Shown here: one piece after another, positions 1 to 36,963 of the stretch
Position numbering within the stretch: the stretch's first letter is position 1
How the letters are laid out: the number at the start of each line of letters is the position of its first letter
Source of the DNA: Aeromicrobium sp.
GTDB lineage: Bacteria > Actinomycetota > Actinomycetes > Propionibacteriales > Nocardioidaceae
NCBI GenBank assembly: GCA_025965435.1
Contig: JAOPWZ010000085.1
Coordinates: 1 to 36,963, forward strand
Direction of reading: 5' to 3'
DNA length: 36,963 nucleotides
Notes under the pieces: generated by a model
The model's database searches: none
Told to the model about the DNA's origin: nothing
What the model saw: only the letters and a program-made list of their open reading frames with translations
Program-made: the position numbers and the translations under genes

Positions 1-43
1 CGGAGCACCGCACCCGAGGTAACGCCACGCGCTGGCACCTCTG

Positions 44-76
44 CCGCTCCGGATCATCGATCCGGGGCGGTCTTTT
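44..76 (+). terminator. Terminator of a gene left of the window
   Basis: A 12-bp stem (44-55 with 59-70, one G-T pair) closes a 3-nt loop and is followed by TCTTTT. It probably ends a plus-strand unit that enters from the left. One reading frame has a stop at 20-22 that could be the end of that gene, but too little is visible to identify it. Confidence 0.7.
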
Positions 77-127
77 CGTTGTCCGCCCATCGATCGCCCA
101 CTCGAACCTCACGAAAGGAGGCGCGCC

Positions 128-397
128 ATGAACACCACCCTCGACACCCTCATGCCCGCTCAGCACACCGCCACTCCGCCCATCCACGACGTCACTTCGA
201 CCTTCAGGACACACGGAGAGGAGGTGAAGGCAGTGGCACTCTTCGAGTCCCGCAAGGGCCGCGGCACGCGCGCCTGGGACGAGTTGTCCGAGATCGATCG
301 TCAGGTGCTCCTGGAGTCGATGCGTCAGCGTCGCAAGTACCAGGCGCACAAGACGAAGATCTACTCCGAGCTCTACGGCATGCGCACCAACAAGTAG
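128..397 (+). CDS. Hypothetical protein, 89 aa
   Basis: I do not recognise this protein. The start is well supported: AAAGGAGG lies at 114-121, six bases before the ATG. The first 35 residues are Ala/Thr/Pro-rich and look disordered. From about residue 36 the chain is charged and probably helical (ESRKGRG, AWDELSEIDRQVLLESMRQRRKYQ), ending in a basic tail. No signal peptide, membrane segment or Cys pair is present. It stands alone between the upstream terminator (44-76) and a strong hairpin (421-454), so it is monocistronic. Codon use is typical for the window. Size and charge would suit a small nucleic-acid-associated or regulatory protein, but that is only a guess. Confidence 0.8.
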   Translation: MNTTLDTLMPAQHTATPPIHDVTSTFRTHGEEVKAVALFESRKGRGTRAWDELSEIDRQVLLESMRQRRKYQAHKTKIYSELYGMRTNK

Positions 398-420
398 CTC
401 CCCGACGGGGACATGAGGAT

Positions 421-460
421 CGGGGTTCGTCCGGGACGGTCCGGACGAACCCCGATTTTC
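421..460. terminator. Bidirectional terminator between convergent genes
   Basis: Perfect 13-bp inverted repeat: CGGGGTTCGTCCG at 421-433 with its complement at 442-454, 8-nt loop, followed on the plus strand by ATTTTCT. It lies between the end of the 89-aa gene and the 3' end of the serine hydrolase gene. Confidence 0.85.
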
Positions 461-472
461 TCGTCCCGGAGG

Positions 473-1444
473 TCAGGCGCCGGTGAGGGATGCCAGCAGG
501 CGGGTGCCGACGGCGTCGGGCGCCTTGGTCCGGGCGTTGACGACGCCGACGGCGGACCCGGCGGCGCGGTCGAGCCCGACCCAGCTGCGGAAGCCCCCCG
601 TCGCACCGTTGTGCCAGGTGATCGGCCCGTTCGCGCCCGAGGACGTGATCCACCCGGCCCCGATGCGGGTGTCCTTGCCGATGAAGTCGGCGACCGGGTC
701 GAGGGCGGCGGCGCCGGGTGCCGTGCCGTCGAGCAGCGCCTGCATCAGTCGCGCGATGTCGGTGACGGACATGCGGATGCCGCCCGCGGGGCCGACCGCC
801 TCGCCGGTCCACGGCTGGGCCACTCTTCCCAGTCGGCTCCTGCCGATCACGGCCCCCGGCCCGAGCTCGGCCTGGCTGGTGGGGACGATCAGCGACGTGA
901 GTCCCAGGGGTGCAGCGAGGCGTCGGCTCACCAGGTCGCGGTACGGCATCACGGCTGCGGCGGCGGTTGCGTGCCCGAGCAGCTGGAAGCCGATGTTGGA
1001 GTACATCGACCGTCCTTGGACGCCGAGCTTCGTCGACGCCACCTGGCTCAGCAGCTCGTCCCGGGTGTCGCCGTACGGATTGGCCTGGGTGATGAGCCAC
1101 TTCGCGGTCCGGCCGACCGCCAGGCCGAGCGAGGGCAGGCTCGGCAGTCCCGAGCTGTGGGTGGCCAGCGCGGCGAGGGTGACCTCGGCGGCAGGAGACC
1201 CTTGCAGCGGCAGGTGCTGGCCGAGGGTGTCGGTGGGTGACACCTCCCGACGAGCGATCGCGTCGGTGTAGAGCAGGCCGGTGATGCCCTTGGAGACCGA
1301 ACCGATCTCGAGAGTCGCGTCCAGATCCATGCCGTGGGCGGCCAGCGAGGTGCCGGCCGGTGTCACGGTGGCCGCCGCCCAGCGGTGGTCTCCCAGGTCG
1401 GCGTGCAGCTGGTCGTGGAGCCCGAGGTCCCCGTACGGCGTCAT
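473..1444 (-). CDS. Serine hydrolase (class C beta-lactamase/esterase family)
   Basis: A 323-aa member of the penicillin-binding-protein-like serine hydrolases (beta-lactamase class C, Pfam Beta-lactamase). The catalytic triplet is visible: SVSK at residues 49-52 (nucleophile Ser and Lys), YSN at 148-150, and HNG at 278-280 in place of KTG. No signal peptide is apparent, so it is probably a cytoplasmic esterase or peptidase rather than a resistance enzyme. Two adjacent ATGs occur (1447 and 1444). I choose the second because GTGAGG lies 5 nt upstream of it; a longer frame from 1483 has no ribosome site. It lies 85 bp downstream of the CitE-like gene on the same strand and may be co-transcribed. 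The substrate cannot be told from sequence. Confidence 0.88.
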   Translation of the reverse strand: MTPYGDLGLHDQLHADLGDHRWAAATVTPAGTSLAAHGMDLDATLEIGSVSKGITGLLYTDAIARREVSPTDTLGQHLPLQGSPAAEVTLAALATHSSGLPSLPSLGLAVGRTAKWLITQANPYGDTRDELLSQVASTKLGVQGRSMYSNIGFQLLGHATAAAAVMPYRDLVSRRLAAPLGLTSLIVPTSQAELGPGAVIGRSRLGRVAQPWTGEAVGPAGGIRMSVTDIARLMQALLDGTAPGAAALDPVADFIGKDTRIGAGWITSSGANGPITWHNGATGGFRSWVGLDRAAGSAVGVVNARTKAPDAVGTRLLASLTGA

Positions 1445-1529
1445 CATGCCCTCACGATGCCGCACGAACCGCGGCCAGCGCATCCGTCGCGTGGCTACTG
1501 TCGGTCAGCCGTGAGGATGACCTCGCGGG

Positions 1530-2426
1530 TCAGCGGGAGGCGATGGCCTCGGCGAAGGCGAGGATGCGCTGGGCGTCGCGGACGTGCAGCTCCTCGACCA
1601 TCCGGCCGTTGAACGTCACGACGCCCTGTCCGGCGGCCTTGGCCTCCTCGAACGTCGTGATCATGTCGCGGGCGTGGGCGATGTCGTCGTCGGACGGCGC
1701 GAAGGCCACGTTGGCGGGCTCGACCTGTCCGGGATGGATCAAGGTCTTGCCGTCGAAGCCCATCTCGCGTCCCTGCCGGGCCTCGGCGTCGAAGCCGTCG
1801 AGGTTCTTCACGTCGTTGTAGACGCCGTCGATGATGACCTTGCCGGCGGCTCGCGCGGCCAGCAGCGAGAGCGAGAGCGCCGTCAGGACGAGCGGGTTGC
1901 GGCCCGGCACGTGCAGACCGAACGTCTCGTTGACGACGTCGTTGGTGCCCATCACGATGACCGTGAGGCGCTCGTGCGCGGCGCAGATCTCCTCGGCGTG
2001 CAGGAGCGCGACCGGTGTCTCGATCATGGCCCAGAGCTTGGTCTTCTCGGGGGCGCCAGCGGCCTCGAGGGCGGCGACGAGCTGGAGCACCTCTGCGGCG
2101 GAGTTGACCTTCGGCACCAGCACGGCGTCCGGCCCGGCAGCCGCCGCGGCGGCGATGTCCGCGTCGTGCCACTCCGTGCCGATGCCGTTGACGCGGATCG
2201 CGAGCTCGCGGTGCCCGTACTCGCCGGACTGCACGGCGGCGCACACCCGATCGCGAGCCTCAGGCTTGGCATCGGGTGCGACGGCGTCCTCGAGGTCGAG
2301 GATCAGCGCATCGGCGTCGATGCCCTTGGCCTTCTCGAGCGCCCGCTCGTTGGCGCCGGGCATGTAGAGGACGGAGCGGCGGGGGCGGAGCGCGGCCGCG
2401 GGAGTGGCCTGGTCGTCGAGTGTCAT
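1530..2426 (-). CDS. CitE-like HpcH/HpaI aldolase family CoA-ester lyase or thioesterase
   Basis: A 298-aa TIM-barrel protein of the HpcH/HpaI aldolase/citrate lyase beta-chain family, which cleaves or hydrolyses malyl-CoA-type thioesters with Mg2+. Seen: RRSVLYMPG near the N-terminus (CoA side), DLEDAV at 44-49 (metal-binding acidic residues), RVNGIGTEW near 78-86 (substrate Arg), VPKV, IETP, and the C-terminal GFDGKTLIHPGQV. The start at 2426 has GAGG six bases upstream and lies only 7 nt after the mcl stop; an upstream in-frame ATG at 2468 lies inside mcl and is less likely. Lying directly behind a malyl-CoA lyase, it may act like Rhodobacter Mcl2 ((3S)-malyl-CoA thioesterase) or like citramalyl-CoA lyase. 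Which one is inference. Confidence 0.88.
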   Translation of the reverse strand: MTLDDQATPAAALRPRRSVLYMPGANERALEKAKGIDADALILDLEDAVAPDAKPEARDRVCAAVQSGEYGHRELAIRVNGIGTEWHDADIAAAAAAGPDAVLVPKVNSAAEVLQLVAALEAAGAPEKTKLWAMIETPVALLHAEEICAAHERLTVIVMGTNDVVNETFGLHVPGRNPLVLTALSLSLLAARAAGKVIIDGVYNDVKNLDGFDAEARQGREMGFDGKTLIHPGQVEPANVAFAPSDDDIAHARDMITTFEEAKAAGQGVVTFNGRMVEELHVRDAQRILAFAEAIASR

Positions 2427-2433
2427 GGGGTCC

Positions 2434-3492
2434 TCAGAGGTCGTAGGCGGCGGCGAGCTCGGGATCACGCTCGGCCAGGGCCTTCGCGAGGTCGAGCATG
2501 ACGATGCACTGCTTGCAGGAGGCGTCGTCCTCCATCTTGCCGTTGATCATGACGGCGCCGGATCCGTCACCCATGGCCTCGACGACTTCCTTGGCGTGCG
2601 CCACGTCGGCGGGGTCGGGGGAGAAGACCTTCTTCGCGATGTCGATCTGCACGGGATGCAGGCTCCACGCGCCGACGCAGCCGAGCAGGAAGGCGTTGCG
2701 GAACTGGTCCTCGCACGCGACGACGTCCTTGATGTCGCCGAACGGGCCGTAGAACGGGAGGATGTCGTTGCCGGCGCAGGCGTCGACCATGCGGGCGATC
2801 GTGTAGTGCCAGAGATCCTGCTGGTACGTCGTGCGTCCCTGGGTGAGGTCCTCACCCGTGGGGTCCTGCCGGACGAGGTAGCCGGGGTGGCCGCCACCGA
2901 CGCGGGTCGTCTTCATGCGGCGGCTCGCGGCGAGGTCGGCCGGGCCGAGGGAGATGCCCTGCATGCGGGGGCTCGCGGCGGCGATCTCCTCGACGTTCGT
3001 CATGCCCTCGGCGGTCTCGAGGATCGCGTGCACGAGGATCGGGCGGGTGATGCCGGCGCGCGCCTCGAGCTGGGCGAGGATGCGGTCGATGTAGTGGATG
3101 TCCTGCGCGCCCTCGACCTTGGGCACCATGACGACGTCGAGCTTGTCGCCGATCTCCGTCACCAGGGTGATGAGGTCGTCGAGCGCCCACGGGGAGTCGA
3201 GGCTGTTGATGCGGGTCCAGAGCTGGGTGTCGCCGAAGTCGGTCTGCTTCGCGATGTCGACGAGCCCCTGCCGAGCGGCTTCCTTGTTCTCCGTCTTGAT
3301 GGCGTCCTCGAGGTTGCCGAGGATGATGTCGACCTTCTTCGCGATGTCTGGCACCTTGGCGGCCATCTTGGGGTTGCTCGGGTCGAAGAAGTGGATCATG
3401 CGCGAGGGACGGAACGGGATGTCCGCCATCGGGGTCGGCGCACCGACGGCGAGGGGGCGGAGGAAGGCTCGGGGATTGCGCACGCGGGTCAT
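2434..3492 (-). CDS. mcl: L-malyl-CoA/beta-methylmalyl-CoA lyase
   Basis: A 352-aa CoA-ester lyase that reversibly splits malyl-CoA to acetyl-CoA and glyoxylate, and beta-methylmalyl-CoA to propionyl-CoA and glyoxylate. It resembles the Chloroflexus aurantiacus Mcl type as I remember it, end to end, rather than the shorter CitE type: N-terminal KPLA-like start (RPLAVGAP), GNLEDAI at 59-65, WTRIN with Arg94, ILETAEGM with Glu159, [21 protein letters not shown] at 183-203, [15 protein letters not shown] and [10 protein letters not shown]. The start at 3492 preserves the family's full N-terminus. First gene of a probable mcl, citE-like (7-nt gap), serine-hydrolase unit. No other gene of the 3-hydroxypropionate bicycle or ethylmalonyl-CoA pathway is in the window, so its physiological direction is open. 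Confidence 0.92.
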
Positions 3493-3652
3493 CTCTCTGG
3501 GGAGGCGAAGTCGTCTGAGACAAAACTGCTGTCAGTATGCCGATCCTGCGCCGGGCCCGGCTAGGGCGGGGGTCACATGTGTCCCGGTGACCGAGAGCCC
3601 TGGACCATCGCAACGATGAGTCGTGCGTCTTGGCCGGCAGAATGGACAGAGA
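3493..3652. other. Intergenic region upstream of mcl
   Basis: No gene is seen here. It should hold the mcl promoter (minus strand). Two small palindromes occur: CCGGGCCCGG (3551-3560) and GGTCAC-N10-GTGACC (3571-3592). Either could be a regulator site. I see no convincing -10/-35 pair. Confidence 0.4.
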
Positions 3653-3692
3653 ATGAGGGTATGAGGTAGCCGCAGCAACCTCATACCCTCAT
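3653..3692 (-). terminator. Terminator of the zf-TFIIB gene
   Basis: Perfect 15-bp stem (3653-3667 with 3678-3692) around a 10-nt loop. It lies just past the 3' end of the gene at 3710-4012. In the minus direction the stem is followed by TTCTCTGTCC, a weak T-tract. Confidence 0.65.
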
Positions 3693-3709
3693 CGTGCGTC
3701 GGACCGGGG

Positions 3710-4012
3710 TCAGTCGAAGAGCTCGGAGAGCCAGTGCTCCTTCTTCTTCTTGCGGTACGGCTGCTGGGAGTATCCCGAGCGGTCGTCGCGGGGCCGGTCG
3801 TCGCGAGGCCGGCTGTCGTACTGCGGCTCGGAGTACTGGGGCCTGGTGGGCGCGGGCTGGGCCTGTGGTGCCGTCTCGGTGGCGGCGCGGTCGAGGATCT
3901 TGTCCAGCTCGCCGCGATCGAGCCAGACGCCCCGGCACTCGGGGCAGTAGTCGATCTCGATACCGGAACGCTCGCTCATGACGAGGGTGGCATTGTCAGT
4001 CGGACATTTCAT
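3710..4012 (-). CDS. zf-TFIIB domain-containing protein
   Basis: A 100-aa protein with an N-terminal zinc-ribbon of the zf-TFIIB family: MKCPTDNATL, then IDYCPECRGVWLDRGELDKIL at about 20-40. The first knuckle has one Cys followed by Asp (CPTD) instead of CxxC, so zinc is probably held by Cys3 plus the CPEC pair and perhaps the Asp; my recollection is that this form is common in actinobacterial members. Residues 43-90 are Pro/Gln/Arg/Asp-rich and disordered (repeated RPRDD). The C-terminus KKKKEHWLSELFD forms a basic patch plus amphipathic end. GGAGG lies eight bases before the ATG. The molecular role is not established; nucleic-acid or protein binding is likely. Confidence 0.88.
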   Translation of the reverse strand: MKCPTDNATLVMSERSGIEIDYCPECRGVWLDRGELDKILDRAATETAPQAQPAPTRPQYSEPQYDSRPRDDRPRDDRSGYSQQPYRKKKKEHWLSELFD

Positions 4013-4035
4013 GGGTGATTCCTCCTTGACCTGAC

Positions 4036-4059
4036 AACTCGCGCGCGCAGGCGCGAGTT
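4036..4059 (-). terminator. Hairpin after the two-TM protein gene
   Basis: Nine-bp perfect stem AACTCGCGC (4036-4044) with GCGCGAGTT (4051-4059), 6-nt loop. It lies 4 nt past the end of the gene at 4064-4297 and before the zf-TFIIB start. There is no clear T-tract, so it may attenuate rather than end transcription. Confidence 0.5.
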
Positions 4060-4063
4060 CCCG

Positions 4064-4297
4064 TCATCGCGCCAGGTGGCGCGCGACGATCTCGGTGAGC
4101 TTGCTGACCGACGCGATCAGCAGCATCGTCGTCGTCACCACCACGAGCACCCACGCCGACACGTCGACGACGGCATGCGGCCACTGGGGCCCGCCAGCAC
4201 GGTAGGTCAGCAGGGCGAAGAGGGTCAGCGCCGTGAGTCCGCAGGCCAGCAGGACGAGGGCCTCGCGGGCCAGTGCCTCGGGGCTGCGACGTGACAT
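4064..4297 (-). CDS. Small membrane protein with two TM segments
   Basis: A 77-aa integral membrane protein of unknown function. Two hydrophobic stretches, about residues 10-32 (ALVLLACGLTALTLFALLTY) and 45-66 (VSAWVLVVVTTTMLLIASV), are joined by a short Gly/Pro/His loop and flanked by basic ends (MSRRSPEA and VARHLAR), suggesting both termini are cytoplasmic. The start is supported by TAGCGT seven bases before the ATG, the leaderless pattern; there is no Shine-Dalgarno sequence. Transcribed on its own between a DksA/TraR-like gene (33 nt upstream) and the zf-TFIIB gene. I do not recognise a family. Confidence 0.75.
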   Translation of the reverse strand: MSRRSPEALAREALVLLACGLTALTLFALLTYRAGGPQWPHAVVDVSAWVLVVVTTTMLLIASVSKLTEIVARHLAR

Positions 4298-4304
4298 GGA
4301 TCAC

Positions 4305-4310
4305 ACGCTA
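4305..4310 (-). promoter_or_regulatory. Leaderless -10 of the two-TM protein gene
   Basis: TAGCGT on the minus strand, 7 nt before ATG 4297. Matches TANNNT at leaderless spacing. Confidence 0.55.
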
Positions 4311-4330
4311 CGTCGCCCTCGAGCTCCCGG

Positions 4331-4678
4331 CTACCCGGCTGCGCAGGCCACGCAGGTGCGGGCGGTCGGACGCGCCTCGAGCCGCGCGGTGGCGATGTCA
4401 TCGCCGCACACCTCGCAGACGCCGTACGTCCCGTCGTCCAGACGGTCCTGGGCGGCAGCCACCTCGCGCAGCCGACGCTCGGCCTGCTCGATCATGGCGG
4501 TGACCTGCGAGCGCTCGAAGGCGATCGTCGAGCCTTCAGGATCGTGCTCGTCGTCGGCGTTGGAGTTGGCGGAGGCTTCGACGATGCCGGTGAAGTCGCG
4601 CCGGAGACCGGCGAGCAGGGCGCGTGCCGCCGCGCCTTCGGCGGCCAGGATCTCGGCGACCCTGTCGGGGCGGCTCAT
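4331..4678 (-). CDS. DksA/TraR C4-type zinc-finger protein
   Basis: A 115-aa protein of the DksA/TraR family, small regulators that reach the RNA polymerase secondary channel or, in actinobacteria, can resemble RbpA/CarD-associated factors. Residues 1-75 form an acidic helical hairpin (AEILAAEGAAARALLAGLRRDF, then EQAERRLREVAAAQDRLDDGTYG). The zinc finger CEVCGDD...CVACAAG (CxxC, 17 residues, CxxC) ends the protein. The correct start is ATG 4678, which overlaps the TGA of the GyrI-like gene as ATGA; a longer open frame upstream is the shadow of that gene. The 4-nt overlap implies translational coupling. Lacking structural detail I cannot say whether the acidic loop-tip residues of true DksA are kept. 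Confidence 0.88.
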   Translation of the reverse strand: MSRPDRVAEILAAEGAAARALLAGLRRDFTGIVEASANSNADDEHDPEGSTIAFERSQVTAMIEQAERRLREVAAAQDRLDDGTYGVCEVCGDDIATARLEARPTARTCVACAAG

Positions 4679-5295
4679 GCGTCCACCGGCTGCCGCAGGA
4701 TCGTGCGCTGCTTCGCGGGGTCGACCTTGCGGACGTCGCTGAGGTAGATCTCGTGGTGCTTGCCGGTCATGCGCAGGCCGTGCGCAGGGATGAACTCGTC
4801 GTGCAAACGTGCGAGCACCGCTGTCTCGTCGTCGAACGGTCCGACGTGCAGTGTCTGCACGCACCGCCCCTCCGAGAGCGCCTCCAGCCGGACGTCGTCG
4901 ACACGCGCGGAGCCTCCGTCCTTCGCCGCAACATGCTGGATCGCGGCGTCGAACCGGTCACGGCCGATCCACTCGGGCAGCATCAGCATCAAGGTCCACT
5001 CCCATTGCGACTTGTCACGGGCGGTCGTGAAGGTGTCCATGTCGTCGGCCCACCACAGCCCCTCCAGCGGCGGGACGACGTAGTCGCGGTCGAGCTCCCG
5101 CTTGCTGGCGAACTTCAGCGTGTAGGCGACGGGGTAGAGCGCTTCCACCGCCTCGACGAAGGCCGGCGAGGAGCTGGGGTCGCCGTGGCCGTCGACCATC
5201 AGGTACTGCAGGTCGGGCACGTCGACGATCTCGAACCGGCCGCGCGGGGCGCGGTAGGTCGCGAGCGACGTCTTGAAGTCGATCTTGTCGGCCAT
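4675..5295 (-). CDS. GyrI-like small-molecule-binding protein
   Basis: A 206-aa stand-alone GyrI-like domain protein (SOUL/GyrI superfamily, as in the ligand-binding half of BmrR and in E. coli SbmC). Seen: an N-terminal RGRFEIVDVPDLQYLMVDGHGDP strand pair, the PVAYTLKFASK segment, EGLWWADD with paired Trp near 79-80, and a second half with LEALSEGRCVQTLHVGPFDDE, typical of the two-fold repeat. No HTH is present, so it is not itself a MerR- or AraC-type regulator. Proteins of this type bind amphipathic ligands; some hydrolyse cyclopropanoids. GGGAGG lies six bases before the ATG. It heads a two-gene unit with the DksA/TraR-like gene (ATGA overlap), so ligand sensing and transcription control may be linked. 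Confidence 0.88.
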   Translation of the reverse strand: MADKIDFKTSLATYRAPRGRFEIVDVPDLQYLMVDGHGDPSSSPAFVEAVEALYPVAYTLKFASKRELDRDYVVPPLEGLWWADDMDTFTTARDKSQWEWTLMLMLPEWIGRDRFDAAIQHVAAKDGGSARVDDVRLEALSEGRCVQTLHVGPFDDETAVLARLHDEFIPAHGLRMTGKHHEIYLSDVRKVDPAKQRTILRQPVDA

Positions 5296-5364
5296 CGCCG
5301 GCCTCCCGTCTGCGTCCCGATCAGGATGTCAGGATGCCGTCTCGGACGGCTCCGGAAACAAGCA

Positions 5365-5394
5365 AAGGCCCCATTCGGCGAGGAATGGGGCCTT
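5365..5394 (-). terminator. Terminator of tRNA-Lys
   Basis: Perfect 12-bp stem AAGGCCCCATTC (5365-5376) with 5383-5394, 6-nt loop. In the minus direction it is followed by TTTGCTTGTTT. It lies 6 nt past the tRNA-Lys 3' end. Confidence 0.9.
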
Positions 5395-5399
5395 CACAG

Positions 5400-7033
<1,634 letters not shown>

Positions 7034-7039
7034 GGCGCC

Positions 7040-7045
7040 AGCCTA
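7040..7045 (-). promoter_or_regulatory. Leaderless -10 of the FAD oxidoreductase gene
   Basis: TAGGCT on the minus strand, 6 nt before ATG 7033. No Shine-Dalgarno sequence is present. Confidence 0.5.
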
Positions 7046-7089
7046 AGGCGCGATGGTCCGGGAGGGCCCGGCTCGGGACGAGGGAATGC

Positions 7090-7118
7090 TGGACAATAGT
7101 TGAACGTTGAATTAGATT
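7090..7118 (+). promoter_or_regulatory. Pirin promoter with MarR-like half-sites
   Basis: TGGACA (7090-7095), 17 nt, TAGATT (7113-7118) makes a good sigma-70-type promoter. The spacer holds TTGAACGTTGAA (7100-7111), which shares the TTGAA half-site with the palindromes in the marR-yceI intergenic region (29525-29573). AAGGAG at 7131-7136 is the ribosome site. Confidence 0.55.
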
Positions 7119-7142
7119 GAGTGACCTACCAAGGAGAACCCG

Positions 7143-8129
7143 ATGCCTGCCGTGACCGTCAATGACTGGACCGTCCTGCCGCGAGTGATCGCGACGCCGA
7201 CACAGACCGAGGACCGCGCGCCGATCAGCGTCACGACGGCGCCGATGGGCTACGAGGGGGAGGGCTTCCCCGTGCGGCGCGCCTTCGCGGGCGTCGACGC
7301 CGGCCAGCTCGACCCGTTCATCCACATGGACCAGATGGGCGAGGTCGAGTACCAGCCCGGCGAGCCCAAGGGCACCCCGTGGCACCCGCACCGCGGCTTC
7401 GAGACCGTGACCTACATGATCGACGGCGTCATGGACCACCAGGACACCCACGGCGGCGGCGGATCGATCACCGACGGAGACACCCAGTGGATGACCGCAG
7501 GCTCGGGTCTCCTGCACATCGAGACCCCGCCGGAGTGGCTGGTCGTCAAGGGCGGCCTGTTCCACGGCCTGCAGCTGTGGGTCAACCTGCCCAAGGCCGA
7601 CAAGTGGCTGCCGCCGCACTACCAGGACATCCGCGGCACGGATGTCGGTCTGGCGTCGACTCCGGACGCCGGCGCCCTGCTGCGGGTCATCGCGGGCTCG
7701 GTGGACGGGGTCGAAGGCCCCGGCTCGACGCACACGCCGATGGCGATGGTCCACGCGACGGTGCTGCCCGGTGCCGAGATGACCGTGCCGTGGCGCACGG
7801 ACTTCAACGCCCTGGTCTACGTCATGGGCGGGGCGGGATACGTCGGGCGCGAGCGTCGTCCGATCCGCGCGGGCCAGCTCGCGGTGCTGGGCCACGGCGA
7901 GACCATCACGGTCGGCGCCGACGTGCGGCAGGACAGCTTGCATCCGGCACTGGAGGTCGTCCTGCTCGGCGGGCTACCGATCCGGGAGTCGATCGCCTGG
8001 GCCGGACCGTTCGTGATGAACACCAAGGCCGAGGTCGCCCAGGCCTTCGCCGACTTCCAGAAGGGACGTCTGGGAACGATCCCCACCGTCCCGCACGCCG
8101 AGGTCCACGGCGAGATGCTGGGGGACTAG
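7143..8129 (+). CDS. Pirin family protein
   Basis: A 328-aa bicupin of the pirin family, Fe-containing proteins of which some have quercetin 2,3-dioxygenase activity and others act as redox-sensitive partners. The first cupin carries the four metal ligands in the expected motifs: HPHRGFET (His81, His83) and LLHIETP (His125, Glu127). The C-terminal pirin domain spans about 185-300 (FNALVYVMGGAGYVG, LLGGLPIRESIAWAGPFVMNT). It is longer than human pirin (290 aa) mainly by N-terminal residues and a C-terminal tail. AAGGAG lies six bases before the ATG. Monocistronic; its 3' end overlaps the convergent small-protein gene by 4 nt. Promoter features suggest control by a MarR-type regulator. Substrate cannot be predicted. 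Confidence 0.93.
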   Translation: MPAVTVNDWTVLPRVIATPTQTEDRAPISVTTAPMGYEGEGFPVRRAFAGVDAGQLDPFIHMDQMGEVEYQPGEPKGTPWHPHRGFETVTYMIDGVMDHQDTHGGGGSITDGDTQWMTAGSGLLHIETPPEWLVVKGGLFHGLQLWVNLPKADKWLPPHYQDIRGTDVGLASTPDAGALLRVIAGSVDGVEGPGSTHTPMAMVHATVLPGAEMTVPWRTDFNALVYVMGGAGYVGRERRPIRAGQLAVLGHGETITVGADVRQDSLHPALEVVLLGGLPIRESIAWAGPFVMNTKAEVAQAFADFQKGRLGTIPTVPHAEVHGEMLGD

Positions 8130-8371
8130 CTGCCCGCCGCCGCCCGGCGTCCTCGGGCGCGCCACGAGAACGCCGACAGCACGCTGACCGCGGAGAACGC
8201 CGACAGCACCGACGCGAACGAGGCGAACGACAGGACCGATCCGAACGAGCCGGCCGAGCCGATCGAGAACGCCGAGTGGCTCGAGCCGATCGACAGGATC
8301 GAGCGGTCCGACGCGATCGAGAGGATCGACTCGTTCGACCGGTAGGACAGGATCGACCGCGAGGACGTCAT
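8126..8371 (-). CDS. Small protein made of S-x-x tripeptide repeats
   Basis: An 81-aa protein in which every third residue from Ser3 to Ser69 is serine: 23 serines in exact register (for example SILSYRSNESIL, then SIGSAGSFGSVLS). The two residues between are mostly I/L/V/F/A/G. Polar pairs (YR, NE, DR, SH) occur in the first half; from about 33 on all pairs are apolar. The tail is WRARGRRAAAGS, strongly basic. ATG 8371 overlaps the TGA of the histidine phosphatase gene as ATGA, strong evidence for real, coupled translation. Its TAG overlaps the pirin stop on the other strand. A period of exactly three would place all serines on one face of a 3-10 or polyproline-II-like helix, perhaps membrane-inserted or self-assembling. 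I have a vague memory of similar Ser-rich small ORFs in actinobacteria, but know no function. Confidence 0.72.
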   Translation of the reverse strand: MTSSRSILSYRSNESILSIASDRSILSIGSSHSAFSIGSAGSFGSVLSFASFASVLSAFSAVSVLSAFSWRARGRRAAAGS

Positions 8372-9033
8372 GCGTCTCCCCGCTCGACGGCCGGGCTGTG
8401 GTCGGACACGACGCCGCGGGCCGCGGCTTCGCTGACCGACTCGCCGAGCCAGGCGGTGACCTCCCAGCCGTGCGCGCTCGACCCCTCCACCACGACGATG
8501 CCGGTGTTGACGACGTAGTGCGTGCTCACGAACTCGAGGTCGACGTTGCTCGTGCGCGCGGCGCACCACGCGCGGATCATCGCGCCGTGGCTCACCAGCG
8601 CCACGCTGGCGACCCCCAGGGCCTCGGCCTCGGCGACGACCTCGTCGAAGCGGGCGATGACTTCCTCGCCCGTCTCGCCCCCCGGCATGCGGACGTCGAG
8701 ATGGCCGGCGCACCACGTCATGAGGGTCGAGACGTATTGGTGCACCGAGGCCTCGTCGGTGTTGCCCTCGACGTCCCCGGCCGCGATCTCGCGCAGGCCC
8801 GCCCGCACGATCGGCTCCAGGCCGCGCGCGGCGACCAGGGGCGCGGCCGTCAGGTGCGTGCGGATCATCGTTGACACGAACAGCGCGTCGATCGTGTCGC
8901 CCGACAGTGCCTCGACGAGCTCCTCGGCCTGCTGCTGGCCCAGGTCGGTGAGGCCAGGTCCCGGAACGGTCGACTCGAGGATGCCGGCGACGTTGGCAGG
9001 GGTCTGTCCGTGGCGGATCAGGATCAGGCGCAT
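8368..9033 (-). CDS. Histidine phosphatase family protein
   Basis: A 221-aa phosphoglycerate-mutase-like phosphatase. The catalytic RHG is at residues 7-9 (LILIRHGQT), followed by the helix [23 protein letters not shown] with the phosphate-binding Arg. Acidic [10 protein letters not shown] and the second catalytic His in [13 protein letters not shown] (about 150) complete the active site. Size fits broad-specificity phosphatases of branch 1 rather than true mutases, so a small phosphomonoester substrate is likely. The start at 9033 is only 29 nt from glpK, divergent, with TAGGGT six bases before the ATG (leaderless). Its stop overlaps the start of the S-x-x repeat gene. Confidence 0.92.
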
Positions 9034-9062
9034 GGGTCGACCCTACGGATAGGGTCGGCGGC
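9034..9062. promoter_or_regulatory. Palindromic bidirectional leaderless promoter
   Basis: The 29-nt gap between the phosphatase gene and glpK holds CGACCCTA (9038-9045), CGGA, TAGGGTCG (9050-9057), a perfect 8-bp inverted repeat. Read rightward, TAGGGT ends 7 nt before glpK ATG. Read leftward, TAGGGT ends 6 nt before the phosphatase ATG. Each arm is therefore a -10 element for one of the two genes. Confidence 0.65.
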
Positions 9063-10574
9063 ATGGCGAAGTATGTCGGCGCGATCGACCAGGGCACGAC
9101 GAGCACGCGGTTCATGATCTTCGACCACGACGGTCACGAGGTCGCCCGGCACCAGCTCGAGCACGAGCAGATCATGCCGCAGGCCGGCTGGGTCGAGCAC
9201 GATCCGCACGAGATCTGGGAGGCGACCCAGGACGTCGTCGAGGGCGCGCTGGGTCGAGCAGGCATCACCGCCGACGACCTGGCCGCGATCGGCGTCACGA
9301 ACCAGCGTGAGACGACCGTCGTGTGGGACCGGCGGACGGGCGAGCCGTACTACAACGCGATCGTCTGGCAGGACACCCGCACCGATGCGATCGCCGCCGC
9401 CCTCGAGCGGGGCGATGCCGGCACGCTGATCCGTGAACGCGCCGGCCTGCCGCCCGCGCCGTACTTCGCAGGCGGCAAGATCCAGTGGATCCTCGAGAAC
9501 GTCGACGGGGTCCGGGCCGATGCCGACGCGGGCCACGCGATCTTCGGGACGATCGACTCCTGGCTCATCTGGTGGCTGACCGGCGGACCCGACGGCGGGA
9601 TGCACATGACCGACGTGACGAACGCCAGTCGCACGATGCTGATGGACCTGGAGACGCTGGCCTGGGACGACGAGCTCCTCGCGATCTTCGACGTCCCGCG
9701 GTCGATGCTGCCGCAGATCCGGTCGTCGTCGGAGGTCTACGGCCCCACCAGCGCCGACGGTCCGTTCGGCGGCGAGGTCGCCATCGCCGGCGATCTCGGT
9801 GACCAGCACGCAGCCCTCGTCGGGCAGGTCTGCTTCGAGCCGGGGGAGCTCAAGAACACCTACGGCACCGGCAACTTCCTGGTGCTCAACACCGGCACCG
9901 AGATCGTGCGGTCGACCAACGGCCTGGTCACGACGCTGGCCTACCGCTTCGGCGACGCGCCGCCGGTGTACGCCCTGGAGGGCTCGATCGCCGTCACCGG
10001 CTCGGCGATCCAGTGGCTGCGCGATCAGCTCGGCGTCATCAAGGCCGCCGCCGAGACCGAGGGGCTGGCGGCGAGCGTCGACGACAACGGCGGCGTGTGC
10101 TTCGTCCCGGCGTTCTCGGGCCTGTTCGCGCCGTACTGGCGCTCGGACGCCCGCGGCGTCATCGTCGGGCTCTCCCGCTACAACACCGTCGCTCACATCG
10201 CACGGGCCGCGCTCGAGGCGATCTGCTACCAGAGCAAGGACGTCGTCGACGCCATGGTGGCCGATGCCGGCCTCGACCTGCAGATCCTGCGCGTCGACGG
10301 CGGCGTCACCGCGAACGAGCTGTGCATGCAGATCCAGGCCGACGTCCTGGGCGTCCCTGTCAGCCGGCCGGTCGTGGCCGAGACGACGGCACTCGGCGCG
10401 GCCTACGCCGCGGGGCTCGCGGTCGGGTACTGGGCCGGCACGGACGAGCTGGTCGCCAACTGGAACGAGTCGAAGCAGTGGGAGCCCGCCTGGACGCCGG
10501 CGCAGCGCGACGCGGGCCACGCCCAGTGGAAGAAGGCCGTCGAGCGGACCTTCGGCTGGGTAGACGTCGACTGA
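9063..10574 (+). CDS. glpK: Glycerol kinase
   Basis: A 503-aa FGGY-family kinase that phosphorylates glycerol to sn-glycerol 3-phosphate in the cytoplasm; family length is about 500. Seen: the phosphate-1 motif [16 protein letters not shown] (10-25), [19 protein letters not shown] (near 79-97), [37 protein letters not shown] for ATP, and [16 protein letters not shown]. Arg and Asp residues for glycerol binding ([14 protein letters not shown]) are present. The start at 9063 has no Shine-Dalgarno sequence; TAGGGT seven bases upstream points to a leaderless mRNA. glpD follows after a repeat-filled spacer of 277 bp, so the two form one pathway but perhaps not one operon. No glpF is in the window. 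Confidence 0.97.
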
Positions 10575-10610
10575 GCGAGGCCCGAGCGCGCGCAGCGCGC
10601 GACCGGTCGA

Positions 10611-10656
10611 GCTGGTCGAGGTGCGAAGGCCGCTCAGCGGCCGGAGCCTCGAGACC
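10611..10656. repeat. REP-like palindromic element, copy A
   Basis: GGTCGAGGTGCGAAGGCCG and an imperfect inverse (CGGCCGGAGCCTCGAGACC) flank a GC-rich centre. It is related to copies B and C below, in inverted orientation. Similar elements are frequent between genes in Nocardioidaceae, by recollection. Confidence 0.6.
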
Positions 10657-10685
10657 TCCAGGCGCGACCTCGGAACCTGACCCAG

Positions 10686-10732
10686 CAGGTTTCGAGGCTT
10701 CGGCCGCGGGCGGCCTGCGCACCTCAACTTGC
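10686..10732. repeat. REP-like element, copy B
   Basis: A 47-nt unit from CAGGTTTCGAGGCTTCGG to GCGCACCTCAACTTGC. It is repeated almost exactly at 10756-10802 (one difference: CAACTTGC versus CAACCTGC). The unit is itself an imperfect palindrome around GGCCGCGGGCGGCC. Confidence 0.8.
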
Positions 10733-10755
10733 GGGGACGGCGGGACGTGACCCTG

Positions 10756-10802
10756 CAGGTTTCGAGGCTTCGGCCGCGGGCGGCCTGCGCACCTCAACCT
10801 GC
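10756..10802. repeat. REP-like element, copy C
   Basis: Direct repeat of copy B with a start-to-start distance of 70 nt. Together with copy A it fills most of the glpK-glpD spacer. I see no gene in 10575-10851. Confidence 0.8.
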
Positions 10803-10851
10803 AGCGGCCCGGCCGTTAGCCCTGCTAGCACCGTACTGATTGACTGGGCAC

Positions 10852-12600
10852 ATGCGTCCCGTCGCCCTGTCGCCCCAGAATCGTCAAGCCGCATTGGACG
10901 CGATGGCGACGACCCCGTTGGACATCCTGGTGATCGGCGGTGGTGTCGTGGGTGGCGGAGCGGCTCTGGACGCCGCCACCCGCGGGCTGACGGTGGGACT
11001 GGTCGAGGCGCGCGACTTCGCGTCCGGCACCTCGAGCCGGTCGAGCAAGCTGATGCACGGCGGGCTGCGCTACCTCGAGATGCTCGACTTCCGCCTGGTC
11101 GCCGAGGCGCTGAAGGAGCGGGGGCTGCACCTGCAGAAGCTCGCCCCGCACCTCGTCCGCGAGGTCGGCTTCCTCTATCCGCTGACCCATCGCGTGTGGG
11201 AGCGGGCGTACGCCGGCAGCGGCGTCGCCCTGTACGACGCGCTGAGCCGGGCGTCCGGCTACGGGCAGGGCGTGCCGCTGCACCGACACCTGACCCGGCG
11301 CGGCGCCCGGCGCCTCATGCCGGCGCTCAAGAAGGACGCCCTGGTCGGCGCTCTGCACTACTACGACGGCCAGGTCGACGACGCCCGGCACACGATGTTC
11401 CTCTCGCGCACCGCCGCCGCCTACGGCGCACACGTCGCCAGCCGCACCCGGGTCATCGGCCTGCTGCGCGAGGGCGACCGGGTCGTCGGTGCCCGGGTCA
11501 AGGACCTGGAGTCGGACCGGGAGTTCGACATCCGGGCGAAGCAGGTCGTCAACGCCAGCGGCGTATGGACCGACGAGACCCAGGCCTTCGCGGGGGAGCG
11601 GGGCCAGTTCCACGTCCGCGCCAGCAAGGGTGTGCACCTCGTGGTGCCGCGCGACCGCATCCGCGGCGACTCGGGCCTGATCCTGCGCACGGAGAAGTCG
11701 GTGCTCTTCGTCATCCCGTGGGGACGTCACTGGATCATCGGCACGACCGACACCGACTGGTCGCTGTCCAAGGACCACCCGGCGGCGAGCCAGAGCGACA
11801 TCGACTACCTGCTCGACCACGTCAACGCCGTCCTGACCGAGCCCCTCACCCGTGACGACGTCGAGGGCGTCTACGCCGGTCTGCGTCCGCTCCTGGCCGG
11901 CGAGGACGCGGCCACCAGCAAGCTGTCGCGCGAGCACGCCGTCGGCACGGGCGTCAAGGGCCTGGTCGTCATCGCCGGCGGCAAGTACACGACGTACCGC
12001 GTGATGGCCAAGGACGCCGTCGACGCCGCGGTGCACGGACTGTCGACTCAGCTGGACCGGCATGCGCCGCAGTCCGTCACCGAGAACGTCCCGCTGCTGG
12101 GTGCCGACGGCTACGAGGCGCTGTGGAACCAGCGGCACATGATCGCTGCGTCGCACGGCCTGGGCACCGGTCGTGTCGAGCACCTCCTGCACCGCTACGG
12201 CTCGCTGATCACCGAGGTGCTCGACCTGATCCAGGAGCGACCCGACCTGGCCAGGGCGCTCACGGGCGCCGACGACTACCTGCGCGCCGAGATCGTCTAC
12301 GCGGCGTCGCACGAGGGAGCCCGCCACCTCGACGACGCCATCGCCCGGCGCACGCACATCTCGATCGAGACCTTCGACCGTGGCGTCGACGTCGCCGCCG
12401 AGGTCGCCGAGCTCATGGCCGGCGTCCTGGGCTGGACCAGCGAGCAGCGCGACAACGAGGTCGAGCACTACCTGTTGCGGGTCAAGGCCGAGCGCGACAG
12501 CCAGACGATGCCCGACGACGAGACGGCCGACGCGGCCCGCATGGGCGCCGAGGACGTCGTGCCGGTCTCGACCCGCCCGTCGCGAGAGGACGCGTCGTGA
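10852..12600 (+). CDS. glpD: Glycerol-3-phosphate dehydrogenase (FAD-dependent)
   Basis: A 582-aa membrane-associated flavoenzyme that oxidises glycerol 3-phosphate to dihydroxyacetone phosphate and passes electrons to the quinone pool. Seen: the FAD motif DILVIGGGVVGGGAALDAATRG (residues 24-45), the family signature SGTSSRSSKLMHGGLRYLE, and IIGTTDTDW and GLRPLL, with GGKYTTYRVMAKDAV near 380. The C-terminal DAO_C domain runs to about 540, followed by a polar tail. I choose ATG 10852; an in-frame TTG at 10840 would add four residues. Neither has a good ribosome site. The stop overlaps the next start as GTGA. Partner of glpK immediately upstream. Confidence 0.96.
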   Translation: MRPVALSPQNRQAALDAMATTPLDILVIGGGVVGGGAALDAATRGLTVGLVEARDFASGTSSRSSKLMHGGLRYLEMLDFRLVAEALKERGLHLQKLAPHLVREVGFLYPLTHRVWERAYAGSGVALYDALSRASGYGQGVPLHRHLTRRGARRLMPALKKDALVGALHYYDGQVDDARHTMFLSRTAAAYGAHVASRTRVIGLLREGDRVVGARVKDLESDREFDIRAKQVVNASGVWTDETQAFAGERGQFHVRASKGVHLVVPRDRIRGDSGLILRTEKSVLFVIPWGRHWIIGTTDTDWSLSKDHPAASQSDIDYLLDHVNAVLTEPLTRDDVEGVYAGLRPLLAGEDAATSKLSREHAVGTGVKGLVVIAGGKYTTYRVMAKDAVDAAVHGLSTQLDRHAPQSVTENVPLLGADGYEALWNQRHMIAASHGLGTGRVEHLLHRYGSLITEVLDLIQERPDLARALTGADDYLRAEIVYAASHEGARHLDDAIARRTHISIETFDRGVDVAAEVAELMAGVLGWTSEQRDNEVEHYLLRVKAERDSQTMPDDETADAARMGAEDVVPVSTRPSREDAS

Positions 12601-13355
12601 GCCGCCAGGAGCAGGAGTTCGTCGCCGACTACGACGTCCGCTCGCCGGCATCGCGCACGTTGCTCACGGTCCTCGGGACCATCCTGACCGTCGCGATCAT
12701 CGCCGGCCTGGTCCTCGGGGCATCGATCCTGAAGCGCGACACGACGGTCTCGACGAGCGACATCGAGCTGGCCGGCTCGTCGCGGATCCTGATCGACGCG
12801 GGCGCGTCCGACCTGCGGATCGTGCAGGGCGCCCCCGGCGTCGTGCGCGTCACGGCGCGCATCACCAGCGGGCTCCGCAAGACCGACTTCCAGATCGGCC
12901 GCCGGGGTGACGAGATCAAGATCCTGGCGGACTGCCAGTCATGGCTCAACCCGGGCTGCGGCGTCGACACGACGCTCGAGCTGCCCGAGGGGTTCCCGGT
13001 CCAGATCAGGACCACGACGGGCGATGTCGTGGTGCGCGACGTCACCGAGGGCGTGCTGACGGTCGTGACGGCGAGCGGCGACGTCACCGGGTCGGGCCTG
13101 GATGTGGACGAGCTCTCGGCCGAGACCAGGTCCGGCGACATCTCGGCCTCCTTCGCGACGCAGCCGTTCGGCTTCAAGGCGATCTCCCGCAGCGGCGACA
13201 TCTCGGCGCGGATGGCCGCCGGCAAGCGGAAGTACGCCGTCACTGCCACAACGAAGTCCGGCGACGTGTCCTCGGACGTCACGTCCGAGGACGGCGGGTC
13301 CGGGTTCATCCTGGCCACGACGCGCAGCGGGGACATCTCGATCAAGCGTCCGTAG
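12597..13355 (+). CDS. DUF4097 family beta-repeat protein, membrane-anchored
   Basis: A 252-aa protein with an N-terminal membrane anchor (about 21-43, TLLTVLGTILTVAIIAGLVLG) and an extracytoplasmic right-handed beta repeat of the DUF4097 (putative adhesin) family. The repeat is visible as regularly spaced TTGDV, ASGDV, RSGDI, RSGDI, KSGDV and RSGDI turns from about residue 140 to the C-terminus. One Cys pair (DCQSWLNPGCG) could form a disulfide. GTG 12597 overlaps the glpD stop as GTGA, so translation is coupled. DUF4097 proteins often sit in membrane-stress or PspC-type settings; here the partner is glpD. Function unknown. Confidence 0.85.
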   Translation: MSRQEQEFVADYDVRSPASRTLLTVLGTILTVAIIAGLVLGASILKRDTTVSTSDIELAGSSRILIDAGASDLRIVQGAPGVVRVTARITSGLRKTDFQIGRRGDEIKILADCQSWLNPGCGVDTTLELPEGFPVQIRTTTGDVVVRDVTEGVLTVVTASGDVTGSGLDVDELSAETRSGDISASFATQPFGFKAISRSGDISARMAAGKRKYAVTATTKSGDVSSDVTSEDGGSGFILATTRSGDISIKRP

Positions 13356-13391
13356 GGGCGTCCGGAAGACCGGTCGACCCGCCCGACCTAA

Positions 13392-13422
13392 ACTTGATCG
13401 ATTCAAGTATTTGCCGTAGGGT
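13392..13422 (+). promoter_or_regulatory. furA promoter and Fur-type operator
   Basis: Perfect inverted repeat ACTTGA-TCGAT-TCAAGT (13392-13408) lies about 8 nt upstream of TAGGGT (13417-13422), which is six bases before GTG 13429. The palindrome covers the -35 region, as expected for FurA/CatR autorepression. The transcript is probably leaderless, with furA and katG on one message. Confidence 0.7.
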
Positions 13423-13428
13423 CGAGTC

Positions 13429-16171
<2,743 letters not shown>

Positions 16172-16187
16172 TCACAGGCCAGAAGTG

Positions 16188-16226
16188 AAAGGCCCAGCCC
16201 CGACGAGAGTCGGGGCCGGGCCTTTT
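16188..16226 (+). terminator. katG: katG terminator
   Basis: A 17-bp stem with one mismatch (16188-16204 with 16209-16225), GAGA loop, ending in TTTT. It can also work from the other strand and lies six bases from the tRNA-His 3'-end repeat at 16232. Confidence 0.9.
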
Positions 16227-16231
16227 CATGT

Positions 16232-16254
16232 GGGGTGAGTGACGGGACTTGAAC
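16232..16254. repeat. Duplicated tRNA-His 3' end (candidate att site)
   Basis: Twenty-three bases identical to 17428-17450, i.e. the T-arm half and acceptor 3' strand of tRNA-His plus its immediate flank. Nothing else of a tRNA is present here; identity stops abruptly at 16255. This is what an element integrated in the tRNA 3' end leaves at its far edge. Confidence 0.75.
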
Positions 16255-16529
16255 GTGTTACACCCGAGCGTGTGGCGCTACAGATACCGTCATTTCAATG
16301 TCGATTGCGAGCAAAGAGTTCGGTTTGGGCTGGTCGAGACGGTCCGATGTTTGACCCCGTCAACATGTGTCCGGCCGGACTGGCGCGTGTGCGGGACTCG
16401 AATTCCTGCGGGGGGATTCCGCAAATGCGCGCACTCGCACGCATCTGCACACACGCCCAGATAGGTGGAATGAGGCGCAAAGCGGCGGATCGGTGTACGT
16501 GTGCACAGGTCGAGAACTATCGTCACCGT
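16255..16529. other. Gene-free left part of the tRNA-His-bounded segment
   Basis: No supported gene. The DNA is visibly less GC-rich than its surroundings. Short open frames cross it, but none has a ribosome site or recognisable sequence. It contains a T-loop-like ACTCGAATTCC at 16395-16405 that does not fold into a tRNA. The promoter of the secreted-protein gene is at its right end. Confidence 0.5.
16518..16523 (+). promoter_or_regulatory. Leaderless -10 of the secreted-protein gene
   Basis: TATCGT, six bases before ATG 16530. This fixes the start and excludes the longer open frame from 16239. Confidence 0.55.
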
Positions 16530-17267
16530 ATGCATCTTCGATCTCTTCGCGTCGGCTCCGCTCTGGCTTTGGCGGCTCTGATGACCACCACCGGACTGGC
16601 CACCTCCACGGCTGAAGCTGACACAGGTGGGATCACGTTCGCCATCACCAGCCTGCAGGCGAACGACTACACCATTCGATCCGGCGGATGCCACTACATC
16701 CCTGTGGTGGCAACCCACAACGCACCCCCTGCTGTGGACGACATCGACGTCGAGGCCGAGGTATGGAATGGAAGCAAGTATGTGAGCTCAGTCTCCCTCA
16801 GCGAGGCAGGGCCAGGCCGCCTGGAGGGCAGCTACCAGTACTGCGGCTACGAGGGGCGCGGAAAGTTCCGCCTAGGCCCGGCCGAGGTCAGTTGGTACAC
16901 GTGGGGGTCGGACGACTTCAGGACCGGCAGGTTCGAGTCCAACATCACCACGACCTTCTCGGTGAAGCAGGCCTCGCGCCTGTCGGGTTTCAAGGTCACG
17001 AAGAAGGGCAAGGTCCGGACCTTCTCGGTGAAGGGGACGTTCTACTACGCCGACGGATCGAGGTGGGCATCGTTCCCGAAGGGAGAGAAGGTCACCCTTG
17101 AGCGTCGGTCGACCGGCGGTTCTTGGAAGAAGGTCAAGACGATGAAGGTCGGCAAGCATGGGAAGGCGACGGCGAAGGTCACGACGTCGAGGGCGGCACA
17201 GTATCGAGTCCGTGACAGCGCGACCGCGAACTCTTGGGGCGCGACGTCTGCGGTCAAGCGCAAGTAG
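16530..17267 (+). CDS. Secreted protein of unknown function
   Basis: A 245-aa exported protein. The first 30 residues are a Sec signal peptide (MHLRSLRVGSALALAALM, then small residues to TAEA). The mature part has two sections: 31-145 with two cysteines (GGCHYIPV and YQYCGYEG) and many Tyr/Trp, and a basic C-terminal beta domain (about 150-245) of the Ig-like kind found in actinobacterial surface proteins (SGFKVTKKGKVRTFSVKG, then VTLERRSTGGSWKKVKTMK, then GKATAKVTTSRAAQYRV). No catalytic motif is seen. Codon use is less GC-biased than in neighbouring genes. It is the only gene in a segment bounded by 23-bp repeats of the tRNA-His end, which suggests acquisition by transfer. Confidence 0.82.
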   Translation: MHLRSLRVGSALALAALMTTTGLATSTAEADTGGITFAITSLQANDYTIRSGGCHYIPVVATHNAPPAVDDIDVEAEVWNGSKYVSSVSLSEAGPGRLEGSYQYCGYEGRGKFRLGPAEVSWYTWGSDDFRTGRFESNITTTFSVKQASRLSGFKVTKKGKVRTFSVKGTFYYADGSRWASFPKGEKVTLERRSTGGSWKKVKTMKVGKHGKATAKVTTSRAAQYRVRDSATANSWGATSAVKRK

Positions 17268-17389
17268 GCCAGGACGCGGAGCAGCGCGCAGTGACACCGG
17301 TGTGAGTGGTGGCGCGTCTTTGGGGGCATGGTTGCCACCGGCTGACTGTAGATGGGCCCCGTTGACGTGGTGTTGACGCCGAAAAGACG

Positions 17390-17422
17390 AATGGCCCGGA
17401 TTCCTTGGGATTCCGGGCCATT
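17390..17422 (-). terminator. tRNA-His terminator
   Basis: A 15-bp stem with one mismatch (17390-17404 with 17408-17422). On the minus strand it is followed by CGTCTTTTCGG. It lies 7 nt past the tRNA-His 3' end; it may also end the secreted-protein transcript from the plus strand. Confidence 0.8.
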
Positions 17423-17427
17423 CTATC

Positions 17428-17450
17428 GGGGTGAGTGACGGGACTTGAAC
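17428..17450. repeat. tRNA-His 3' end, intact partner of the 16232 repeat
   Basis: Second copy of the 23-base repeat, here as part of the complete tRNA-His gene. The distance between repeat starts is 1196 bp. Confidence 0.75.
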
Positions 17451-17503
17451 CCGCGACCACCGGCACCACAAGCCGGTGCTCTACCAGCTGAGCTACACCC
17501 ACC
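17430..17503 (-). tRNA. tRNA-His (anticodon GUG)
   Basis: Complete cloverleaf on the minus strand, 74 nt counting G-1. Acceptor GTGGGTG pairs with CACTCAC (one G-U), and the extra 5' G-1 faces discriminator C73, the histidine identity pair. The anticodon stem-loop is CCGGC-TTGTGGT-GCCGG. CCA is not encoded. Its 3' end is duplicated at 16232-16254. Confidence 0.97.
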
Positions 17504-17598
17504 ACGCGTGTCGGGCATGCGCCACACACGGCGAGAAAGAGTCTAACGCAGGCCTTCAGGTGCTCGAGACCGGCCCGGCCTCGAGCCGGCTCGGAGGG

Positions 17599-18210
17599 TC
17601 AGGAAGCGCCGGTGACCGAGCCGGACACCTCGGCGGCGATGGCCTTCGCGGTGTCGGAGTCGATGCCGGGATCGGCGGTGAAGACGGCGCGACGGTAGTA
17701 GCGCAGCTCCTCGATGGACTCCTGGATGTCGACGAGCGCTCGGTGCTGCCCGCCCTTGGCCGGGGCCGCGAAGTAGGCCCGGGGGAACCACTGGCGGGAC
17801 AGCTCCTTGATCGACGAGACGTCGATGACCCGGTAGTGCAGCCAGCCCTCGAGCTCGACCATGTCGCGGGCGAGGAAGGCGCGGTCGGTGCCGATCGTGT
17901 TGCCGGCCATGGGGGCCTTGCCGGGCTCCTTGACGAACTCGCGGACGTACGTCAGCACCTGCTCCTCGGCTTCGCGCAGGCTCAGCCCCGCGTCGAGCTC
18001 GGTGATGAGCCCCGAGGTCTCGTGCATCTGCGTCACGAAGTCGTTCATCTGCTCGAGCGCGGCCTGGGGCGGCTTGATCACGAGGTCGATGCCATCGCCC
18101 AGGACGTTGAGGTCGTAGTCGGTGACCAGGGCCGCCACCTCGATCAACGCATCTGCCTCCAGGGAGAGCCCGGTCATCTCGCAGTCGATCCACACCAGCT
18201 TGTCATTCAT
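17599..18210 (-). CDS. orn: Oligoribonuclease
   Basis: A 203-aa DEDDh 3'-5' exonuclease that degrades 2-5 nt RNA (and pGpG) to mononucleotides, an essential last step of RNA decay in many bacteria. Exonuclease motifs are visible: WIDCEMTGL (Exo I, Asp9 and Glu11), NTIGTDRAFLARDM (Exo II) and HRALVDIQESIEEL (Exo III with the active His). Length is near the E. coli enzyme (181 aa) with a short C-terminal extension. ATG 18210 has TAGTGT seven bases upstream, so the message is probably leaderless; an open frame further upstream is not supported. Divergent from the DsbA-like gene. Confidence 0.96.
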   Translation of the reverse strand: MNDKLVWIDCEMTGLSLEADALIEVAALVTDYDLNVLGDGIDLVIKPPQAALEQMNDFVTQMHETSGLITELDAGLSLREAEEQVLTYVREFVKEPGKAPMAGNTIGTDRAFLARDMVELEGWLHYRVIDVSSIKELSRQWFPRAYFAAPAKGGQHRALVDIQESIEELRYYRRAVFTADPGIDSDTAKAIAAEVSGSVTGAS

Positions 18211-18217
18211 TTCTCGC

Positions 18218-18223
18218 ACACTA
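18218..18223 (-). promoter_or_regulatory. orn: Leaderless -10 of orn
   Basis: TAGTGT on the minus strand, 7 nt before ATG 18210. Confidence 0.55.
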
Positions 18224-18330
18224 GTGCAGCCCGAGGACGCTGTGATCGGGCCGGTACGCTCACCTGGAACCTTCGACGAAGGTGTCGCGTTGGTCCAGAT
18301 GGTGACCACCCCGAACCAGGAGACATTTCA

Positions 18331-19119
18331 GTGAGCAACGAACGCCAGCAGCGAGCAGCCCGCGCCGAGCAGATGCGCAAGGAGCGTGAGAAGGCCGATC
18401 GCAAGCAGCGCAACGTCATCTCGATCGCGATCGTGGTGGTCGTCGTGGCCCTCATCGCGATCGGTGGCTGGGGCATCAAGGCCGCGAGCGACGACAACAA
18501 GCTCGAGTCCAAGCTGACGACGCCCGCCAACGTCAACAAGGACTACGGCATCGTGTTCAACCAGGAGGCGGCCACCGGCACGGCTCCCGCCGCCGATGCG
18601 GCCGAGCCGGTCAAGGTCCTGCTGTACGAAGACTTCCTGTGCCCCGGGTGCGGCGCGCTCGAGCAGACCGCCGGCCCGTTCCTGCAGAGCGCGGTCGAGA
18701 GCGGCGAGATCGAGATCGAGTACCGCCCGTACTCGTTCCTCCTGCAGCAGAGCACCAACGAATACTCGCAGCGCGCCTGGAACGCAGCGGTGTGCGTGTA
18801 CGACAAGGGCGGTGCCAAGGCGTTCAAGGACTACCACGACCTGCTGTTCGCCAACCAGCCCGAGGAGGGCACGGCCGGTCCCGAGGACCCCGAGCTGATC
18901 GACTTCGCCCAGCAGGTCGGCGTGACCGGTATCGACACCTGCGTCAACAAGCAGACCTTCGGTCGTTGGGTCGAGGACGCCCGCGAGAAGGGCCAGAAGG
19001 ACGGCGTGACCGGCACCCCGACGATCCGCATCGACGGCAAGGACGTCAGCGGAGCGAACAACACGATCGCGTCGGTCGCCGACATCCAGGCCGCGATCAC
19101 CGCCGCCAAGAAGAGCTAA
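18331..19119 (+). CDS. Membrane-anchored DsbA-family thiol oxidoreductase
   Basis: A 262-aa protein with a charged N-terminus (SNERQQRAARAEQMRKEREK), a single membrane anchor at about 29-46 and an extracytoplasmic thioredoxin fold. The active site is CPGC (Cys104, Cys107) after LLYEDFLC; cis-Pro230 is in TGTPTIRIDG. Two further cysteines, Cys155 (AAVCVYD) and Cys204 (DTCVNK), may form a structural disulfide, as in mycobacterial DsbA-like proteins. GTG 18331 has AGGAG about eight bases upstream. It probably makes disulfides in exported proteins; the redox partner (VKOR or DsbB) is not in the window. A broken paralogue lies at 21479-21736. Confidence 0.92.
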   Translation: MSNERQQRAARAEQMRKEREKADRKQRNVISIAIVVVVVALIAIGGWGIKAASDDNKLESKLTTPANVNKDYGIVFNQEAATGTAPAADAAEPVKVLLYEDFLCPGCGALEQTAGPFLQSAVESGEIEIEYRPYSFLLQQSTNEYSQRAWNAAVCVYDKGGAKAFKDYHDLLFANQPEEGTAGPEDPELIDFAQQVGVTGIDTCVNKQTFGRWVEDAREKGQKDGVTGTPTIRIDGKDVSGANNTIASVADIQAAITAAKKS

Positions 19120-19466
19120 CCGCCCAGGAGGTAGCCACCGGCAGCCGCCGCGACGCCCAGGCCCAGCATGGCCAGGGCGTTGACGGCGGCTGCTGTGTGT
19201 CTGCGCTCCAGCACGAGGCGGACGGTCTCGACGCTCGCGGTGCTGAACGTCGTGTAGCCGCCGAGGAAGCCTGTGCCGAGGATCGTGCGCCACGTGTGGT
19301 CGGCGCCGAGGCCGACCACCAGGCCGAGCGCGAAGGAGCCGCTGACGTTGATCAGCATCGTCGACCACGGCATCCGTGCCGTGACGCGCGAGCGCATCCA
19401 CCGGTCGAGCGCGTAGCGGGTGCCGGCACCCAGCCCGCCGGCCACGGCCATCACCAGGGGAATCAT
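19116..19466 (-). CDS. crcB: Fluoride ion channel FluC/CrcB (second of pair)
   Basis: A 116-aa four-TM fluoride exporter subunit; the functional Fluc channel is a dual-topology dimer. Signature seen: GAGTRYALDRW, then NVSGSFALGLVVG (pore Asn), and [16 protein letters not shown] (the Phe-Ser-Thr polar track). ATG 19466 overlaps the TGA of the upstream fluC as ATGA, and the stop overlaps the convergent DsbA-like gene by 4 nt. It is the last gene of the argO-fluC-fluC operon. In bacteria with two adjacent fluC genes the products can form a heterodimer of opposite orientation, which the coupled translation here would favour. Confidence 0.93.
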   Translation of the reverse strand: MIPLVMAVAGGLGAGTRYALDRWMRSRVTARMPWSTMLINVSGSFALGLVVGLGADHTWRTILGTGFLGGYTTFSTASVETVRLVLERRHTAAAVNALAMLGLGVAAAAGGYLLGG

Positions 19467-19846
19467 CGGACGACCCTTCGGGCCGCGGCCATCCCGGCGA
19501 CAGCGGCCAGGAGCCCGATTGCGACGCTCCCCAGCGCGTAGCCGAGCCCCAGTGCGACGTGGTCCTCGCGCAGGAGCGTCTCGGTCTCGACGGCCAGCGC
19601 ACTGTACGTCGTGTACCCGCCGAGGAAGCCCGTGCCGAGCAGCAGGCGCGCCTCACGTCGACGTCCGTCGTCGTCGCCCCTCATGGCCAGGACGGTGAGC
19701 AGGGCACCCAGGACGAACGAACCGGTGACGTTGGCCGTGAACGTCCCGAGGGGGAACAGCCGGTCCGGGTCCAGCAGCTCGGTGACGCCGTACCGCGTCA
19801 GCGTCCCGGCCGCGCCGCCGCCGACGACCAGCCAGAAGAGCTTCAC
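19463..19846 (-). CDS. crcB: Fluoride ion channel FluC/CrcB (first of pair)
   Basis: A 127-aa Fluc channel subunit with the same signature as its neighbour: [28 protein letters not shown] and [20 protein letters not shown] (Tyr where the partner has Phe in the TF/YS track). The start is GTG 19846, overlapping the TGA of argO as GTGA; longer frames upstream are argO shadows. The loop [13 protein letters not shown] between TM2 and TM3 is more charged than in the partner. No fluoride riboswitch is visible upstream, and expression must come from the argO promoter unless an internal one exists. Confidence 0.92.
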
Positions 19847-20469
19847 GACACCATTAGACCCCGCACGAGGGTGATCGCGATCGTGACCATCACCACCGCG
19901 ATCAGTGCGTCGAGCATCCGCCAGGCGCCGGGCCGCGAAAAGACGGGCCGGAGCAGGCGCGCGCCGTAGCCCAGCGCGGTGAACCACACGACGCTGGCGA
20001 TCATGGCGCCGGCACCGAACCACCAGCGGTCGTCTTCGTGGGTCGTGGCGACCGACCCGAGCAGCACCAGGGTGTCGAGGTAGACGTGGGGGTTGAGCCA
20101 CGTGAGGGCGAGCGCCGTCGTCACGACGGGCCGCCACGGCGTGCCCGCGGTGCCCGTCCCGGTCGACATCGCGGACGGTCGCCACGCGCGTCGCGCCGCC
20201 AGTGCCGCGTAGCACAGCAGGAAGATGGCCCCGCCGATCCGCATGACGTCCACGAGCCAGGGTGCCGCGTCGAGCAACGAACCCAGGCCGGCGACGCCGG
20301 CGGCGATCAGGACGGCGTCCGACAACGCGCAGACCGCCACGACGGCGAGCACGTGCTCGCGCAACAGGCCCTGCCGCAGGAGGAACGCGTTCTGGGCGCC
20401 GATCGCCACGATCAGCGAGAGCCCGAAGCCGAGGCCTGAGGCGAGGGCGAGGGCAGTGGCAGACGTCAT
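19843..20469 (-). CDS. argO: LysE/ArgO family amino-acid exporter
   Basis: A 208-aa inner-membrane exporter of basic amino acids, LysE superfamily (ArgO/LysE branch). Seen: the N-terminal family motif [24 protein letters not shown] (about 12-35), [16 protein letters not shown] in the next helix, and [23 protein letters not shown]. Six hydrophobic segments. TACGGT lies six bases before the ATG (leaderless). It is divergent from an ArgP/LysG regulator, the classic arrangement in which the LysR protein activates the exporter when arginine or lysine builds up. It heads an operon with two fluC genes through GTGA and ATGA overlaps. Confidence 0.94.
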
Positions 20470-20541
20470 GGGCCGACCGTACGGCCGCTCGTCCAGTGAA
20501 GTCCAACGAAAGATCCTGAGTGTGCATTAGCATCGCTTCAC
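20470..20541. promoter_or_regulatory. argO-argP divergent promoter region
   Basis: Leftward TACGGT (20481-20476) is six bases before argO ATG. Rightward TAGCAT (20528-20533) is eight bases before argP ATG. GTGAAG (20496-20501) and CTTCAC (20536-20541) form a distant inverted pair that could be part of the LysR-type site. Both messages are likely leaderless. Confidence 0.5.
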
Positions 20542-21414
20542 ATGGACCTGGCCCAGCTCGCTGCCTTGGCCGCGGTCGTCGACGAGGGGTCGTTCGACGC
20601 CGCCGCATCGGCCCTGCACGTCACGCCGTCCGCGGTGAGCCAGCGGATCAAGGCCCTCGAGCAGACGGCGGGGCAGGTGCTGGTCAGGCGGACCAAGCCG
20701 AGCGAGGTGACCGAGCCGGGCCAGGTCTACCTGCGGCTGGCCCGGCAGATCGATGCCCTCATCGGCGCGGCGCAGGTCGAGCGGCGTGGTGAGGCGCAGG
20801 AGCACGTGACGGTTCCCATCGCGGTGACGGCCGACTCGATGGCGACCTGGGTGCTGCCCGCCCTCGCGGCGCTCCCGCCGGGGATCTGCCTCGACCTGCA
20901 CCGCGACGACCAGTCCCGCACCGCAGACCTGCTGCGCGCAGGCACCGTGATGGCCGCGATCACGTCGGTCGTGGAACCCGTCCAGGGGTGTCGATCGACG
21001 CGGCTCGGCATCACGCGGTACCGGCCGATGGCGACCCCCGCCTTTGTCGAGCAGTGGTTCGCCGACGGCGTCACGCCCGACGCGCTCGCCGTCGCGCCCA
21101 TGGTCGTCTTCGATCGCAACGACGACCTGCAGGACCAGTACCTGCGCCGGAGGACGCGTCGGCGGCTCGCGCCGCCGCGCCACCACGTGCCGGCGTCCGC
21201 CGACTTCGCCGAGGCGGTCGCCCTCGGCTTCGGGTGGGCCGTCCTGCCGTTCGAGCAGTCGTCCGAGCGCGAGGACCGCGGGCTGCTGGTGGAGGTCGAC
21301 CCGGGGCACCACGTCGACGTGGTGCTGCACTGGCAGCAGTGGACGCTGCAGACTCCGGCACTGGAGGCGGTGGCCGCGGCGATCCGAGGCGCCGCGGCCG
21401 AGCACCTGCTGTAG
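20542..21414 (+). CDS. argP: LysR-type regulator ArgP/LysG
   Basis: A 290-aa LysR-type transcription factor of the ArgP/LysG/IciA branch. The N-terminal HTH is in residues 1-60 (LAQLAALAAVVDEGSFDAAASALHVTPSAVSQRIKALE), followed by the dimerisation helix and a periplasmic-binding-like ligand domain from about 90. Branch-typical sequence includes LPPGICLDLHRDDQSRTADLLRAGTVMAAIT and GFGWAVLPFEQ. It is transcribed divergently from argO, which it should activate in response to arginine or lysine. That role follows from family knowledge of C. glutamicum LysG-LysE and E. coli ArgP-ArgO. Confidence 0.94.
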   Translation: MDLAQLAALAAVVDEGSFDAAASALHVTPSAVSQRIKALEQTAGQVLVRRTKPSEVTEPGQVYLRLARQIDALIGAAQVERRGEAQEHVTVPIAVTADSMATWVLPALAALPPGICLDLHRDDQSRTADLLRAGTVMAAITSVVEPVQGCRSTRLGITRYRPMATPAFVEQWFADGVTPDALAVAPMVVFDRNDDLQDQYLRRRTRRRLAPPRHHVPASADFAEAVALGFGWAVLPFEQSSEREDRGLLVEVDPGHHVDVVLHWQQWTLQTPALEAVAAAIRGAAAEHLL

Positions 21415-21478
21415 GCGCTGCGATGTGCGTGACAGCCTCCCGCAGAGCCGCCAGAACGCCTAGGCTGCAGGTGAGTGA

Positions 21479-21736
21479 TCCGCCACGGCGGCCCTGTGCG
21501 TCGTCGACGAGGGCGGGGTGCCGGCCTTCAGGAAGATGCACGACCTGCTCTACGCGAACCAGCCCGCGGAAGGCGGAGACGGTCCCGAGGACCCGGAGCT
21601 GCTCGAGCGGGCCGAGCAGGCCGGCGTCGGCGGGACGCCGACCGTCCTCGTCGCCGGACAGGAGGTCCAGAACGCGGCCGGAGGCCCTCCCGGCATCGCG
21701 GAGCTGCAGGCAGCGATCGCCGCAGCTGCGGCCTGA
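21479..21736 (+). pseudogene. Broken DsbA-family gene fragment
   Basis: An open stretch whose translation matches the C-terminal half of the DsbA-like protein at 18331-19119: ALCVVDEGG, then FRKMHDLLYANQPAEGGDGPEDPELLERAEQAGV matches AVCVYDKGG, then FKDYHDLLFANQPEEGTAGPEDPELIDFAQQVGV. Then about 25 residues are missing and it resumes at GGTPTVLVAGQEV (cis-Pro region). The N-terminus, membrane anchor and CPxC site are absent; a TGA at 21476-21478 is in frame just upstream. A GTG at 21518 could start a 72-aa remnant, but no function is expected. The end lies 15 nt from tRNA-Arg. The matches are divergent enough to suggest an old duplication or a decayed gene of separate origin. Confidence 0.8.
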
Positions 21737-21751
21737 CATCCGTCGTGTGAG

Positions 21752-21825
21752 TGCGCCCGGCAGGACTCGAACCTGCGACCTAGAGATTAGAAGGCTCTTG
21801 CTCTATCCAGCTGAGCTACGGGCGC
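21752..21825 (-). tRNA. tRNA-Arg (anticodon UCU)
   Basis: A 74-nt cloverleaf on the minus strand. Acceptor GCGCCCG pairs with CGGGCGC, discriminator A, D-arm GCTCAGCTGGATAGAGC, anticodon loop CTTCTAA (TCT at 34-36), T-arm CGCAGGTTCGAGTCCTGC. The anticodon stem AGAGC/TCTCT has a C31-U39 mismatch next to the loop, which is unusual but occurs where position 39 is pseudouridine. No CCA is encoded and no terminator hairpin is visible downstream. Confidence 0.95.
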
Positions 21826-21879
21826 GCGAGTCAAGAGTATCGGCGCGCGTCGTCGCCCCGACGGACCGCTGGCATCCCC

Positions 21880-21885
21880 TACGAT
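21880..21885 (+). promoter_or_regulatory. Leaderless -10 of the PrsW-type protease gene
   Basis: TACGAT, seven bases before GTG 21893. No ribosome site is present. Confidence 0.55.
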
Positions 21886-21892
21886 GTGACGG

Positions 21893-23080
21893 GTGACAGA
21901 AGCGACCGCGGTGCCTGCTCCGGCCGCGCCCACCCGGTACCGCGAGACGATCCGCCAGCGGGGTCGCACGGCGCTCATCGTGCTGTTCGTCCTCATCGCG
22001 ATCGCGGGGGTCGTCGGCGGTGTCGCGCTGTCGCTGGGCGCCGGTGACGCGGAGGGCGCGGGCCTGTCCATCTTCTACGCGATGATCCCGTTGCCGTTCC
22101 TGTGGCTCGTCTACTGGTGGCTCGACCGCTACGAGCCAGAGCCGCGCCGCTACAAGTTCGCGGCCTTCGTGTGGGGCGGCGTGGTCGCCGTGGCGATCGC
22201 CCTCGCGGTCGAGGTCTGGGCGCAGAACGTGTGGGACCTCAGCGACGAGGCGACGGCGACGTTCGTCGCCCCGCTCGCGGAGGAGCCGGCCAAGTGCCTG
22301 TTCCTGCTGCTGACGTTCGTGCGCTTCCGCCGTGTCATCGACGGCGTGCTCGACGGCCTCATCTACGCCGGCATCGTCGGCCTGGGCTTCGCCTTCGTCG
22401 AGAACATCGGCTACTACGCCACCAGCTACCTCGGTTCGCCCGACATGACCATCGCCGGCTCGGAAGGGGTCACCACGACGTTCATCGTCCGCGGCCTCTT
22501 CAGCCCCTTCGCGCACCCGCTGTTCACGACCGCGTTCGGCATCGCGATCGGCCTGGCGGTGACGCGCCGGTCCAAGGTGCTGAAGGTCCTCATCTGCACG
22601 GTGGGCCTTGCCATCAGCGTCGGCCTGCACGGGCTGTGGAACGGCTCGCTGAGCTACGGGCCCGACGACGGGACGGGCTTCGTGCTGGCCTACCTGGCCC
22701 TCGGCGCGCTGCTCGTCGTGCTCGGTGTCGTGGCGATCATCGTGCGCGTGCGGCAGGTCAGGATCCTGGAGCGATCGTTGTCGTACGTCGCGGATCGAGG
22801 ATGGATCCATCCGGCCGAGATCCCGTACCTCTCCCGCTTCGGGTACCGCAAGGCAGCACGCCGCCATGCCCGTAGCAACCACGGCAAGGACGCCGCCAAG
22901 GTCGTCAAGCAGTACCAGCAGCTGGCGACCGAGATGGCATTCCTGCACGACTCCCTCATGAGCGGTCGGTCCAGGCCGCGGGGGGTCGAACGCACGTACG
23001 CCCTGCTCGACGCGATGTACGCGCTGAGACCCGCCCTGCGACTGCCTCCGGCGCTGCACCCGACGGTCCGTCACTCCTGA
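21893..23080 (+). CDS. PrsW family intramembrane metalloprotease
   Basis: A 395-aa polytopic membrane protein of the PrsW family (CAAX-protease/APH-1-like fold). PrsW of Bacillus subtilis cleaves anti-sigma factor RsiW at site 1. The family motifs are intact: APLAEEPAK (Glu130, Glu131), GFAFVENIGYY (Glu170, Asn171), HPLFT (His208) and LHGLWN (His246). About eight hydrophobic helices fill residues 26-285; a basic cytoplasmic C-terminus of some 110 residues follows (RKAARRHARSNHGKDAAKVVKQYQQ). GTG start with leaderless -10. No anti-sigma factor gene is in the window, so the substrate is unknown. Confidence 0.93.
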   Translation: MTEATAVPAPAAPTRYRETIRQRGRTALIVLFVLIAIAGVVGGVALSLGAGDAEGAGLSIFYAMIPLPFLWLVYWWLDRYEPEPRRYKFAAFVWGGVVAVAIALAVEVWAQNVWDLSDEATATFVAPLAEEPAKCLFLLLTFVRFRRVIDGVLDGLIYAGIVGLGFAFVENIGYYATSYLGSPDMTIAGSEGVTTTFIVRGLFSPFAHPLFTTAFGIAIGLAVTRRSKVLKVLICTVGLAISVGLHGLWNGSLSYGPDDGTGFVLAYLALGALLVVLGVVAIIVRVRQVRILERSLSYVADRGWIHPAEIPYLSRFGYRKAARRHARSNHGKDAAKVVKQYQQLATEMAFLHDSLMSGRSRPRGVERTYALLDAMYALRPALRLPPALHPTVRHS

Positions 23081-23181
23081 CCCGCCAGTCTCAGGTGCAG
23101 TGGACGCGGGCTGGCCCCGAGTCGACTAATCTGTGCGTACAACCACCCGCTGCAGGACTTTGTTGACGAGAGGATCTCATC

Positions 23182-24897
23182 GTGCCCGGCGACCACGCTC
23201 CGGCCGAGCTCCTCGCGGCCATGAGCTCGCTGCTTCTGAGCGTCCGTGACGCTCCGCTGCGGCTCGAGTCCGACGGCGTCGACGCCGTCCGGTCGCTCCA
23301 GTCCGACATCGTCGACCAGCTCTCCGACTACATCCTGCCCCGGCTCGTGCAGCTCGACGCCCCGTTGCTGGCCGTCGTGGGCGGGTCGACGGGCGCCGGC
23401 AAGTCGACGCTGGTCAACTCCATCGTGGGGGAGCGGGTCACCGAGTCGGGCGTCCTGCGGCCCACCACCCGGTCACCGGTGCTGGTGCACCACCCCGACG
23501 ACGCCGAGTGGTTCCAGCCCGACCGCATCCTGCCCGACCTGCCCCGCACGACCGAGGTCGGCAACGAGAAGTACGCCCTGCGCCTCGCCTCGACGTCGCG
23601 GATCCCGCAGGGGCTCGCGATCCTCGATGCGCCCGACGTCGACTCGATCGACAAGGGCAACCGCGACCTGGCGTCACAGCTGCTCGCCGCCGCCGACCTG
23701 TGGCTGTTCGTCACGTCCGCGGCCCGCTACGCCGACCAGGTGCCATGGGACTACCTGCGTCGTGCGGCGGAGCGGAGCACGTCGGTGGCCGTGGTGCTCG
23801 ACCGCACCAGCGACGAGGCGCTCGTCGAGGTCCGCGGTCACCTCGCCCGGATGATGACGTCCCGGGGACTCTCCGACTCGCCGCTGTTCACCGTCCCGGA
23901 GTCCTCCCTCGATCCCGACGGGCTGCTCCCGCGCGAGGCCGTCGCGCCGATGGTGGGCTGGCTGGGCGAGCTGGCAGCCGATCCCAAGGCCCGGCAGATG
24001 GTCGTGCACCGCACCCTCGACGGCGCGGTCCGGCAGCTCGTGATGCACACGCACGACGTCGCCGACGCCATGGAGGTCCAGATCGAGGTCTCCGAGGCAC
24101 TCCTGCGTGCGGCCGAGGGCGCGTACCGCTCGGCGCTCGAGGACGTCTCGGAGCACTACGCCGACGGGACGCTCCTGCGCGGCCGGGTCCTCGCGAGCTG
24201 GCAGGAGTTCGTCGGCACCGGCGAGCTGGTGAGCTCGGTCGAGGAGAAGGTCAGCCGGATCCGCGACCGCTTCGTCGGCGGCATGACCGGCAAGCGCACG
24301 CGCTCGACCGAGGTCGTCGACGCCATCGAGACCAGCCTGCGCACGCTCCTGACCGAGCAGGCCGAGGCCACCGCCGAGAAGGTGTCGCGGGGCTGGGGCG
24401 CGTCCGTCGCCGGGCGGGGCGTGCTCGTAGCCAAGCCGGCGCTCGACCGGGCGTCCCAGGACTTCCGGGTCAAGGCCGAGCGCATGGTGCACGAGTGGCG
24501 CCAAGGCGTCGTCGAGCTCGTCCGGGTCGAGGGCGCCGACAAGCGCATGACCGCCAAGTTCCTCGCGTTCGGCGTCAACGGCATCGCCGTGGCCCTGATG
24601 ATCGTGATGTTCTCGCGTGACGGCGACGCCGAGGCCGCCGGCGGCACCGCATCGCTCGGCCGCAAGCTGCTCGACGCGATCTTCGGCCAGGCCGTCGTCA
24701 GCGGGCTCGTCGACCAGGCGCATGCCGACCTCGAGGCCCGTTCGGCGGCCCTGTTCGACACCGAGCTGCAGCGCTTCCTCGACCTGGTCGACACGCCGGA
24801 CAGTCTCAAGGCGCACCAGGCTGCGCTGCGCGAGTCCGCCAGACTGGCCGAATATGCTCGGCACGCGGACTTCCTGAACGGAGAGACGACCTCATGA
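23182..24897 (+). CDS. Dynamin-like GTPase, first of a coupled pair
   Basis: A 571-aa P-loop GTPase of the dynamin/YfjP group. G1 is GGSTGAGKST (67-76), followed by the switch-I-type RPTTRSPVLVHHP; G3 is DAPDVDS; G4 is degenerate (VLDRTSD). A long helical middle (about 250-430) and one hydrophobic segment near 459-477 (FGVNGIAVALMIVMF) follow, then a helical C-terminus, a layout seen in bacterial dynamin-like proteins that act at membranes. AGAGG lies about eight bases before GTG 23182. The stop overlaps the start of the next GTPase gene as ATGA. Tandem dynamin-like pairs in actinobacteria include DynA-DynB and IniA-IniC; which, if either, this pair corresponds to is not clear. Confidence 0.85.
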   Translation: MPGDHAPAELLAAMSSLLLSVRDAPLRLESDGVDAVRSLQSDIVDQLSDYILPRLVQLDAPLLAVVGGSTGAGKSTLVNSIVGERVTESGVLRPTTRSPVLVHHPDDAEWFQPDRILPDLPRTTEVGNEKYALRLASTSRIPQGLAILDAPDVDSIDKGNRDLASQLLAAADLWLFVTSAARYADQVPWDYLRRAAERSTSVAVVLDRTSDEALVEVRGHLARMMTSRGLSDSPLFTVPESSLDPDGLLPREAVAPMVGWLGELAADPKARQMVVHRTLDGAVRQLVMHTHDVADAMEVQIEVSEALLRAAEGAYRSALEDVSEHYADGTLLRGRVLASWQEFVGTGELVSSVEEKVSRIRDRFVGGMTGKRTRSTEVVDAIETSLRTLLTEQAEATAEKVSRGWGASVAGRGVLVAKPALDRASQDFRVKAERMVHEWRQGVVELVRVEGADKRMTAKFLAFGVNGIAVALMIVMFSRDGDAEAAGGTASLGRKLLDAIFGQAVVSGLVDQAHADLEARSAALFDTELQRFLDLVDTPDSLKAHQAALRESARLAEYARHADFLNGETTS

Positions 24898-26543
24898 CCA
24901 CCCCTGTGTCGGCTCCCGAGGCGGTCTTCGCCGGCAGCCGCAACGACGTGGCGCACCGGCTGGACGGCCTGATCCAGGCCGTGTCGGCCGGCCGCGGACG
25001 TATCGACGACGACATCCTCGCGCCGGCCGAGATGCTGTCGGGCCGCGCGACCGAGCGGCTCACGCTGTCGGGCGAGCACACGATCGTCGCCCTCGCCGGG
25101 GCCACCGGATCGGGCAAGTCGTCGCTGTTCAACTCCCTCACTGACCTCGAGCTGGCCGGGGTCGGCGTGCGCCGCCCGACCACGTCGTGGGCCCTGGCCT
25201 GTGCCTGGGGACCGGACGGCGCCCAGGCCCTGCTGGAGTGGATGGGCATCCCGCCGCGCCACCAGGTGTCCCGCATGAGCATGCTCGACCAGTCGGCCGA
25301 GGACACCAAGCTCGACGGCCTCGTGCTGGTCGACCTGCCCGACCACGACTCGACCGAGGTCTCGCACCACCTCGAGATGGATCGGCTGATCACCTACGCC
25401 GACCTCCTGGTGTGGGTCCTGGACCCGCAGAAGTACGCCGACGCCGCGATCCACGACCGCTACATCCGGCCGATGGCGTCCTACAGCGACGTGACGCTGG
25501 TGGTGCTCAACCAGATCGACCGGATTCCGTTCGAGGAGCGTGAGCGGACGCTTGACGACGTCCGTCGCATCCTCACCGACGAAGGGCTGCCCGACGTCGA
25601 GGTCATCGGTGTCTCCGCGACGCGCGGTGACGGCGTCGAGGACCTCAAGCGTGAGCTCGCGGCCCGCATCCGGGCCAAGTCCTCGGCCAAGAGCCGGCTG
25701 TCGTCCGACATCGTCGCCGCTGCCGCCGTCATCGAGCAGGTGGGCGGGTCGTCCGAGCCTCCGGGCATCTCCGAGGCCGACCGGCTGGCGCTCGACGAGG
25801 CGCTGGTCGACTGCGCCGGTGTGCCGCAGCTCGTCGAGGCCATCGCCGCATCGAACCGTCGCCGGGCGGCGCTGCACACCGGCTGGCCGGTCGCGCGGTG
25901 GCTCGGCCGCTTCCGTCGCGACCCGCTCGAGGACCTGCAGCTCGACGGCGGCCTGTCGATGTCGTCGATGGCCCGGTCGGCGCTGCCGGAGGCGGGCAGC
26001 GTCCAGCGGGCCAGCGCCGAGCTCGCTGTCCGTGACCTGGCCGAGCAGGCGTCGGCGGGGCTCGAGCGGCCGTGGCGCGACGCCGTGCGCGACGCGGCCG
26101 GCCCGCGCGGCGAGGACATCGTCGACGAGCTGGACGCGGCCATCCATGCCACCAGCGTCGACGTGGCCAGGCCCGCGCTGTGGTGGAAGGTCGTCCACGC
26201 CGTCCAGCTCCTCGGAGTCCTCGCGATCGTCGGGGGTCTGGTCTGGCTGGCGGCGCAGGCCATCACGCACTACTCGTCGGTCGACCTGCCCGATCTGGGC
26301 ACGGTCGGCCCGATCCCGGTCGCTGCGGTCGTGGTCCTCGGGGCGATCGTGGCTGGGCTCGCCCTCGCGGCGCTGTCGCGGACGGCGGCGCGCATCGGCG
26401 GGCAGCGCAAGGCCATGCGGGCCGACGCGGCGCTGCGCGCGGCGATCGCCGAGGTGGCGGCCAGCCGCGTCATCGCGCCGATCGAGGCCGAGCTCGACTC
26501 GTACCGCTCGTACCGCTCCGGCATCCTCGCCGCGCTCGGCTGA
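24894..26543 (+). CDS. Dynamin-like GTPase with two TM segments, second of pair
   Basis: A 549-aa GTPase. G1 is GATGSGKSS (69-77), the switch region RRPTTSWALAC, G3 VDLPDHDS and G4 LNQID, a better match to NKxD than in its partner. A helical stalk follows, then two TM helices near 440-465 (VVHAVQLLGVLAIVGGLVWLAA) and 480-505 (VAAVVVLGAIVAGLALAAL), and a basic C-terminal helix. ATG 24894 lies within the stop of the first GTPase gene, so the two are made together and probably form a hetero-oligomer at the membrane. The next gene (SSB paralogue) is 132 nt away behind its own regulatory region. Confidence 0.87.
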   Translation: MTTPVSAPEAVFAGSRNDVAHRLDGLIQAVSAGRGRIDDDILAPAEMLSGRATERLTLSGEHTIVALAGATGSGKSSLFNSLTDLELAGVGVRRPTTSWALACAWGPDGAQALLEWMGIPPRHQVSRMSMLDQSAEDTKLDGLVLVDLPDHDSTEVSHHLEMDRLITYADLLVWVLDPQKYADAAIHDRYIRPMASYSDVTLVVLNQIDRIPFEERERTLDDVRRILTDEGLPDVEVIGVSATRGDGVEDLKRELAARIRAKSSAKSRLSSDIVAAAAVIEQVGGSSEPPGISEADRLALDEALVDCAGVPQLVEAIAASNRRRAALHTGWPVARWLGRFRRDPLEDLQLDGGLSMSSMARSALPEAGSVQRASAELAVRDLAEQASAGLERPWRDAVRDAAGPRGEDIVDELDAAIHATSVDVARPALWWKVVHAVQLLGVLAIVGGLVWLAAQAITHYSSVDLPDLGTVGPIPVAAVVVLGAIVAGLALAALSRTAARIGGQRKAMRADAALRAAIAEVAASRVIAPIEAELDSYRSYRSGILAALG

Positions 26544-26565
26544 CCCTTCGCCGACACCGGTGCGG

Positions 26566-26602
26566 GTGTCCACAGGAGCGCAGCGGTGTCGGGGTGTCCA
26601 CA
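26566..26602. promoter_or_regulatory. Two DnaA-box-like sites before the SSB paralogue
   Basis: GTGTCCACA occurs at 26566-26574 and 26594-26602, in the same orientation and 28 nt apart. It differs at one base from TTGTCCACA, the high-GC actinobacterial DnaA box. The spacer 26544-26675 contains no gene. Confidence 0.45.
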
Positions 26603-26675
26603 GGCCGTCCGACGAGGATGGCCGGACGGCGTCCGCAGGCCCAGGCTGAAGACCCAGCCCACCTGAAGGAGTCCC

Positions 26676-27125
26676 ATGTCCAACGACAACGTCCTGACCT
26701 TCCACGGCCACGTCGGCACCCCGGTCGAGCTGCGCGAGGGCGCCAGCGTTCCTTGGGTCCTGTTCCGCGTCGCGTCCACCCCGAGCTTCTGGGACCAGGC
26801 CAGCCGGTCGTGGCGTGACCTGCCGACGACGTGGATGTCGATCAAGGCCTTCCGCCACCTCGCGCAGAACGCCGCCGAGTCGCTGGCCGTCGGTGACCCG
26901 GTCGTCGTCATCGGGCGCCTGCGCACCGAGACGTGGGCGACCAAGGAGGGTGAGGCGCGCGAGAGCACCGTGCTCGAGGCCACCCTCATCGCTCACGACC
27001 TCAGTCGCGGGGTGACCCGCTTCCGCAAGGTCGACCGCCAGCAGGGGCAGGCGCAGGCCTCCGACGGCACCGCCGAGGCGCTGGCCGAGCTCGAGAACGG
27101 CGCGGCCCAGTCGCCGGCCGCCTGA
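26676..27125 (+). CDS. ssb: Single-stranded DNA-binding protein paralogue
   Basis: A 149-aa OB-fold protein of the SSB family. Seen: the N-terminal LTFHGHVGTPVELR, WVLFRVASTPSFWDQASRSWRDLPTTWMSIKAF (the ssDNA-binding strand pair with conserved Trp) and VIGRLRTETWATKEGEARESTVLEATLIAHDL. The C-terminus is Gln/Ala-rich and ends AAQSPAA; the acidic DDDIPF-type tip by which replicative SSB recruits partners is missing. It is therefore probably not the housekeeping protein (which normally sits with rpsF and rpsR) but the second actinobacterial form, tied to recombination or stress in Streptomyces and mycobacteria. GAAGGAG lies six bases before the ATG. Confidence 0.88.
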   Translation: MSNDNVLTFHGHVGTPVELREGASVPWVLFRVASTPSFWDQASRSWRDLPTTWMSIKAFRHLAQNAAESLAVGDPVVVIGRLRTETWATKEGEARESTVLEATLIAHDLSRGVTRFRKVDRQQGQAQASDGTAEALAELENGAAQSPAA

Positions 27126-27154
27126 CCGCCGTGGGCCGTTCGCGGCCCGCTCGT

Positions 27155-27160
27155 TAGTCT
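27155..27160 (+). promoter_or_regulatory. ettA: Leaderless -10 of ettA
   Basis: TAGTCT, seven bases before ATG 27168. Confidence 0.55.
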
Positions 27161-27167
27161 TGACGCC

Positions 27168-28850
<1,683 letters not shown>

Positions 28851-28879
28851 CTTCTCGGCCCTTGAGCCTGTCCTTCTCG

Positions 28880-28949
28880 CTCCTTGAGCCTGTCGAAAGG
28901 CCCCACTGTCCCTTGAGCCTGTCGAAAGGCCCTTTCGACAGGCTCAAGG
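28880..28949. repeat. Palindromic CTTGAGCCTGTCGAAAGG element
   Basis: CCTTGAGCCTGTCGAAAGG (28911-28929), one base, then its exact complement (28931-28949): a 19-bp perfect inverted repeat. A second half-copy lies at 28882-28900 and a shorter one at 28860-28872. It is between convergent genes and could end transcription from either side, though no T-tract follows. The same motif is common between genes in related actinobacteria, by recollection. Confidence 0.8.
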
Positions 28950-29027
28950 AGCGGTCCAGCTCAAGGAGCGGTGCGGCTCAAGGGGCGGTCCAGCTCAAGG
29001 GGCGGACCAGCTCGAGGGGCGGTCTAG
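28943..29027. repeat. Five tandem copies of a 17-bp repeat
   Basis: Units start at 28943, 28960, 28977, 28994 and 29011: CTCAAGGAGCGGTCCAG, then variants with G for A and a few other changes; the last is CTCGAGGGGCGGTCTAG. The first unit shares CTCAAGG with the end of the palindrome. The last unit supplies the TAG stop (29024-29026, minus strand) of the marR gene. No spacers, so it is not a CRISPR. Confidence 0.9.
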
Positions 29028-29497
29028 AACTTGCGGCCGTGGAGCTGGTCGAGCACCTTGTGCATGACGCGACCGATCGCGTCGAGGTCATCGGGGTCGG
29101 CCAGCGCGATGAGGTAGTCGTGAACGCCGCGGACGTGGGTGTGCGCAGCCTCCTCGAGCACACTGAAGCCGTGGTCGGTCAGCACCGCCGAGACGCCGCG
29201 TCCGTCGTCCGAGCACTGTCCGCGCCGGACGATGCCCTCGCGCTCGAGCCGGGAGATCGTGTGCGTCACGCGGCTGCGCGAGTGGGAGACGGCGTCGGCC
29301 AGCTCGGCCATGCGGATCGCGCGGTCGGGGGCCTCCGAGAGCCGGACGAGAATCTCGTACTCGGGCATCGAGAGCCCGTGGTGGGTGCGCAGGTCTCGGT
29401 CGAGCCGGTCCATCAGGACCGTCGTGCCACCGAGGAAGGCGCGCCAGATGTGCTGCTGCTCCGTACTGAGCCAAGGGGTGTCGACGGCGGTGTCCAT
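29024..29497 (-). CDS. MarR family transcriptional regulator
   Basis: A 157-aa winged-helix regulator. The HTH and wing lie in about 35-105: LSMPEYEILVRLSEAPDRAIRMAELADAVSHSRSRVTHTISRLEREGIVRRGQCSDDGRGVSAVLTDHG. Flanking helices form the dimer interface; there is no conserved redox Cys besides that in GQCSDDGRG, which could be a sensing residue (it lies in the wing). TAGGAT is six bases before ATG 29497, leaderless. Divergent from yceI with two TTGA-N4-TCAA-type palindromes between; it should repress both itself and yceI, and possibly the pirin gene. Its stop codon lies in a 17-bp tandem repeat. Confidence 0.92.
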   Translation of the reverse strand: MDTAVDTPWLSTEQQHIWRAFLGGTTVLMDRLDRDLRTHHGLSMPEYEILVRLSEAPDRAIRMAELADAVSHSRSRVTHTISRLEREGIVRRGQCSDDGRGVSAVLTDHGFSVLEEAAHTHVRGVHDYLIALADPDDLDAIGRVMHKVLDQLHGRKF

Positions 29498-29503
29498 GTC
29501 GTG

Positions 29504-29573
29504 ATCCTAACCCGTGACATACTTGATTGAAAGTTCAATCTCGTGCTATGGTCAATGTCGTTGAACACTCAAC
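29504..29573. promoter_or_regulatory. marR-yceI divergent promoters and operators
   Basis: Rightward: TTGATT (29523-29528), 18 nt, TATGGT (29547-29552). Leftward: TAGGAT at 29509-29504. Operator 1 is GATTGAA-AG-TTCAATC (29525-29540), perfect arms, overlapping the yceI -35/spacer and the marR upstream element. Operator 2 is GTTGA-ACAC-TCAAC (29560-29573), at the expected yceI transcription start. Binding at both would block yceI. Confidence 0.75.
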
Positions 29574-29596
29574 CACATTTTTTCAGAGGAGCACAC

Positions 29597-30145
29597 ATGA
29601 GCATCGACACTGCAGTCACTGCCGGCACCTGGACGATTGACGCCAGCCACACCGAGATCGGCTTCACGGTCCGCCACCTCGTCAGCAAGGTCCGCGGCAA
29701 GTTCGAGACCTTCGAGGGCACGATCGTCAGCGCCCCCGACGTCACGGCGTCGACCGTCAACGTCTCGATCGACCTGGCCTCGGTCAACACCGGCACCGCG
29801 GATCGCGATGCCCACCTGCGCTCGGGTGACTTCTTCAACGCCGAGGAGAACCCGAAGATGACCTTCGTGTCGACCGGCATCGTGGCCAAGAGCGACAACG
29901 AGTTCGTCGTGACGGGTGACCTCACGATCAAGGGCGTCACCAAGTCGGTCGACCTCGCCACCGAGTTCCTCGGCGAGGGCGGCGACCCGTGGGGCGGCAC
30001 GCGCGTCGGCCTCGAGGCCACGACGACGATCAGCCGCAAGGAGTTCGGCATCGACTTCAACATCCCCGTCGACGGCGCCGACAAGCTCATGATCGGTGAC
30101 AAGATCACGATCAACATCGTCGCCGAGGCCGTTCTGCAGGCCTGA
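29597..30145 (+). CDS. yceI: YceI family lipocalin-like protein
   Basis: A 182-aa YceI-fold protein, a lipocalin-like barrel that binds polyisoprenoids or amphiphiles in characterised members. Family sequence is clear: WTIDASHTEIGFTVRHLVSKVRGKFETFEGTI (12-43), ASVNTGTADRDAHLRSGDFFNAEENPKMTF, GDLTIKGVTKSVDLATEFLG and RKEFGIDFNIPVD. No signal peptide, so it is cytoplasmic, unlike E. coli YceI. The ATG at 29597 has AGAGGAG upstream; an earlier in-frame ATG lies before the operator-bearing leader and is not used. Controlled by the divergent MarR regulator. Confidence 0.95.
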   Translation: MSIDTAVTAGTWTIDASHTEIGFTVRHLVSKVRGKFETFEGTIVSAPDVTASTVNVSIDLASVNTGTADRDAHLRSGDFFNAEENPKMTFVSTGIVAKSDNEFVVTGDLTIKGVTKSVDLATEFLGEGGDPWGGTRVGLEATTTISRKEFGIDFNIPVDGADKLMIGDKITINIVAEAVLQA

Positions 30146-30157
30146 CCCGACGAGCTC

Positions 30158-30238
30158 CGCGACAGCGCGAGCGACGCAGCGGCGTCCGGTTCCTTTCCCC
30201 CGAGGACCGGACGCTCCTGGGTCGCTCGCGCTGTCGCG
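30158..30238. terminator. Long nested hairpin between convergent yceI and tetR
   Basis: A perfect 18-bp outer repeat (30158-30175 with 30221-30238) encloses a second 9-bp repeat, GCGTCCGGT (30182-30190) with ACCGGACGC (30206-30214). On the plus strand it is followed by TTTC. Probably a bidirectional terminator; the length is unusual for that job alone. Confidence 0.7.
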
Positions 30239-30251
30239 TTTCTGCGGGCGC

Positions 30252-30827
30252 TCAGCGGGCCGACGTCATCCTGACCGCGAGGTCGGCGTGAAGGGTCGCG
30301 AGCTCGGCGCCGGAGCGCGAGCCGCCCGGCTCGAACCAGCGCACCAGGTCGACGCCCAGCGACAGCAGCGAGAAGGCCGTGCCCGGGATGTCGGCGACGT
30401 CCAGGACGCCGTGCTCGACCCCGTCGGTCAGGGCGTCCTGCATCGTCTTCTCGATGCTGCGGCGGAAGGCCGCGACCTCGGCGCGGTGCTCGGGCGTCAA
30501 GGCGTGGTACTCCCACTGCACGATGCGGCCGACCCGGCTGTGCATCGCGTGCCAGAGGCTGAACTCGTAGACCATGATCCTGATCCGCTCGACCGGATCG
30601 GTGCTGGCGGCGGCAGCCCGGTTGATGATGTCGAGCGCGTTGCGGTGGCCCTGCAGGCTCACCGTGAAGAGCAGGCTCTCCTTGGAGTCGTGGTGCACGT
30701 AGACCGCGGCCGGGCTCATGCCCGCCCGCGAGGCGATGTCGCGCGTCGTCGTGGCAGCGAACCCCTTCTCGGCGAACGCCTCGACGGCGGCGTTGATCAG
30801 CCGCTCGCGTGCCGTGATGGTCGTCAT
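30252..30827 (-). CDS. TetR family regulator
   Basis: A 191-aa TetR-type repressor. N-terminal HTH: ARERLINAAVEAFAEKGFAATTTRDIASRAGMSPAAVYVHHDSKESLLF (6-54). The C-terminal helical ligand domain (about 60-191) resembles those of fatty-acyl-CoA-responsive members (WHAMHSRVGRIVQWEYHALTPEHRAEVAAFRRSIEKTMQDAL). ATG 30827 has GGAG six bases upstream; an open frame that continues further upstream is not supported. It is divergent from the acyl-CoA dehydrogenase operon with a strong TetR-type palindrome between (30870-30887), so it most likely represses that operon and itself, with an acyl-CoA as inducer. Confidence 0.93.
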   Translation of the reverse strand: MTTITARERLINAAVEAFAEKGFAATTTRDIASRAGMSPAAVYVHHDSKESLLFTVSLQGHRNALDIINRAAAASTDPVERIRIMVYEFSLWHAMHSRVGRIVQWEYHALTPEHRAEVAAFRRSIEKTMQDALTDGVEHGVLDVADIPGTAFSLLSLGVDLVRWFEPGGSRSGAELATLHADLAVRMTSAR

Positions 30828-30869
30828 GTGGCTCCTTCGTCGGTTGACAGCATGACGGAGGGATTGCAT

Positions 30870-30887
30870 GCTAAGCAAGCGCTTAGC
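30870..30887. promoter_or_regulatory. TetR operator
   Basis: GCTAAGC-AAGC-GCTTAGC, a perfect 7-4-7 palindrome between the tetR gene and the acyl-CoA dehydrogenase operon. This form is typical for TetR regulators of fatty-acid or branched-chain acyl-CoA degradation. Confidence 0.8.
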
Positions 30888-30944
30888 GCGCGTCCGCCCG
30901 TCCCGGGTGTGATTCGACGGTTCCGAGCACGAGGTGGCTGACCC

Positions 30945-32090
30945 ATGAAGCGGATGATCTTCGACGAGGACCACGAGGCGTTCCGCGACTCGTGTGCCGC
31001 CTTCCTCGCCAAGCACGTCACGCCGAATCTGGAGACCTACCTCGAGAACAAGGCGCTCCCGCGCGACTTCTGGCTCGCGGCCGGCGCCGAGGGCTTCCTC
31101 GGCCTGGAGATTCCCGAGGAGTTCGGCGGCTCCGAGGCGGGCGACTTCCGCTTCAACGCCGTGTGGGCCGAGGAGCTCAGCAAGCTCAACGCCGCCCTCG
31201 CCTCGTGCGCGGCGATCCACTCCGACATCGCGGTGCCGTACATCGTCGACCTCGGCACCGACGAGCAGAAGCAGCGCTGGCTCCCGAAGTGCGCGACCGG
31301 CGAGATCGTCACCGCGATCGGCATGACCGAGCCGGGCGGCGGCTCCGATCTCGCGGCCCTGAAGACCACGGCTGTCCGCGACGGCGACGAATGGGTCATC
31401 AACGGCTCCAAGACGTTCATCACGAACGGCTTCTCCGCCGACCTCGTGCTGACCGCGGTGCGCACCTCGCCCGAGAAGGGCGCCAAGGGCATCACGCTGT
31501 TCGGCCTGGAGGCCACCGACGAGGGCTTCAGCCGCGGCCGCAAGCTCGACAAGGTCGGCCAGGGCGAGGCCGACACGTCCGAGCTGTTCTTCGAGAACGT
31601 GCGCGTCGGCAGCGACCGTATCCTCGGCGAGGTCGACCGCGGGTTCATCTACATGATGGAGCGCCTGCCGCAGGAGCGGCTGAGCTGCTCGGTGTCCAAT
31701 GTCGCGCACGCCAAGCAGATCCTCGCCGAGACCATCCAGTACGCCCACGACCGCACGGCGTTCAAGCAGTCGATCGGCAGCCTGCAGCACAACAAGTTCC
31801 TCCTCGCGGAGCTGGTCACCAAGATCGAGGTCGCCGAGGCCTACGTCGACCAGGCCGTCCTGGCCCACACCAACGGCGAGGCGACCGCGACCGACGCCGC
31901 GAAGGCCAAGTGGTGGTCGTCGGAGATCCAGAACGACGTCCTCGACCACTGCGTGCAGCTGCACGGCGGCTACGGCTTCATGAACGAGTACCGCGTCGCG
32001 CGTGCGTGGCGGGATGCTCGGGTCAGCAAGATCTGGGCCGGCTCCAACGAGATCATGAAAGAGCTCATTGGCCGCGATCTGGGCTTCTGA
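30945..32090 (+). CDS. Acyl-CoA dehydrogenase
   Basis: A 381-aa FAD enzyme that introduces the alpha-beta double bond in acyl-CoA, passing electrons to ETF. Seen: FLGLEIPEEFGGSEAG, AIGMTEPGGGSDLAALKTTA (FAD and substrate loop), VINGSKTFITNG, HDRTAFKQSIGSLQHNKF, and the C-terminal VQLHGGYGFMNEYRVARAWRDARVSKIWAGSNEIMKELIGRDL. The usual C-terminal catalytic Glu (YEGT in medium-chain enzymes) is replaced by Ala in WAGS. A Glu is present instead in LPQERL (Glu244), the position used by long-chain and isovaleryl-CoA dehydrogenases, so the base has the alternative placement. First gene of an operon with thiolase and SDR; GAGGTGG precedes the ATG. Confidence 0.94.
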   Translation: MKRMIFDEDHEAFRDSCAAFLAKHVTPNLETYLENKALPRDFWLAAGAEGFLGLEIPEEFGGSEAGDFRFNAVWAEELSKLNAALASCAAIHSDIAVPYIVDLGTDEQKQRWLPKCATGEIVTAIGMTEPGGGSDLAALKTTAVRDGDEWVINGSKTFITNGFSADLVLTAVRTSPEKGAKGITLFGLEATDEGFSRGRKLDKVGQGEADTSELFFENVRVGSDRILGEVDRGFIYMMERLPQERLSCSVSNVAHAKQILAETIQYAHDRTAFKQSIGSLQHNKFLLAELVTKIEVAEAYVDQAVLAHTNGEATATDAAKAKWWSSEIQNDVLDHCVQLHGGYGFMNEYRVARAWRDARVSKIWAGSNEIMKELIGRDLGF

Positions 32091-32132
32091 CCTCCCTTCG
32101 TCAACGACGTACCTCCACCGAAAGGCACGACC

Positions 32133-33350
32133 ATGCCCGAAGCAGTCATCGTTTCTACCGCCCGCTCACCGATCGGGCGTGCCGTCAAGGGATCGCTCAA
32201 GGGCATGCGTCCTGACGACCTCACGGTGCAGATGGTCGAGGCGGCGCTCGCCAAGATCCCCGCGCTCGACCGCAAGGACATCGTCGACCTGCACCTGGGG
32301 GTGGGACAGCCGGCCGGTGAGGCGGGCAACAACCTGGCCCGCGTCGTGTCGATCCTCAGCGGGATGGACCACGTGCCGGGCGTGACGGTCAACCGCTACT
32401 GCTCCTCGAGCCTGCAGACGACCCGCATGGCGTTCCACGCGATCAAGGCCGGCGAGGGCGATGTGTTCCTGTCGGCGGGCGTCGAGACCGTCAGCCGCTT
32501 CGCGGCCGGCATGGCCGACATCCCCGATGCCTTCAACCCGGTGTTCGACGACGCCCTCGCGCGGACCAACGCCCGTTCGCAGGGCGGCGCCGAGGCGTGG
32601 CGCGACCCCCGCGAGGACGGCATCCTGCCCGACGCCTACATCCAGATGGGCCAGACCGCCGAGAACGTGCAGCAGCTCATCGGCATGAGCCGCCAGGAGC
32701 AGGACGAGTTCGGCGTGCGCAGCCAGAACCTCGCCGAGAAGGCGCTGGCGGATGGCTTCTGGGCCAAGGACATCACCCCCGTGATGCTGCCCGACGGCAC
32801 CGTCGTCTCGCTGGACGACGGTCCGCGCGCGGGCGTCACGTACGAGTCCGTGTCGAAGCTGAAGCCGGTGTTCCGTCCCGACGGGACCATCACGGCCGGC
32901 AACTGCTGCGCGCTCAACGACGGCGCAGCCGCCGTCGTGATCATGAGCGACACCAAGGCCAAGGAGCTCGGCCTGACGCCGCTGGCGCGCATCGTCTCGA
33001 CCGGCGTCACCGGGCTCTCGCCCGAGATCATGGGCCTCGGCCCCGTCGACGCGGTCAAGCAGGCCCTCGGCCACGCCGGGATGGGCGTGGACGACATCGA
33101 TCTGTGGGAGATCAACGAGGCGTTCGCGGTCCAGGCGCTCGGCTCGGCGCAGGCGCTGGGCATCGACATCGACAAGCTCAACGTCAACGGCGGCGCGATC
33201 GCGGTCGGTCACCCGTTCGGCATGACGGGCGCGCGGATCACCAGCACGCTGATCAACTCCCTGCAGCACCATGACAAGCAGTTCGGCGTCGAGACGATGT
33301 GCGTCGGCGGTGGACAGGGCATGGCCCTGGTCCTCGAGCGGCTCTCCTGA
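32133..33350 (+). CDS. Acetyl-CoA C-acyltransferase (thiolase)
   Basis: A 405-aa thiolase that splits 3-ketoacyl-CoA with CoA to acetyl-CoA, the last step of beta-oxidation, or works in reverse. The nucleophile is Cys90 in NRYCSSSLQT, NEAFAVQALG carries the His-binding loop, GGAIAVGHPFGMTGAR is the C-terminal signature, and the second active Cys is Cys390 in MCVGGGQGM. Length and motifs suit the degradative (FadA-like) group. It lies 42 nt after the acyl-CoA dehydrogenase gene with GAAAGG before the ATG, and its stop shares a base with the SDR start (TGATG). Confidence 0.95.
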   Translation: MPEAVIVSTARSPIGRAVKGSLKGMRPDDLTVQMVEAALAKIPALDRKDIVDLHLGVGQPAGEAGNNLARVVSILSGMDHVPGVTVNRYCSSSLQTTRMAFHAIKAGEGDVFLSAGVETVSRFAAGMADIPDAFNPVFDDALARTNARSQGGAEAWRDPREDGILPDAYIQMGQTAENVQQLIGMSRQEQDEFGVRSQNLAEKALADGFWAKDITPVMLPDGTVVSLDDGPRAGVTYESVSKLKPVFRPDGTITAGNCCALNDGAAAVVIMSDTKAKELGLTPLARIVSTGVTGLSPEIMGLGPVDAVKQALGHAGMGVDDIDLWEINEAFAVQALGSAQALGIDIDKLNVNGGAIAVGHPFGMTGARITSTLINSLQHHDKQFGVETMCVGGGQGMALVLERLS

Positions 33351-34117
33351 TGCCAGACGGCTTCGTGGGCCGTTTCGACGGCAAGGTCGCGATCGTCACC
33401 GGCGCGAGCCGGGGCATCGGCCTGGCGATCGCCGAGCAGATCGTGGCCGGCGGCGGACGCGTCTGCATCACGGCGCGCAAGGCGGACGCCCTCGCGGAGG
33501 CGGCGGAGTCGCTCGGCGGACCCGAGCGCGCGATCTTCGTCGCGGGTGCCGCCGATGACGCCGCCCACCAGGACGAGGTCGTCGCCACGACGATCGACGC
33601 CTTCGGCGGCCTGGACTTCCTGGTCAACAACACCGGCATCAACCCCACGTATGGCCGGATGATCGACATCGACCTGGAGGCCGCGAACAAGATCTTCCAG
33701 GTCAACGTCGTCGCCGCGATCGCCTGGGCGCAGAAGGTCTACCACGCCTCGTTGGCCCAGAACGGCGGCGCGATCGTCAACGTCGCCTCGGTGGCGGGCC
33801 AGCTGCCGGCGCCGGGCATCGGCACGTACGGCGCGTCCAAGGCCGCGCTGATCCACGTGACCGAGGAGCTCGCGGTCGAGCTCGGCCCCGACATCCGCGT
33901 CAACGCGGTCGCCCCGGCGGTCGTCAAGACGAAGTTCGCCAAGGGGCTGTACGAGGGACGCGAGGAAGAGGTCGCGGCGTCGTATCCGCTCAAGCGCCTC
34001 GGCGTGCCGTCGGACATCGGCTCGGTCGTCGCCTTCCTGCTGTCCGACGAGGCGGCCTGGATGACGGGTCAGACCCTGACGGTCGACGGGGGAGTGCTGC
34101 TGACCGGCGGCGTCTGA
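33350..34117 (+). CDS. SDR family oxidoreductase
   Basis: A 255-aa short-chain dehydrogenase/reductase. NAD(P) motif TGASRGIG (17-24), NNTG in place of the common NNAG, catalytic Ser in NVASVAGQ, YGASK with Tyr and Lys, and the C-terminal WMTGQTLTVDGGVLLTGG. It is close in form to 3-oxoacyl reductases (FabG-like) and 3-hydroxyacyl-CoA dehydrogenases of the SDR class. Arg43 after the second strand (ITARK) favours NADP(H). ATG 33350 overlaps the thiolase stop; an open frame starting at 33299 is inside thiolase and is not used. With dehydrogenase and thiolase in one operon, it likely acts on the 3-hydroxy/3-keto step. Confidence 0.93.
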   Translation: MPDGFVGRFDGKVAIVTGASRGIGLAIAEQIVAGGGRVCITARKADALAEAAESLGGPERAIFVAGAADDAAHQDEVVATTIDAFGGLDFLVNNTGINPTYGRMIDIDLEAANKIFQVNVVAAIAWAQKVYHASLAQNGGAIVNVASVAGQLPAPGIGTYGASKAALIHVTEELAVELGPDIRVNAVAPAVVKTKFAKGLYEGREEEVAASYPLKRLGVPSDIGSVVAFLLSDEAAWMTGQTLTVDGGVLLTGGV

Positions 34118-34134
34118 GGCCAGGAGATGTCGAG

Positions 34135-34172
34135 GGAGACGTGCGGCAGTGAGGGCCGCACGTCTCCTTTTT
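34135..34172 (+). terminator. Terminator of the acyl-CoA operon
   Basis: Perfect 12-bp stem GGAGACGTGCGG (34135-34146) with 34156-34167, 9-nt loop, followed by TTTTT. The strongest intrinsic terminator in the window. Confidence 0.95.
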
Positions 34173-34208
34173 GCGTTCAGGCGGGCGAGTGACCCAGGCC
34201 ACACCATA

Positions 34209-34263
34209 AACATGAGGAAACCCTCGCATTAAAGTTGAGGAATCCCTCATGTTTTGCGAGAAT
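34209..34263 (+). promoter_or_regulatory. fas: fas promoter with double operator
   Basis: Two similar sites: TGAGGAAACCCTC (34213-34225) and TGAGGAATCCCTCA (34236-34249; arms TGAGG/CCTCA). The outer ends, AACATGAGG (34209) and CCTCATGTT (34245), form a 9-bp inverted repeat over both. TTGAGG (34235-34240), 17 nt, GAGAAT (34258-34263) is a plausible promoter, so site 2 covers the -35. A small hairpin, CCGTCG-N6-CGACGG (34274-34291), follows in the leader. A lipid-responsive regulator is likely; it is not encoded nearby unless the TetR at 30252 acts here, which its different operator argues against. Confidence 0.6.
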
Positions 34264-34310
34264 GGTTCCATCGCCGTCGATCCAGCGACGGCAGGACCGA
34301 GGGATCTCAC

Positions 34311-36963
34311 GTGACCACGATCGACACCCCGCTTGCCACGACCCACACCACCGAGCGCCGCGCCGCTCTGGTCGACCGCATCCTCGCCGGAACGCCGTAC
34401 GCGATCGGCTTCGGCGGACAGGGCGCCCCGTGGCTCGAGCCGCTCGCCTCGCTGATCCGCGACTTCGCGCTCGACGCGGAGCTGGAGGTGCTGGTGACGC
34501 AGGCGGACGCCCTCGTCGCCCCGGTCGCGACCGAGCTGGCCCGGGTCGGTGTGACGTTCACGCCGCTGGCGTGGGCCGACGTCCTCGCCTCGGCCGAGTC
34601 GGCCGAAGACGATGACGCCCCGGTGCTGCCGACCTCCGAGGTGCTGGACACACCCGGAGCGTCCGTGCCCGGCATCCTGCTGGCCCAGCTCGCGGGCATC
34701 CGCGCGCTGCACCGCCAGGGCATCGACCCGCAGGTCGTCCCGCCCGTCGCGGTCATCGGCCACTCCCAGGGCCACCTGGCGACGCAGTCACTGGCCGGCG
34801 TGCCGGACGACCAGCTGCTCGCGCTCGCCCGCCTGATCGGTGCCGCGGCCCAGCTCGTCGGCCGCCGCCGCGGCCTCCTGGGCCAGACGATGCTGAGCGT
34901 CTCCAACGTCACGCCCGAGCGGATCGACGAGATCCTGGCGGCCCTGCCCGCGTCGTTGCGCGTCGTGTCACGCCTGCGCAACGGACGGCGCAGCGTCGTG
35001 CTGTCCGGGCCGGCCGAGGGCCTGCGGGTCGTCGAGGCGCGCTTCGACGAGATCGTCGCGGCCGAGAAGGCCGAGCGCGACCGCAAGACGACCGGCGGAT
35101 CGCCGTTCTCGCCCGTCGTGGAGCCGCTCCCGGCCCGCCTCGCGTTCCACCACCCCGACCTCGCCGAGGCCGCCGATCTGGTCGCGACCTGGGCGGAGGC
35201 CTGTGGACTGGACGCCACACTGGCCCGCTCCCTCACGATGCGCTCGATCGTGGACCCGGTGGACTGGGTCGGTGCCCTCGACCGCGCCACGGGCGCCGGT
35301 GCGTCCTGGATCCTCGATCTCGGGCCGGGCGATCTCGCGGCCCGTCTCTCGGCGCGGGAGCTGGCTGCCCGCGGCGCCGGCGTCATCGCCACCACGAGCC
35401 GCCGGGGCCACCGCGAGCTGACGGCCGCCGGTGCGGCGCCTCGCCTCGCCACGCCGTGGTCGGCCTACGAGCCGACCGTCGTGACGCTGCCCGACGGCAC
35501 GCTGCACGCCGAGACCCGTTTCACCCGGCTGACCGGCAAGTCGCCGATCCTGCTGGCCGGCATGACGCCGACCACCGTCGACCCCACGATCGTCGCGGCC
35601 GCGGCCAATGCCGGCTTCTGGGCCGAGCTCGCCGGCGGCGGCCAGGTGACCGAGGAGATCTTCGCCGAGCACGTCGCACAGCTCGACGAGCTGCTGACCA
35701 CCGGCAGCACCTACCAGTTCAACTCGCTGTTCCTCGACCCGTACCTGTGGAAGCTCCAGCTGGGTCAGAAGCGGCTCGTCCAGCGCGCCCGTGCCGCCGG
35801 ATCGCCCATCGACGGCGTCATCGTCACGGCAGGCATCCCCGAGCTCGACGAGGCCGTCGCGCTGGTCGAGGAGCTCCGCGAGGCGTCCATCTCGCACGTC
35901 GTGTTCAAGCCGGGCACCGTCAAGCAGATCCGCCAGGTCGTCGCGATCGCCAAGGCCGTGGCACCCACGCCGGTGCACATCCAGATCGAGGGTGGCAAGG
36001 CCGGCGGGCACCACTCGTGGGAGGAGCTCGACGACCTGCTGATCGCGACGTACGGCGAGCTGCGCCAGCTCGACAACGTCGTCATCTGCGTCGGCGGCGG
36101 CATCGGGACGCCCGAGGTCGCTGCGGCGTACCTCACCGGCGAGTGGGCCCGTCGTCACGGCTTCCCGCTCATGCCGCTCGACGGCATCCTGGTCGGTACG
36201 GCCGCGATGGCGACGCTCGAGGCCACGACGTCACCGGCCGTGAAGCAGCTGCTGGTCGACACCCGCGGCACCGGCACCTGGGTCGGCGCCGGCACCGCCA
36301 AGGGCGGCATGGCCTCCGGCCGCAGCCAGCTCGGCGCGGACATCCACGAGATCGACAACACCGCGTCCCGCACGGGCCGTCTGCTCGACGAGGTCGCGGG
36401 TGACGCCAAGGCCGTCGCGGCCCGCCGCGACGAGATCGTCGAGGCCCTCGACCGCACCGCCAAGCCGTACTTCGGCGACGTCGACACCATGACGTACGCC
36501 CAGTGGCTCCGCCGCTACCTCGAGCTGTCCGCCACGCCGGAGTGGCTCGCCGACACGCAGCGCGACCGCTTCCTCGCGATGCTGCAGCGGGCCGAGGCGC
36601 GGCTCAACGACGCCGACCGCGGTGAGATCCCGACGCTCTTCGCCGACTCGTCGGCCGTCGACGACGGGCGTGAGGCGCTGCAGCGACTGTTGGATGGCTA
36701 TCCGCACGCCGAAGGCGTCACCCTGCACCCGGCCGACGTGCTGTTCTTCGTCGACCAGTGCCGCACACCCGGCAAGCCGGTCAACTTCGTGCCCGTGCTC
36801 GACCAGGACGTCCGCCGCTGGTGGCGCTCGGACTCGCTGTGGCAGGCCCACGACCCCCGCTACGGCGCCGACGAGGTCTGCATCATCCCCGGCACGGTCT
36901 CCGTCGCCGGCATCGACCGGGTCGACGAGCCGGTCGCCGAGCTGCTCCGCCGCTTCGAGGACG
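34311..36963 (+). CDS. fas: Type I fatty acid synthase, N-terminal part
   Basis: The first 884 codons of a FAS-I megasynthase; no stop occurs before the right edge. It resembles mycobacterial Fas (about 3000 aa, order AT-ER-DH-MPT-ACP-KR-KS). Seen: an acetyltransferase domain from about 30 to 345 with VIGHSQGHL (Ser152), RNGRRSVVLSG and the catalytic His in LAFHHP (about 280); then an enoylreductase TIM barrel from about 405, with SPILLAGMTPTTVDPTIVAA, ELAGGGQVTEEIF, FKPGT, EGGKAGGHHSWE, GGGIGTP and GTAAMATLEATTSP (FMN site). The segment with RRWWRSDSLWQAHDPRY opens the next region. GTG 34311 has GAGGGAT upstream. It makes C16-C24 acyl-CoA in related bacteria. Confidence 0.95.
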   Translation, partial: MTTIDTPLATTHTTERRAALVDRILAGTPYAIGFGGQGAPWLEPLASLIRDFALDAELEVLVTQADALVAPVATELARVGVTFTPLAWADVLASAESAEDDDAPVLPTSEVLDTPGASVPGILLAQLAGIRALHRQGIDPQVVPPVAVIGHSQGHLATQSLAGVPDDQLLALARLIGAAAQLVGRRRGLLGQTMLSVSNVTPERIDEILAALPASLRVVSRLRNGRRSVVLSGPAEGLRVVEARFDEIVAAEKAERDRKTTGGSPFSPVVEPLPARLAFHHPDLAEAADLVATWAEACGLDATLARSLTMRSIVDPVDWVGALDRATGAGASWILDLGPGDLAARLSARELAARGAGVIATTSRRGHRELTAAGAAPRLATPWSAYEPTVVTLPDGTLHAETRFTRLTGKSPILLAGMTPTTVDPTIVAAAANAGFWAELAGGGQVTEEIFAEHVAQLDELLTTGSTYQFNSLFLDPYLWKLQLGQKRLVQRARAAGSPIDGVIVTAGIPELDEAVALVEELREASISHVVFKPGTVKQIRQVVAIAKAVAPTPVHIQIEGGKAGGHHSWEELDDLLIATYGELRQLDNVVICVGGGIGTPEVAAAYLTGEWARRHGFPLMPLDGILVGTAAMATLEATTSPAVKQLLVDTRGTGTWVGAGTAKGGMASGRSQLGADIHEIDNTASRTGRLLDEVAGDAKAVAARRDEIVEALDRTAKPYFGDVDTMTYAQWLRRYLELSATPEWLADTQRDRFLAMLQRAEARLNDADRGEIPTLFADSSAVDDGREALQRLLDGYPHAEGVTLHPADVLFFVDQCRTPGKPVNFVPVLDQDVRRWWRSDSLWQAHDPRYGADEVCIIPGTVSVAGIDRVDEPVAELLRRFED

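Follow-up and report, generated by a model that had tools for sequence, protein, structure and literature searches.

HxsA proteins, as their name (His-Xaa-Ser) suggests, have a long stretch in which every third residue is Ser. RTX beta-rolls are built from a Gly-rich nonapeptide with aliphatic ladder positions and an Asp-containing, Ca-binding GGxGxD motif, and belong to large secreted proteins, while the collagen-like and snow-flea-antifreeze GXX proteins keep a strict three-residue period with a small residue at every third position. Here we describe a small actinobacterial protein that resembles each of these systems in part. It is encoded in an Aeromicrobium sp. window (the whole stretch of DNA that was analyzed, 36,963 nucleotides of contig JAOPWZ010000085.1). 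Like HxsA and HxsA4, the family to which we assign it shows a long run of Ser in every third position, but the family repeat is almost without His and has its own nonapeptide and an S-W-R-S end. It shares with the RTX beta-roll a Gly-rich nonapeptide with aliphatic ladder positions, yet it lacks GGxGxD, carries Ser at every third residue and is not a large secreted protein. The strict three-residue period with a small residue in every third place also recalls the collagen-like and antifreeze proteins, except that Ser stands in for Gly, Val, Ile or Leu lie between, and there is hardly any Pro.

Translation of the Ser-triplet open reading frame (Table 1) shows Ser at positions 3, 6 and so on to 69 without a break, exactly as the original prediction had stated, and 26 Ser among all residues. 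In 100,000 shuffles of the same composition, at most 11 Ser fell in register (mean 3.5), versus the 23 observed. The predicted basic tail is likewise present, and the start codon overlaps the stop of a histidine phosphatase gene in the sequence ATGA, as had been noted. The reading frame sits on the minus strand; the plus strand at 8126-8371 is an Arg-rich frame.

Table 1. The Ser-triplet gene, its parts and nearby genes in the window.
Feature	Position	Strand	Remark
Ser-triplet protein gene, 81 aa	8126..8371	minus	ATG at 8371, stop at 8128-8126
Repeat domain, 23 in-register Ser (residues 3-69), pairs between mostly apolar or Gly	8165..8365	minus	from translation
C-terminal basic tail WRARGRRAAAGS	8129..8164	minus	from translation
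Histidine phosphatase branch 1	8368..9033	minus	PF00300; neighbor, no conserved partner
Pirin, convergent (context only)	7143..8129	plus	4-bp overlap with the Ser-gene stop codon
FAD-dependent oxidoreductase, CrtO/amine-oxidase-like (context only)	5435..7033	minus	directly 3' of the Ser gene in G015 and G011
Glycerol kinase GlpK (context landmark)	9063..10574	plus	

The frame evolves as a coding sequence would. In close orthologue pairs, dN was well below dS: 0.135 against 0.326 for the window and genome G029, 0.164 against 0.641 for the window and G021, and 0.071 against 0.297 for G010 and G456; the close pair G291 and G107 gave 0.141 against 0.727. The contrast was weaker in distant pairs (dN/dS values of 0.520/0.691 for the window and G015, and 0.439/0.678 for the window and G010). 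At 7 of the 22 aligned Ser-Ser codons of the window and G015, the codon had switched between TCN and AGY, which takes two base changes, and Ser was retained. The mRNA of the Ser gene folded no better than shuffled sequences (z-score -0.71), and an Rfam search of 6900-9300 gave no match. The survival of Ser across TCN/AGY switches and the low dN relative to dS among close pairs together indicate that the Ser-triplet frame is a real gene, under purifying selection in those pairs, which backs the earlier view that it is very likely translated.

Searching Pfam and NCBIfam with the window protein gave no match, and a literature search using repeat peptides and descriptive phrases found no paper on such a family, in agreement with the earlier remark that no function had been described for one. 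Within the genus, the Ser gene was found in 10 of 49 genomes (match to the first alignment, E <= 1e-4). At 1e-5, 23 of the 396 genomes of a phylum sample matched, including 12 from beyond the class; one of these matches, L027 (in G281), proved on reading to be a plain SVG array. In the class sample, 88 of 345 genomes matched at 1e-6 before the matches were read. Of the 37 weaker ones, 11 were members and were kept, one was a truncated copy (L203), one was unclear (L192), and 24 were simple arrays of triplets like SVG, SAG or SLR; 50 of the other 51 (the window and 49 loci) were of the family nonapeptide type, and G540, which has simple arrays, was removed from the class count. After reading, the family was present in 61 of the 345 sampled class genomes. 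The S-x-x search originally proposed would therefore gather noise as well. Simple SVG, SAG and STG arrays of GC-rich genomes (L173, L184, L185, L187-L189 and similar) score as members in profile searches, and those of L173 are several separate frames. L203 and L210 are truncated or degenerate family copies, which suggests gene decay in some genomes.

When 84,980 species were scanned for the Aeromicrobium-type pattern, 11 loci were confirmed, every one of them actinobacterial (Aeromicrobium 5, Demequina 2, Rhodococcus 2, Janibacter 1, unclassified Micrococcales 1). A plasmid search with the window protein gave no match; with a Streptomyces member as the query, copies were found on two Streptomyces plasmids, one annotated 'hypothetical protein' and the other without a listed gene there. 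A phage search with a Streptomyces member gave no match, none of 23 Aeromicrobium-pattern matches in viral contigs was confirmed, no single PHROGs family matched more than 2 of 30 members, and PADLOC gave no match. The family is absent from most genomes and is therefore no core component. The window protein itself has the 23-triplet Ser core, the S-V-L-S-I-G-type nonapeptides and the W/Y-R end, and by these sequence features it is a member of a conserved actinobacterial family for which we found no curated name.

The anatomy of the repeat domain was worked out on 66 members with flanks, 65-148 residues long, collected by searching with models rich in Ser and filtering for density. Ser occupies 1518 of 1542 register positions, a figure that, like the register counts below, is partly conditioned on the search because such searches favor Ser. 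In the core triplet S-x1-x2, x1 is mostly Val, Ile or Ala (0.59 together) and x2 mostly Gly or Leu (0.63). Beyond the three-residue period noted originally, there is a nine-residue beat: the fraction of x2 residues that recur three triplets on is 0.484, compared with about 0.21 after shuffling, and the unit is therefore a nonapeptide, S-V-L-S-I-G-S-V-G, containing one Leu and two Gly. Judged on the 16 members that have 23 triplets, the beat is clear at triplets 4-12 and fades later, in the C-terminal half. The register runs for 18-29 triplets, most commonly 23 (16 of 66 members). In the multiple alignment, the shared core has 23 register columns, with columns 7-73 filled in 63-66 of the 66 members and insertions in the core of 5 (61 have none). 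Across 965 pairwise alignments, 503 of 587 internal gaps were multiples of 3 residues; given these gaps, the repeat length is not strictly fixed. The core usually closes with S-W-R-S, and where there are exactly 23 triplets (16 members), Arg closes 14, with Trp or Tyr the commonest residue just before it (9/16).

The register is strictest in its first 19 columns: of 1244 letters there, 17 are not Ser, namely Cys (11), Ala (3) and Gly (3), and Thr does not occur. Columns 20-23 are looser (Ser 194/264, Ala 28, Gly 15, Thr 9, and also charged residues). Over all 66 members, charged residues average 5.7% and Pro accounts for 5 of 4494 residues. His makes up 1.6% of the off-register residues. The hydropathy of the best 19-residue stretch has a median of 1.54; a value of at least 1.6 is reached in the tail of 24 members and inside the repeat domain of only 20, and the other 42 of the 66 tails are not hydrophobic. 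No repeat domain (0/66) contains a 19-residue stretch with favorable membrane-insertion energy (median +4.0). One subfamily (L052, L053, and the Rhodococcus loci L093 and L094) carries Cys-containing tails (VCHCQT, TCHCQT, QHCQS). It has a secreted-looking protein upstream in all four loci and, in three of the four, an opposite-strand protein downstream that possibly corresponds to the Rv2525c_GlyHyd-like match in the neighbor scan.

Comparison with curated profiles gave low-scoring relationships. HxsA4 (NCBIfam NF038313) matched 26 of 30 members at E <= 0.5 (best 2.1e-6), ahead of YdhT (4/30, best 2.5e-4) and the collagen-like adhesin SclB (a weak match, 2/30, best 4.5e-4). The HxsA4 profile did not match the window protein at E <= 0.5, nor anything in its own genome (59% complete) at E <= 0.001; the curated cut-off is 55 bits. 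The HxsB radical SAM maturase scored over its cut-off in one of 58 family genomes (G712), on a contig other than that of the Ser gene, and not in the window genome (59% complete), while HxsB matches at 0.001 occurred in 38 of 58 family genomes and in 14 of 14 control genomes. We rejected HxsA/HxsA4 membership, with the profile cut-off not reached, HxsB mostly below cut-off, and His, which in an HxsA repeat would precede Ser by two residues throughout, at 1.6% of the off-register residues; as far as the profiles tell, the likeness to HxsA4 is the Ser register itself. Pfam Collagen (PF01391) matched 1 of 30 members at E 0.22, and Gly does not occupy every third position there, the register being Ser. 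A sequence search of solved structures found no solenoid related to the family; its weak matches (kinesin light chain constructs and others) were set aside as compositional.

The original prediction also coupled the Ser gene to the adjoining phosphatase. The 17 phosphatase orthologue loci of the genus (L063-L079) adjoin glpK or glpD, and 16 also have pirin in the stretch covered. The Ser gene stands at only three of them (the window, G029 and G021) and is absent from the other 14 (L065-L078); in L065, 13 bp separate the aligned ends of pirin and phosphatase. Conversely, among the 10 genus genomes with the Ser gene, four (G015, G011, G010, G456) have no phosphatase match at E <= 1e-30, and three (G455, G035, G009) have a phosphatase elsewhere only. 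Thus, a regular link between phosphatase and Ser gene within the genus fails, and retention of this neighbor in relatives, which had been put forward as a check, is confined to G029 and G021. Because these two do keep the phosphatase next to the Ser gene, the original refuting condition, that orthologous phosphatases lack an adjoining S-x-x frame, does not apply either.

The FAD oxidoreductase and glpK flank the Ser gene in G015 and G011, where neither pirin nor phosphatase was matched. The Ser gene of G010 and G456 adjoins a relative (about 41% identical) of the window gene at 12597-13355, with a relative of window 3710-3979 nearby and, in G456, relatives of 1530-3429 as well. From these arrangements, one ancestral region probably holds the Ser gene in 7 of the 10 genus genomes, with changing direct neighbors; in G455, G035 and G009 the gene lies outside it. 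Over the 66 loci, the largest neighbor cluster is that of ABC ATPases (11 loci), which are common everywhere. The FAD oxidoreductase recurs at five loci (four Aeromicrobium, one of another family), and the remaining listed clusters comprise three or four loci each, some across genera; by eye, L154, L160 and L161 share permease-like and lipoprotein-like neighbors across genera. Among 91 direct neighbors, Pfam ABC_tran occurs in 5 and every other family in at most 4. By counts from a purpose-made gene caller, a same-strand gene precedes the Ser gene in 41 of 59 cases, and 12 of these 41 pairs are no more than 20 bp apart. The plasmid copy L175 (NZ_CP109366.1) has a LanC-family protein, a GNAT acetyltransferase and a SpoIIE-type phosphatase in its vicinity. 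At L045 (6812-7942), the G029 glpK relative aligns as two pieces at 66-73% identity, below its neighbors. Elsewhere in the window, we noted by eye a small Fur-like gene directly 5' of a catalase-peroxidase-like gene (13429-16171) and a tandem of two overlapping CrcB-like genes (19116-19846).

Based upon the composition of the repeat, we tentatively favor the possibility that the family comprises small, membrane-associated, self-assembling structural proteins, in which the Ser column would serve as a tight, hydrogen-bonding packing face. Such a face would need a small, mostly hydrogen-bonding residue, Ser and at times Cys; this is suggested because the register of columns 1-19 takes Ser and now and then Cys, while Ala and Gly are rare and Thr is absent. 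The Thr argument is weakened by its nine occurrences in the last four columns, where Ser fills only 194 of 264 positions and the packing-face rule does not hold. The two remaining faces being apolar, the protein may be 'inside-out', associated with the membrane and with copies of itself. Aromatic and Arg residues would then sit at the membrane interface, and roughly one member in three would have a further hydrophobic anchor at its C terminus. The unfavorable insertion energy of the repeat domain (none of the 66 at or below zero) argues against simple membrane spans. A three-fold screw helix (3-10 or similar) and a tight solenoid would both fit, and the three-fold or ladder-like structure proposed originally is in this respect reasonable. 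The role in the cell could be structural, as a small membrane scaffold or assembly without an operon partner. That the protein represents a new architecture, namely a three-fold (3-10-like) membrane helix or tight solenoid of near-constant length with a nearly unbroken Ser column as packing core, acting as a free-standing self-assembling membrane element, seems to us rather unlikely.

The main rival to a membrane-associated protein is a soluble, compact beta-solenoid, in which the nonapeptide would form half of an 18-residue coil with stacked Val/Ile/Leu, Gly and Ser ladders, possibly offering a self-associating fiber or a binding surface. We consider this possible, if somewhat less likely. 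Coils of the type found in RTX rolls or left-handed helices could account for the nine-residue beat with its single Leu and two Gly; the V/I/G/S make-up, with little Pro or charge, would suit them too, and the near-constant 67-residue core would make about four coils of 18. However, beta strands alternate with a period of two, whereas every nonapeptide has Ser at each third position, and Thr, which is normally welcome on beta ladders, is missing from register columns 1-19. Moreover, the beat fades in the C-terminal half, the frequent gaps of 3 or 6 residues would shift the coil register, and no solved solenoid is related in sequence.

The other explanations fare worse. A small hydrophobic toxin-like or bacteriocin-like peptide, encoded by a free-standing accessory gene, would be small, hydrophobic and patchy in its distribution, as the family is (10 of 49 genus genomes), would need no regular protein partner, and could travel on plasmids such as the two from Streptomyces; its strong sequence conservation, its probable residence in one region of seven Aeromicrobium genomes, the lack of a PADLOC match and a size above that of known type I toxins nonetheless make this improbable. 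We find it very improbable that the protein is an HxsA-like (His-Xaa-Ser) substrate of peptide modification, with the in-register Ser as the modified residue: although the HxsA4 profile touches 26 of 30 members, neither the window protein nor its 59% complete genome has a match, HxsB exceeds its cut-off in a single genome of 58 and on a different contig, His is rare between the register positions, and no modifying enzyme is prominent beside the Ser gene in the neighbor tables or by Pfam. Scarcely any credence is due to the protein being a target or partner of the adjoining phosphatase, since the ATGA overlap and the adjacency kept in G029 and G021 are set against 14 of 17 phosphatase loci without the Ser gene and 4 of 10 Ser-gene genomes without the phosphatase; a phosphorylated ladder would also be expected to use Thr, which appears in 0 of 1244 letters in columns 1-19 and 9 of 264 in the last four. 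Equally little speaks for a repeat at the DNA or RNA level whose reading frame is accidental. Simple triplet arrays elsewhere do look similar (24 of the 37 matches read), but Ser is retained across TCN/AGY switches, dN is below dS, and neither the folding z-score nor the Rfam search points to a structured RNA.

The Ser-triplet protein thus belongs to a conserved family, present in 61 of 345 sampled species of its class, for which no curated name was found. To our knowledge, the combination of a triplet register with a nonapeptide beat maps onto no repeat fold described so far. Solving a structure from the family would bring a new fold to light or else reveal how Ser can take the place of Gly, the usual small residue, in a repeat of three.
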